Position numbers and translations under genes: made by a program. The notes beneath the pieces are model-generated. The model did no database searches, was not told the origin of the DNA, and worked only from the letters and a program-made list of their open reading frames with translations. Source: a virus. Taken from it: a stretch of 46,781 bases of DNA. How positions within the stretch are numbered: the stretch's first letter is position 1; each line of letters starts with the position of its first letter. The stretch covers positions 1-46,781 of the IMG/VR virus record IMGVR_UViG_3300027708_000113; one strand, written 5' to 3'. Shown here piece after piece: positions 1 through 46,781 of this stretch.

Positions 1-127
1 AAATGGAAAGAATAGATAAGTCTATATTAATATCTGAAAAAATAAAAGAGTGCTTGGTTAATAACGAGCGATCTATAGCTTGGCTGGCAGGGAAAAAAAC
101 ACGTAAATACATTACACTATATAAGAT
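1..127. repeat. Terminal direct repeat (left copy)
   Basis: Bases 1-127 are identical to 46655-46781. The repeat runs through the start of the first gene and shows that the contig ends overlap, so the genome is circular or circularly permuted at 46,654 bp. A length of 127 equals a common largest assembler k-mer, which makes an assembly overlap likelier than a true terminal redundancy. Confidence 0.95.
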
Positions 128-239
128 ATTAGTTGAGCATACTTACGCTATTACCGATAAGCTACTAGTTAGGATTAACGAAGTATTAAGTAGTGAGTGT
201 AAGGGGTGGGATGTTGTTAGTTATGAAGATATAAAGTAA
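3..239 (+). CDS. Small putative helix-turn-helix regulator
   Basis: A 78-residue protein. Residues about 20-62 (RSIAWLAGKKTRK, then ITDKLLVRINEVL) look like a divergent phage Cro/XRE-type helix-turn-helix, in which the WLA segment would start the first helix and the LLxRINEVL segment would be the last; this is inference from pattern only. Across the circle junction the start lies only four bases after a TAnnTTTG promoter element (46645-46652), so its mRNA would be nearly leaderless. It is divergent from the leftward block and shares a palindromic site with it, which suits a regulator acting on both promoters. The next gene begins two bases after its stop. Confidence 0.55.
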   Translation: MERIDKSILISEKIKECLVNNERSIAWLAGKKTRKYITLYKILVEHTYAITDKLLVRINEVLSSECKGWDVVSYEDIK

Positions 240-241
240 AT

Positions 242-709
242 ATGACAGCAAAAGAATTATACTTTAAAGCACATAGGGAATACTCAGAAATCAAATTGCC
301 TAACGTTATAAAAGATGGGCATTATTGTAATCCTAAATATCCTAAAATAGAAACAAGTAATGGGCTAACAAATTACGTTGTAAATATTATAAATTGGCTT
401 GGTGGTAATGCCACTAGGATAAGTAGTGCAGGTAGAATGGTTGACACCAAACAAAAACAAGCCAGCGGAACTGTTTTGACTATAAAAAAATATATCCCTT
501 CTACAACTAGAAAAGGTAGTTCTGATATTACATCTACTATTAAAGGAAGGTCAGTAAAGTTTGAAATAAAAATAGGTAATGATAAGGCATCATCCTATCA
601 ATTAGAGGAGCAACAACGCGAAATAAAAGCAGGTGGATATTATTTTTTTATTAAAACACCCGATGACTTTTGGCAATGCTATAATAAGGTATTAAGCGAA
701 ATTAAATAA
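242..709 (+). CDS. VRR-NUC / PD-(D/E)XK-like nuclease
   Basis: A 155-residue protein whose C-terminal half has the layout of small phage VRR-NUC nucleases: a GSSDI motif with the acidic residue D95, the ExK pair in KFEIKIG (E108, K110), and a Gln-rich helix (LEEQQREIKAGG, about 121-132) followed by a beta strand. Members of this superfamily cut DNA branches or flaps, and in phages they sit in replication modules, as here, just upstream of an HNH protein and the primase-helicase. The N-terminal 90 residues are not recognised. The assignment rests on motif spacing, not on an alignment. Confidence 0.65.
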   Translation: MTAKELYFKAHREYSEIKLPNVIKDGHYCNPKYPKIETSNGLTNYVVNIINWLGGNATRISSAGRMVDTKQKQASGTVLTIKKYIPSTTRKGSSDITSTIKGRSVKFEIKIGNDKASSYQLEEQQREIKAGGYYFFIKTPDDFWQCYNKVLSEIK

Positions 710-731
710 CTAATTATTTGTAAAGTTGTTG

Positions 732-739
732 TATATTTG
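732..739 (+). promoter_or_regulatory. Bacteroidetes-type -7 promoter element
   Basis: TATATTTG matches the TAnnTTTG -7 consensus of Bacteroidetes. It would start a transcript near 744-746 that begins with the structured leader at 744-846. A clear -33 element at the usual distance is not obvious. Confidence 0.55.
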
Positions 740-743
740 CGCT

Positions 744-846
744 GTATTAAAGGTTAAGCAGCAGCCTATTATACATTAACTTATTTCCCTCGATGGATTC
801 GTTAGGCTGCAACTCTAGCGTTATTCAAAGAGGGATTTTTATTTTT
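744..846 (+). ncRNA. Structured leader RNA with a possible pseudoknot
   Basis: This gene-free stretch follows a promoter and precedes the gene at 847. GCAGCCT (761-767) pairs with AGGCTGC (804-810), and TCCCTC (786-791) pairs with GAGGGA (830-835). The two stems interleave, which is the topology of a pseudoknot, and a short CGA/TCG hairpin sits between them. An ATG at 793 opens the same frame as the downstream gene, but its first 18 codons overlap the structure, so that start is unlikely. Function is unknown; a cis-regulatory leader is an inference. Confidence 0.45.
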
Positions 847-1125
847 ATGACTTTTCAAGAAGAAATATTAAACTGCATGAAAGAAGCAGTTTTAAAAGAT
901 TTTAAAAAAGAAACCAATGACTTAGGCGGGGCTTGTATTGAAGACGCAAAACTTCAAATCTATAACAACGAATTAGATTGTTTTGAAGATTTTATTTTAC
1001 AAAGTGATGTTTGCGAATCACAAGGCGAAACAGCGGTAATAAAAACACTAACAGAAGCAAAACAAATAGCTAAAACACTTTACCCTTCAATTCAAATATT
1101 CTTATTTTATGGTAACATTGATTAG
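847..1125 (+). CDS. Hypothetical protein
   Basis: A 92-residue acidic protein starting MTFQEEILNCMK, with no domain I recognise. I chose the ATG at 847 rather than the in-frame ATG at 793 because the intervening 18 codons lie inside an apparently structured leader and translate to a low-complexity stretch. The gene overlaps the following HNH gene by 17 nt, so the two are probably translated from one mRNA. Confidence 0.6.
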   Translation: MTFQEEILNCMKEAVLKDFKKETNDLGGACIEDAKLQIYNNELDCFEDFILQSDVCESQGETAVIKTLTEAKQIAKTLYPSIQIFLFYGNID

Positions 1126-1723
1126 TGAATGTAAGCATTGCCAAAGTGATAAAATACATTATAAAGAAAACGAATTTGAAACGGGGTACTATTGCCAAAA
1201 TTGCGATATAATTCATGTAGAAAAAAAACAATTTGAAGGATGCTGCAATTATGTAGATATTCAAACAATGCAGGTCGCTACTGCTAATGGCTTTAGCTAT
1301 CGTAATATTTGCCAAAATTGCTATAGCACAATTGCAACTATAAAGAAAACAGATAAGCCAATAGGTAAGTTAATTGATATTTCGCTTGATGAATTAAATA
1401 ATAGAAAGTATGGTACTAATAAGAATATTATTTATGGTGAATTATTGAATTTGAAAAATGAATTTAATAAAAATAAAGAATCTGCTTTTTGGCTTAGTTA
1501 CTCAGAATATTTAAAATCTGACAAATGGCAACTTAAAAGAAAAAAGGTTTTAGAACGAGATAAATATATTTGTCAAGCGTGCCTTACAAATAAAGCAGAA
1601 CAAGCACATCACTTGACTTATAAAAATGTTTTTGATGAACCTTTATTTCAATTAACATCTGTTTGTATTAGATGCCATGACAAACTACATGAAATAGATA
1701 AAAAGAATAGATATGGACTTTAA
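1109..1723 (+). CDS. HNH endonuclease-like protein with N-terminal zinc-binding region
   Basis: A 204-residue protein. The N-terminal third holds several CxxC pairs (CKHC, CQNC, and a second CQNC) that look like one or two zinc ribbons. The C-terminal 60 residues have the classical HNH order: WQLKRKKVLERDKYICQAC, then EQAHHLTY, then SVCIRCHDKLH, with the catalytic His in the AHH motif and CxxC pairs holding a structural zinc. Stand-alone HNH proteins of phages can nick DNA in replication, recombination or packaging, or act as homing enzymes. This one overlaps both neighbours, which argues for a resident operon gene rather than a recent insertion. Confidence 0.75.
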   Translation: MVTLISECKHCQSDKIHYKENEFETGYYCQNCDIIHVEKKQFEGCCNYVDIQTMQVATANGFSYRNICQNCYSTIATIKKTDKPIGKLIDISLDELNNRKYGTNKNIIYGELLNLKNEFNKNKESAFWLSYSEYLKSDKWQLKRKKVLERDKYICQACLTNKAEQAHHLTYKNVFDEPLFQLTSVCIRCHDKLHEIDKKNRYGL

Positions 1724-3992
1724 TATTTTCAAAGAATTAGTTGAAATAGGGTTAAAGCCATTCCCAATTTATTGGAATGCTGAGACAAAAACCGCGACAA
1801 GTCATGTAGTAAGGCATGGCGAAATTACCGATGAAAATTATAATCAAAATACTATTGAAAGATGGGTAAAAGAGATTGACCAAGCCAACGGGATAGCAAT
1901 TAAATTATTTTCACCGTTCTGCATGATTGATTTTGATTTAAAAAATACCGATAACAAAGAAATATTTAGTCATTGGTTTCAAGCTGTATCTGCAAATAAT
2001 GAAGATATTTTAAGAAAGGTTTGCATTGAGGAAACTAGAAACAAAGGTTATCACGTTTATTTAAAGTTCCCTAAAATTAGTCATAAAATAGTTGTAGCCA
2101 ATAGCCCTACAGGGGCTGAGGTTATTGCATTTTATACCGGTGGGTTAGTTGCTTATTGCAGCCCAACACCTAACTATACAATGTTTCACAATTCATGGGA
2201 AGATATAGAAGAATTAACAGAAAACGAATTTGAGTTATTAGTTTCTATTTCAGCAACTTTCAATGAATATGAAAATAAATTTGATGAAAAAGAAAGCGAA
2301 TTTAATCAAGTAGAATATCCATTAGATTACGAAAGTACTTGCTTAACTTTTGATAGAGAAATTACCGACGACGCTTTTGAGCGAATGCTAAATGATTTAA
2401 CTTTATTTAGAAATAACGCTTATCGATATCACAAAAAAGATAAACATATTGCATATTTACGCAAGGGCAGCAAAGCGGAATACTCAGCAAAAGTTTATTG
2501 GAAAACTAGAAAAGTTCTTTTATTTACTTCATCTATTCCCGATTACCCATGTTGGCAGGATAGAAAGGGAGCAACTGATAAAAGTTGGGTACTAACACCT
2601 TCACGAATTATATACTATAAAAATAAGCGCGACTGGATTAAAACAATTGAAGAAATATCAGTACTATGTGATAGCATAGGCATTGAAATTAACCAAACGC
2701 CTATTGAAGAACAACCGATACTTCAAAACCGTTCTAAATTCCCTTATGATATATTCCCAAGTTATATTGAAGAATATATAAAATGCCATAATATACAGCA
2801 TGAATATATCGCTGCATTTATGTTTTCCGCAATTACCACTGCTATTGGCAATACTTGTTATTTAGAAGCACTAGATGGATATTATTTAAAGCCTATAGTA
2901 TATTTAGCTGTTGTAGCTAATGCAGGGAGTGCAAAGACCCCTAGTATGAATATTGCTTTTGATTTCTTAAAGAATAGGGATAACAAAACTTATAAAGAAT
3001 ATAAAAATAAGAAAGCGGTTTATTTAGAAGAATCTGCAATATTTGACAAAGATAAAAAAGCTAATAACCCACCAACTAAGCCAACACTATCGCAAACTAT
3101 CATTCAAGATGCGACTATTGAAACCGTTATAAATGTTTTACAATATAATAACAAAGGGTGCTGTTTAGTTGCGGACGAATTAATGGGTTTTATTAAAAGA
3201 ATGAACGCCTATAAGCAAGGTGATGACTTGCAAAAATGGCTTGAAATGTGGGACGGGTCAAGTATAATGTTGCAACGTATCACTAGAGAAGAAACAAAGA
3301 TTTTCGATTATACTTGTAATATTGTAGGTGGTATTCAGCCCGGTGTTTTAGACCAATTAAGTAGCGGTGATAATGCCTATAATGGTTTCTATCATAGGTT
3401 TTTATTTGCATACCCACAGCCACAAGAGAAAGCCCCATTTGAGCAAATATTTAAACCAAATCATTTAAAAGAACGTGTAACGCAATTCTTTGAAGATATT
3501 TATAAGCATCGGGAAAATGATATAAAAACACATTACACACTTTCGCCTGAAGCATTGTCTTTATATCAAAATTGGCATAACTATAAAAACAAATATTACA
3601 ACAAAGCAAATAACGATAACGTAAAAGGTATAATCGCAAAGTATCAGGGTTATTGCTTACGATTTGCGCTTATAATTCAAGCAATAAGCGACACCACGTA
3701 CAGAGTTGGTTATGTGCAGCAAGACAGCATGGAAAGGGCAATTAGGCTTACTGAATACTTCTTTTACAATATGAATAAGGCTTTAAAAATATTAAGCCCC
3801 GAAACGCCTATTGATAAGTTAAAATCACCTTACGATAAGCTTTATGCTGATTTGCCGAAACAATTTACTACAAAAGCTGGTTTATTGATTGCGGATAAGC
3901 ATAAAGTAAAAGAATCTACATTTAAGTTATGGTTAAAGCGAAATAAGGATATTTTCACCGTATTAGACCGAGGAACTTACGAGAAGTTATAA
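1713..3992 (+). CDS. Primase-helicase (DUF3987-type ATPase with N-terminal primase-like domain)
   Basis: At 759 residues this is the main replication protein. The N-terminal 200 residues resemble a bifunctional primase/polymerase domain, with acidic residues in CMIDFDLKN (about 71-79) placed to bind metal. The middle and C-terminal part match DUF3987 helicases: a modified P-loop VVANAGSAKTPS (about 396-407), an acidic Walker B-like CCLVADELMGF, and a later NIVGGIQPG segment. The last 50 residues (LPKQFTTKAGL through GTYEKL) form a winged-helix-like tail that resembles the C-terminus of the convergent gene at 4054-4617. It overlaps the HNH gene by 11 nt and is followed by a bidirectional terminator. 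Confidence 0.8.
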   Translation: MDFNIFKELVEIGLKPFPIYWNAETKTATSHVVRHGEITDENYNQNTIERWVKEIDQANGIAIKLFSPFCMIDFDLKNTDNKEIFSHWFQAVSANNEDILRKVCIEETRNKGYHVYLKFPKISHKIVVANSPTGAEVIAFYTGGLVAYCSPTPNYTMFHNSWEDIEELTENEFELLVSISATFNEYENKFDEKESEFNQVEYPLDYESTCLTFDREITDDAFERMLNDLTLFRNNAYRYHKKDKHIAYLRKGSKAEYSAKVYWKTRKVLLFTSSIPDYPCWQDRKGATDKSWVLTPSRIIYYKNKRDWIKTIEEISVLCDSIGIEINQTPIEEQPILQNRSKFPYDIFPSYIEEYIKCHNIQHEYIAAFMFSAITTAIGNTCYLEALDGYYLKPIVYLAVVANAGSAKTPSMNIAFDFLKNRDNKTYKEYKNKKAVYLEESAIFDKDKKANNPPTKPTLSQTIIQDATIETVINVLQYNNKGCCLVADELMGFIKRMNAYKQGDDLQKWLEMWDGSSIMLQRITREETKIFDYTCNIVGGIQPGVLDQLSSGDNAYNGFYHRFLFAYPQPQEKAPFEQIFKPNHLKERVTQFFEDIYKHRENDIKTHYTLSPEALSLYQNWHNYKNKYYNKANNDNVKGIIAKYQGYCLRFALIIQAISDTTYRVGYVQQDSMERAIRLTEYFFYNMNKALKILSPETPIDKLKSPYDKLYADLPKQFTTKAGLLIADKHKVKESTFKLWLKRNKDIFTVLDRGTYEKL

Positions 3993-4013
3993 AACTAAAT
4001 TGATAAGCATTAA

Positions 4014-4041
4014 TAGCCCTTAAATTAAGTTTTAAGGGCTA
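4014..4041. terminator. Bidirectional terminator
   Basis: TAGCCCTTAA (4014-4023) and TTAAGGGCTA (4032-4041) form a 10-bp stem with an 8-nt loop, followed by a T-rich run on the + strand. It lies between the convergent primase-helicase and T5orf172-like genes and can serve both. Confidence 0.75.
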
Positions 4042-4053
4042 ATTTGTTTTTAA

Positions 4054-4617
4054 TTACTCTATTATCTTCATGTATTGACCATGTGCACTTTTGCTAACTT
4101 TTAGCCCTAAAAGCCTTCTTAAATACATTTTAGCGGTGCTATTCATCATCTTATGTTCATAGGCAGCATTTACAAATTGTTTAGTTGTAAAGAACTTAGG
4201 CATTTTATCTAAAACTATTTCATGAATAGGCTTATCCACTTTTTCGACTTGCATAATATAATCGTATTTTTCAATAGCCTTTTTTATAGTATTAGCTGAA
4301 ATTCCTTTAGATATTAAACCAATAACCATTGATTGAGCTTCTTCTAATTTAGTATTTCTTATTAAGCATTCCAATAATGCTTGCTCATAACTAATTGCAA
4401 AAAAATCATTATTAAGTTTTTTATCGGAATACTTTTTATGTATTTCCTTAATTTCTTCTATAGAGTTTTCACACTCATAAAAGCCGACAATTTCAGCCCC
4501 ATAAGGGCTATAACTTTTAAAAAGTTCAAATCTATCAATAATAGATTCACTACATACACTTGCAATTTTAATTGCATCAACATTGTTTTGCTTAAAAAAA
4601 TAGACAAAATGTTTCAT
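4054..4617 (-). CDS. T5orf172/MUG113-like (GIY-YIG-related) protein with shared C-terminal domain
   Basis: A 187-residue protein on the opposite strand to its neighbours. The N-terminal 85 residues (HFVYFF, DAIKIA, a later IIDRFELF, then EEIKEIHKKY) follow the strand-helix pattern of T5orf172/MUG113 domains, which are related to GIY-YIG nucleases; the usual KIG is KIA here, so activity is uncertain. The last 45 residues (MPKFFTTKQFVNAAYEHK and GQYMKI) resemble the C-terminus of the adjacent primase-helicase, suggesting a common DNA- or partner-binding module. Its candidate -7 element, TAACTTTG on the minus strand, lies inside the repeat at 4636-4650, so it may be autoregulated or tied to the putative origin. 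Confidence 0.5.
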   Translation of the reverse strand: MKHFVYFFKQNNVDAIKIASVCSESIIDRFELFKSYSPYGAEIVGFYECENSIEEIKEIHKKYSDKKLNNDFFAISYEQALLECLIRNTKLEEAQSMVIGLISKGISANTIKKAIEKYDYIMQVEKVDKPIHEIVLDKMPKFFTTKQFVNAAYEHKMMNSTAKMYLRRLLGLKVSKSAHGQYMKIIE

Positions 4618-4635
4618 AACTAATAAGTTAATTTA

Positions 4636-4650
4636 AGTTACAAAGTTACA
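4636..4650 (+). repeat. Iteron copy 1 (AGTTACAAAGTTACA)
   Basis: A 15-bp repeat made of two direct GTTACA half-sites nine bases apart. On the minus strand it contains TAACTTTG, a perfect TAnnTTTG element about 25 bp before the start of the leftward gene at 4617. Confidence 0.7.
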
Positions 4651-4779
4651 TCATTTAATAGTAAAGTCAATGACTTTTTAAAAATATCTGTTACTATTTT
4701 TAAACCAATGTAATTAATAGACGAATAGTTACATAGGTTTTAACTTTACTATTCAATGCTAGTAAGGGTTTTAGCCGAA

Positions 4780-4794
4780 AGTTACAAAGTTACA
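4780..4794 (+). repeat. Iteron copy 2 (AGTTACAAAGTTACA)
   Basis: Exact second copy of the 15-bp repeat at 4636-4650, 144 bp away and in the same orientation. Confidence 0.7.
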
Positions 4795-4875
4795 AAACTA
4801 CTAAAGTATAATTTACTTATTATTATTATATATAAAGAACCATATACCCGTATTTTTATATTTACCTAGAAATTA

Positions 4876-4890
4876 TGTAACTATGTAACT
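4876..4890 (-). repeat. Iteron copy 3, inverted
   Basis: TGTAACTATGTAACT; its reverse complement differs from copies 1 and 2 at one base. It lies about 45 bp upstream of the -7 element of the SSB-like gene, where an operator or origin protein could also influence that promoter. Confidence 0.65.
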
Positions 4891-4934
4891 ATTTATAAGT
4901 TTTATTTATTTTTCCCTTTAATAAATATTTTATG

Positions 4935-4942
4935 TATATTTG
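4935..4942 (+). promoter_or_regulatory. Bacteroidetes-type -7 element for the SSB-like gene
   Basis: TATATTTG, a perfect TAnnTTTG match, ending 16 bp before the ATG at 4959. The leader is A-rich with no Shine-Dalgarno sequence, as is usual in Bacteroidetes. Confidence 0.65.
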
Positions 4943-4958
4943 CCTAAATAATTAAATC

Positions 4959-5324
4959 ATGGAACTAGAAGGACAATTACATTTTATCGGGCAAACGACC
5001 CAAAGAACAGAATCGTTTAAGAGTAGAGAGTTTGTGTTGGTGCAGGAAAGTAGTAATTACGGAACGACCTACAAAAACTACATTAAGTTTCAACTGCTAC
5101 AGGATAAGACTGCTTTAGTAGATGCATTTAAAGTTGGGCAAAAAATTAAAGTGCAGTTTAATATAAAGGGCAGTGAATACACTAAGGACGGGAAAACTAG
5201 CTACTTTAACAACTTAGATGCGTGGAAGATTGAAGGTGTTGGGAATGTAGTATCGCAACATCAACAAGCACCGCCGCCATTATCGCCAGCACCTAGCCAT
5301 GAACCTAGCGATTTACCGTTCTAA
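4959..5324 (+). CDS. Single-stranded DNA-binding protein-like (DUF3127)
   Basis: A 121-residue protein. Residues 1-92 match the DUF3127 OB-fold pattern seen in Bacteroidetes and their phages: MELEGQL at the start, then KSREFVLVQE, FQLLQD, LVDAFKVGQKIKVQFNIKG, and a strand ending NNLDAWKIEG. A Pro/Gln-rich linker (QQAPPPLSPAPS) leads to a C-terminal acidic-hydrophobic tip, EPSDLPF, the hallmark by which SSB proteins recruit replication partners. It probably coats single-stranded DNA during replication. It has its own promoter beside the candidate origin. Confidence 0.8.
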   Translation: MELEGQLHFIGQTTQRTESFKSREFVLVQESSNYGTTYKNYIKFQLLQDKTALVDAFKVGQKIKVQFNIKGSEYTKDGKTSYFNNLDAWKIEGVGNVVSQHQQAPPPLSPAPSHEPSDLPF

Positions 5325-5375
5325 AATATTTTACTAAAAATAAAGAAATATTATATTTAGTATTCATTTTTTCCT

Positions 5376-5383
5376 TATCTTTG
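5376..5383 (+). promoter_or_regulatory. Bacteroidetes-type -7 element
   Basis: TATCTTTG fits TAnnTTTG and ends 19 bp before the ATG at 5403. Confidence 0.6.
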
Positions 5384-5402
5384 TGCAATAAAAATAAGGG
5401 TT

Positions 5403-5795
5403 ATGAAAAGTGCATATCAAGGTAAATGGGTTTGTTTTAGATTTGAAGCTAAGAAAAAAATTGTTAAGTACGTTACAAAAAACACATACGCAATGGTAAT
5501 AGGTAATTTAGTTTTAACTTGTTCAAAAAAAGACGCGGAACAAATTAGAAAAAATTGCATAGACACTAAGTATAAAAATTACCATGAGTTTCAAATTACA
5601 GATAAGCAATTTGGTAAAATAAACTTTACAAATGTTGATTATAACGGATATGATGTTAATCATGTTGTTAATTACAAAAAAACCAAGATGCCTAATTTAG
5701 TAGTTTATGATAAAGGTAAAATAGTATTAGTTCCAGTTACTAATATGCAATTTATGGGTACTACCGCTTTAAATAGAACTTCTCTTTGGATTTAA
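5403..5795 (+). CDS. Hypothetical protein
   Basis: A 130-residue basic protein, rich in Lys and Tyr, with no recognised domain. It is a single-gene unit: its own -7 element lies upstream and a Rho-independent terminator immediately follows, which suggests independent expression, perhaps early. Confidence 0.65.
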   Translation: MKSAYQGKWVCFRFEAKKKIVKYVTKNTYAMVIGNLVLTCSKKDAEQIRKNCIDTKYKNYHEFQITDKQFGKINFTNVDYNGYDVNHVVNYKKTKMPNLVVYDKGKIVLVPVTNMQFMGTTALNRTSLWI

Positions 5796-5818
5796 TTTAT
5801 AATATTTATTGACGTTCA

Positions 5819-5846
5819 AAAAGCGGTTTATTCTTATTCCGCTTTT
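5819..5846 (+). terminator. Rho-independent terminator
   Basis: AAAAGCGG (5819-5826) pairs with CCGCTTTT (5839-5846) around a 12-nt loop, followed by a T-rich tract. It ends the 5403-5795 unit and is directly followed by the next promoter. Confidence 0.75.
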
Positions 5847-5852
5847 ATTTCT

Positions 5853-5860
5853 TATTTTTG
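5853..5860 (+). promoter_or_regulatory. Bacteroidetes-type -7 element
   Basis: TATTTTTG matches TAnnTTTG and ends four bases before the ATG at 5865, giving a nearly leaderless mRNA. It overlaps the T-tract of the preceding terminator. Confidence 0.55.
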
Positions 5861-5864
5861 TGGT

Positions 5865-6554
5865 ATGGTTAACGAACTAGAATTAAATTTTGATATATCT
5901 TCAAATGACTTTTCAAACTTTGAAATTGATTTTGAAGTAGAATTTGAAAGCCGATATATTAAGCCACCTAAAACAAAAGATATTGCAGAACATAATCTTA
6001 AATATGCCAATGCTGAAAAATTAGCAAAGGATATTGATATTACAGAAAATAGCCGATATTTTGTTATAGTAAACGGTTCTTTTATTTTTGGTGATTTTAT
6101 AGAAGCTTTAATTATTGAAAAGCAATACAAGGTTAAAACTATGACAATATCAACACTTTCAATGAGTGAAAATAACGTAGATAGTTTAGCCGGATTATTA
6201 GAAGATAACTATATTGATGAATTAAATTTAATTGTTTCCGATTATTTTTATAGCCATGAAAGACATAATTTAACGCCATACATTTTTAAAGAATTAGATA
6301 ATAATAACAAGTTTCAATTAGCCGCAGCCTCTACTCATTGTAAATTATGTATCTTTGAAACTTATTGCGGTAAATTTATAGTTATACATGGAAGTTGTAA
6401 TCTTCGCTCAAGTAGTAATATTGAGCAATTTGTAGTTGAAGAAAACAAAACATTGTATGATTTTAATAAAGAATACCAATATAAAATCATTGATAAATTT
6501 AAAACAATAAATAAAGCAGTTCGTAGTAATCAACTTTGGAAAACAATAAATTAG
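5865..6554 (+). CDS. Phospholipase D-like domain protein
   Basis: A 229-residue protein. Its C-terminal half carries a PLD-superfamily signature: a HxK-type motif THCK (H158, K160) within KLCIFET, then after a beta strand (GKFIVIHGS) the asparagine-rich loop NLRSSSNIEQF (about 179-189). PLD-like proteins lacking the Asp of HxKx4D can be non-specific nucleases or binding proteins. It sits just upstream of the terminase genes, a place where several phages encode PLD-like or ParB-like proteins, so a role in DNA processing is plausible but inferred. The N-terminal 60 residues are very acidic, with alternating Asp/Glu and Phe. Confidence 0.5.
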   Translation: MVNELELNFDISSNDFSNFEIDFEVEFESRYIKPPKTKDIAEHNLKYANAEKLAKDIDITENSRYFVIVNGSFIFGDFIEALIIEKQYKVKTMTISTLSMSENNVDSLAGLLEDNYIDELNLIVSDYFYSHERHNLTPYIFKELDNNNKFQLAAASTHCKLCIFETYCGKFIVIHGSCNLRSSSNIEQFVVEENKTLYDFNKEYQYKIIDKFKTINKAVRSNQLWKTIN

Positions 6555-6560
6555 TAAGTT

Positions 6561-6722
6561 ATGGCTAGTGGTTCAAGTCAATATGCAGGAGTAAATAAAG
6601 GCAGACAAGCAAGAGCAGGTCAAGGTAAAAAAACATCCGCAAAACAAAGAAAAGAAAATAGGCAAAAAGCCGCAAAAGCATTTGATAATAATTTTGGTAA
6701 AGGCGGAGACGCTGGATTTTAA
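6561..6722 (+). CDS. Small basic protein
   Basis: A 53-residue Lys/Arg/Gln-rich peptide (NKGRQARAGQGKKTS in the middle) ending in a Gly-rich tail with Asp and Phe. Low complexity and positive charge suggest nucleic-acid contact, but there is no recognised domain. It lies six bases after the PLD-like gene and ten bases before the small terminase gene. Confidence 0.6.
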   Translation: MASGSSQYAGVNKGRQARAGQGKKTSAKQRKENRQKAAKAFDNNFGKGGDAGF

Positions 6723-6732
6723 TTTTTAATAA

Positions 6733-7104
6733 ATGAGTGAAGAATTATACATTTTAGACAATCACAAAGAGAACATGCTAGATGCTTTAAAGAAAACATT
6801 AGGCATTGTTAGTTCAGCGTGTATAAAAGCTGGTATAAGTAGAGGCACTCACTATAATTGGCTAAAAGAAGACTATATATACAAATCACGTGTTGATGAA
6901 ATTGCAGAAATGGCAATTGATTTTGTAGAAACTAAAATGTTTGAGCAAGTTAATAACGGTGATAGCGGTTTGATTAAATACTACCTATCTACTAAGGGGA
7001 AGAATAGGGGTTACGTCGAAAGAACCGAACAAAGACAAGTTGACGAAGAAGGCAAAACAGTTAAACAAGTAATGATTATTAACGGCAAAGAAGTAGAGTT
7101 TTAA
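6733..7104 (+). CDS. Putative small terminase subunit
   Basis: A 123-residue protein. Residues 14-45 form a helix-turn-helix (ALKKTLGIVSSACIKAGISR then HYNWLKEDY) of the kind that starts phage small terminases, followed by a helical oligomerisation region (EIAEMAIDFVETKMFEQV, then SGLIKYYLSTKGKNRGY) and a charged tail. Small terminases recognise phage DNA and load the large subunit onto it. Position directly before the HNH gene and large terminase fits; in the ancestral arrangement the two terminase genes were probably adjacent. Confidence 0.75.
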   Translation: MSEELYILDNHKENMLDALKKTLGIVSSACIKAGISRGTHYNWLKEDYIYKSRVDEIAEMAIDFVETKMFEQVNNGDSGLIKYYLSTKGKNRGYVERTEQRQVDEEGKTVKQVMIINGKEVEF

Positions 7105-7137
7105 TTTTTTATGGTGGTGCAATTGTGGTAAAAACAC

Positions 7138-7145
7138 TATGTTTG
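7138..7145 (+). promoter_or_regulatory. Bacteroidetes-type -7 element before the HNH gene
   Basis: TATGTTTG matches TAnnTTTG and ends four bases before the ATG at 7150. A private promoter is common for inserted homing-endonuclease genes. No good -33 element at the expected spacing is seen. Confidence 0.45.
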
Positions 7146-7149
7146 CAAC

Positions 7150-7710
7150 ATGAAAGAAATATTTTAAAAATTTGAAAATACAAATTACGAAGTTTCTAAT
7201 TTTGGCATTGTTAGAACTATACCTCATATTGTAATCAAATCAGACGGAAAAATACACCCAGTAAAACAAACATATTTAAAAGCAGCTAAAAATAAAAAAG
7301 GATATTTAAAAGTAGGGTTATCTATTAATGGTAAATTAAAATCTTTAAGCGTACATAGATTAGTAGCAATTTGTTTTATACCAAACGAATTAAATAAGCC
7401 GCAAGTAAATCATATAAATGGAAAAAAAACGGATAATAATTATTTTAACTTAGAATGGTGTGATAATTCTGAAAATATTTTACATTCATACAAAATTGGT
7501 TTAACTAAAAATATTTACGAGCCATGTAAAGACAAATCAAATTTTAAAAAAGGTATAGAGCAAAAGTTTGCAAAACTTGATAATAATAAAGTAAAAGAAG
7601 CTAAACTATTAAGAGAAAGCGGTTTAAGTTATCAAAAAATAGCAAACAAATTTTTAGTTAATAAAAAAACTATGATTTACGCAATCAAAGGTATTACATG
7701 GAAAAATTAA
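7150..7710 (+). pseudogene. NUMOD4-HNH homing endonuclease with a stop at codon 6
   Basis: The frame from the ATG at 7150 runs 187 codons but has TAA at 7165-7167, after MKEIF. The rest is intact: a NUMOD4 DNA-binding segment (KFENTNYEVSNFGIVRT), a full HNH domain (HRLVAICFIPN, then QVNHINGKKTDNNYFNLEWC and the SENILHS helix), and a C-terminal helix-turn-helix (GLSYQKIANKFLVNKKTM). No in-frame ATG, GTG or TTG lies between the stop and the HNH core. It is either inactivated, read through, or started at an unusual codon. It sits between the terminase genes, has its own -7 element and overlaps the large terminase start by 13 nt. Its neighbour carries a 42-nt insert in a highly conserved motif, as expected for a homing target. 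Confidence 0.8.
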
Positions 7711-9197
7711 AACAAATAGTATTCGCTCCTTTTCCCAAACAAGAAGAATTTATAAACGCTGTTTTAAGCGGCAATTATAGTTTTGTAATGTTTGGCGGAG
7801 CGATACGATGATTAGGCGGTTGTAAGTAATTGCAGCCGCCAAAATTAAGTGGTGGAAAAACAGTTGCTTTGCTTTCATTATTTACATTGCTTTCTAAAAT
7901 TTATGCAGGTAGCAGGTGGGTAATTGTCCGAAAAGACATTCCTACAATAAAACGAAACCTTTACCCAAGTTGGGAAAAAGTAAAGCCAAGCAACTTTATT
8001 GAAAAAGATGCAAGCGATAGCAACCAACAAACAGTAACATTTACCAACGGATCACAACTTATATTCTTTGCGGAAAACTTTGATACTGATAAAGACTTAA
8101 ACAGATGGAAGGGATTAGAAACTAATGGTATCGGGTTTGAGGAAATAAACGAATGCCAGCAACAAAGTTTATTCAAAGCATTTGAAAGGGCAGGAAGCTA
8201 CGTAATACCAAACGCAACTAATCAGCCAAAACCAATAGTTTGCGCAACGTGTAACCCTTCATTTGGTTGGGTACGAGACTTAGTTTATTTGCCTTATAAA
8301 GAATATACATTAAAAACCTCATGGCATTATATTCAAAGTCGCATTTATGATAATATTCCACTTTTGGAAGCACAACCCGATTATTTACCTTCACTAAAAG
8401 CCAATTTAAACAGATATGAGTACGAAGTATTTGTTGAGGGAAATTGGGATGTTCAATTAAAAACAGGTGGTGAGTTTTTAAGAAAATTTGAATTAGATAA
8501 GCATGTAAAATATATTTCTTACAACCCAAATACAACTGTTCATATTTCAATTGATAGCAACGTTTATCCTTATATTGCAATAACAATTTGGCAATTAGAA
8601 AAAATAAATAATTGTTGGAATGTTAGGCAAATAGAAGAAATACCATGCGAAGACCCTTATAATACTTCAAGCCAAGCAGGGAAAAAAGTAGCATCATGGT
8701 TAAATAATATTAAATACACCGGATCAGTTTATTTATACGGTGACAAATCAACAAAAAATAGAAATAATATTGATGATAATAAACGTTCTTTTTTTCAAAT
8801 ATTTTTAGAGCAAATACAGCAAGCAAAATACAAAACCGTAGATAAGTTTTTAAGTCATGCTCCAAGCGTTTCAAGTATTGGGGATTTTTTAAATGCAATT
8901 TTAGACGGAGAAATAAAAGAAATAAATATTGAAATAGGGGAACATTGCAAAAAATCAATATCAGATTATATTGAAACCAAAACCGATAAAGACGGCACAA
9001 TGCTAAAAGCAAGAACACCACACCCAACTATTAAAGGGGTAACAATGGAAAAAAACGGGCATCTTTTAGATAGCTTTAAAGATTTTATTGTGCAATGTTT
9101 TTACGAACAATATAGAACGTATTTGAATAGGTTTAACCAAGAACCAAAAACAGCCCCTAAGATTATCTCCCGAACAGAACACCAATTTACAATGTAA
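7698..9197 (+). CDS. Large terminase subunit interrupted by a 42-nt insert in Walker A
   Basis: ATP-driven DNA-packaging motor and nuclease. Codons from the ATG at 7698 give MEKLKQIVFAPFPKQEEF and end FVMFGGAIR before TGA at 7809. The same frame resumes at 7851 with GGKTVALLSLF. Omitting 7809-7850 yields FGGAIRGGKT, a normal phage Walker A, and a protein of about 485 residues, normal for the family. Downstream are a Walker B (NGIGFEEINE), a CNPS coupling-like motif, and nuclease-domain acidic residues (HISIDSN, LYGDKS, HLLDSFKDF), all apparently intact, so the gene looks under selection. A downstream-only product from TTG 7830 would lose half the P-loop. How the insert is bypassed or removed is unknown. 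Confidence 0.85.
7809..7850 (+). other. 42-nt stop-containing hairpin insert inside the terminase Walker A motif
   Basis: Fourteen codons in the terminase frame beginning TGA TTA GGC GGT TGT AAG and containing TAA at 7827-7829. Bases 7815-7823 and 7832-7840 pair to form a 9-bp stem (GGCGG with CCGCC at the base, two G-U pairs near the top) with an 8-nt loop. The exact borders are ambiguous by one base because CGA or CGT would both give Arg at the junction. A stop right after the last conserved codon, a hairpin, a short gap and an adjacent homing-endonuclease gene recall T4 gene 60. Matched take-off and landing codons (CGA versus AGT) are absent. Confidence 0.85.
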
Positions 9198-9203
9198 GTC
9201 TAT

Positions 9204-9211
9204 TATATTTG
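9204..9211 (+). promoter_or_regulatory. Bacteroidetes-type -7 element for the head genes
   Basis: TATATTTG, a perfect TAnnTTTG match, ending four bases before the ATG at 9216. The downstream mRNA would be nearly leaderless and could cover the portal and head genes. Confidence 0.6.
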
Positions 9212-9215
9212 CATT

Positions 9216-9668
9216 ATGTCAGCACCTATTACACAATCAGCATTTGAGGCACTAAGCTACGGTTATTTGACGGGCAAAGACCTGGTTCAATACTGCCCTT
9301 TCCAAGCATTGCAGCGACAATATGCAACAAGCCCCGATATAATTACTAATGGAGTTTATACTGCCTATGCAGAACTATCTAGCAAGCTAGGAGCAACCTA
9401 TGATATGGATGGGGAGTTTATTAAAACAGCAACTGCAAGAGATTTAGTTTCTGTAAAAAGAACTGCTATAAAAGCAATAGAAAATGTTTTAGGTGGTAAT
9501 GCTTATCAATCCGAAAAAATGGGTGATATGATAAAAGAAAACAACGCCGAAATAAAAAAAATACAACAGCAGCAAACGTCTTTAAAGGCTGTACAAAAAG
9601 ATGCACAAAGCCCAAAAGTAGGCAGTATAACTAAACTAACAACAGATTCATTTAGCTTTATTGGGTAA
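9216..9668 (+). CDS. Putative head-tail adaptor
   Basis: A 150-residue, mostly helical protein. An N-terminal half of short helices (YTAYAELSSKLG, then ARDLVSVKRTAIKAIENVLG) resembles connector-type adaptor proteins in which protein-rich helices pack around the portal. The second half is a Gln/Lys-rich coiled coil (AEIKKIQQQQTSLKAVQK). It lies between terminase and portal, where Mu-like phages of Bacteroidetes encode adaptor or DUF1320-like genes. The assignment is by position and helix pattern only. Confidence 0.4.
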   Translation: MSAPITQSAFEALSYGYLTGKDLVQYCPFQALQRQYATSPDIITNGVYTAYAELSSKLGATYDMDGEFIKTATARDLVSVKRTAIKAIENVLGGNAYQSEKMGDMIKENNAEIKKIQQQQTSLKAVQKDAQSPKVGSITKLTTDSFSFIG

Positions 9669-9670
9669 TT

Positions 9671-10987
9671 ATGAAAAAAAGAAACAAAGCATATCTTAAA
9701 GGGAACGGTCAAGGCACTGGTTGGGGAGTACCGGCTAATAAGGCAAAGCCAGCATTTGGCACAAACCCAAGTGTTAACCCTTTTCAAATACCTAGAGATT
9801 CGGGCTACTCAAAAATATCAAGCGTTTTTCCAAACAACTATTACAGGCAATGGGATTTGTTGCGTTGGAGACAAGCTTGTGATAATGCCTTTAGATTTGG
9901 TAATGCTATTGATTACGCTGCATTAGTATCATGGACATTTGAAAGTAGTGGGTTTGTTCGTTTCCTACACAGAAAAATAGAAACTGCAATAGGCAAGGCA
10001 CCGTTTATTTTTGTTAGCAGCACAGGAGAGGAACTGCCACTATGGACGAAAGAACTTTGTTCAAAGAATTGGCAAAAGCAACTTAGACAAGAAATTGCCC
10101 TTTCACATTTTTGGGGTTTTACTGCATTAAATTTTAACCCCATAGATAACAAGATTTATAAGTACCCAATGCAAAATGTGGACGCTATAAATGAATATTT
10201 AAAGACGGGTACATTTGAATATTATGATGGAGTATTGATAGCCGAACAAGATGATTTATTATTTGTGCAGCCTAACAAATCACCCGAAAGTTTTTTGGGA
10301 TGGATGCAAACAATATCTAGGGAGTTTATTCTTTGGAATAACGCTTATAATTACTGGTTAGCAGGTGCCAAAAGAAACGCTTATCCATTGTTAGCATTTG
10401 GATATCCACAACAAGGAACAGCAGAAAATGAAACGGGCGATTTATTTAATCCTTTACGAAATCAAGCAGAAGATTTAGCTGCTAATATCGACCCCACTAA
10501 GGGAGTTGTAAGACCTTACACTTTAAATGATGCAGGAGAAACAGTTTATCAAATAGACATTGAAGAAGTTGGGTCTGGTTCAAAGTCTAGCAAGCACGAT
10601 GTATTTAAAGAGTTTATTAAAGAAAAGCAAAACGAACTTGAAAGAATGATAATATTATCTACTCTTACAAGCGGAACTGGCAGCAACGGTAGTAGGTCAT
10701 TGGGCGAAGTTCACGAGCGCAGTTGGGATGATGTTGCAAGTGATATAATCGAGTATGTTACAAGCTACCTAAATAGCATTTATTTACCTAAATTACGCAA
10801 GTGGTACAAAAACATACCAGCAGGAGCAAAATTTAAGCATGATAGCAGTAAAAAATATAGCTTAGAAGAAATTAAAGTGTTAAGCGATATTATGACAGAA
10901 AACAACAAAGAATTAACTGAAGAGTTTTTTATCGCTAATGGAATAGCTAAAAATTATTTTACTGAAAAAGCGGACGCAACAATTTAA
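9671..10987 (+). CDS. Portal protein (DUF935, Mu gp29-like)
   Basis: A 438-residue protein that would form the dodecameric ring at the capsid vertex through which DNA enters and leaves. Recognisable DUF935-like pieces are the N-terminal wing (RKIETAIGKAPFIF), the long stem region (SHFWGFTALNFNPID, LLFVQPNKS, FLGWMQTISREFILWNN), and the C-terminal SLGEVHERSWDDVASDI segment, which matches the ALGxVH...D pattern of Mu gp29. It lies between the putative adaptor and MuF-like genes, the usual Mu-like order, interrupted here by the SET gene. Confidence 0.8.
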   Translation: MKKRNKAYLKGNGQGTGWGVPANKAKPAFGTNPSVNPFQIPRDSGYSKISSVFPNNYYRQWDLLRWRQACDNAFRFGNAIDYAALVSWTFESSGFVRFLHRKIETAIGKAPFIFVSSTGEELPLWTKELCSKNWQKQLRQEIALSHFWGFTALNFNPIDNKIYKYPMQNVDAINEYLKTGTFEYYDGVLIAEQDDLLFVQPNKSPESFLGWMQTISREFILWNNAYNYWLAGAKRNAYPLLAFGYPQQGTAENETGDLFNPLRNQAEDLAANIDPTKGVVRPYTLNDAGETVYQIDIEEVGSGSKSSKHDVFKEFIKEKQNELERMIILSTLTSGTGSNGSRSLGEVHERSWDDVASDIIEYVTSYLNSIYLPKLRKWYKNIPAGAKFKHDSSKKYSLEEIKVLSDIMTENNKELTEEFFIANGIAKNYFTEKADATI

Positions 10988-10989
10988 AT

Positions 10990-11334
10990 ATGTTATTGAT
11001 AAAAACATTTATAGACAAAAGCAAAATTCATGGTATAGGATTATTTGCTAATGAATTTATACAAAAAGGCAAAATAATTGCTAAAATAAATAAATTAGAT
11101 ATTAAAGTACCATTAGTTAAAGTTAAAGAAGATTATGTTGAATTATTTAATTTTTATTCCTCTTTATGGGGGGGGGTATATCAAACATACTTTGACGATA
11201 TGAAATTTATGAATCATAGCGAAAGTAATAATTGTTTAGATATTGAAAATGGAATGACGATTGCAATAAAAGATATAAATAAAGGGGATGAATTAACTTG
11301 TGATTACCGCTTAATATGTGAACTTTGGAAATGA
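10990..11334 (+). CDS. SET-domain protein (putative lysine methyltransferase)
   Basis: A compact 114-residue SET domain with the three defining motifs: IHGIGLFA (13-20) that binds S-adenosylmethionine, FMNHSESNN (73-81) with the NHS of the pseudoknot fold, and KGDELTCDY (98-106) with the catalytic Tyr. SET enzymes transfer methyl groups to protein lysines; a virion or host target here is an inference. A G9 tract at 11168-11176 encodes W60-G61-G62-V63 in the middle of the gene, and any one-base slip would truncate the protein before the NHS motif. It overlaps the MuF-like gene by 10 nt, so it is embedded in the head operon. Confidence 0.8.
   Translation: MLLIKTFIDKSKIHGIGLFANEFIQKGKIIAKINKLDIKVPLVKVKEDYVELFNFYSSLWGGVYQTYFDDMKFMNHSESNNCLDIENGMTIAIKDINKGDELTCDYRLICELWK
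11168..11176 (+). repeat. G9 homopolymer tract in the SET gene
   Basis: Nine consecutive G bases in an AT-rich genome, flanked as TTTAT-G9-TAT. The reading frame is intact at nine. The same 17-nt context recurs on the minus strand in the Mom-like gene at 43068-43076. Confidence 0.85.
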
Positions 11335-12473
11335 AAAAAATAGATAGTTATATAGCTGCATTAATGTATTTAAGAGATGATGAACTAAATTACATCTATC
11401 AAAATCCAAACGGTGAAATAATATTTTTGCCTATAATGCAGATTTATAACGATGCTTTTTTCCAAGCTGAATACAATAGTATAACTAAATGGGCTGAAGC
11501 TTATGTAAATGAATCACCTACTGCACTTTATGAAAGGTACATTTTAAACTATACTCAATTTTCGGCAGGGAAAACACTAGAGGAGGTTAAAGAATTACAA
11601 AATTTAGTTTTTAATAGTGACGAATCAATAAAACCAATAGGTAAATTTATAAATGATGCCAATTCGTATAAGCAACAAATTAGCGACACATGGCTAAGGG
11701 TTGAATATGATAATGCTATTGGAAACGCTGTAATGGCTGATAAATGGCAACAAATAGAAGAAGATAAAGATATTTACCCATATTGGAAGTATGAGACTAT
11801 GCACGATATCAGAGTTAGACACGACCACGCCGAACTAGATGGAAAAATATTTGAAATAGGTGACCCTAACGGAGATGCAGTAGTTCCGCGTAACTCTTGG
11901 AACTGCAGATGTAGAGCCGTATCTGTAGATTATGGCAAAACTCAAACTAAGGAGCAAAGCAAAGTATTACTTGAAAAATATGTAGATGAACAATTTAGGT
12001 TTAACCCAGCTAAACAAGGAATGTTCCCTAAAAAAGATTGCCCATATATTGATACGCTAAAGGCAGCAGGCAATAAAATACAATACACTTCTCTTTCATC
12101 ATTAGGGGCAAACCTTCCACCATTAGCTGACGTAGCTAATGCTTTTCATAATTGGCAGCACGGGAAAAAGAAAATAGTATTTCAAAATGATAGGTTAAAG
12201 TTAAACGTTTTTTTAAACCCCAACATGATTGATAAAGTTAGGATAAACGCACCCACTAACTACGGTAAAATTGAAACGGCTATAAAGTACCCAAATGAGA
12301 TTTGGGGTAAATGGTTAAATAGCGAACAATTGCAAACTAGATTGTATTTTATTCTTTACGGCAGCGTTAACCTAGTAGTAACTGTTGAAAGCGGAAACAT
12401 TACAGCAGTTGAAGATATGGTTCAAAGCAAGTATAATAAGTTAAAAAAGGGTTTCCCTATCTTTGTAAAATGA
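11325..12473 (+). CDS. MuF-like minor head protein with putative nuclease-toxin C-terminus
   Basis: A 382-residue protein. Residues about 125-210 are the Mu gpF/SPP1 gp7 head-morphogenesis domain: RVEYDNAIGNAVMADKW, HDIRVRHDHAELDGKIF, DPNGDAVVPRNSWNCRCR. MuF proteins sit inside the capsid at the portal. The C-terminal 105 residues (from HNWQHGKKKIVFQ, then AIKYPNEIWGKW, LYFILYG, LVVTVESGNI) are not part of the MuF fold and resemble the PBECR family of phage Barnase/EndoU/ColicinE5-RelE-like nucleases often fused to MuF, which could be injected with the DNA. The toxin assignment is pattern-based; catalytic residues were not verified. Confidence 0.7.
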   Translation: MEMKKIDSYIAALMYLRDDELNYIYQNPNGEIIFLPIMQIYNDAFFQAEYNSITKWAEAYVNESPTALYERYILNYTQFSAGKTLEEVKELQNLVFNSDESIKPIGKFINDANSYKQQISDTWLRVEYDNAIGNAVMADKWQQIEEDKDIYPYWKYETMHDIRVRHDHAELDGKIFEIGDPNGDAVVPRNSWNCRCRAVSVDYGKTQTKEQSKVLLEKYVDEQFRFNPAKQGMFPKKDCPYIDTLKAAGNKIQYTSLSSLGANLPPLADVANAFHNWQHGKKKIVFQNDRLKLNVFLNPNMIDKVRINAPTNYGKIETAIKYPNEIWGKWLNSEQLQTRLYFILYGSVNLVVTVESGNITAVEDMVQSKYNKLKKGFPIFVK

Positions 12474-12964
12474 AACCCCTATCGCAACTATTAGCAGATT
12501 TTAGAAAAGACAATGCAGCCGTTAAGGAAGTAATTGCAAAATTGCCGCGAATAATTGGCAATGCTTCTTTGAAGGCGATTGACACTAACTTTAAAGTGCA
12601 AGGATATTTTGACGGCAAACGCACTTCACCCTGGAAGGAACGAAAGCCATCCACAAATAAATCATACGATGCAAGGGGTAAGGCGTATAAAGGGAGGGTT
12701 TTTAATAGTGCAAATCCTATATTGATACAAACTAATAAATTAAGGGATAGTATTAAATATCAAGCAAGGGCTAAAAGTGTTTTTGTTTATACTAGCTTAA
12801 AAATTGTTCCATACGCACAAGCACATAACGAAGGCAACGGGAAAATGCCACAACGCCAATTCATGCCATTACCAAATAGTGACGGTAATTCGTATATTTA
12901 CCAAATTACAAAAGATAAATTTAATACAATGGTGCAAACAGCTTTAAAAGATTTGAAGGTATGA
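12470..12964 (+). CDS. Mu gpG-like virion morphogenesis / tail completion protein
   Basis: A 164-residue basic protein with the typical elements of the gpG virion-morphogenesis family: an N-terminal helix leading to ASLKAIDTNFK, a GKRTSPWKERK segment, and the C-terminal IVPYAQAHNEG then MPQRQFMP motif that recurs in this family. These proteins join head to tail. It overlaps both the MuF-like gene and the next gene by 4 nt, a translationally coupled arrangement. Confidence 0.75.
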   Translation: MKPLSQLLADFRKDNAAVKEVIAKLPRIIGNASLKAIDTNFKVQGYFDGKRTSPWKERKPSTNKSYDARGKAYKGRVFNSANPILIQTNKLRDSIKYQARAKSVFVYTSLKIVPYAQAHNEGNGKMPQRQFMPLPNSDGNSYIYQITKDKFNTMVQTALKDLKV

Positions 12965-13164
12965 TAGCAAAAATAGAAATAGAAGGAAAAAGCTATAATT
13001 GTTTTATTACAGAAATTAATGAACATATAAACACAAATGGTAAAGTAGATGAAGTGTGTTTAAATATACAAATAATTGACCCTATTGAAAGTATATCTGA
13101 AATATGCAAAAAGGTTAATTCTAATTTTTACCGTGCCGACAAATTACCAATAACACACCAATAA
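12961..13164 (+). CDS. Hypothetical protein
   Basis: A 67-residue protein starting in the last 4 nt of the gpG-like gene. It begins with a beta-rich stretch (MIAKIEIEGKSYNCFITEI) and has no recognised domain. The overlap argues that it is a real, coupled gene of the head operon. Confidence 0.55.
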   Translation: MIAKIEIEGKSYNCFITEINEHINTNGKVDEVCLNIQIIDPIESISEICKKVNSNFYRADKLPITHQ

Positions 13165-13174
13165 AAATATTGTA

Positions 13175-13450
13175 ATGAGATTTGGTAGAATGTATAAAGT
13201 AAAAAAAATAAATCACGAAAAATCAAGTCGTGTAACCAATTTTGAATTGTTTGTAGTTAAAGATATTTTTGTAAAAGAAGTACAATTTACTTATTCAATG
13301 GTTTTATACTATAATGGGCAAAAAGCATTTTTGCAACCTTTTATTTTAAGCGAACATTTAGAAGAATTAAAAAGCCTTAAAACTGCATTTAATTATTTGG
13401 TTACTAGCGTTCATAAGCAACAAAACTATTTATTGACTTACAACAATTAA
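13175..13450 (+). CDS. Hypothetical protein
   Basis: A 91-residue protein rich in Lys, Phe and Tyr, beginning MRFGRMYKVKKINHEK. No domain is recognised. It lies between small head-operon genes; a small accessory gene is possible. Confidence 0.5.
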   Translation: MRFGRMYKVKKINHEKSSRVTNFELFVVKDIFVKEVQFTYSMVLYYNGQKAFLQPFILSEHLEELKSLKTAFNYLVTSVHKQQNYLLTYNN

Positions 13451-13451
13451 C

Positions 13452-14012
13452 ATGACACCCGAAATAACAAAAGGAATACTAGAAGAAGTCACCGCAATAA
13501 GTTGGGAAATATTAACCAATAAAGGCAGGGCAGTAGATGTATTTTTATTAGAGAAGTTTAACGCAAGCGAGGACGTAAGCACTACAGCAAACTTTGTAAT
13601 TATTTCTTTTGCGCCAAGTTCCGGCAATAGTCAAATGTTATTGGGTGGGCTTACAAATATGTCTTTTACGCTTTCAATAAACGTGTATTGCTATTTTGAC
13701 GACCAAGCAGCAAGCAACGACTTAGATGTATCATTATCTTATATAGAGGACTTTGACTTCATTCGCAACACGTTTAATTTGCGAACACTCACAAGAACAT
13801 GGGGAACAACGTCAATGCAAACTGTCAAGGCAACCAATGGTTTTATTGCAGCATTTACAAGTGTTGATGATGCGGACGTTTTACCTAATATGGCAAATAC
13901 TAAGGGGTATAAATTAGTTTACGAATGTACTGCATTAGGAAGCGAAACATTACCTTATCAAATAGTTACAACTAATACAGTTACGGTTAATCCCACAATC
14001 GTAATTACCTAG
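13452..14012 (+). CDS. Putative tail terminator / neck protein
   Basis: A 186-residue protein with the alternating beta strands and helices of head-tail connector proteins that cap the tail (strands around NFVIISFAPSS and FTLSINVYCYF, then a helix at DLDVSLSYIEDFDFIR). It occupies the position after the gpG-like gene where Mu-like phages encode gp37 or gp38-type proteins. It is the last gene before a terminator. Function is inferred from position. Confidence 0.4.
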   Translation: MTPEITKGILEEVTAISWEILTNKGRAVDVFLLEKFNASEDVSTTANFVIISFAPSSGNSQMLLGGLTNMSFTLSINVYCYFDDQAASNDLDVSLSYIEDFDFIRNTFNLRTLTRTWGTTSMQTVKATNGFIAAFTSVDDADVLPNMANTKGYKLVYECTALGSETLPYQIVTTNTVTVNPTIVIT

Positions 14013-14040
14013 TCATGGTTTTTTATTTTGTTTAGAAATT

Positions 14041-14074
14041 ACCCCTTTAGGTTTCTACCTATGAGGGGTTTTTT
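14041..14074 (+). terminator. Strong Rho-independent terminator
   Basis: ACCCCT (14041-14046) pairs with AGGGGT (14064-14069), enclosing an inner TAGGT/ACCTA hairpin, and is followed by six T bases. It ends the packaging and head operon at the boundary with the leftward cassette. Confidence 0.8.
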
Positions 14075-14180
14075 ATATTAACAAATAACCAAATAAAGCG
14101 AACAAGTAAAATAATACTAATAAAACCAATAACGTTAATAATACACCCTTTACACCGTTGAAAATAGGATGTTGCGCTAT
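14073..14180 (-). CDS. Small membrane protein, apparently started at ATA
   Basis: A 35-codon frame beginning ATA at 14180-14178, overlapping the TAG stop of the gene upstream (14177-14179). It translates to a short polar end (AQHPIFNGVKG) followed by one long hydrophobic helix of Leu, Val and Phe (VLLTLLVLLVLFYLFALFG). There is no ATG, GTG or TTG before the helix. The coupling to the upstream stop and the clean membrane helix suggest a real gene, but the start is unproven. Confidence 0.4.
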   Translation of the reverse strand: MAQHPIFNGVKGVLLTLLVLLVLFYLFALFGYLLI

Positions 14181-14599
14181 AGGTTAATTTCTAATTCAAT
14201 ATTATACATACAGTAAAACAAGTTCTGTAATTGATGCACCCATTTAATAGGCGTGAAAGTAAACCATTTATATTCGCATCTATCATCTACAGTTATATCA
14301 CCAGCAATTAAATCTTTGCCATCCTTTTTTAAAATAAAACCATTGTGATAGTAATAAATATCTTCAAAATCTAAAAAACTGCACTTTGTTAATACTTTGG
14401 GGATTAATGGAATAGGTTCACAATCTTTAATATCATAAATATTAAAATCATTGTCATAAAATACGCCCCATTTGCCATTAAAAAAACGGCTTTCTTTTCC
14501 TTTAATAGACAATATTCCAAGTGCTAAGGAGTAATCTTCTATACAAATAAATTCATTAGTTGGCTTATGTAAAAACCAATTATTTGACATTATTTTCAT
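14177..14599 (-). CDS. Phage hypothetical protein with C-terminal HQLQNL motif
   Basis: A 140-residue protein. It carries two features of a family that I recognise from Bacteroidetes phages but cannot name: a central CEPIPLIPKVLTKCSF segment and the C-terminal VHQLQNLFYCMYNIELEI. The gene at 36658-37056 has the same C-terminal motif. Its start could be ATG 14599 or ATG 14590. It belongs to a leftward three-gene cassette inside the structural region. Confidence 0.6.
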   Translation of the reverse strand: MKIMSNNWFLHKPTNEFICIEDYSLALGILSIKGKESRFFNGKWGVFYDNDFNIYDIKDCEPIPLIPKVLTKCSFLDFEDIYYYHNGFILKKDGKDLIAGDITVDDRCEYKWFTFTPIKWVHQLQNLFYCMYNIELEINL

Positions 14600-14817
14600 T
14601 TTACTACTTCTATTTTCTTGCTTTTAAATAATCTTCTATCTACTTCTACATATTCGCCGCTTTTTCGACAAAATACTTTTATTGTGGGGTCACAACTAGC
14701 AACTGGAGCAGACAACGCCACAACTATATCATTTGAACTTAAGCCCTTGTCTTTATACTCATTTATTTTTTTCTTTTGGTATTCAGATATAACAATTTGA
14801 AATAACAGTTTAGCCAT
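14596..14817 (-). CDS. Hypothetical protein
   Basis: A 73-residue Lys-rich protein beginning MAKLLFQIVISEYQKKK. I chose the ATG at 14817 because the longer frame to 14934 would cross the leftward promoter (14851-14844) and the start of the capsid gene. It overlaps the next gene by 4 nt, so the two are coupled. Confidence 0.6.
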   Translation of the reverse strand: MAKLLFQIVISEYQKKKINEYKDKGLSSNDIVVALSAPVASCDPTIKVFCRKSGEYVEVDRRLFKSKKIEVVK

Positions 14818-14843
14818 AAATAAAAGTCTTACCTTTTGAAATG

Positions 14844-14851
14844 CAAATATA
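14844..14851 (-). promoter_or_regulatory. Leftward -7 element of the inserted cassette
   Basis: On the minus strand, TATATTTG (14851-14844), a perfect TAnnTTTG match, 26 bp before the ATG at 14817. The cassette therefore has its own promoter, as phage morons do. A weaker rightward element, AATCTTTG near 14861, could serve the capsid gene. Confidence 0.6.
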
Positions 14852-14872
14852 AAGATAATCAATCTTTGCTTT

Positions 14873-17230
14873 GTGAAAGAAATTTTAGTAACCAATAGCA
14901 CCCCAAATAATAAAGGGTTTATTTTACCTACCAACGCAATAGTTTGGGATAGGTTTTATAAACACCCTGTAATGCTAAAAGGTCACCAATGGGAATCAGA
15001 CCCGTTAGGGCTATGGACTATTAAAATTGTAGGTGATGATGTTTTGGGAATACCAAATTTTAACGAAATAACACCTGAAAGCAAAACAGCAAAACAACTA
15101 TTTGAGGCAGGTCAATTAACAGCAAGTATAGGAGGTTTTGTTAAGTTCAAGTCAGTTACAAACGCAATGGGTAAAGCTGATTTGTACACAGATGAAAACG
15201 GCTATATGGTTGCAGAAAGTTTTGAAGCCTACGAAATTTCATTAGTAACATTACCAAGTAACCAAGATTGCGTACAACTTTCAGCGCACATATACGAAGA
15301 TACAACTAAGGAGCAAATATCTCAATTCATAACTTTAAAAGCAACTAAAATGGCAGAAAATAATGAGCCAACAAAGCCGACTACAAATGTAGAAAGCGAT
15401 TCAAAAATTAGCGTAAACGAAGCAGGGGGATTGTTTAAGACTATCCTAGATGCAATGGGCATGAGTAAAATTAAAGAAGCTGATAAGCCTTCAAGTGAAG
15501 TAGCAAAACCTAATTCAGAGCCAAGCGGCAAAACAGGATTAGCCGCTAAAATTGATAAGGCTAAGAAGAAAATGGAAAGTGCTAAAGGCAAAGCAGAAGA
15601 CGCTAAGAAAAAACTTGAAGAAGTACAAAAAAAGATTGCCGAAGCAGGTGACAATGTTTCACCTGAATATAAGCAAGAATTAGAAGGTGCTGAAACAATG
15701 TACAACGAATGCTCTATGGCTTACGATGATTCAGCTAAAGTTTACAACGCTTTGGTTGAAGATGAAGACCAAGACGGCATGAGCGCATTAAAAGCAGAAC
15801 TATCTAGTAGATTGTTCCCAATTAGTAATTTACCTAAATTGAATGTTAAGCCTCAATTAGTAGATAAAACCACATTAAAAACTACAGACGTGAATATTAA
15901 AGTAAATGAAACACGTTTTAAAACAATGACTCAGTTGACTGCTTCTAACGATGCACAAGACAAAGCCATTGTTGCTAAGTTCCAAGAAGGATTAGGCGCA
16001 GGTAAAGATGATAGGGAATATAAAGTTATAATGACTGCCCTAGCTAGTGACCCTAAGTTTTGCGCTGTTGCAAACGCTTTCAGATTACACAATTTGAATG
16101 CAAGCGTTGATATGCAATCTGTGGCAGCTAATCACTACAAAAATAAACCTATTCCAGAACAAAGAGGCGGACAAGATTTGTTATCAATGTTAGCAGCAGT
16201 TGATAATGGTAGTTTCAGAGTTGGTTTAGATTCAACTCCTACTGATACCTTCCTTGCAAATCCTTCCACTTATGCAATTGATTTCCTTTCATTAGCATTC
16301 TTTACCCTTTATCCTAAAGGAGATTGGAAAAGCGATATACCAACGTTTAACCCTACAATGACTACAGGTAATTTAGGTTTAGTTTGGGCAAACATAGCCG
16401 CAAGTCCTTTAGTTTACGTTGGTTCACAGCCTAGCAGCCCTGCCAATTACTCTATTGATGATGATGCAGTTTCAATGACTATGTTGCCTTATTTCTTGCA
16501 ACCTATGTTGTGGAATAACTACAAAACAGCTGTTCAACGCTACGATGTACAAGGCATGCAATGGGCACAAGCTTTAGACAAGTTTTGGAGTTCAATTGAT
16601 AGTAATTTGATTACTACTTTCTTAGAGCAAGTTATTGCGGCACCAATATACAGTACTGGACAAACAAACACAACAACAGGAACATTACAAACTGCAATTT
16701 CACCAAGCACAAACAACAGTTGGTTGTATTCTCCTAATTACAACGGAACAGTAAATAACCTTGTTTTAAATGATATTTTCAGCGTAGAGCAATTGTTCCG
16801 CAAACAAAACTATCGTTTGGATAAAGAAAAAGTTCAAGTTGTAGTTGACCCTACAGGATTGAAAATGTTGAAAACAGACCCAAGCGTACAAACTTTGCTT
16901 AACAAGTATAGTACAAATGCAGGGGAAAACAATTTTGCTGCATTGGATTTGAATAGCACCATTATTAAAGAACGTAGCCAAGTAGGCGTACTTTCTAATA
17001 CAGGTACAATATTAGACCCTACAGGTTCTATACCTTCAACAGCAACAGGGGCAAACCTTGCTTTCATTGCTTCTCAATTAGGTATTGGATTTGGAATGTT
17101 TGATGTGTTTGTTCAACAAGACCCAACTAACTACGGCTTAAAACTTTCTTGTGATGCAAGAATGGGAGCAAGCCTAATGAGAAAGACAGGTAACGGAGCA
17201 GCGATATTAGGTTACTCAGCAGCTATCTAA
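14873..17230 (+). CDS. Prohead protease-scaffold-major capsid fusion
   Basis: One 785-residue polypeptide from a GTG start. Residues 1-150 resemble an HK97/S78-type prohead protease: KGHQW with H38, a TASIGGF motif with S85, and FEAYEISLVTLPSNQDC. Residues about 175-275 are a Lys/Glu/Ala-rich coiled coil, typical of a scaffold. Residues about 290-785 are capsid-like, ending with a C-terminal segment containing DARMGASLMRKTGNGAAILGYSAAI-like repeats of the capsid edge. These are normally separate proteins. Self-cleavage would be needed to release the shell protein, and the protease must be active in cis or trans. It lies between the leftward cassette and a strong terminator. Confidence 0.75.
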   Translation: MKEILVTNSTPNNKGFILPTNAIVWDRFYKHPVMLKGHQWESDPLGLWTIKIVGDDVLGIPNFNEITPESKTAKQLFEAGQLTASIGGFVKFKSVTNAMGKADLYTDENGYMVAESFEAYEISLVTLPSNQDCVQLSAHIYEDTTKEQISQFITLKATKMAENNEPTKPTTNVESDSKISVNEAGGLFKTILDAMGMSKIKEADKPSSEVAKPNSEPSGKTGLAAKIDKAKKKMESAKGKAEDAKKKLEEVQKKIAEAGDNVSPEYKQELEGAETMYNECSMAYDDSAKVYNALVEDEDQDGMSALKAELSSRLFPISNLPKLNVKPQLVDKTTLKTTDVNIKVNETRFKTMTQLTASNDAQDKAIVAKFQEGLGAGKDDREYKVIMTALASDPKFCAVANAFRLHNLNASVDMQSVAANHYKNKPIPEQRGGQDLLSMLAAVDNGSFRVGLDSTPTDTFLANPSTYAIDFLSLAFFTLYPKGDWKSDIPTFNPTMTTGNLGLVWANIAASPLVYVGSQPSSPANYSIDDDAVSMTMLPYFLQPMLWNNYKTAVQRYDVQGMQWAQALDKFWSSIDSNLITTFLEQVIAAPIYSTGQTNTTTGTLQTAISPSTNNSWLYSPNYNGTVNNLVLNDIFSVEQLFRKQNYRLDKEKVQVVVDPTGLKMLKTDPSVQTLLNKYSTNAGENNFAALDLNSTIIKERSQVGVLSNTGTILDPTGSIPSTATGANLAFIASQLGIGFGMFDVFVQQDPTNYGLKLSCDARMGASLMRKTGNGAAILGYSAAI

Positions 17231-17245
17231 AAAAAAAAAATAATT

Positions 17246-17266
17246 AGGGCGGTTAATAGCCGCCCT
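17246..17266 (+). terminator. Rho-independent terminator after the capsid gene
   Basis: AGGGCGG (17246-17252) pairs with CCGCCCT (17260-17266) around a 7-nt loop and is followed by TTTT. It probably limits the very high capsid expression from running on. Confidence 0.75.
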
Positions 17267-17295
17267 TTTCATAACTACTTAAATTAATAATTACA

Positions 17296-17784
17296 ATGAA
17301 ACTTTTAATTACAATTTTATTATCTATTTCGGTTTTAGCGTCATTCGCTCAAGGTAGAACTTACACGTTAGCACCTACAACACAAGGAACGGCAGTATCA
17401 ACCAAAAATGGCTACCCTACTAATGTTGGTGATAGCATCGGAATTAGCGACACATTAACCTACATCTTGCCAATTACACACGCTAATACATTAGCAATTG
17501 GCGGTCAATTAAATTGGACTAAGGTAGGTGCAGGAACAGCAACAGTAACGGCTAAATACTTCCAAAGCGAAGACAACGTAACTTATACTGCATTGGTTAA
17601 AGGTGTTGCAAATAGTACTTATACTAATGCCTACACTTTTGCAGCAACAGATTCTAAAATATTTGACTTCGCAAAAGATACTGTTTTCTTTTCAGCAAGA
17701 TATTTAAAGATTCAATACATAACATCAAACACGGCAAACGTTAAAGCTAATGCCAATATTTTGATTCGTCCACTAATAAAATAA
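17296..17784 (+). CDS. Secreted beta-rich protein of unknown role
   Basis: A 162-residue protein with a Sec signal peptide: MKLL, a hydrophobic core, then SVLASFA before Q, giving a predicted mature N-terminus of Gln as in Bacteroidetes exported proteins. The mature part is rich in Thr, Ala and Asn with alternating strands, like a small Ig-like or decoration domain. It lies between capsid and tail genes, where phages often encode decoration proteins, but a signal peptide would send it across the inner membrane instead. Its role is unknown. Confidence 0.65.
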   Translation: MKLLITILLSISVLASFAQGRTYTLAPTTQGTAVSTKNGYPTNVGDSIGISDTLTYILPITHANTLAIGGQLNWTKVGAGTATVTAKYFQSEDNVTYTALVKGVANSTYTNAYTFAATDSKIFDFAKDTVFFSARYLKIQYITSNTANVKANANILIRPLIK

Positions 17785-17789
17785 ATAAA

Positions 17790-18197
17790 ATGACTACATC
17801 TAGTTTTTTCCCAGCAATAACAGATACACACGTACAAGCTTTAAAATGGAATGTTGCAACTTTTGGTGAAGCATGGTTACATGGTAGCGGCGATATTTTT
17901 ACAGAAACATATCCTGATCCAGAACACAAAAGCTTTAAAGTTACAGCCGAGATAAACAGCAACAACGCTTTCAATAAGGCTAGTGAAGCATTTTCGCACA
18001 GCGCAAGAAAAAAATACAGAAAAGTATATAGAAAAGGCGATGCGTTACCTACAAGTGTATTAGCTATTGAAGCGGAATTGCAAGAAGCTTATAAAGCGGC
18101 TCAAACTAAGAAGATTGTAGAAAATCAAACAGTTAGAGAAGTTCCTTTTTTCGACCCTAATGCAGTAGAAGAAGATACTACAGAAAAAAAAAATTAG
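17790..18197 (+). CDS. Hypothetical protein before tail sheath
   Basis: A 135-residue protein starting six bases after the secreted-protein stop. The middle has a Lys/Arg-rich helix (ARKKYRKVYRKGDALP) and the end is acidic. Position just before the tail sheath suggests a neck or tail-completion role, but no domain is recognised. Confidence 0.5.
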   Translation: MTTSSFFPAITDTHVQALKWNVATFGEAWLHGSGDIFTETYPDPEHKSFKVTAEINSNNAFNKASEAFSHSARKKYRKVYRKGDALPTSVLAIEAELQEAYKAAQTKKIVENQTVREVPFFDPNAVEEDTTEKKN

Positions 18198-18221
18198 TTG
18201 AACCATTACAATTAACAATAG

Positions 18222-20018
18222 ATGAAACACATAGTAAGTCAATCGGTTCAAAACGACCAAATAGGCGTACCTCAAAGTGAGGACGGCATAGGCTTAATAT
18301 TCTTTGATTGCCCAACTAATACGGTTGTAACGGGTACGGGTTTTAATTTAGATACACCATATTTAATTACATCATTAGCCGACTTAGTTGCATACGGTTT
18401 AACGGCAACTTTTGACACTACCAACGGAACAAGAATTTACCAAGACGTTGCAGACTTTTACACAGAAGCAACAATAGGAAGCTTATTATGGGTAGTAATG
18501 ACAAACGTTGCAGGTAATTTTAGCGATTACATAGCTACAACCAATGGGGCGCATGATAACTGTATAATTCAAACAGGTGTTGCAGATTTCGCACAAAAAA
18601 CAAAGATTGTAGGTTATGCTTATAAAGTTCCTACAACGGCTACAACGGGAGCTAATGACTTCCCAACAGATGTAAGCGAAACTATTTCAGCCGCAAAGGT
18701 TAAACAAGATACTTTAAGCGGATTGGGCTATAGCTACTATTATATAGTTGACGGTTATGCAATGAACGTTGCAAGAACTCCAGCTACATTAGGTAGTTTA
18801 TTTCCTTATGCTTCGCCTTTTGGCAGTTTATGTATTACAGGGGTTCACCCTAACGGTGTGAGTGCTATTGGTGCTTATTTGGCTAAACTGTCAAAGATTA
18901 GTATAGGCACATCGCCTGGTTTTGTAAATGATGGATTAGGGTTAATTAATTTTAATGATGCCTACCTTACTAATGGGTTGTACATTGCACCAAGCAGCGG
19001 AACATTAAGAGCTAATGCCGTTGCTACTGTATTTGGTAAATCAGTTACTATTTCAGCAACTGATGCAAGGGCTGTTTTTGCTCCAGACGTTTCTTTATCT
19101 CAAACAGGAAGGAGTGCTTTCGTAAATGTTAAAATTAATGGAAAGAATGTTTATATATGCCCAACTATTTCAGTAGCAGATGGAGCAACGCAAACTACTG
19201 TAGCAACGGCATTAGCTGCTTCTATAAATTCATATACAGGATTTTCGGGATATACTGCAACAAGTACAGGAGTTAACCTAACTGTTATAGCTCCTAATGG
19301 AACAGGTGCTTTATACAATGGGTATTTAGTTCATTATCAAATATACGGCGGTGGTAGTAATATTGAAATGAATTACAACCTTTCAGGAGGAAGTTCCGCT
19401 ACATCTAAAACTACTGAATCTGATTGGAGTGTTGTTTATAACGGTGTAACTTACAAATATGGTGATTCATTTACCGTTGTTTCGGGAGTAACAACTTATA
19501 CAGGTAATTTAGGCGGGTACGTTATAGAAAATGTTACAAGCATTAAAAACCTAACACCTTCTAACAAATCAGGCACAGGCGATATTGACCTTTTGGGCGC
19601 AAAACAATATCTATTTATTAGAACTTTTGCAGGTAGCAATGTAAGCGGGTTATATTGGAATGATGGGGCTACTTGTGAAGATTACAGCTATACAATAGTT
19701 GAAGCACCACAAGTAAGGGTTGCCAATCATTACCTAGACGCTGCAAGAAGTTTCATAATTCGCAAGTCTATAAATGCTCAAGTAATTACAGATGCAGCAG
19801 GTAATGTTTCACCCGTTTGGGCATCGCCACTACAAGCGCAATTTGCAAAACTGTACTTTGAACCATTGGCAAATGGTACAGGCACAGGGGATATAAATAG
19901 CGGAACACTTGTAATAACAGGGGTAAACTTTAAAACAACAAAAAAACTCGATTATACAATTACGATTAATCAAAATCAAACTTGTTGGTCAGTTGATTCT
20001 ACAATCACATTAAACTAA
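18222..20018 (+). CDS. Tail sheath protein
   Basis: A 598-residue protein whose size and C-terminal part fit contractile-tail sheaths: the segment RVANHYLDAARSFIIRKS followed by strands (KLYFEPLANG, GTLVITGVNFKTTKKLDYTITI) matches the conserved fold that links subunits into a contracting tube. The central region (about 230-450) is a Thr/Ser/Gly-rich insertion of beta strands that is probably surface-exposed and varies among phages. The tube gene follows directly. This shows that the phage has a contractile tail. Confidence 0.8.
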   Translation: MKHIVSQSVQNDQIGVPQSEDGIGLIFFDCPTNTVVTGTGFNLDTPYLITSLADLVAYGLTATFDTTNGTRIYQDVADFYTEATIGSLLWVVMTNVAGNFSDYIATTNGAHDNCIIQTGVADFAQKTKIVGYAYKVPTTATTGANDFPTDVSETISAAKVKQDTLSGLGYSYYYIVDGYAMNVARTPATLGSLFPYASPFGSLCITGVHPNGVSAIGAYLAKLSKISIGTSPGFVNDGLGLINFNDAYLTNGLYIAPSSGTLRANAVATVFGKSVTISATDARAVFAPDVSLSQTGRSAFVNVKINGKNVYICPTISVADGATQTTVATALAASINSYTGFSGYTATSTGVNLTVIAPNGTGALYNGYLVHYQIYGGGSNIEMNYNLSGGSSATSKTTESDWSVVYNGVTYKYGDSFTVVSGVTTYTGNLGGYVIENVTSIKNLTPSNKSGTGDIDLLGAKQYLFIRTFAGSNVSGLYWNDGATCEDYSYTIVEAPQVRVANHYLDAARSFIIRKSINAQVITDAAGNVSPVWASPLQAQFAKLYFEPLANGTGTGDINSGTLVITGVNFKTTKKLDYTITINQNQTCWSVDSTITLN

Positions 20019-20025
20019 TTACATA

Positions 20026-20445
20026 ATGCCTAATTTAGAATACTTAATTGAAACGGGCGCAGAAAGTCAAATTTCTGTTTTGTTTCCCGGTGGCACTCCT
20101 TATTTATTGCTAACAGCAAAAGACTTTGACGCTTCCGACAAAGTAGGCGTTGAAACTATCTTCGCTGTTGGTAATTCTACTGCAATTGCTTTAAAGAAAA
20201 ACAACTACGAGTATAGCGGTTCATTTACTTTACAAAGTGGCGAAGTAGCTGCATTATGCACAGCATTAGGGGTTGCATCATTAGTGCAAGGTGCTGAACT
20301 TGACAGCTTAATGAGATTTGGAATTAACGTGAAATTTGTTGAACAATATTTAAATGTGTACATAGGTAGTCAAGACACAACAGTTGGCAGCCAAGCAAAA
20401 GAAACACCAGTTAAAATTGCTTTTATGGCGAGAACTAAAAAATAA
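20026..20445 (+). CDS. Tail tube protein
   Basis: A 139-residue protein directly after the sheath, with the two-sheet beta pattern of tube proteins (LLLTAKDFDASD, then NNYEYSGSFTLQSGE and an amphipathic GVNVKF-like strand, ending in YIGSQDTTVGSQ). It would form the inner channel of the contractile tail. Size and gene order agree. Confidence 0.7.
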   Translation: MPNLEYLIETGAESQISVLFPGGTPYLLLTAKDFDASDKVGVETIFAVGNSTAIALKKNNYEYSGSFTLQSGEVAALCTALGVASLVQGAELDSLMRFGINVKFVEQYLNVYIGSQDTTVGSQAKETPVKIAFMARTKK

Positions 20446-20448
20446 AAT

Positions 20449-20832
20449 ATGATTCAATTTACAGTAAAATATCATGCAGAAGTGCCAAAAGTGGCAGCAG
20501 GTGGTAGTCAAGAATTGGTAAAAGAATTGGTTAATAAAGTCCTAACATTTAAGGACTTAGACCAATACGATGAAAGTCAAAATTCTATTCACTTTGCATG
20601 TGAAGGGTTAATTGGTATAAGCGCAGATGGCAATTTAAAAGCAGATCCAGAAACGGTTATGTATATAGCTAAAATTGCAATCAATAACATGTTTATTGAA
20701 ACAGCAGAATTTACTAAGGTTGATTTATTGCAGTTTAAAAAAGATGGTTTTGCGTTTGCAAGGTGGGGAACTGAATTTATTACAAAACATATTATCCCTT
20801 TTTTTCTAAAGTCAGGGCTATTGGAGAATTAA
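20449..20832 (+). CDS. Tail assembly chaperone (short form)
   Basis: A 127-residue protein (lambda gpG-type role) lying between tube and tape measure, ending LKSGLLEN then TAA. A T7 slippery run at 20799-20805 lies near its 3' end, and a second frame continues for about 200 nt, which is the hallmark of phage tail-chaperone genes. It would coat the tape measure until the tail is built. Confidence 0.8.
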   Translation: MIQFTVKYHAEVPKVAAGGSQELVKELVNKVLTFKDLDQYDESQNSIHFACEGLIGISADGNLKADPETVMYIAKIAINNMFIETAEFTKVDLLQFKKDGFAFARWGTEFITKHIIPFFLKSGLLEN

Positions 20833-21029
20833 TAAGCAACGACCCCAAACAAGCTGAAAAGGCATTAATGGCACAAGATAGCGTTTTTGTAATGAAAACT
20901 CTATTTCGTGCCTTTTTGCATTTAGATAAACAAGAGTGCGACAATATGCCAATAGGAAAGTATTATGACTATAAAATCATGCTAAACGTATATTTGGGCT
21001 TACTTCATTTACCTTACAAAAAAGACTAA
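20449..21029 (+). CDS. Tail assembly chaperone (-1 frameshifted long form)
   Basis: In the zero frame the run reads CCT TTT TTT CTA. A -1 slip on T-TTT-TTT (20799-20805) moves ribosomes into a frame that reads TCT AAA GTC AGG GCT ATT GGA GAA and continues without a stop to TAA at 21027-21029, three bases before the tape measure start. The extension is about 70 residues and contains SNDPKQAEKALMAQDS and MKTLFRAFLHLDKQ, clearly coding. This mirrors the lambda gpG/gpGT pair. Efficiency cannot be judged from sequence; the site should be a weak slippery element, giving a few percent. Confidence 0.8.
20799..20805 (+). promoter_or_regulatory. Programmed -1 frameshift site
   Basis: T TTT TTT, a canonical X XXY YYZ heptamer in the zero frame of the chaperone gene. 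The -1 frame is open downstream to 21029, and the zero frame ends 24 bases after the site. No obvious strong hairpin immediately follows. Confidence 0.75.
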
Positions 21030-21032
21030 CAA

Positions 21033-22931
21033 ATGGCAGATAAATACGGTTTTACCATTACCACCACAGATGAGGCAAGTGGTAAATTGCAAAAAATACA
21101 GGTAGAGATAAATAATACTGTAAGCGTTGCACAAAAAGCAGGGCAAGAAATAAGTAGAGGGCTTGAAAGTGCAGGGCATAGTGCAGGATTTTTAGAATCA
21201 CAATTTAGCCATATTGGGGCAACTATTGCAGGTGCTTTTGCTTTGCATGGAATTAAAGAATTTGCTAGTCACATTTTAGAAGTTACCCAAGAGTTTGAAG
21301 GATTTGACAATAGAATTAAGTTTTCCGCAAATAGCATTTTAGATGCAGGACAAAATTTAAATTTTCTTAAAACACAAGTAGAAAGCTTAAATCTTCCAGC
21401 TAAGAATATATACGAAGGTTTTAGCGAAATGGAAATGGGATTAAAAGGAACGGGCATTGAGGGTAAAAAGTTAAGAGATTTATTTGAAGGAATGAGCTAT
21501 GCAGGAGCTGTAGGGCACGTTAGCGATGCAAATCTTTCAAGAATACTTTACGACTTCAAGGAAATAGGCGAAAGGGGTTTAATGAAAAGATACTTTGCAA
21601 GTTTATCGGGAACATTGCCCAACTTTGGTAAAATTGTAAAAGATGCTTTTGGTAAAGGTTATGAGGAACTAGTTGCCGAAAAAATGAGCGGAACAAAGTT
21701 TTTGGAAGTTATTGGTCCCGCAATGAAAAAGAATTTTGAAAAAGGGCTAGACCAATGGAATGAAAGTTTGCAAGCTAGACAAAACCAATACAAAAACAGC
21801 CTTACCGATTTATTTTTAGGCATAGGGGCTAAATTAGAGCCTACTTTTAAATCAATGTTTACAGGTGCAACAGAATCTTTAAAAGGTATAACGCAATTTG
21901 TTAAAGGTATTGATTTAGGTAATTTATATAAATGGGGTAAAACATTAGCAGAAATTGCTTTAGCGTTTGGTGTTTTAAAAGTAGCCACAATAGGCTATAA
22001 TGGAGCTTTAGCCATTTATAATACTTTAGAAGAAATAGCAATTTATAGAACATTAGCTTTAGAAAGCGGTCAGGTAGGATTAGCAGCAACAACAACAGCA
22101 CTTACAGAAACATTTGTAGGATTAGAAGGGGCTTTAGCAACTATAGGCGCAGGCGCAGCAGTATTTGGGTTAATAAAACTTGCAGAATATTTTAATGATA
22201 TTCAAAAAAACGTTGAAAAAGCGGCTGAAGCAATAGGAAATTTTAATAAAACTGATGAAGCGGCTAAAAGTTTACAAGACAGATTTAAAGATGTTAAATT
22301 AAGCTATGATAGTTTTACTAGAGACTTACAAAGTAAAGATAGCAATATTGCAAATGATGCCAAAGAAAGAGCTAGTAAATTTTTGGGAGATTTGCCAACT
22401 ACAATTGAAGATTATAAAAAAAGCATAAGTGAATTAAAGACTACGCAAGAAGAACAGTTAAAAGAACTTAAGAATAACCCTAATGTTTTTTCAAATGCAA
22501 CCGCTGGAGGTTCGAGTATTGGGGATTTTGGTTCTGACCCAACAATAGGTGGTGGTGGGGAAGCTTTTGTGACAGGATATGGGAAAAAATTAGCAGACAA
22601 AGCAGAACAAACTAAAAAAGACTTAGATGAAAATACTAAGCAACTAGGAGAACTAACTAAAATGTTAGATGCTATTAAAAAACTAGGTATAAAAGGAAGT
22701 GCAGCAGGTACTGAAAACAATAACCACACAGCCGCCGACAGCATAGGAGTTTTAAGCGGCGCAAATGGTGGATTAGATAAAGCTAAAATAATTAATATCA
22801 AAGTAGATACCATGCAAAAGATAGGTCAAATTACAGGTATAGATGACTATAGAAAAGCTACTACAGAAGCTATTGACACAATGATAAGAATGTTTAATAA
22901 TATTTCAAATGGTTCAGCCGCAACAGTTTAA
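21033..22931 (+). CDS. Tail tape measure protein
   Basis: A 632-residue protein with long helices, a hydrophobic central segment (about 300-385, with stretches such as LAEIALAFGVLKVATIGYNG and AATIGAGAAVFGLIK) and a charged coiled C-terminus. At about 0.15 nm per residue it predicts a tail near 95 nm, short for a contractile tail. It follows the chaperone pair and precedes baseplate genes, the standard order. Confidence 0.8.
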   Translation: MADKYGFTITTTDEASGKLQKIQVEINNTVSVAQKAGQEISRGLESAGHSAGFLESQFSHIGATIAGAFALHGIKEFASHILEVTQEFEGFDNRIKFSANSILDAGQNLNFLKTQVESLNLPAKNIYEGFSEMEMGLKGTGIEGKKLRDLFEGMSYAGAVGHVSDANLSRILYDFKEIGERGLMKRYFASLSGTLPNFGKIVKDAFGKGYEELVAEKMSGTKFLEVIGPAMKKNFEKGLDQWNESLQARQNQYKNSLTDLFLGIGAKLEPTFKSMFTGATESLKGITQFVKGIDLGNLYKWGKTLAEIALAFGVLKVATIGYNGALAIYNTLEEIAIYRTLALESGQVGLAATTTALTETFVGLEGALATIGAGAAVFGLIKLAEYFNDIQKNVEKAAEAIGNFNKTDEAAKSLQDRFKDVKLSYDSFTRDLQSKDSNIANDAKERASKFLGDLPTTIEDYKKSISELKTTQEEQLKELKNNPNVFSNATAGGSSIGDFGSDPTIGGGGEAFVTGYGKKLADKAEQTKKDLDENTKQLGELTKMLDAIKKLGIKGSAAGTENNNHTAADSIGVLSGANGGLDKAKIINIKVDTMQKIGQITGIDDYRKATTEAIDTMIRMFNNISNGSAATV

Positions 22932-22933
22932 AT

Positions 22934-23707
22934 ATGGCAAACGAAATAGATAATTTTGAAAAAGCTTTAAAAGGTAAAATACCTCAAACAGCTATATTAG
23001 TTTCAGAAGTTGGTGTATTAGCCGCTACTGCAATTATAAATCAAGAAAAAGTAGAATTAAATAGGAATAAAAAGCAAGTTGATGACTTTCAAAAGGACGT
23101 TAATAAAAAAGTTGTAAAGGTTCAATTAGAACAAGATAACATAGGCGCACCTACGGACGTTGCTATAGTTAAATTAGTTCCCGTTAGCGATTTATTAAAC
23201 ACCCCTTCATTATGTACAATAGGGGCGCAGGTAGTAACAGAAACGCAAGTAGAAACACTAGAAAATGGCGAAACAATTAGCTACCCCGTTCAAAGAATAG
23301 TAGGCGGTGTAACATTGCCAGCCGATGTTAATATAGAACCCGAATTTGAAAAGTATATTATTGTAGATAGCATTTTAAACGGTTCACCAGTAACAGAATA
23401 TGTAGGTAGAAAAGCAACTAGATTTACAATTAACGCTACATTTAGGGCAGCATATACCAATGGGCAAATAAACGCAAACGATTTATCTAATAATATTTTT
23501 CCTCAATCATTATTAGAGGATTTTTTTCAGCAAGTATTTCAGCCTAATGGCAGCATATCAATACAAAATAGTATTTTAAACGGGTTAGGCATTACAAATA
23601 TTATTGTTACTAAGATGAAGCCTAAATTTACAAATGGCAGTTATAATATAGGTTTAACATTAGATTGCTACGAAGATGTTGCAGGAAGTTCACTTTTATT
23701 AAGCTAA
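22934..23707 (+). CDS. Baseplate/tail hub protein (DUF6046-like)
   Basis: A 257-residue protein with an N-terminal helical part and a C-terminal beta-rich part (TLPADVNIEPEFEKYIIVDS, then RFTINATFRAAYTNGQ, ending MKPKFTNGSYNIGLTLDC). I associate the pattern with proteins found between tape measure and hub in Bacteroidetes myoviruses, tentatively DUF6046, probably connecting the tube to the hub. The family name is from memory and unverified. Confidence 0.5.
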   Translation: MANEIDNFEKALKGKIPQTAILVSEVGVLAATAIINQEKVELNRNKKQVDDFQKDVNKKVVKVQLEQDNIGAPTDVAIVKLVPVSDLLNTPSLCTIGAQVVTETQVETLENGETISYPVQRIVGGVTLPADVNIEPEFEKYIIVDSILNGSPVTEYVGRKATRFTINATFRAAYTNGQINANDLSNNIFPQSLLEDFFQQVFQPNGSISIQNSILNGLGITNIIVTKMKPKFTNGSYNIGLTLDCYEDVAGSSLLLS

Positions 23708-23711
23708 TACT

Positions 23712-24833
23712 ATGCACTTTATAGGTCACACAAACGTATATATAAATGGTGTTAATGTGGTAGATGTTTGCGAAATAGACTACGAACATGAATGTAGTAA
23801 TATCGGCGCAACATTGAACATTAAACTGCCATTATTAGTAAGAATAAAAAACACTAATACAAAATATTCTACATTATCACAAGTTAAGGTAACAGAGGAA
23901 TTTAAAGTAGGCGATAATGTACAAGTAATATGCAACTATGAAGGTTATAATGATGTAACTGTTTTTAATGGATTTATTCGTGATTTTGGACAAGGTCAAC
24001 CAATGATTATAAAGTGTATGGACTATCAATACTTTTGGCACTTTGGTATATTTGGCGAAAAAAACAGAATACTAATTAAAAAAAATGTAAAAAGCAAAAG
24101 ATCATTTACTTCATGGGGTAATTTTTACAAGCAAATAACACTATTGAAATTACTGCAAAACTTAGTAGATTATGTAAATGATACTATCGACAGCGTTGCA
24201 CCTGATGCCAATAATATTGAACTAATAAATGAAGTTGTACCAGACTTTAATATGTTTAATATAACATTTGCGAATATGTCACCAAGTGCAGTTTTGCAAT
24301 ACCTTAAGCAGAATTTAGGATTATGTATAACAATGATAGATAACAAACTATTTTGCAATGTTGCAAATACGTATAACAACACACACACATTAAAAACAGG
24401 CAATCCAAGCGACTTTATAGGCGACGGGGGTAATATATTAAGTTGTGGTATTCAAAAAAGTTATGCAGCTTTTTCTAGGTATAGAGTAGTTGTTAATTAT
24501 TTGCTTGACGATGGACGTAAACAGCAATTGAAGTTTGGGGATGATAGCGGAGAAACTCACGAGTTCTTTTACTATAACCTAAAATACGATGCAAATAAAT
24601 TTGAGCAAATAGGACTAGACTGTTTAAATAAATGCAAGCAAAATGTATTCACGGGTGATTTTGGATTAATGTTATACCCTTATATAAATGTTTATGACAG
24701 AATTTTATACAAACGTGATTTTCACTTTCCAGAAAGACAAGCAAGCTATGTAGTAACGGGTAAAAAATTTGTAGTTTCGCCAACTAAAGGATACAGGCAG
24801 ACATTAAAAGTTTCATTTTTAAGCAATTTGTAA
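23712..24833 (+). CDS. Tail hub protein (gpD-like late-control type)
   Basis: A 373-residue protein. The beta-rich N-terminal half (TNVYINGVNVVDVCEIDYEHE, then VGDNVQVICNYEGYND and FNGFIRDFG) and the central part (NMSPSAVLQYLKQNLGL) match the tail hub fold of P2 gpD and Mu gp44. The hub closes the tube and holds the spike. The C-terminal region contains the expected QASYVVTGKKFVVSPTKG strands. It overlaps the spike gene by one base. Confidence 0.65.
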   Translation: MHFIGHTNVYINGVNVVDVCEIDYEHECSNIGATLNIKLPLLVRIKNTNTKYSTLSQVKVTEEFKVGDNVQVICNYEGYNDVTVFNGFIRDFGQGQPMIIKCMDYQYFWHFGIFGEKNRILIKKNVKSKRSFTSWGNFYKQITLLKLLQNLVDYVNDTIDSVAPDANNIELINEVVPDFNMFNITFANMSPSAVLQYLKQNLGLCITMIDNKLFCNVANTYNNTHTLKTGNPSDFIGDGGNILSCGIQKSYAAFSRYRVVVNYLLDDGRKQQLKFGDDSGETHEFFYYNLKYDANKFEQIGLDCLNKCKQNVFTGDFGLMLYPYINVYDRILYKRDFHFPERQASYVVTGKKFVVSPTKGYRQTLKVSFLSNL

Positions 24834-25348
24834 TGAGTAAAGAAACAGAATTACAAGATAGTTTTACAAAAGCGGTTGATGTGCTGAATAAGTTCAAATC
24901 GTTCTATGATGCTACTATAATTGAATTAGATGAAGGCAAATATACATGCACTGTTGAAACTGTTAGCGGTTCTGTATATTACAATGTAGCTTTTGCAGTT
25001 CTAACAAATAGCTTTTCTACTATTAGGATAGTGCCAAGTGTAGGTAGTTCTTGTGTATTAGGTTTTAGAGAAAGCAATCAAGCAAGACCTGAATTGCTAA
25101 AAGTAGATAAGTTAGATAAAATAGTTTTTTTTGATGGAACGGTGGGAGTGCCTTTGACCCCTAAAACAGTTGAACAACTAAATACAATAGAGCAAAAAAT
25201 AAACGATTTAATAACCGTTTTTAATAGTTGGACACCCGTTCCAAGCGATGGGGGCGCAGCCCTTAAAACAGCCCTTTCTACATGGGTATCTCAAACAATT
25301 ACGCCTACTACAAACACTGATATTGAAAATACCAAAATATTACAATAA
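24833..25348 (+). CDS. Baseplate spike-type protein
   Basis: A 171-residue protein whose middle (EGKYTCTVETVSGSVYYNV, then VPSVGSSCVLGFRES) has the small OB-fold pattern of baseplate spike proteins such as gpV-like or Gp138-like. It lacks the long beta-helix of P2 gpV, so the piercing tip may be in another protein. It is placed between the hub and wedge genes, as usual. Confidence 0.55.
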   Translation: MSKETELQDSFTKAVDVLNKFKSFYDATIIELDEGKYTCTVETVSGSVYYNVAFAVLTNSFSTIRIVPSVGSSCVLGFRESNQARPELLKVDKLDKIVFFDGTVGVPLTPKTVEQLNTIEQKINDLITVFNSWTPVPSDGGAALKTALSTWVSQTITPTTNTDIENTKILQ

Positions 25349-25357
25349 ATTTGCGTT

Positions 25358-25666
25358 ATGACTGATATTTTCTTTGATGCAGTTTCTAGGGATATAGTTT
25401 TAAAAGAAGGTCAAGGTTTAGCATTTACTAGCAACCCTTCGCCCCAAAACTTAGCTATATGCCTATATTCAAGGGGTGCAATTATGCAAAATAGAGACTT
25501 TGGACAAGGGATTGACAGCAGAGTTATTAATAGCAAAATTGATAACGTAGCAAATAAAATATCATTGGTAAAAAAACAAATATTAACGGATAAAGCTTTG
25601 ACTGTTACTATTACCGCAAATATTGCAAATCACATTGTAAATATACAAGGCACATGTCAGTATTAG
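25358..25666 (+). CDS. Baseplate wedge protein (gp25/gpW-like)
   Basis: A 102-residue protein that matches gp25-type lysozyme-related wedge proteins: FDAVSRDIVLKEGQGLAFT at the start, SPQNLAICLYSRGAIMQNRDFGQ in the middle, then VANKISLVKKQILTDKALTVT. These proteins join the hub to the arms of the baseplate. It overlaps the next gene by 13 nt. Confidence 0.75.
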   Translation: MTDIFFDAVSRDIVLKEGQGLAFTSNPSPQNLAICLYSRGAIMQNRDFGQGIDSRVINSKIDNVANKISLVKKQILTDKALTVTITANIANHIVNIQGTCQY

Positions 25667-26004
25667 TCAAACCATTACCATTACAAACTGCTTTAGATGT
25701 AGTAACTAATAACACTGGAGTTGCGTCTATGTCTAATTTAGATCTGTTTTTGCAATCTAACGGTATAGATAATTGGACAGAAAATATTAAATCGGGCACA
25801 AATTATACACTACCTTCTACATTAGATGTTAATACAAATAGATTACAATCAATTAAAGGTAATGTAATTACAGAAGCAATCAATGCTCAAATGAGTGAAG
25901 ATGCAAATTTTTACTTTTTGGAATTAGATAGCGTTTGGATATTGTCAACAGGATTTTGGAATGATACAGCAGTTTGGAAAGATAATAAATATTGGATAGA
26001 TTAA
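25654..26004 (+). CDS. Hypothetical baseplate-region protein
   Basis: A 116-residue protein of the wedge operon, without a recognised domain. It begins MSVLVKPLPLQTALDVV and ends with Trp/Asp-rich repeats (STGFWNDTAVWKDNKYWID). The overlap with the gp25-like gene supports coupled translation and a baseplate role. Confidence 0.5.
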   Translation: MSVLVKPLPLQTALDVVTNNTGVASMSNLDLFLQSNGIDNWTENIKSGTNYTLPSTLDVNTNRLQSIKGNVITEAINAQMSEDANFYFLELDSVWILSTGFWNDTAVWKDNKYWID

Positions 26005-26015
26005 AACTTATATAA

Positions 26016-26393
26016 ATGGCATACACACCAATAAATAATGGGGATAGTGGTTTAGTATCGCGTACTAAAATTAACAACATGACAGCCGAATTATATAGCG
26101 GCGCAACTAAGTTAATTAAAGTACAAAACCAAACATTCAACTTTACAGTAGAAATACCGGCAAATAGTTATGCTTGGAAGTTATTTTTAGTAAAAATTGC
26201 AGGTGATGCTCAAGTAAAAGTGGGCACAACTCCCAACGGCGAAGAAATACTACCCGAAATAGGAGTAAACAATAATAATTGCCCAGGCAATAGTGCGGAA
26301 ATTCCCGTTTCTACAACCGCATATAATTTATATTTTACGGTTGTTGCAGGTGAGGTTTCAGCATCTATATTCTTAATCCTAAACATATTCTAA
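26016..26393 (+). CDS. Hypothetical baseplate-region protein
   Basis: A 125-residue beta-rich protein (QNQTFNFTVEIPANSYAW, then NNNNCPGNSAEIPVSTTAYNL) with no recognised domain, possibly a small decoration or plug protein. It is immediately followed by the gpJ-like gene, whose GTG start comes two bases after its stop. Confidence 0.5.
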   Translation: MAYTPINNGDSGLVSRTKINNMTAELYSGATKLIKVQNQTFNFTVEIPANSYAWKLFLVKIAGDAQVKVGTTPNGEEILPEIGVNNNNCPGNSAEIPVSTTAYNLYFTVVAGEVSASIFLILNIF

Positions 26394-26394
26394 A

Positions 26395-27159
26395 GTGAGT
26401 ACTTTTCAAGAAACAGTTGCGAATTTAGAAACAGCAGGATTCGACAATCCTAGCGTAGGTGGATTGTACAAAAAGCTAGTTGAAGGACTACAATTGCCTA
26501 TTGATGCCACCTCTATAGAGTTATCTAACGGCAAACAAGGCATTATTGATTTATTCTTATCTCAAAATTATGGCAAAGCAGGATATTATATTAATGCGGC
26601 AAAAGCCTTTCAATATGGGGATAATTTACTAATAGATGCAAATGGAAATTACTACTATTCTGCAATAGATACCACAAAGCAAATAATAAAACAAGCCGCT
26701 TTTGATTGGAATAAATCTTTAAATTATCTTTCTTTAAAAGTAGGTACAACGGATGCAACTGGAAACGTAACTGCACTATCACAGCCGCAACTAGCAGCAT
26801 TTGTAGGGTACATGGATAATTACTTAGTTGCAGGTGTTCCCGTTAATATTATAAGCAAAAACCCAAACACTATAAAATACACCGCTAATTTAAGCTATTA
26901 CAGCACTTTTGATTTGACAACAATTCAAACACAAGTAGCACAAGCAATAAGCAACTTTCAAACTAACTTTACCTATAATGGGCTATTTTATACTAATGAC
27001 TTTAGCGATTATATAAAAAATAATGTTGCAGGGGTAAGGGATTTTTTTATTGCAAATATTACTTATGATAATGTTGCTTTTAGCGGTCAAGTATTTTTAA
27101 GTAGTGGCACTTTCCAAATTTCACCTTCAAGCACAATAAACTACATACCAGTATTGTAA
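26395..27159 (+). CDS. Baseplate J-like protein
   Basis: A 254-residue protein from a GTG start. The central segment (VNIISKNPNTIKYTANLSYYS followed by DLTTIQTQVAQAISNF) and the C-terminal GVRDFFIANITYDNVAF match the gpJ/gp47 baseplate family that forms the wedge ring around the hub. At 254 residues it is shorter than typical gpJ proteins. It overlaps the next gene by one base. Confidence 0.7.
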   Translation: MSTFQETVANLETAGFDNPSVGGLYKKLVEGLQLPIDATSIELSNGKQGIIDLFLSQNYGKAGYYINAAKAFQYGDNLLIDANGNYYYSAIDTTKQIIKQAAFDWNKSLNYLSLKVGTTDATGNVTALSQPQLAAFVGYMDNYLVAGVPVNIISKNPNTIKYTANLSYYSTFDLTTIQTQVAQAISNFQTNFTYNGLFYTNDFSDYIKNNVAGVRDFFIANITYDNVAFSGQVFLSSGTFQISPSSTINYIPVL

Positions 27160-27683
27160 TGTTTAAAAAAATAGATTATAGCAAATTATTATTGTGGGTT
27201 TTAACACCTTATTTTGCCTTCAATAGTGAAGGTAAGCTAAGTAATACCTACAAGTTTTTAGCTTGCTTTTTACAGCCATTACAGCCATTATTCAACCAAT
27301 ACTATACTGATAGGATTAGGTTAATATTATTAGCACAATGTAAATTTACGAAGCAATTGCAAAATGTATTGAATATACTTTATGCACCTTCGCAAATTAA
27401 CGACCCTACAAACGGGGGTATATATTTTAGCAGCCCAGAATATGTGATAAATGCAGCTAATAGTTTTTATCAAACCGATGCTATAATTTATGTAGGTTCT
27501 TTTGACGATACTGTGCAAACGCCCATTTACTTAAATAGCTTCAATGATAATTTGGGGCAAACTACATTGATAATTTATGTTTTAGACACAATTTGGGCTA
27601 CATTTGCCGATAGTATTAAAGCGGATGTAGCAATGGTAGCTATTGCAGGGGTAAAATACACATTTAAAACTTATACAATATAA
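27159..27683 (+). CDS. Putative gpI-like tail protein
   Basis: A 174-residue protein after gpJ, the position of P2 gpI, which attaches the fibres to the baseplate. It has hydrophobic N-terminal helices and a beta C-terminus. The assignment is by position; it overlaps the next gene by one base. Confidence 0.4.
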   Translation: MFKKIDYSKLLLWVLTPYFAFNSEGKLSNTYKFLACFLQPLQPLFNQYYTDRIRLILLAQCKFTKQLQNVLNILYAPSQINDPTNGGIYFSSPEYVINAANSFYQTDAIIYVGSFDDTVQTPIYLNSFNDNLGQTTLIIYVLDTIWATFADSIKADVAMVAIAGVKYTFKTYTI

Positions 27684-28648
27684 TGTCAGATATATTTGAA
27701 TTCCCAAGTGAAAGAATAGTTTACGGTAATATTACCAATATAGACCCAGCTAAAGCAGGAGGGGAACCCGTATTTGTTAGCGATATTTTAGCAACTCAGC
27801 AAGAAGCATTTGCAGCCGTTAGGGCTTTGGCAGGTATTAATTACGCAGTTGATACCTTTTACATATTACAAGGGCTAGAATACGATGCAGGTGCAGGCAC
27901 CTATGAGGATGGAGTAATATATTTTAAAGCAGATACCGATTCTGTAGGACGTTTTTATTTTGTTGCTTCATTTAGTGAAGGCAATGCAATATTGCCTGAT
28001 GCGCCAACGGGAGAAAATGCCAAGTTATACACCGATGCAGTTGTAAGACCTACATACAACTATTACACTGCTTCACCAGCGACTTTTAGTAGTGGTGTTA
28101 CAACGCCGCAGTTTGATGGGAGCATGGATGAATATAGGCTTGCAAATTTTTTTTTAAAAGCACAGATAAATGCTATCAATACGTTGCTTGCTACATATGG
28201 CAATGTTGTAACTAGAAATGCAAGTGCAACGGCTGCAAATGGGGTTGTTCCTCTTTGGGATAATGTTTATTCCAAAAGTCAAGTATTGCCATTAGTTGGT
28301 GGAACTATGACGGGGGCAATAGTTTTAGCCGCCGACCCTTCCGCTAATTTACAAGCCGCTACAAAGCAATACGTAGACGGGTTTGCAAAGATATTGAAAA
28401 AAGGGAATAGGAATATTGGGGATGTACCGGGAACTACAACAACTTACACCATTACATTAGGCGGAGATGAATTAAATGATAACAACTACCTAGCATTTGC
28501 AACTATTAAAAGCAATGGTAGTGGTGCTGATTATGTTTTTACATGGAATCTTAGCAATTATACTACAACTTCATTTGATATAACTATTAAAGAAAACGAA
28601 AGCGGCATTCAAAACATTTCAATAGATTGGTTTATTATTGCATCATAA
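27683..28648 (+). CDS. Tail fibre base protein
   Basis: A 321-residue protein without a signal peptide that begins MSDIFEFPSE and looks like a fibre base: N-terminal attachment region, a collagen-like free linker, the phage tail-repeat-like LVGGTMTGAIVLAADPSANLQ with AATKQYVDG, and a C-terminal strand domain. Repeats of the form GGTMTG...ATKQYVD are common in fibre proteins. It probably trimerises and joins the baseplate to the distal fibre. Confidence 0.65.
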   Translation: MSDIFEFPSERIVYGNITNIDPAKAGGEPVFVSDILATQQEAFAAVRALAGINYAVDTFYILQGLEYDAGAGTYEDGVIYFKADTDSVGRFYFVASFSEGNAILPDAPTGENAKLYTDAVVRPTYNYYTASPATFSSGVTTPQFDGSMDEYRLANFFLKAQINAINTLLATYGNVVTRNASATAANGVVPLWDNVYSKSQVLPLVGGTMTGAIVLAADPSANLQAATKQYVDGFAKILKKGNRNIGDVPGTTTTYTITLGGDELNDNNYLAFATIKSNGSGADYVFTWNLSNYTTTSFDITIKENESGIQNISIDWFIIAS

Positions 28649-28652
28649 TTTT

Positions 28653-30845
28653 ATGAAAAAAATACTTATACTATTACTTTTTATTACAGGATATTGTGAA
28701 GCGCAAACGATAATATCACAGCCGTATTTGTTTCAAAAATACATTACTGTTAAAGATAGCGCAGCAATTAGCGGAAGGCTAAGAATACCAACAGACACAT
28801 TGATAAACAAGCAAGGTATTGCGCAAGTAGGGGCTAATTTATACACAGGTAACGGGGCTTATTGGACTTTATCAAATCAAAGTATAATTTCATGGAATAG
28901 CATAATTGGTAAGCCTACATATTTTTTATCAAAATATGACAGCTCAACAGATATAAAAGACAGTATTCAAAAAAGGTGGGATAGTTCCAAGGTAAAAACT
29001 ATTTTATCGTTGAAGGTTAATTATACCGATAGCAGTACAACATACTACACAAAATACCGTTCAGATACATCTAGGAGTAATATTTATAATGCAATAAATA
29101 CAAAAGGTAATATTACGGGAAACTCACCTACTATTACATCCTCTGTTGTGCCTATAACATATTGGAATGGAACAAATAAAATAGGGTACACAAACGGTTT
29201 AACAGTAGATACAATAGCAAGCAACTTAACTGCCAATAATTTTTATAGTGGGTTTATAAGCGTTGCTGCAAGTGGCACTCAAATAACATTAACTACATTA
29301 TCTGTTCCAAGCTATTTAATTACAGGAAGTGGAGGACAAACGATAAAATTGCCTAATGCAACTACGCTACCTAATGGCGCAATATTTACATTTAATAACA
29401 ATCAGTCAAGCGGAACAATATCCGTAAATAATAACTCAAATACTTTAGTAGTATCTATCCCTTCGGGAGGTTATACATCAATTGTTCTTAATAGTAATGC
29501 AACGGCAGCAGGGTCATGGGATTGGCATTTTAGCGCACCTTCGGCAGTTCAATGGAGTACAAATACATTTAATTTAGGCAATGCTAGTATTACTAATGCC
29601 ACATGGAATGGTAGCACAATATCAAGCGGAAAACTAGATACAACAACAAGATTTACGGGCATCGCAACAATTGGGAAAGCCTATAACGATAGCTTAGTAT
29701 TAGCAACCGCAACAAATACCAAACTAGCTATTACCGACACCCTTGCAATGCTTAATAATCGTTTATCTTCTATCTCTTTAAATAGTAGTGGAGTTATACA
29801 CAATAGCCCTATTACATTCAACAGACTAGGTGGGGCGTGGACGGGAACAATGAGCCTTGCAACTCAATCGCCATATAGGGTATTTTGGAATAATACGAGC
29901 AGCACATTAGCACCAGCATTTAACTTCTTAGATAGTAATGCTTTTGGCGGTGGATTCGCAACACAAGTAAGGGCTGCACAAACGGGGGGAAGTAGCTATA
30001 CAGCAGGGCGAGGCATAACTCTAACGGGTTCCGCGTTTGGTTTAGATACTACTAAGGATATTACATATACTGGATCTAATTATTTTAATAATACTATAAC
30101 AAAGTTCTTACCTACTAGAGCAGTTCAGATAGACAATAGTAATGGCATAGACCAACCAGCAATTAGGGCAACTGGTAGCTCATTATCTAGCTTTAACTTT
30201 ATTACTAATAATGGAATTTTAGATATTAATACAGGAACAAATACAACAGGTATTAGGCTTAACACTACTTTTAGCATGACTACAATTGGAGGTGCAAGCT
30301 ATGGAGGTGCAGCTACAATTTTAAGTACTTTAAATGGTAGACCATTAGTTTTAAAAAGTACTGCAAATGCAGACCCTAATAGTGATGGAGTAGTTATAGA
30401 TGTTGCAACATCTTGCAGAACACCATTTAAAATAATGCAGGCAACAACCTATACACCCTTTATAATATTCAATGGGAGCGGTGCAGCAGGTAATGTAGGG
30501 ATAAATACTACTAGTGATGATGCAACTAATAAGCTACAAGTTAATGGTTCGGCTAAAGCAACAGCGTTTAATTCTAACGCTACTCAAACAACTGTAAGTA
30601 CTGGTTTATCTGCGGGAAGTATTGTTTTTTCTACACCTTTTAATGGTTCTAGCTATAAAAAAGTTATAGCTTATTGTAATGGAGTTACGGGAACTCTTTC
30701 AACGCCTTATACAATATCATTTACAAATACGCCGGTAGTAACATTTGCTTCGGCAGGCTTAACTGCATCGACATTAACAACTACGTCTTTTAATATTACA
30801 GGAGTTTCAGTAAATAGTGGATTTGTTATTATAGAAGGATATTAA
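28653..30845 (+). CDS. Large exported fibre-like protein
   Basis: A 730-residue protein rich in Thr, Ser, Asn and Gly, typical of fibre shafts, with a C-terminal adhesin-like domain. The N-terminus is a Sec signal peptide (MKKILILLLFITGYCEA then Q), again with Gln as predicted first mature residue. I set the start at 28653 because the upstream ATG at 28638 lies within the preceding gene and would disrupt the signal. Repeated units rich in TNT/GTA include internal GGAW and SNF-type motifs. A fibre with an export signal is unusual for a cytoplasmically assembled phage. Confidence 0.6.
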   Translation: MKKILILLLFITGYCEAQTIISQPYLFQKYITVKDSAAISGRLRIPTDTLINKQGIAQVGANLYTGNGAYWTLSNQSIISWNSIIGKPTYFLSKYDSSTDIKDSIQKRWDSSKVKTILSLKVNYTDSSTTYYTKYRSDTSRSNIYNAINTKGNITGNSPTITSSVVPITYWNGTNKIGYTNGLTVDTIASNLTANNFYSGFISVAASGTQITLTTLSVPSYLITGSGGQTIKLPNATTLPNGAIFTFNNNQSSGTISVNNNSNTLVVSIPSGGYTSIVLNSNATAAGSWDWHFSAPSAVQWSTNTFNLGNASITNATWNGSTISSGKLDTTTRFTGIATIGKAYNDSLVLATATNTKLAITDTLAMLNNRLSSISLNSSGVIHNSPITFNRLGGAWTGTMSLATQSPYRVFWNNTSSTLAPAFNFLDSNAFGGGFATQVRAAQTGGSSYTAGRGITLTGSAFGLDTTKDITYTGSNYFNNTITKFLPTRAVQIDNSNGIDQPAIRATGSSLSSFNFITNNGILDINTGTNTTGIRLNTTFSMTTIGGASYGGAATILSTLNGRPLVLKSTANADPNSDGVVIDVATSCRTPFKIMQATTYTPFIIFNGSGAAGNVGINTTSDDATNKLQVNGSAKATAFNSNATQTTVSTGLSAGSIVFSTPFNGSSYKKVIAYCNGVTGTLSTPYTISFTNTPVVTFASAGLTASTLTTTSFNITGVSVNSGFVIIEGY

Positions 30846-30854
30846 AATTTAATT

Positions 30855-31238
30855 ATGAAAAAGTTTTTTTTATTTATTGGGTTATTTTTAGCAATTGGCG
30901 TGAATGCGCAATTAGTTTCTATTATTGACACTAGCTTTCACCCTACAATTGATTCGTCATTAAGTAGTATTACAGCTTGCTCAATACAGCCAATTAAGTC
31001 TGCATTAAGCAATGATACCGCCACTAGGTTAAGTATATCAATAGTCAATGATAACCTATCCGATTTAGCCAACTTAAACGTGTCGTTTTTAAAAGAAAAT
31101 TTAGCCCCTATAAAGTATTTTACATTTACGTTACAAGGGTATAATTATATAGATTGGAATGATAATGTTTATTTATTTAAGGTAGCAGCTACTTATATAA
31201 AAAACACTTATGGTATTGTTTTAATATTTAAAAATTAG
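30855..31238 (+). CDS. Small exported protein
   Basis: A 127-residue protein with a signal peptide (MKKFFLFIGLFLAIGVNA then Q). The mature part has alternating strands and helices, without a recognised domain. It follows the exported fibre gene by nine bases. It may act with it, for instance as a chaperone, receptor blocker or periplasmic factor. Confidence 0.55.
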   Translation: MKKFFLFIGLFLAIGVNAQLVSIIDTSFHPTIDSSLSSITACSIQPIKSALSNDTATRLSISIVNDNLSDLANLNVSFLKENLAPIKYFTFTLQGYNYIDWNDNVYLFKVAATYIKNTYGIVLIFKN

Positions 31239-31243
31239 TAGTG

Positions 31244-31474
31244 ATGGACAACAGCACATGGCAAACATTGGCGGCAATATCAGGTGTAGGAGTTGTATTA
31301 GGTGGCGTAGTTATAGGCTTCTATACAACTGTTCATGTAAGATTAAAAGCACTAGAAATTGAGATACTAAACTTGCAAAAGAACCAAGAAAAAACGGACA
31401 ATAAGTTTGACCGCATCATGGATAAATTGGAAGATATTAGCAAGGAATTAAGTTTAAAACAAGATAAAAATTAG
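31244..31474 (+). CDS. Membrane-anchored coiled-coil protein, XhlA-like
   Basis: A 76-residue protein: a single membrane helix (LAAISGVGVVLGGVVIGFYTT) followed by a charged coiled coil (EIEILNLQKNQEKTDNKFDR). This is the architecture of XhlA-type and small hemolysin-like lysis accessory proteins. I preferred ATG 31244 over the adjacent GTG 31241. Confidence 0.6.
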   Translation: MDNSTWQTLAAISGVGVVLGGVVIGFYTTVHVRLKALEIEILNLQKNQEKTDNKFDRIMDKLEDISKELSLKQDKN

Positions 31475-31478
31475 TATT

Positions 31479-31673
31479 ATGAAGTCATGGAAAACAACAT
31501 TAGGAGGCATTTTAGGCGGTTTGTCATTAGCCGTTTACCCTTTATTAGAAGCTTATAAAGCAGGTTCTTTTGATGGAAAAACAGGCGGTCAATTAGTGGC
31601 AGCTATTGCGTTGGTTGTAATAGGCATTTTTGCGAAAGATAGCAATGTAACGGGTGGAAGTAATCCGCAATAA
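31479..31673 (+). CDS. Putative holin
   Basis: A 64-residue protein with two hydrophobic helices (about residues 8-26, and GGQLVAAIALVVIGIFA at 36-52) joined by a short polar turn, the class II holin layout. It follows the XhlA-like gene and would form the pores that let the endolysin reach the cell wall. Confidence 0.6.
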   Translation: MKSWKTTLGGILGGLSLAVYPLLEAYKAGSFDGKTGGQLVAAIALVVIGIFAKDSNVTGGSNPQ

Positions 31674-31680
31674 AAATAAT

Positions 31681-31746
31681 AAATAGGATGCCTCTCAAAT
31701 TGCCAAAGAATAGTATTCGGAGGATTTCGACGCACACTTCCTATTT
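31681..31746 (+). ncRNA. Structured intergenic RNA or elaborate terminator
   Basis: AAATAGGA (31681-31688) pairs with TCCTATTT (31739-31746), an 8-bp closing helix around a 50-nt interior that contains a CCTC/GAGG helix and a GAAT/ATTC hairpin. A run of T bases follows. It may be a terminator after the holin gene or a small folded RNA; nothing else in the gap is visible. Confidence 0.45.
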
Positions 31747-31778
31747 TTTTTTATTTTAAACAATAAATAGTAATAAAA

Positions 31779-32006
31779 ATGAGTGATTTAACTTTTGGGC
31801 AAAAAGCAGTAGGTTTAAATTTTACCCCATCAAACGATGATGCAGTAGGTCAAGCTAAACAAAAATTTGCAGATGCAATTGACCAATTAAATGATTTAAG
31901 AAATGCTACAGCAAATGGCGAAGTAAAGAGAATGTGTTCTATTGCAATTACAGAATGTCAAACAGCGCAAATGTGGGCTGTAAAGGCAATTACTTGGAAT
32001 GATTAA
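31779..32006 (+). CDS. Acb2/Tad1-like hairpin-domain protein (anti-CBASS/anti-Thoeris sponge)
   Basis: A 75-residue protein. The pattern FTPSNDDAVGQAK near the N-terminus and the helix EVKRMCSIAITECQTAQMW with AVKAITW match the two-helix hairpin of Acb2/Tad1-type sponge proteins. Family members assemble into hexamers and bind cyclic nucleotide signals (CBASS cyclic di- and trinucleotides, Thoeris gcADPR-type molecules), starving the host effector. Which ligand this one binds cannot be read from sequence. It lies alone between structured RNAs, as accessory genes often do. Confidence 0.75.
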   Translation: MSDLTFGQKAVGLNFTPSNDDAVGQAKQKFADAIDQLNDLRNATANGEVKRMCSIAITECQTAQMWAVKAITWND

Positions 32007-32017
32007 TTTGTTTTAAA

Positions 32018-32089
32018 CCATCATCCCATTGATGGGGCGGTGTAAGTACACCTCAATCGCCGCTACGTTACCACTGGGTGGGTAGCGGC
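32018..32089 (+). ncRNA. Three-hairpin structured RNA
   Basis: CCATCA/TGATGG (32018-32023 with 32030-32035), then GGTGT/ACACC (32039-32043 with 32048-32052), then GCCGCTAC/GTAGCGGC (32059-32066 with 32082-32089) extended by an inner CCAC/GTGG. A segment at 32036-32048 resembles the left arm of the terminase insert. There is no strong T-tract, so a simple terminator is less likely. Confidence 0.45.
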
Positions 32090-32118
32090 AAATTTTAAAA
32101 AAAAGTAAAATAAAATAA

Positions 32119-32436
32119 ATGAAAGTACAAGATTTGAAGATTGGGCAAATTGTTTACCATAGAGATGTTTACGAACATAAAGAGCCTTTAAAAATTATAG
32201 GCATTAAAGAAAATGAATTAGAATTAGAAGGCGATTATAGCGGTGGTACGCATAACGTAATTCAATCACAATGGATGCCTTTAAAAGGCGTTTCTTTAAT
32301 AAGAGATTATGCATATAAAGTAAGATGTAGAGAAGAAGTATTAAAATTAGGTACAATTGAAAGCGGTAATATTATAAAGTTGGCTGACATGGTGCTGCAT
32401 TTTACAAGACAAGTTGAATATAATAAAGAGTTTTAG
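32119..32436 (+). CDS. Hypothetical protein
   Basis: A 105-residue protein with a beta-rich N-terminal half (MKVQDLKIGQIVYHRD then LKIIGIKENELELEGDY) resembling small barrel proteins. No named domain. It sits between the sponge gene and small membrane genes. Confidence 0.6.
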   Translation: MKVQDLKIGQIVYHRDVYEHKEPLKIIGIKENELELEGDYSGGTHNVIQSQWMPLKGVSLIRDYAYKVRCREEVLKLGTIESGNIIKLADMVLHFTRQVEYNKEF

Positions 32437-32440
32437 AATT

Positions 32441-32527
32441 ATGCTAACAAAACTACTAGCCCTTATAGGCTGCTACTATCTTATTCGTGAGGTGTGGTAT
32501 TGGTTAATGAATAAAATGTTTTTATGA
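32441..32527 (+). CDS. 28-residue single-helix membrane peptide
   Basis: Encodes MLTKLLALIGCYYLIREVW and a short tail, with one hydrophobic helix. It overlaps the next gene by four bases (ATGA), which supports coupled translation. Possibly a lysis accessory peptide. Confidence 0.5.
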   Translation: MLTKLLALIGCYYLIREVWYWLMNKMFL

Positions 32528-32718
32528 ATAGATACATGGTATATTTTACTATCGGCAAAAGAAAGCTAAAACATGAAGTATCAGCCCCAAACAAAGGCAA
32601 TGCTACAAGTCAAGTTTACGCTAAATTTGATAATCCTAATATACTAGAAGTTAAACTATTAAACACCGAACAAGATACTTTTAATTGGTTAATGAAAACA
32701 ATGGGGATTAAGAAATGA
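32524..32718 (+). CDS. Hypothetical protein
   Basis: A 64-residue basic protein (MNRYMVYFTIGKRKLKHEV at the start) with no recognised domain. Both ends overlap neighbours by four bases. Confidence 0.5.
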   Translation: MNRYMVYFTIGKRKLKHEVSAPNKGNATSQVYAKFDNPNILEVKLLNTEQDTFNWLMKTMGIKK

Positions 32719-33173
32719 AAAACTTTAAAATAGCACTCCTACTAGCAACACTTCTAAGTCTATTCGCTTGTTTGAATGTGAATAAAGCCATAAGAAACAA
32801 AGACGTAATAAATGCAGTTTTAGAGGCGAATCCTTGCATTGGGAAAGATAGTTTAGTACACACAAGCGATACGACTATTAAAGTCGATACAATAACGCAA
32901 TATGAGCCGTATGAAGTGGAATGTTTGCCGAGCATAGATACATTTAAACAAGTAGTGTTATTGCCAAGGAAGAACGTGATAATATACAGAACTATTCACG
33001 ATACAATCACTAACTATAAAGAAGATATTAGAAAGATTACTGAATTAAATAACCATATTGCTGAATGCGACAAATTGGTCACTAAGCTACAATTGCGCAA
33101 AAGTTGGCTAATAGAATTTATTGCAGCGTGTTGCTTGGTGGTGCTGTTGGTTGTATTGTTGTTAAAAAAATAG
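32715..33173 (+). CDS. Putative unimolecular spanin
   Basis: A 152-residue protein with a lipoprotein signal peptide ending in a lipobox-like LFAC (C19) and, at the C-terminus, a long membrane helix (IEFIAACCLVVLLVVLLL). A protein lipidated in the outer membrane and anchored by its C-terminus in the inner membrane is the topology of T1-type u-spanins, which fuse the two membranes at the end of lysis. It lies beside holin-like and lysozyme-like genes, which supports this role. Confidence 0.65.
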   Translation: MKNFKIALLLATLLSLFACLNVNKAIRNKDVINAVLEANPCIGKDSLVHTSDTTIKVDTITQYEPYEVECLPSIDTFKQVVLLPRKNVIIYRTIHDTITNYKEDIRKITELNNHIAECDKLVTKLQLRKSWLIEFIAACCLVVLLVVLLLKK

Positions 33174-33177
33174 GATT

Positions 33178-33492
33178 ATGGAAGCAAAAGAAAAAGCAAG
33201 AGAATTAATAGAAAAATTTTTACCTGTAGCTTGTGGCAGTATAAACCAAGATGTTTTTGATGATTACGACAAAGTGCATGGTTTAAATAAAGGAGATAAA
33301 AAAAGTTTTTCAAAAGTACATGAACACTCTACCTTTTATCATGCAAAACAATGTGCTATAATTTTAGTAAAAGAGCGGTTGAAGGAACTTGAAACTACGC
33401 ATATAGGATATGGTAAATTAGTAATGCAAGGTTATCAAAAATATAAAAAAGAATATTGGGCTAACGTATTAAAAGAACTTGAAAGTTTATGA
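33178..33492 (+). CDS. Hypothetical protein
   Basis: A 104-residue, largely helical protein with a KEKARELIEKF start. No domain is recognised. Its stop overlaps the start of the lysozyme-like gene by four bases, so it is part of the lysis operon. Confidence 0.55.
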   Translation: MEAKEKARELIEKFLPVACGSINQDVFDDYDKVHGLNKGDKKSFSKVHEHSTFYHAKQCAIILVKERLKELETTHIGYGKLVMQGYQKYKKEYWANVLKELESL

Positions 33493-34019
33493 TTATAAGA
33501 AATAGCTACCCCGAAAAACCAATAGTAGAGTTTTGCAAAATAAGTGTTGAAATGGCTAAGATTGAAAATATCTTAAAACTATCTACAGCACATAGAGAAG
33601 TCAAAGCTGCTGCATTAGTGATAATTCGTAACGAAACGGGCAACTGTAAAAGCGTAATTAATAACACAAACATATCTGGTGTTCAATCTGATAGCGGTCG
33701 TTGGGCTTCAATATGGGATAATAAGATAGTAGCAACGTGCCAAAAAAATGAGGGCATGACGGGAAAATTAAGAGGCTTTGTTGTATTCGATAAACTTGAA
33801 ACGGGAATTGATTTTTTAATTGATAGGATTGAAAACAAAGGCTTATTTATTGGCGAAAAAGTAGATAGTAGATATTATAATGGGAATGTAACAACTCCCG
33901 AACAATTAGCCGTTGCATATCATCAGGAGTGGGTAATGGGTGACAAATCGCAACCATCTGCACAAATGATAAAAGACTTTGTTTCAATGTATAAGCAAGC
34001 AATATTAAAATTTAGCTAG
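33489..34019 (+). CDS. Putative endolysin (lysozyme-like)
   Basis: A 176-residue protein with no signal peptide. The motif AAALVIIRNETGN (E49) followed by NNTNISGVQSDSGRW (about 58-72) resembles lysozyme and transglycosylase-type peptidoglycan hydrolases with a catalytic Glu and an N-N-x-x-G segment; the C-terminal half is helical. It lies after the spanin-like gene and needs the holin to reach the wall. The exact enzyme class is unclear. Confidence 0.5.
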   Translation: MIIRNSYPEKPIVEFCKISVEMAKIENILKLSTAHREVKAAALVIIRNETGNCKSVINNTNISGVQSDSGRWASIWDNKIVATCQKNEGMTGKLRGFVVFDKLETGIDFLIDRIENKGLFIGEKVDSRYYNGNVTTPEQLAVAYHQEWVMGDKSQPSAQMIKDFVSMYKQAILKFS

Positions 34020-35345
34020 ATGCCAATATCAAAATCAGAACAAGTAAGACAACTTATTTCAAAAGGAACTAAATTAAGTAGCCGAGAAATAGGCGAACAA
34101 ATAGGAATAAGCCGAAAAGTAGTCGAAAGGATTAAGAATCAGTTGCTGAAAGTGGAAGCACCGCAACCAATAAAAGACACTAAAAGCACATTTGAACAAA
34201 AAGGCAACAAAGCGGAATACACATTTACGACACCAAAGCGAATAGTAAGCAAAGATGATTTAGTTGAGCATTGCGATATTGATTTGTCGCAATGGGAAAT
34301 AGAACGAATGATTTGCAATAAGTGGGAAGTTGGCGCAAAAGATAGTGAAGGAGTGATTAACGTCACTCCTTTGTTTCAAGTAAAAGTTTGGTTAAAGCCG
34401 AAAGTAAATAACTTAGTAGTGGATTTCATTAAAACCACTATTGAGCAAATGAAAACATACTCACCTATATATCCTACATTAAATAGGAAAAAGAAACGTG
34501 ACCCAACACTTTTAATAATTGATATTGCAGACCCACATTTTGGGAAATATGCAAGCAAGGTTGAAACAGGGGAAAGTTATAATGTAGATATAGCGGTTAA
34601 AAGATATAAAGAAGGATTTGACGGAGTGCTTGACAAAGCTAGTCATTGCGAACACGAAAAAATAAATATCATAATCGGTAACGATGCAAGCCACATAGAT
34701 AACCCATTTAACACCACAACAGCAGGAACTAGACAAGACGTTGAAGGTTTATGGCATGAGAACTTAGAAGTGCTTAAATGGTGCTATATAGAGGCTATAG
34801 AAAGAGCTTTGACAATATCCGATGTACTTGTAACTCATTGCATGAGTAACCATGACTTTGTTTTGGGTTATTCTTTGGCTCAAATATTAGCTGCATGGTT
34901 TCATAATAATAAAAATGTAACTTTTGATGTAACACCACAACATAGAAAGTATGTGCATTATGGGCGTAATTTGATAGGTTTAACACATGGGGATGGGGCA
35001 AAGGAGCTAGACTTGCCAAATCTTATGTCTATTGAATGCAAAAAGGCTTATAGCGAAAGTGATTATATGTATTGGTATTGCCACCATTTACATCATAAAA
35101 TAAGAAATATAAAGGACGGCAGAAAACACATACAACTTGAAAAAGATGGTAAAGGTATTTGCGTAATACATACGGGTTTGAACCTAGAATCAAAAGACAA
35201 ATTTCACGTTGAATACATTAGAAGTATTAGTGGTACAGACCGTTGGCATAGCACAAATGCGTTTCAACATTCTTTTGCCGCAATGGAAGGGTTTATACAT
35301 CATCCAGAATACGGGCAGATAAACAGGTTCACTCATTTATTCTAA
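34020..35345 (+). CDS. Calcineurin-like metallophosphoesterase with N-terminal helix-turn-helix
   Basis: A 441-residue protein. The N-terminal 50 residues contain a winged-helix-like motif (KLSSREIGEQIGISRKVVER). The core has the full set of calcineurin-type metal-binding motifs: DIADPHFGK, IIGNDASHIDNP, MSNHDF, THGDGAK and a CHHLHHK segment, in the expected order. Such proteins cleave phosphodiesters of DNA, RNA or small molecules. It is the last rightward gene, before the convergent leftward block; a DNA-processing or defence role is possible. Confidence 0.7.
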   Translation: MPISKSEQVRQLISKGTKLSSREIGEQIGISRKVVERIKNQLLKVEAPQPIKDTKSTFEQKGNKAEYTFTTPKRIVSKDDLVEHCDIDLSQWEIERMICNKWEVGAKDSEGVINVTPLFQVKVWLKPKVNNLVVDFIKTTIEQMKTYSPIYPTLNRKKKRDPTLLIIDIADPHFGKYASKVETGESYNVDIAVKRYKEGFDGVLDKASHCEHEKINIIIGNDASHIDNPFNTTTAGTRQDVEGLWHENLEVLKWCYIEAIERALTISDVLVTHCMSNHDFVLGYSLAQILAAWFHNNKNVTFDVTPQHRKYVHYGRNLIGLTHGDGAKELDLPNLMSIECKKAYSESDYMYWYCHHLHHKIRNIKDGRKHIQLEKDGKGICVIHTGLNLESKDKFHVEYIRSISGTDRWHSTNAFQHSFAAMEGFIHHPEYGQINRFTHLF

Positions 35346-35361
35346 CCTACAAATATAAAAA

Positions 35362-35399
35362 CCCATATTTTCAGATAATGGCTTAAATGAAAGTATGGG
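35362..35399. terminator. Convergent-region hairpin, probable bidirectional terminator
   Basis: CCCATATTTTC (35362-35372) pairs with GAAAGTATGGG (35389-35399), an 11-bp stem with one wobble and a 16-nt loop. It lies between the convergent metallophosphoesterase gene and the leftward block. There is no long T-run, so the terminator role is inferred. Confidence 0.5.
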
Positions 35400-35405
35400 C
35401 TAATT

Positions 35406-35473
35406 CTGTCAACAAATCACCGAGAAATAAACGGTAAAGTGTTGATAGGGATGTTGATAGAAATGTTGGTAGG
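35406..35473. repeat. 12-bp tandem repeats with an inverted copy
   Basis: Three adjacent 12-bp units beginning TGTTGATAG or TGTTGGTAG start at 35440, 35452 and 35464. An inverted copy (CTGTCAACA) lies at 35406-35414. Tandem iterons of this size serve as replication origins or operator arrays; either is possible here. Confidence 0.6.
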
Positions 35474-35899
35474 TTAATGCAGTATTTCGGTAATAAAAAC
35501 AGTTTTTTTATTGTCTTTAAAATCGTCATAATCAGAATTAATAACTTGTTTAATTTTACTTGGTAAAGACTTTTCTATGCCATTTTCGCGCTCATACCTT
35601 AATACAATTGCTTCAATGTCGTCTTGTGATAATCCATATTGATTAATTCTTAAAGTATGAGTTTTGTATTTTAGGTTTCGCAATTCTTTTGACTTCTGAT
35701 TGTAATACTTTTCAAGTTCTTCTAATTCGTATTGAATCTGTTGTTCAGGCGTTAAATCACAAGTAAAAACAAAGTATGGGTTTTCCTTATCCATATCAAA
35801 TTGTACATCTTCAGCACCTTTACTTATTGCTTCATCAACATATTTTTTCAACTGCTTAACATTGTTAGTTAGCCTAACTCTTAATATTTCTTTTTTCAT
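35474..35899 (-). CDS. Hypothetical protein
   Basis: A 141-residue helical protein with an acidic coiled region (EQQIQYELEELEKYYNQK). No domain is recognised. It is the terminal gene of the leftward block. Confidence 0.55.
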   Translation of the reverse strand: MKKEILRVRLTNNVKQLKKYVDEAISKGAEDVQFDMDKENPYFVFTCDLTPEQQIQYELEELEKYYNQKSKELRNLKYKTHTLRINQYGLSQDDIEAIVLRYERENGIEKSLPSKIKQVINSDYDDFKDNKKTVFITEILH

Positions 35900-35916
35900 A
35901 ATTCTATTTTAACGTG

Positions 35917-36378
35917 TTAAACATTTGGGATAATTTTAACATGAGGTATTAATGAATTGAACAAATCAAAATTTTCATATATATTGCCAACTTTTATACA
36001 ACTATTTTTAATCCAGCTAACCGTTTGTTCATCGCTTAATGGGATTAATGGGAAAGGGTAATCGTTTAAAATATCTTTTTGCCAAATATGTACATGGGTA
36101 TTAATCGCAAATCCACCTTTAACAGCATATATTCTGTATATAATATCGTTTGTTTCGCACTTAAATAAATCACCTACATATAAGTCATTGTCTGCTTTAT
36201 CGTTTAAATTAACATATTGATTAAACTCTAAAATACTTAGTGACTCACGAAGTGAGTATTGATTTAATAAATCAAATATTGTCACTTCGCCCATTAAGTG
36301 AAACCCTTCGTAAGCCCAAACTTTATTTTTTTTGTCCCAAGCCCTAAACTTTAATATCAAATTACTTGCTTTACCCAT
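35917..36378 (-). CDS. YopX-family protein
   Basis: A 153-residue protein. KFRAWDKKNKVW at the start, a later NDLYVGDLFK segment and IKVGNIYEN near the end are the hallmarks of YopX proteins, which are small beta-rich proteins common in phages and of unknown function. It overlaps no gene and is followed by small leftward genes. Confidence 0.75.
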   Translation of the reverse strand: MGKASNLILKFRAWDKKNKVWAYEGFHLMGEVTIFDLLNQYSLRESLSILEFNQYVNLNDKADNDLYVGDLFKCETNDIIYRIYAVKGGFAINTHVHIWQKDILNDYPFPLIPLSDEQTVSWIKNSCIKVGNIYENFDLFNSLIPHVKIIPNV

Positions 36379-36381
36379 ATC

Positions 36382-36624
36382 CTACAACTTTTTAAAAATT
36401 AATACACTTACAACTAACCCCAACAAAGAGCCTAATCCTGCCCCAAAAGAATATAGTAGCCTATCTTTTAGACTGCCTATTGATATTCGTTTGACGTTCC
36501 AAGACCAAAATAAGCTAATTGTAAAACCACAGATAAAAACACCTAAGTAAATAGCTTTACTAATGAAGTACGTATTTATTGCCACAAAAAACACTTGTAT
36601 AAAACCAGTTAGGAATAGTTTCAT
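36382..36624 (-). CDS. Small membrane protein
   Basis: An 80-residue protein with two or three hydrophobic helices (FLTGFIQVFFVAINTYF, YLGVFICGFTISLFW, and a final GLGSLLGLVVSVLIF) and a basic C-terminus. Possible membrane-associated accessory function; not recognised. Confidence 0.55.
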   Translation of the reverse strand: MKLFLTGFIQVFFVAINTYFISKAIYLGVFICGFTISLFWSWNVKRISIGSLKDRLLYSFGAGLGSLLGLVVSVLIFKKL

Positions 36625-36657
36625 AAAGTAATATTATAGTATGACTTTATTGTTTGT

Positions 36658-37056
36658 TTAGTCATGTTTTATTTTAACTTCCAATTGTTCACCTGTTAAT
36701 GACTTGTATAGGTTTTGAAGGTGGTGTAGAGTACTAACATTTAAGTAGTCATTTTTTACATTAAACATTTCAATAATGCAAAATACAATTCTATTGTTAT
36801 AATCCCATAGATAAAACCAACTTTTTCTATACCTTATACCAGTATGGTCAAACCCACACCACTCAATCAACACTTTCTCACTCAATTCAACCGCTTCTAC
36901 TTCATCAATAGGAGCGGTAATCGAGCCATCGTTGCATAGGGTAACTGTAGCTTTATTATCAGTACTAGGCATTGCGCAACAATATCCATAAACGCGACAA
37001 ATAACGCCGTTGTGTTTTACTAGGTTGCCGCTTTGTAAATCTTCTAAGTTAATTAT
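36658..37056 (-). CDS. Phage hypothetical protein with HHLQNL motif; start upstream of the ATG
   Basis: From ATG 36972 it has 104 residues, but the same frame extends 28 codons upstream to 37056 as a coherent peptide (NLEDLQSGNLVKHNGVICR), up to an in-frame stop. The extension begins ATA ATT AAC, so the start may be ATA or ATT, or a coupled re-start near the TAG of the preceding small gene. The C-terminus (TLHHLQNLYKSLTGEQLEV) matches a family common in Bacteroidetes phages and also present at 14177-14599. Confidence 0.6.
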   Translation of the reverse strand: MINLEDLQSGNLVKHNGVICRVYGYCCAMPSTDNKATVTLCNDGSITAPIDEVEAVELSEKVLIEWCGFDHTGIRYRKSWFYLWDYNNRIVFCIIEMFNVKNDYLNVSTLHHLQNLYKSLTGEQLEVKIKHD

Positions 37057-37057
37057 T

Positions 37058-37144
37058 CTATAAGGTCATTAAATACATTAAACAAATAGCAAATACCAAT
37101 ATTATACTTGCTGCTATAATTGAGCGAAATAAGTCTTTATCCAT
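37058..37144 (-). CDS. 28-residue membrane peptide
   Basis: Encodes MDKDLFRSIIAASIILVF with a hydrophobic single helix, and overlaps the gene at 37137-37349 by eight bases. Coupled small gene; function unknown. Confidence 0.5.
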   Translation of the reverse strand: MDKDLFRSIIAASIILVFAICLMYLMTL

Positions 37145-37349
37145 TTTTACTAGGATTTTGAGGGTAAGGTAATTTTGGTCTTTTGCCTTTTGGGTACGCG
37201 ATGCAAAGTGTTTTTAAATCACCATCCAAACCATTATTCAAGTAATCTAAATTCATTGGTAAATACCAGCTACAAACTTCATGATTGCCACTTATTAAAT
37301 TTACGTAATACTCTATTACATTATCATTCTTTAAAAAAAATGCTTCCAT
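37137..37349 (-). CDS. Hypothetical protein
   Basis: A 70-residue protein with Pro- and Lys-rich C-terminus (YPKGKRPKLPYPQNPSK). No domain is recognised. Confidence 0.5.
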   Translation of the reverse strand: MEAFFLKNDNVIEYYVNLISGNHEVCSWYLPMNLDYLNNGLDGDLKTLCIAYPKGKRPKLPYPQNPSKNG

Positions 37350-37350
37350 A

Positions 37351-37716
37351 CTATTTACAATAAATTTTTATAGGTTGTTTTTCTTTCCAAATATTTAATG
37401 ATTCTAATATTTTTTTTTTGTAATCAATGTTTAATTTATTGTAAAACTTTGCAAAATCAATCATATCTTTTTCGCTATATGGGTGCGATTGTTGTGAAGT
37501 GTTGTAGCCTTCTTTAAATAGCAATGGGATTAACGATGTATTTTTATCAGCCAAATATTCCACATAATCTACAACTTTATGGGCTTCTATATAGGTAGCT
37601 GTTGTAGCTAACAATTCACCATTAGCATAATAGTATATAAAATCTCTTATTATTTGTCTCTCACACTCCACAACTTCATTAGTTGTCAGGTTATGCACTA
37701 AGTATTTATTGCTCAT
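37351..37716 (-). CDS. Hypothetical protein
   Basis: A 121-residue protein from ATG 37716 (MSNKYLVHNLTTNEVVE); a longer frame to 37752 would overlap its neighbour more deeply. No domain is recognised, but the start overlaps the stop of the preceding gene by 11 nt, a coupled arrangement. Confidence 0.55.
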   Translation of the reverse strand: MSNKYLVHNLTTNEVVECERQIIRDFIYYYANGELLATTATYIEAHKVVDYVEYLADKNTSLIPLLFKEGYNTSQQSHPYSEKDMIDFAKFYNKLNIDYKKKILESLNIWKEKQPIKIYCK

Positions 37717-37918
37717 TTGGTGTGGGTTTATTAAGTTCTGAAATAAGGGCATCGGCGTATAAAACTGCGGCTTCGGCTATTTTCGTTTCTTTTAATATTT
37801 GATTAGCTAATAACCCCTGCATTGCCATTGCAGCGAAGTATTCTCTTTTTATTAAACCTTCGTAAGCATACCCACTTGAGCCTACAAATGCAGTCACATT
37901 ATCATTACCTTTTGTCAT
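37706..37918 (-). CDS. Small phage protein (EYFAAMAMQGLLAN type)
   Basis: A 70-residue protein with the conserved-looking segment KREYFAAMAMQGLLANQIL and a C-terminal AAVLYADALISELNK helix. This pattern recurs in many small phage proteins, but no function is established. Confidence 0.65.
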   Translation of the reverse strand: MTKGNDNVTAFVGSSGYAYEGLIKREYFAAMAMQGLLANQILKETKIAEAAVLYADALISELNKPTPNEQ

Positions 37919-37923
37919 TTTTT

Positions 37924-38376
37924 CTATTTTTTTAATTGATTAATAAATACTATTACATGATAGATATTTGCAAATGCCACTATATTCTTATCGTGCAAAA
38001 TAGCTTCTTCAATTGAATATATTAAATCATTAAATTCCCTATACTCATCTAATTTTTCAAGTTGTATATTCTCCCAAACCTCGTGAATCCAATCCCATGA
38101 GGTGTGGAATTTCATTTTTGCTAAACAAATCCTTTCAATTTGCATTGGCACATAGTTTGTGTTTTTATATAAAAAATGAATAGGAGTAGTATGTTCATAC
38201 TTATTAGGAAATCCTAATGGAACTTTATAAGCTTTAACGTATTCGGGTAAAGCAGGGTAACATTCTTTATAAAAAAGTTCTTCCTCTTCTGTGCCAATAT
38301 ATTTCTCCCATCCTATATACTCAGCCACAGCTTCACTCATTTTGGCTATTTGTTTGGGGGTTAATTCTTCTTGCAT
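37924..38376 (-). CDS. Hypothetical protein
   Basis: A 150-residue acidic protein with helical N- and C-termini (LTPKQIAKMSEAVAEYIG, then VFINQLKK). No domain is recognised. Overlaps the next gene upstream by 16 nt. Confidence 0.55.
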   Translation of the reverse strand: MQEELTPKQIAKMSEAVAEYIGWEKYIGTEEEELFYKECYPALPEYVKAYKVPLGFPNKYEHTTPIHFLYKNTNYVPMQIERICLAKMKFHTSWDWIHEVWENIQLEKLDEYREFNDLIYSIEEAILHDKNIVAFANIYHVIVFINQLKK

Positions 38377-38705
38377 ATAGCATAATTTTTATTAGGTGAA
38401 AGATTAAGTAATTGTAAGAGGGTTTTAAAACTATCTAAATAGGTTTCGCAACAATCAGATAAATCTACATAATTAACTATAAAGCCACATTCATCTCGGT
38501 CAACTATACTTTTCGCTACATCATCTGTGATTGTGTATGTGGTGCAGAGGAATGTGTATGTAATGGAGGGTAATACAACTCCAGCTGTACCATTTAATCT
38601 AATAGAATAATAATATAGCCAATTGTTTTTAACCTCAAAAGATTTACTTTCCTTTGGCACCTCCACAAAAATAAAACTTCCCTTACTCGTTGTAATCTCA
38701 TTCAT
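38361..38705 (-). CDS. Hypothetical protein
   Basis: A 114-residue protein with beta-rich first half (GSFIFVEVPKESKSFEV) and a helical LDSFKTLLQLLNLSPN end. No domain is recognised. Overlaps both neighbours. Confidence 0.5.
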   Translation of the reverse strand: MNEITTSKGSFIFVEVPKESKSFEVKNNWLYYYSIRLNGTAGVVLPSITYTFLCTTYTITDDVAKSIVDRDECGFIVNYVDLSDCCETYLDSFKTLLQLLNLSPNKNYAICKKN

Positions 38706-39132
38706 AAATTACTATTGCTTCTTTAAATAAATAATTTTCACCATCAAAGGGAACTGTAATAGATGTTGGGTAGGTGGGAGTATGTTTAAGAGAATTGATA
38801 ATTTGGTTAGCTGTTTTCATTTCGCTTATATAATCTAGTAATATACCCTTTAATTCGCTTTCACTCAAATCAAACTCTTTGTCACCGTAGGATTTGCGAC
38901 CTGCAAGCCAATGCGTATAAGCGGACAAATCGCTACAATCTCTATTTTTTTCTTGAAAGTTATAATAGTCTACACAATGTTTATTCGCCAACTCCTCATC
39001 ACTCATCGGTTGCTTAATCAAATTTTGAGGTGGTATTACTAAGAAACATCTTTCACTATCGTATAAATGAAAACTACCATCTGGGTTAATGCTTATTCCT
39101 TTGTTTTTTTGGGTAAATATTTTAGTTTCCAT
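38698..39132 (-). CDS. Hypothetical protein
   Basis: A 144-residue protein with an acidic middle (SESELKGILLDYISEM). No domain is recognised. Its start overlaps the stop of the previous gene by one base (ATAAT), so translation is probably coupled. Confidence 0.55.
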   Translation of the reverse strand: METKIFTQKNKGISINPDGSFHLYDSERCFLVIPPQNLIKQPMSDEELANKHCVDYYNFQEKNRDCSDLSAYTHWLAGRKSYGDKEFDLSESELKGILLDYISEMKTANQIINSLKHTPTYPTSITVPFDGENYLFKEAIVIYE

Positions 39133-39407
39133 TATTCGGCTGGTATAAATTGGTTAATAAAAGAGTAAATGTTTAATGTTGATTCTTCTCTAAAACACAT
39201 TAGTTCAAGTATTAAAGAATGTGTGCTAAATTTACGTATTGCCATAGGATTATTGATAATAAACTTATTGTTAGGCTGAAATGAAATACGTTCAATTTGA
39301 AATATAAAATCGCCATTTATTATTCTTACAATTAAGATTGTTTTATACTTAATATTATCAATGCCAGTAGTTTTAAATTGCCTAATGGCTACTATTTTAT
39401 TTTCCAT
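39132..39407 (-). CDS. Hypothetical protein
   Basis: A 91-residue protein, MENKIVAIRQFKTTG at the start, with alternating strands and no recognised domain. Confidence 0.5.
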   Translation of the reverse strand: MENKIVAIRQFKTTGIDNIKYKTILIVRIINGDFIFQIERISFQPNNKFIINNPMAIRKFSTHSLILELMCFREESTLNIYSFINQFIPAE

Positions 39408-39411
39408 GTTC

Positions 39412-39510
39412 CTACTTTTTAATTAAATACGGATTATTATCCCCTAACTCTTTTTGGTCAATGCACTTTACCCCACTATTCAAATAGTGTATTAGTTTAT
39501 TGTTTTGCAT
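39412..39510 (-). CDS. Hypothetical 32-residue peptide
   Basis: Starts MQNNKLIHYLNSGVKC and ends five bases before the next gene. It overlaps the upstream frame (39497-39733) by 14 nt. Short, but packed tightly between genes. Confidence 0.4.
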   Translation of the reverse strand: MQNNKLIHYLNSGVKCIDQKELGDNNPYLIKK

Positions 39511-39733
39511 CTAGTAGTTTTTTAGCGTTATAAATAGCATCTGATAACATCCAGCTATTTTCATTATCCTGTATTTCAGTTTGCAAAACCAACTCTTTTA
39601 AGCATTCTTCAAGTGCATTTGTGCGGGATAGTAGATGGGCGTAATTAGCATATAGCACATAATTAGCACCCTCATAAAATTCGCTACTTCTATAAATTGG
39701 CAGCCTGTTCTTTATTTCTTCTACACTTTTCGT
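39497..39733 (-). CDS. Hypothetical protein, apparently started at ACG
   Basis: A 78-codon open frame in which ACG is followed by AAA AGT GTA GAA GAA, reading (M)KSVEEIKNRLPIYRS. It begins three bases after the stop of the upstream gene and has no ATG before codon 63. Amino-acid composition and the tight fit between genes suggest a real protein; the ACG start, or read-through of the upstream TAA, is unproven. Confidence 0.45.
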   Translation of the reverse strand, partial: TKSVEEIKNRLPIYRSSEFYEGANYVLYANYAHLLSRTNALEECLKELVLQTEIQDNENSWMLSDAIYNAKKLLDAKQ

Positions 39734-39736
39734 ATA

Positions 39737-39958
39737 TTATCTCTTTACAAATAACTGAACAATATTATTAGTTTCGTGCTGCAAAATTGGAACACCACTA
39801 ACTTTTACTGTGCGTTGTTCAGCTTCGCATAACCATTCTAAATAGCTGCCATCGTGCCAAACTATTCTATCCTTTTGAAGTATTGCATTTTCCTTACTTA
39901 GCCTACTCCATGCGTGGGCTTTAACTAACTTGTTTTTACTGTTTAACGCTACTATCAT
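39737..39958 (-). CDS. Hypothetical protein
   Basis: A 73-residue protein (MIVALNSKNKLVKAHAW at the start) with no recognised domain. Its stop precedes the ACG-started frame by three bases. Confidence 0.5.
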   Translation of the reverse strand: MIVALNSKNKLVKAHAWSRLSKENAILQKDRIVWHDGSYLEWLCEAEQRTVKVSGVPILQHETNNIVQLFVKR

Positions 39959-40052
39959 TATTTTTTATTTTATCTATTATTAAATAAGCTGTCAATACCC
40001 AAATTGTAATCCAAATAAATAGGATTGTGTATAAGTTATACTCAATTGCCAT
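39936..40052 (-). CDS. 38-residue membrane peptide
   Basis: One hydrophobic helix (YTILFIWITIWVLTAYLI) with a charged tail. It overlaps the genes on both sides, as other small genes here do. Confidence 0.45.
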   Translation of the reverse strand: MAIEYNLYTILFIWITIWVLTAYLIIDKIKNNDSSVKQ

Positions 40053-40206
40053 AACCTAACCTTTTAATTTCTTTCTTTAAAAACCTTATTCTAGCTTCTT
40101 GTTGCCGTTCAATTGCATCTTTGAGCATATTGTGGTAATTGTCTATATTAAAGTTGCGTATTTGCTGCGGTGTGACATGCGAATAATTATAGTGAACTGC
40201 TTTCAT
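40042..40206 (-). CDS. Hypothetical 54-residue protein
   Basis: A basic protein (ERQQEARIRFLKKEIKR at the C-terminal helix) with no recognised domain. It overlaps the next gene by 20 nt and the small membrane peptide by 11 nt. Confidence 0.45.
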   Translation of the reverse strand: MKAVHYNYSHVTPQQIRNFNIDNYHNMLKDAIERQQEARIRFLKKEIKRLGYGN

Positions 40207-40381
40207 GTACAAATTTTAAAGTTGATAATAATATTCGTGTTTTTTTTAGTGAAATTTCTTCCATTATAACGTCACCAATTAACGGGTCATGAACATAATA
40301 GCCTATTACTTGTTTGCCGCTTAATTTTGCATTTGCCTCTACTAATAGGCTTTTTTCGGGGTTAATAATCATTGTCTTCAT
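40187..40381 (-). CDS. Hypothetical protein
   Basis: A 64-residue protein of alternating strands (KSLLVEANAKLSGKQVIGYYV), without recognised domain. Confidence 0.5.
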   Translation of the reverse strand: MKTMIINPEKSLLVEANAKLSGKQVIGYYVHDPLIGDVIMEEISLKKTRILLSTLKFVHESSSL

Positions 40382-40460
40382 CGCTATTATTTTTATCGTA
40401 ATTAAGTGAAAGCCATATTAAGAATATTACTGATATGACTAGAGTGATGGGGATTAGCAT
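40362..40460 (-). CDS. 32-residue membrane peptide
   Basis: MLIPITLVISVIFLIWLSL forms one membrane helix with an acidic tail (DKNNSDEDND). The frame remains open upstream to the stop at 40500, so a longer start without ATG is possible. Confidence 0.4.
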   Translation of the reverse strand: MLIPITLVISVIFLIWLSLNYDKNNSDEDNDY

Positions 40461-40499
40461 AAGTAAAAAGCAGTTTATCCACTTGCTTAGGTGGGTGGG

Positions 40500-40724
40500 T
40501 TAATTAAATAAATTATTATTACCAAAATATTCTGGAAGTAAACTACCATTGTGTATTAAAGATTGTAATTTACCTCCTGCAATACATATTTTTTGCTCTT
40601 TATAAACACCTTCTATTAAAAACCCCCAAACTCCTTTCAAATTTATAGAAATACTTCTTTTTTCTAACTCTGCAATTATGTTTGCATTTGTTCTACTTAA
40701 TTTTAAATCTGTTACTTTTTTCAT
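40500..40724 (-). CDS. Hypothetical protein
   Basis: A 74-residue basic protein with no domain recognised. It is the first gene after a promoter-like gap (40725-40795) that holds a -7-like GAACTTTG on the minus strand and the repeat pair at 40778 and 40799. Confidence 0.5.
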   Translation of the reverse strand: MKKVTDLKLSRTNANIIAELEKRSISINLKGVWGFLIEGVYKEQKICIAGGKLQSLIHNGSLLPEYFGNNNLFN

Positions 40725-40777
40725 ACTTTCTAATTTTTATCAAAGTTCGCTTTTTTGCAAAATCTTTCTATAGTATT

Positions 40778-40809
40778 TCGGTAAACTTACTATTTTAATC
40801 GGTAAACTT
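40778..40809. repeat. Operator-like repeat pair TCGGTAAACTT
   Basis: Two exact 11-bp copies (40778-40788 and 40799-40809), 21 bp apart, two helical turns. They lie upstream of the leftward gene at 40724. A related pair, TCGGTGAAAGTT and TCGGTGAATAG, lies at 42554 and 42574, 20 bp apart, upstream of the gene at 42494. Two phased sites before two leftward units suggest a common repressor or activator. Confidence 0.55.
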
Positions 40810-40962
40810 GTACCAAATAGCAATCTCGCCTATTTGACAATAGTAATCAGCATCTTTATTATGCAGCCTAATGCCTTTGTCGGTAATAGCCTGAGATAGC
40901 GTTAATCTTACAATTGTTTGTACTTCGCCGCGTCTAATGACTTTATCATTTATGTTAAGCAT
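40795..40962 (-). CDS. Hypothetical 55-residue protein
   Basis: A small basic protein (MLNINDKVIRRGEVQTIV at the start) of unknown function. It overlaps the gene at 40955-41173 by eight bases. Confidence 0.5.
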   Translation of the reverse strand: MLNINDKVIRRGEVQTIVRLTLSQAITDKGIRLHNKDADYYCQIGEIAIWYKFTD

Positions 40963-41173
40963 ATTCGCGATAATTTCTTTCTCTTAATTCAAATTCTTTC
41001 ACCATTTCTAAAGGCATGGGATTATCTCGATTAAACTTCCATAATTCAGCCCTTGTTGGTTTGCGAAACTTATCTATTGCACTAGTCCAAATCTTACTGC
41101 CTGTACTTTGATTGTCACCTAGCAACGAGTATAATTCACTCGCTGCCATTGGTGGGTAATTGCTATTTTCCAT
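40955..41173 (-). CDS. Hypothetical protein
   Basis: A 72-residue protein (ELYSLLGDNQSTGSKIWTS in the middle) of unknown function. It ends the block downstream of the ATPase and lies two bases after it. Confidence 0.5.
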   Translation of the reverse strand: MENSNYPPMAASELYSLLGDNQSTGSKIWTSAIDKFRKPTRAELWKFNRDNPMPLEMVKEFELRERNYREYA

Positions 41174-41175
41174 AA

Positions 41176-42120
41176 TTAAATCCCTCCTAGTTTTTGAATA
41201 GTGACTTCATCCATTTTATAAATTAAATGTAAAGCACTAAGATTAAAATTACCTTTTTCTACTATTGAATTGATACCAACCTCAGTAAGTGTAAAAGGGT
41301 TACAAAACACTTGCTTTTGGTCTTCGGTTAATTCGTAGTCGTTTTGTATTTTGGTTAATATTTGGTAGTCACCGTTTTGTATTTTTTGAATTGTTGCATC
41401 GTTCCATTTATCATTCCATTGTTTTTTTTGCTGTACAACTTCAATCCCACTATCACACCATTGTTTTATAAGTTTGCCTGTTTCTTCGGTGATAGTGAAA
41501 AACGGTTTATCCATAAATAACCCCGTTCTATCTTTGGAAGCGGTGCAATTATGCTTTTCATCCAAATTAAAATTAACTGTTAATTCATATTCAAAACCAT
41601 CTCTAGTAACTTCTTTTAAACCAGCTTTTTCAACCTTTGTTTTTGTACCGTCCTTAATCATTTCATATTCAGTCTTTCTTCTAACAGTTGTAATCACATG
41701 ACATTTACTTTGCAATATTGCATCAATAAACTTTTGGTGACGTGGTGTAAGGCTCGACCAATTAGTAAAACTATTACCAGTCATTTGTGAATGTATTTCT
41801 AAAATACCCCCTTTGCCATCCCATTCGTGAGTAATACTATCAACTATAATTACTTCCATTTCAGCATCTTCACACGTTTTAATAGCTTGAATATACCTTT
41901 CGGGGGTGTAAGGTGCTGCAAGTTCAATAGTGTTAAATTCGCCTAAATGACTATACAATGAAGCGGAATTGTTTTCAGTATCAATAACCGCTATCTTGCT
42001 CCAATTTCCTACTAAGCCATAAGCTAATAATAATGCACTATAAGTTTTGCCGCCACCACTAACAGCACTTAACCCTAATCTTAATTTTACTTTTTTCCTA
42101 GATGCCTTAACTAACTGCAT
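41176..42120 (-). CDS. RecA-like phage ATPase (Sak4-type recombination protein)
   Basis: A 314-residue protein. The P-loop is GLSAVSGGGKTYSALLLA (GGGKTYS at 22-28), the Walker B is EVIIVDSITHEW (about 88-99), and a TTVRRKTEYE segment follows. This is the core of phage nucleotide-binding ATPases of the Sak4/RecA-like type, which promote strand annealing or exchange beside SSB proteins. The C-terminal 110 residues are helical and unrecognised. It is the largest protein of the leftward block. Confidence 0.7.
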   Translation of the reverse strand: MQLVKASRKKVKLRLGLSAVSGGGKTYSALLLAYGLVGNWSKIAVIDTENNSASLYSHLGEFNTIELAAPYTPERYIQAIKTCEDAEMEVIIVDSITHEWDGKGGILEIHSQMTGNSFTNWSSLTPRHQKFIDAILQSKCHVITTVRRKTEYEMIKDGTKTKVEKAGLKEVTRDGFEYELTVNFNLDEKHNCTASKDRTGLFMDKPFFTITEETGKLIKQWCDSGIEVVQQKKQWNDKWNDATIQKIQNGDYQILTKIQNDYELTEDQKQVFCNPFTLTEVGINSIVEKGNFNLSALHLIYKMDEVTIQKLGGI

Positions 42121-42185
42121 ATATTTTATTTTAATTATTTACAATTTTATGCGGTGGTAAAGTATGCCGCGCCACTAAGGGGATA

Positions 42186-42494
42186 CTATTTAACCAACTT
42201 AGTAGTGATAGTTAATACATTACCTGTTAAACCACCTCTTGGGCTATCGTTTGTTAAAACTGTATCAATACCTATGTTTTTTAATAGTTTTTGTATATTG
42301 TTTGTATAGTCCATATTTGATGTAAAACGTCCGCTTCCGCTTGTATGTACTGGTCTAATTGTATTGTCGTAAATCTTAGAACTTTTATTTGTTCCGTTCA
42401 ATAAGTCGGTAACTACTTGGTAAGCTATAGATGTTTTGCTTACTGATAATTTACTTAATCTTTTACTAGCTGCTGATACTTTTGTACTTTTCAT
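42186..42494 (-). CDS. Small basic protein
   Basis: A 102-residue Lys/Ser-rich protein (STKVSAASKRLSKLSVSK at the start) resembling small nucleic-acid-binding proteins. It is first after a promoter-like gap with GATATTTG on the minus strand and the operator-like repeats at 42554-42580. A regulator is possible. Confidence 0.5.
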   Translation of the reverse strand: MKSTKVSAASKRLSKLSVSKTSIAYQVVTDLLNGTNKSSKIYDNTIRPVHTSGSGRFTSNMDYTNNIQKLLKNIGIDTVLTNDSPRGGLTGNVLTITTKLVK

Positions 42495-42553
42495 TTTTCC
42501 TTATTTTTATACTGCAAATATCGGAAAACTATAAAACCTTTATTTATTAAATC

Positions 42554-42580
42554 GGTGAAAGTTGGGTGGTGTCGGTGAAT
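42554..42580. repeat. Operator-like repeat pair TCGGTGA
   Basis: TCGGTGAAAGTT at 42554 and TCGGTGAATAG at 42574, about 20 bp apart, related to the pair at 40778-40809. Both pairs lie in promoter-like gaps of the leftward block. Confidence 0.5.
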
Positions 42581-42582
42581 AG

Positions 42583-43260
42583 CTAAAACAACTGCGATTG
42601 TATAGTAGGTTTGTATGTAGCATCATATCTTATATTGTCACCTTTGGGATATGGTAATTTTTTATAAGGCAACATTTCAGTTATTTTTTTTACTTGCTTT
42701 TTGCTGCCTAAAAAATAAAAGTATCTGTGTTTTCTTGGTCGGTCAATCATTATTAAATTATCACCAAATTTATTTCGCAACCATTCAACTCTATTTTCTT
42801 TACCTCTTGATAAATCCATTATAGTGCCATTGTGAAGGTGTTCCATACCTTTTACATAGTAATCTTTAAATTCAGCACTTAACCCCGTATAAATCCAATT
42901 AGTTGCCTGATAAATATATCCGTGATGGTTCTTTGATGTATCAGCATAACTAACTAATACTAATGGCTTTGGCAATAAATTAAATGATTGCGAAACAAAA
43001 TAACTGAGTGTATTTTTTGGCAACCCTTCATTTACTACTAATCTATTTAATTCCATTAGTTTAAATACCCCCCCCCATAAATTTCTAAGTGTATTACTAA
43101 CGGGAGTGCCATAAGTAACAATGCCTTGCAATATGTTATCAGTATTAAATAACCCAAAACAATATTCTATAGGTGGCATTCTTTTAGCGTAATGCTTATG
43201 CAATATCCAATCTTTAGCTTGAAAAGAGTCTATAGACTTAACTGTGTATTGATCTTTCAT
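42583..43260 (-). CDS. Mom-like DNA-modification protein
   Basis: A 225-residue protein resembling phage Mu Mom, which converts adenine to N6-carbamoylmethyladenine and protects DNA from restriction. Shared-looking features are the N-terminal LHKHYAKRMPP, YCFGLFNTDNILQGIVTYG, the ELNRLVVNEG segment and LVLVSYADTSKNHHG, the pattern of the GNAT-like Mom fold. The protein lacks a Com-like partner here. A G9 tract (43068-43076 on the + strand as C9) encodes W62-G63-G64-V65; a one-base slip would truncate the protein after about a quarter of its length. Function is by motif resemblance, not experiment. Confidence 0.65.
   Translation of the reverse strand: MKDQYTVKSIDSFQAKDWILHKHYAKRMPPIEYCFGLFNTDNILQGIVTYGTPVSNTLRNLWGGVFKLMELNRLVVNEGLPKNTLSYFVSQSFNLLPKPLVLVSYADTSKNHHGYIYQATNWIYTGLSAEFKDYYVKGMEHLHNGTIMDLSRGKENRVEWLRNKFGDNLIMIDRPRKHRYFYFLGSKKQVKKITEMLPYKKLPYPKGDNIRYDATYKPTIQSQLF
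43068..43076 (-). repeat. G9 homopolymer tract in the Mom-like gene
   Basis: Nine C on the + strand, nine G on the coding strand, in the context TTTAT-G9-TAT shared exactly with the SET gene. Both genes read LWGGV across it. Confidence 0.85.
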
Positions 43261-43263
43261 TTC

Positions 43264-43596
43264 TTACATTTTTTCACTAAATACTATCTCCTCCCCCTCT
43301 ATCATTGCATCAATAATAGCCTCGACAAGTTCGCGCTGTTCGGGAGTGATTAAATTAATCTTTTCGGTTATCGCTGGTATTGATAGCAAATCACTATTCC
43401 AATTATGCTTTACGCCGTCGCGGACACTTTGCGGAAAATGCGGAAAAGTTATAAAATTCTCAAAGCACCAGTCTATTTTATTTAGGTACTTTTTAGATAG
43501 CTTCGCGCCTAATGTATTAGGGTCTTCTCTAATTACATCTTGGAATAGTTCAGATGCTATTTTGAGGTAGTGGAAGGGGGTGAGAATATTACTCAT
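43264..43596 (-). CDS. Hypothetical protein
   Basis: A 110-residue helical protein with an N-terminal LTPFHYLKIASELFQDVI and an acidic C-terminus. No domain is recognised. It overlaps the gene upstream by eight bases. Confidence 0.55.
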   Translation of the reverse strand: MSNILTPFHYLKIASELFQDVIREDPNTLGAKLSKKYLNKIDWCFENFITFPHFPQSVRDGVKHNWNSDLLSIPAITEKINLITPEQRELVEAIIDAMIEGEEIVFSEKM

Positions 43597-43939
43597 ACTT
43601 CTTTATTTTTTCTCTCAACTCTTTATTTTCCTGCAACAATTCAGCATAAGTTCTAAGCTCTAGTCTGTCCTTAATTGCGTTGAAATTAGTAACTGTTACC
43701 TCGTCATTAACGTTTAAATAATTAGCTATCTTAGCTATTGAATAACTTACTGTTGAGTGGTCTAAAGCGCCAATATACTTACCTATATCAACTACTTTAT
43801 AGTTGTAGTAATTTTTCCCGATGTAGCAGTATAGTTGTTTTATTCCAGTTATCCTATTACTTCTAAGTTTTGAATTTAAAGCCTTAATATGTATTCCAAA
43901 ACATTCGCTAAATTCTTTTAGTAGTTCATCCGTTGTCAT
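43589..43939 (-). CDS. DnaA domain-IV-like DNA-binding protein A
   Basis: A 116-residue protein. KVVDIGKYIGALDHSTVSYSI resembles the DnaA C-terminal helix-turn-helix with its DHSTV signature, which binds DnaA boxes. A C-terminal coiled helix (LQENKELREKIKKY) follows. A paralogue with the same N-terminal region lies directly upstream. No AAA+ domain is present, so it would bind DNA as a regulator or origin factor, not as an initiator motor. Confidence 0.6.
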   Translation of the reverse strand: MTTDELLKEFSECFGIHIKALNSKLRSNRITGIKQLYCYIGKNYYNYKVVDIGKYIGALDHSTVSYSIAKIANYLNVNDEVTVTNFNAIKDRLELRTYAELLQENKELREKIKKYE

Positions 43940-44243
43940 CTTCTAAATGTTTTATTTTTTCACACATTGCAATATATCTTTTAATGTTATGAAGCTGGTT
44001 AATAGTATTAGTATGATTTGCATCTAATCTCTTTTGTACTGCTGTAATAGCATGACAGCCATTTGCACTATAGTGTAGTTCTAATTGCATAGCTCTTTGA
44101 GTAAGATTGTACTTATTATAGCCCAAATAAAAATACAATTGCCTAATATTTACGATACTTTCTTTTTTAGTGGGGGTGCTCAAATCCTGTATAGATATGT
44201 AAAAACATTCGCTAAAATAGTTTAGTAGTGTGGTGGGGGTCAT
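43926..44243 (-). CDS. DnaA domain-IV-like DNA-binding protein B
   Basis: A 105-residue paralogue of the previous gene. Shared features are FSECFYISIQDL, the QLYFYLGYNKYN segment and a helix-turn-helix with CHAITAVQKR, which is weaker than the DHSTV motif. The two overlap by 14 nt and probably arose by tandem duplication. Confidence 0.5.
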   Translation of the reverse strand: MTPTTLLNYFSECFYISIQDLSTPTKKESIVNIRQLYFYLGYNKYNLTQRAMQLELHYSANGCHAITAVQKRLDANHTNTINQLHNIKRYIAMCEKIKHLEDDNG

Positions 44244-44782
44244 ATCTTAAAATTTTCGTGATACTTACTTGTTTGAATTCCAATTTGGTTCATGTACTTG
44301 CTACCTTTTACTTTGCTATAATAGCGTTCTATTTCGCCGTATATGTAGTAAAATAGTATTTGCGCTATCTTAATATTAGGATAAATATACGTAGGCTGTT
44401 GGCAAGCTAATTCTATGACTAGACTACCTTCAAAATTAGGCTCGCAGTGCCCAACGTCACCAACTGTAACGTCTATACCTAGCCTGCCCAAACTAGACTT
44501 ACCCATAACCTTAGCGCAAATATTTCCTTTAACCCCAAAGTTGCCTATAATGCAACTATTATAGATATACCCAGGGGCTAATAAAAAACCATTTTCAGGA
44601 ATAGGTTTCTCTATCCACTCAATATCTTTCTTAATATCAATAACATACTGCTTAGTTAGCTTAATAGTGTCACTAATTCTTACATCATAGGAGCAAGCAT
44701 TTAGGCGTGATAAATCCCAATCATCTATTATGATGTTTCCTTTTTCTCTTTCTTCGATAATTTTTAAATCGCTTAGTGGCAT
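44240..44782 (-). CDS. dcd: dCTP deaminase/dUTPase-type protein
   Basis: A 180-residue protein. GKSSLGRLG (94-102) aligns with GRSSLARLG of E. coli Dcd, the Glu in LVIEL (E124) with its catalytic Glu, and YMNQIG (163-168) with its C-terminal YRNQQG. This family deaminates dCTP to dUTP and may also hydrolyse dUTP, supplying nucleotide precursors. The Arg of GRSS is Lys here (K95), so activity may differ. It is the most upstream enzyme of the leftward nucleotide group. Confidence 0.75.
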   Translation of the reverse strand: MPLSDLKIIEEREKGNIIIDDWDLSRLNACSYDVRISDTIKLTKQYVIDIKKDIEWIEKPIPENGFLLAPGYIYNSCIIGNFGVKGNICAKVMGKSSLGRLGIDVTVGDVGHCEPNFEGSLVIELACQQPTYIYPNIKIAQILFYYIYGEIERYYSKVKGSKYMNQIGIQTSKYHENFKI

Positions 44783-44783
44783 A

Positions 44784-44990
44784 TTATAAATTTTTAGGAA
44801 GTTCGGGTAATGGCATCCAATGGGTTACGGTTCTATCATAATTAGGATGTGGGTCGTTAAAAAAACACAAAATATCGCCTTCTATACATTCTAAAAAATC
44901 TGCTACAACACCTCTATTCAAAGAGATTATTAATACAATTTCACCTATTTTAGGGGCATCATCTTTTACACTAATCCATTCCATTTTCAT
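44784..44990 (-). CDS. DUF551-like protein
   Basis: A 68-residue protein that begins EWISVKDDAPKIGE and ends VTHWMPLPELPKN, the two ends typical of DUF551 phage proteins. Function unknown. Two bases separate it from the dCTP deaminase-like gene. Confidence 0.7.
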   Translation of the reverse strand: MKMEWISVKDDAPKIGEIVLIISLNRGVVADFLECIEGDILCFFNDPHPNYDRTVTHWMPLPELPKNL

Positions 44991-45237
44991 TACTTTTTAA
45001 TTTTTCTTTAATAAAAGATTTTAATTCATGCTCTAAATCTTCGCACTTAATTACTTCATCATAACTCATACATATTAATACATCTTTAAAACTCATACAA
45101 GGTTTATTTTGCCATACATAATCGTCCGCTTCTTCGGGTGTATCTACTATGTGGTAGCTGTCTTTGTTAATATATGGCACTTTGTCGTCTTCTATTTTAA
45201 TTGTGCCAAAGTCTTTTTTTGAAATTGCGTATTTCAT
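44971..45237 (-). CDS. Hypothetical protein
   Basis: An 88-residue acidic protein (EEADDYVWQNKPCMSFKD in the middle), with no recognised domain. It overlaps DUF551-like by 20 nt. Confidence 0.5.
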   Translation of the reverse strand: MKYAISKKDFGTIKIEDDKVPYINKDSYHIVDTPEEADDYVWQNKPCMSFKDVLICMSYDEVIKCEDLEHELKSFIKEKLKSNENGMD

Positions 45238-45239
45238 AA

Positions 45240-45509
45240 CTACATTGGTTTACAAGGTACTTCATTAACAAAATCTTTAGTTCGTGACGTGCAACCGTTT
45301 TCATCACAATAATTCATACTACAAGGATTAACGCATCCTAAACATTTTACAGACCCGTCTTTTGCTGAATATAATTTGACGTCATACGTAAATTCAAATT
45401 CGCCATGACGCATACAAATTGATAAAGAACTACTGTCTGATTCTAAAATTATTGGTATAAATACTTTTTTAAGTACTATTTGCCCATTACTATTTGTTTC
45501 TATTTTCAT
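45240..45509 (-). CDS. Cysteine-rich small protein
   Basis: An 89-residue protein whose C-terminal half holds a cluster of Cys residues (KCLGCVNPC, then YCDENGCTSR), likely a small zinc-binding fold. Function unknown. It overlaps the next gene by four bases. Confidence 0.55.
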   Translation of the reverse strand: MKIETNSNGQIVLKKVFIPIILESDSSSLSICMRHGEFEFTYDVKLYSAKDGSVKCLGCVNPCSMNYCDENGCTSRTKDFVNEVPCKPM

Positions 45510-45652
45510 ACTCTCCCGTTTTTAAGGTTAATTATTTCTTGTTTAAGTTCAATATTTTCTTGTTGTAGCTTTTCAAGTCTTACGCTTTTTCTTATTAGCA
45601 TTCCGACTAATAAACTTGTAACAAAACTTATTAATACTACTTGTTTCTTCAT
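45506..45652 (-). CDS. Membrane-anchored coiled-coil peptide
   Basis: A 48-residue peptide: one membrane helix (VLISFVTSLLVGMLI) and a charged coiled coil (EKLQQENIELKQEIINLK). Similar in layout to the protein at 31244-31474. It ends overlapping the Cys-rich gene. Confidence 0.5.
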   Translation of the reverse strand: MKKQVVLISFVTSLLVGMLIRKSVRLEKLQQENIELKQEIINLKNGRV

Positions 45653-45657
45653 ATTTA

Positions 45658-45837
45658 TTACGGCTGTTTAGTAGCCTTACTTTTTAACTCATTATCAATA
45701 AATTCTTTTACTTGTTGCCATTTGTCGAGAGGGATTGTAACTGTTTCAATCTGAAAGTCTAGACTATCTGATAAAAAAACTATGCTATTATTACCCACTT
45801 CAACGCTAACGTAATCGTCTATATCAAACTGTGCCAT
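45658..45837 (-). CDS. Hypothetical 59-residue protein
   Basis: An acidic protein (MAQFDIDDYVSVEVG at the start, DKWQQVKEFI in the middle) of unknown function, overlapping its upstream neighbour by 14 nt. Confidence 0.5.
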   Translation of the reverse strand: MAQFDIDDYVSVEVGNNSIVFLSDSLDFQIETVTIPLDKWQQVKEFIDNELKSKATKQP

Positions 45838-46030
45838 TTGCTTTACTTTTTAAAATTAAATCATATTCACTAGGCATAAATATTAGCTTTTGATCTTTAG
45901 ATAAAATAGCTAAAAATATTTGCAATTGATTACTTTGTTCAACCGTTAATCCTATTTGAGTAATTCTGCCATCTTTTTGCTGCATTATTAATCCAATTAC
46001 ACCAGCTTCTAATTCCTTAAACTTCGCCAT
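45824..46030 (-). CDS. Hypothetical protein
   Basis: A 68-residue protein with no recognised domain. Confidence 0.5.
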   Translation of the reverse strand: MAKFKELEAGVIGLIMQQKDGRITQIGLTVEQSNQLQIFLAILSKDQKLIFMPSEYDLILKSKANGTV

Positions 46031-46033
46031 TGA

Positions 46034-46393
46034 TTATTGATTTATAGTTAATTCAACATACCCAGCATTAACAAACAATTCTATAGTATCTTGTTTTGGG
46101 TTAATTAAAATAGCAACTAATACCCCGTTATCTGTAACCTTGATGTTTTCACCTTTTCTAGTATAGATTTTTGTAGGTTGTGGAATGCGGCGCATGTATG
46201 TAAAAAAAAGACCAGTTCTTATTGCTTCGTCTTTAACACCAAAATAATTAACCGTATTATCAATTTTTAAAAACTGCTTTTTTCCCCATATCGACCCATT
46301 ATCACTACACTCCACCAGCTCCCCAACCTTCGGCTCATTTTCTAAAATATCTATGCAGCCACGATAGATATTTATTAATTCTTGCTTAGTCAT
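46034..46393 (-). CDS. Hypothetical protein
   Basis: A 119-residue protein with an N-terminal helical region and a C-terminal strand region; no domain is recognised. It overlaps its upstream neighbour by four bases. Confidence 0.5.
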   Translation of the reverse strand: MTKQELINIYRGCIDILENEPKVGELVECSDNGSIWGKKQFLKIDNTVNYFGVKDEAIRTGLFFTYMRRIPQPTKIYTRKGENIKVTDNGVLVAILINPKQDTIELFVNAGYVELTINQ

Positions 46394-46581
46394 AATTTAT
46401 AAACGTTTAATTCAATTTTTCTTATTTCAAAATTAACTTTTTCAGGATTGCTCTCAAAGGATTTAAACTCACGTGGTGATATTACTTGCGTGCAGAATAT
46501 TTCAAAATCAAACTTTGCAACAAACTTATTGGCTTTATAAGCAAATACAAAATCATCGCGAATTAGGCAGGTGTAAGTCAT
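46390..46581 (-). CDS. First gene of the leftward block
   Basis: A 63-residue protein starting MTYTCLIRDDFVFAYK. A longer frame to 46629 exists, but its first 16 codons contain the -7 element at 46601-46608, so the ATG at 46581 is the better start. No domain is recognised. It opens the leftward operon from the divergent promoter. Confidence 0.55.
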   Translation of the reverse strand: MTYTCLIRDDFVFAYKANKFVAKFDFEIFCTQVISPREFKSFESNPEKVNFEIRKIELNVYKL

Positions 46582-46600
46582 ATATTTACCGTTTAGAATG

Positions 46601-46608
46601 CAAATATA
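46601..46608 (-). promoter_or_regulatory. Leftward early promoter -7 element
   Basis: TATATTTG on the minus strand (46608-46601), 19 bp upstream of the ATG at 46581. The palindrome at 46621-46630 supplies a TTG at about the -33 position, 18 bp away. Confidence 0.6.
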
Positions 46609-46620
46609 TAACATTTCTTT

Positions 46621-46630
46621 ATTGCGCAAT
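46621..46630. promoter_or_regulatory. Palindromic site between divergent promoters
   Basis: ATTGCGCAAT is a perfect 10-bp palindrome, 12 bp from the leftward -7 element and 14 bp from the rightward one. Its two TTG arms serve as potential -33 elements of both promoters. A protein bound here would affect both directions together. Confidence 0.6.
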
Positions 46631-46644
46631 AAATTATTTATTTA

Positions 46645-46652
46645 TATATTTG
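46645..46652 (+). promoter_or_regulatory. Rightward promoter -7 element of gene 1
   Basis: TATATTTG, 20 bp after a TTG in the palindrome and four bases before the ATG at 46657 (equivalent to position 3). The transcript would be nearly leaderless. Confidence 0.6.
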
Positions 46653-46654
46653 CC

Positions 46655-46781
46655 AAATGGAAAGAATAGATAAGTCTATATTAATATCTGAAAAAATAAA
46701 AGAGTGCTTGGTTAATAACGAGCGATCTATAGCTTGGCTGGCAGGGAAAAAAACACGTAAATACATTACACTATATAAGAT
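46655..46781. repeat. Terminal direct repeat (right copy)
   Basis: Exact copy of bases 1-127. It holds a second, truncated copy of the first rightward gene (ATG at 46657), which should not be counted as a separate gene. Confidence 0.95.

Follow-up and report, generated by a model that had tools for sequence, protein, structure and literature searches.

Stop-bearing inserts in the Walker A motif of phage large terminase genes suggest a mobile endonuclease cassette with a ribosome-bypassed gap

Introduction

How can a phage make its large terminase protein (TerL) from a gene whose Walker A motif is interrupted by stop codons? The question is raised by the window, by which we mean the whole 46,781-base viral record analysed here, a metagenome contig like all other records in the analysis. 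Its terL gene (7698-9197; this and all other window features lie on the + strand) reads FVMFGGAIR, TGA (7809-7811), TAA (7827-7829) and then, in the same frame, GGKTVALL, and stays open to 9197. An earlier note made from the letters of the window had described a 42-nt in-frame insert with two stops within the Walker A motif, and had offered translational bypass, RNA excision or a recently broken gene as explanations. A known comparison is phage T4 gene 60, whose 50-nt bypassed gap adjoins a homing endonuclease gene; there a stop follows the take-off codon, and a take-off hairpin is present (PMC5009743; PMC11194080).

Results

The insert and its hairpin in the window

Downstream of the terminase small subunit gene terS (6733-7104; PHROG terminase small subunit, E 2e-6), the 5' part of terL (7698-7808, within an ORF at 7698-7811) runs to the Walker A sequence ...FGGAIR and ends in CGA (7806-7808), the proposed take-off codon, which is directly followed by a stop (CGA TGA). 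The insert occupies 7809-7850, as delimited by the sequence and by comparison with relatives, and the remainder of terL (7851-9197), beginning with GGKT and open to its stop, matches the PHROG terminase large subunit (E 3e-18) and is present in a single copy. Three other IMG/VR contigs (L002, L003 and L004) are identical to the window across the site, so the insert is no assembly error of the window contig, and the earlier description of it holds.

Folding places a hairpin at 7815-7840, with a stem pairing 7815-7825 with 7830-7840 and a GUAA loop at 7826-7829, and its folding beats 200 of 200 shuffled sequences (z -4.1). The earlier note had recognised this hairpin and put it at 9 bp; counting two G-U pairs, the stem has 11 bp. 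An A-rich tail (7841-7850), recognised by comparison with other hairpin inserts, ends in AGT (7848-7850), the proposed landing triplet. AGT does not match CGA, a mismatch correctly noted before; in most relatives the two codons do match. The 3' arm CCGCCAAA (7836-7843) is complementary, too, to TTTGGCGG (7791-7798) in the Walker A coding DNA farther upstream, and this alternative stem would enclose the take-off codon.

A search of Rfam gave no match in 7000-8200 at E-values up to 1, and no tRNA gene was found in the window. A group I intron or an intein was rejected, since an insert of only 42 nt with no Rfam match holds no ribozyme core or splicing domain.

Inserts recur at one base in related terL genes

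The earlier note had pointed to related terL genes as the place where a shared or variable insert would be seen. Three homology samples yielded 224 readable related loci, of which 51 (23%; 12/79, 15/67 and 24/78 per sample, with some few contigs possibly counted more than once) carry an insert at the same base, a proportion that describes these lineages rather than all terminases because the samples were queried with insert-bearing genes. Pattern scans supplied further alleles beyond these samples. The insert always lies between the codon after Ile (normally the Arg of Walker A) and GGN GGN AAR. Lengths of 4, 6, 7, 10, 11, 39, 41 and 42 nt occur and represent all three frame classes: among 39 distinct insert alleles, the length is divisible by three in 33, with one base over in 4 and two in 2. 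The 16 distinct insert sequences include no open in-frame insertion. TGA, TAA and TAG are all found directly after the Arg codon, and most alleles have one of them there (two pattern scans required a stop; the homology samples and gap scans did not).

Most frequent is a 6-nt "stop hop" with matched Arg codons on either side, CGN-stop-CGN. CGN is the triplet before GGN in 33 of the 39 alleles, including all 25 of the 6-nt stop-CGN alleles, the alleles of 7, 10 and 11 nt and all but one of the six 39-nt alleles; it was demanded by one pattern scan, the other searches being free of it. In every matched case a CGN-to-CGN hop restores the Walker A reading. The CGN landing triplet is absent from the window, L139, L243, L206 and the 4-nt alleles. 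Before the insert, 38 of 39 alleles have a CGN codon and none has AGR, although one pattern allowed AGR there, whereas 38 of 125 uninterrupted alleles have AGR at this Arg codon (p 1e-5); in L243, GCC precedes the stop. The site reads CGG CAG TGA GGC in L206, whose 6-nt insert falls outside both the CGN-to-CGN hop and the hairpin class.

A wide-gap scan returned mostly chance matches, the real ones being window relatives and L139, and a last scan for short inserts gave no new allele. A pattern scan of a genome collection gave seven matches, none of which reads as terminase. The best matches in the phage collection were less than 60% identical, and in each of the four cultured-phage regions examined terL is annotated as one continuous gene. 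The distant cultured matches, mainly Flavobacterium and Bacteroides phages, suggest that the hosts are Bacteroidota.

The hairpin class

Inserts of 39-42 nt (the window, L139, L187, L189, L215 and L243) are built alike, with a lead of 3-6 nt, then a stem of 10-11 bp closed by a GNRA loop, and lastly a tail rich in A; no hairpin was found in the 4-11-nt inserts. Among the four lineages compared, each arm has just 2-6 of 10 positions in common, but the stems pair all the same, and L243 forms 8 of its 10 pairs. The GNRA loop was spotted after folding in lineages that may have a common origin, and it carries no probability here. The triplet before GGN is AGT in the window, AGA in L139 and AGG in L243, none of them CGN. 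We considered take-off from the Ile codon for this class, which would suit L243 (ATT to ATC) and the window only in part.

A nuclease gene and a mosaic block beside the insert

Between terS and terL the window carries an endonuclease gene (7150-7710) with Pfam NUMOD4 and HNH_3 matches and a PHROG HNH endonuclease match (E 8e-39). An in-frame TAA at 7165-7167 (codon 6) indicates that its product is probably inactive, and the copy in L004 has a frameshift; the nuclease therefore seems to decay while the insert stays. Intact HNH relatives also exist, for example in L207 and L092. Decayed pieces of the gene are apparently kept in L012 and L187, as judged by eye. To the left of the HNH gene, a Walker A-like remnant coding for YGGAI (7110-7124) was found through TWYGGNGGNGCNATH, which occurs twice in the window, there and in terL, against 0.02 chance matches expected; it is possibly a trace of an earlier terL copy. 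In L084, L096 and L100, a first terL 5' copy ending in the FGGA of Walker A is followed by an HNH gene and then by another terL 5' copy, which carries the insert. Of 33 insert alleles, 7 have an HNH gene directly before terL, as against none of 110 uninterrupted alleles (p 2e-5, indicative only, as the alleles are related and the searches favoured insert alleles); most insert alleles have no HNH gene adjoining terL.

A tree built from 151 TerL C-terminal parts shows 30 changes of insert state, at least 24 of them forced by well-supported branches; this quick tree has some uncertain long branches and is unrooted, so that gain and loss are indistinguishable on it. When insert alleles on different backgrounds are compared, most pairs are 90-100% identical over the nearest 30 upstream bases (L060 and L063, 77%) and mostly 66-89% alike farther downstream. 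Compared with their nearest uninterrupted siblings, insert alleles are 73-90% identical just upstream and mostly 92-100% downstream. Because the identity pattern reverses between the two comparisons, the exchanged block ends at the insert or a few bases past it, and the insert and the terL 5' end transfer as a single block between terL backgrounds.

The remainder of terL is intact

Frame-breaking changes downstream of the insert, which the earlier note had set against a functional gene, were sought in the relatives and none was seen: in all 33 insert alleles holding at least 350 downstream codons, the frame is open to the stop. All 18 insert-bearing records have a single terL, and no second intact terL was found in these records, which may be fragments. 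Where computable, dN/dS downstream of the insert resembles that of uninterrupted pairs; low dN/dS is weak evidence here, because the inserts are mobile and perhaps recent in each lineage. Two terL genes have intein-like features elsewhere: L103:71-2239 combines a stop-hop insert with an apparent C-terminal intein (Pfam Intein_splicing, E 1e-8, just under the cut-off), and in L299:4001-5605, whose Walker A is uninterrupted, a CFAAGTLI...VHNC segment in the C-terminal part looks intein-like by eye.

Discussion

We consider it likely that the inserts belong to a mobile endonuclease cassette with a ribosome-bypassed gap, resembling T4 mobA/gene 60. The proposal draws on inserts that recur at one position, a mosaic block, a link with HNH genes, a truncated duplicate and an intact single-copy terL remainder, all read from the sequences; from these we infer a cutting site, protection by the insert and ribosomal bypass. 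The window allele would be a cassette of the HNH endonuclease gene, the terL 5' end and the short Walker A insert. The nuclease of active relatives probably cuts terL at Walker A where the gene is uninterrupted; repair would then copy the cassette into the cut gene, and the insert would shield the newly made copy against renewed cutting. Since TerL must still be made, the ribosome probably takes off at the Arg codon just ahead of the insert, passes over the insert and takes up reading again at GGN GGN AAR. In most alleles a second CGN codon is available for re-pairing of the peptidyl-tRNA, and in the 39-42-nt alleles a conserved hairpin would occupy most of the gap. The earlier note missed the role of the neighbouring HNH gene, the mobility of the insert and its short stop-hop relatives.

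Among its three options, bypass is the best supported, because the inserts occur in all frame classes, usually start with a stop, usually lie between matched Arg codons and precede an intact terL remainder. A merely broken gene is unlikely, given inserts in about a quarter of the sampled related terL genes and no second frame break. A variant of that idea, which we regard as improbable, is that the cassette breaks terL selfishly and the defective genomes are packaged by TerL from co-infecting intact phages. It would accommodate the finding that phages identical in their TerL C-terminal proteins differ in insert state, and low dN/dS could date from the time before insertion, but it does not predict CGN on both sides of the insert, CGN (in one allele GCC) to the exclusion of other codons before it or a kept hairpin stem and loop, and none of the 33 long downstream frames has a second disruption. 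Readthrough of the stop or ordinary frameshifting, giving a TerL with a few extra P-loop residues, would suit the 6-nt alleles, which keep the frame, and the 4-nt CAGC alleles, which a single +1 shift could read. Since three frame classes occur, one and the same frameshift or readthrough event cannot account for every allele, and an open sense insertion at the site was seen in no terL found. Readthrough, recoded stops and simple frameshifting were accordingly rejected for the family, in which all three stops are used, and some such event is very unlikely to explain the inserts.

Excision of the insert at the RNA level, for instance through cleavage and ligation at the hairpin, is brought to mind by the 39-42-nt inserts, which are mostly hairpin; against it stand the 4-11-nt inserts without one, for which we know of no RNA removal mechanism, and the lack of any Rfam family match, and we hold it to be highly improbable. 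Even less can be said for a TerL made in two pieces by translation restart. A TTG at 7830 could begin the second part in the window, but the 6-nt alleles have no start codon between the stop and GGK, so the restarted piece would lack Walker A, and we give this reading almost no weight. The chance of a sequencing or assembly artefact is negligible too: although every record is a metagenome assembly, the same site and the same insert families are found in many separate contigs, four of them with the window's own sequence.

Several features recall T4 mobA/gene 60: an essential phage gene is interrupted by a short non-coding insert, the take-off codon is followed by a stop, and there is a hairpin as well as an adjoining homing endonuclease gene with a proposed protection from cutting (PMC5009743; PMC11194080). 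Here, by contrast, the gene and the nuclease are others, many unrelated lengths share one site, the most frequent form has 6 nt and no hairpin, the codons are for Arg rather than Gly, those of the window are unmatched, and the bypass in terL is a proposal from sequence. The terL inserts would work like the T4 cassette, yet we do not class them as a member of it, given the unmatched window codons. Synthetic E. coli stop hops, in which nine bases with matched codons flanking a stop yield one amino acid, have the same matched-codon layout as the CGN-stop-CGN alleles, but the latter lie in natural genes, and a 2016 review knew of no natural stop hops (PMC5009743). The byp elements of Magnusiomyces capitatus mitochondria are likewise inserted blocks skipped in translation, with codons that do not always match, but they occupy 81 sites over most mitochondrial genes (PMC5009743), whereas the terL inserts keep to one site in one phage gene. 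As with free-standing phage homing endonuclease genes (compare PMC10448857), the nuclease gene bounds the exchanged block and adjoins its presumed target; unlike them, protection is proposed to come from an insert that needs translational bypass. Streptomyces phage Hau3 also has a terminase gene proposed as a bypass candidate, but it is linked to a UUA codon (PMC5009743) rather than to a stop-bearing insert. Our literature search, with subscription papers mostly outside its coverage, found no report of stops in a terminase Walker A motif.

We think it reasonably likely that terL Walker A in a large group of uncultured phages is a hotspot for bypass-dependent nuclease cassettes that recur in roughly one in four of the sampled genes; among them would be the first stop hops known from nature and a covarying GNRA-hairpin bypass element. 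To our knowledge, proven programmed bypass in phages is essentially one case, T4 gene 60. A large natural set at one site, with many gap lengths and codon pairs and with and without a hairpin, would allow direct tests of the rules of take-off and landing. It also carries a warning, as gene finders will call insert-bearing terL genes broken. For the biology of these phages, it would show how an essential gene can harbour a selfish nuclease in its active site and still survive.
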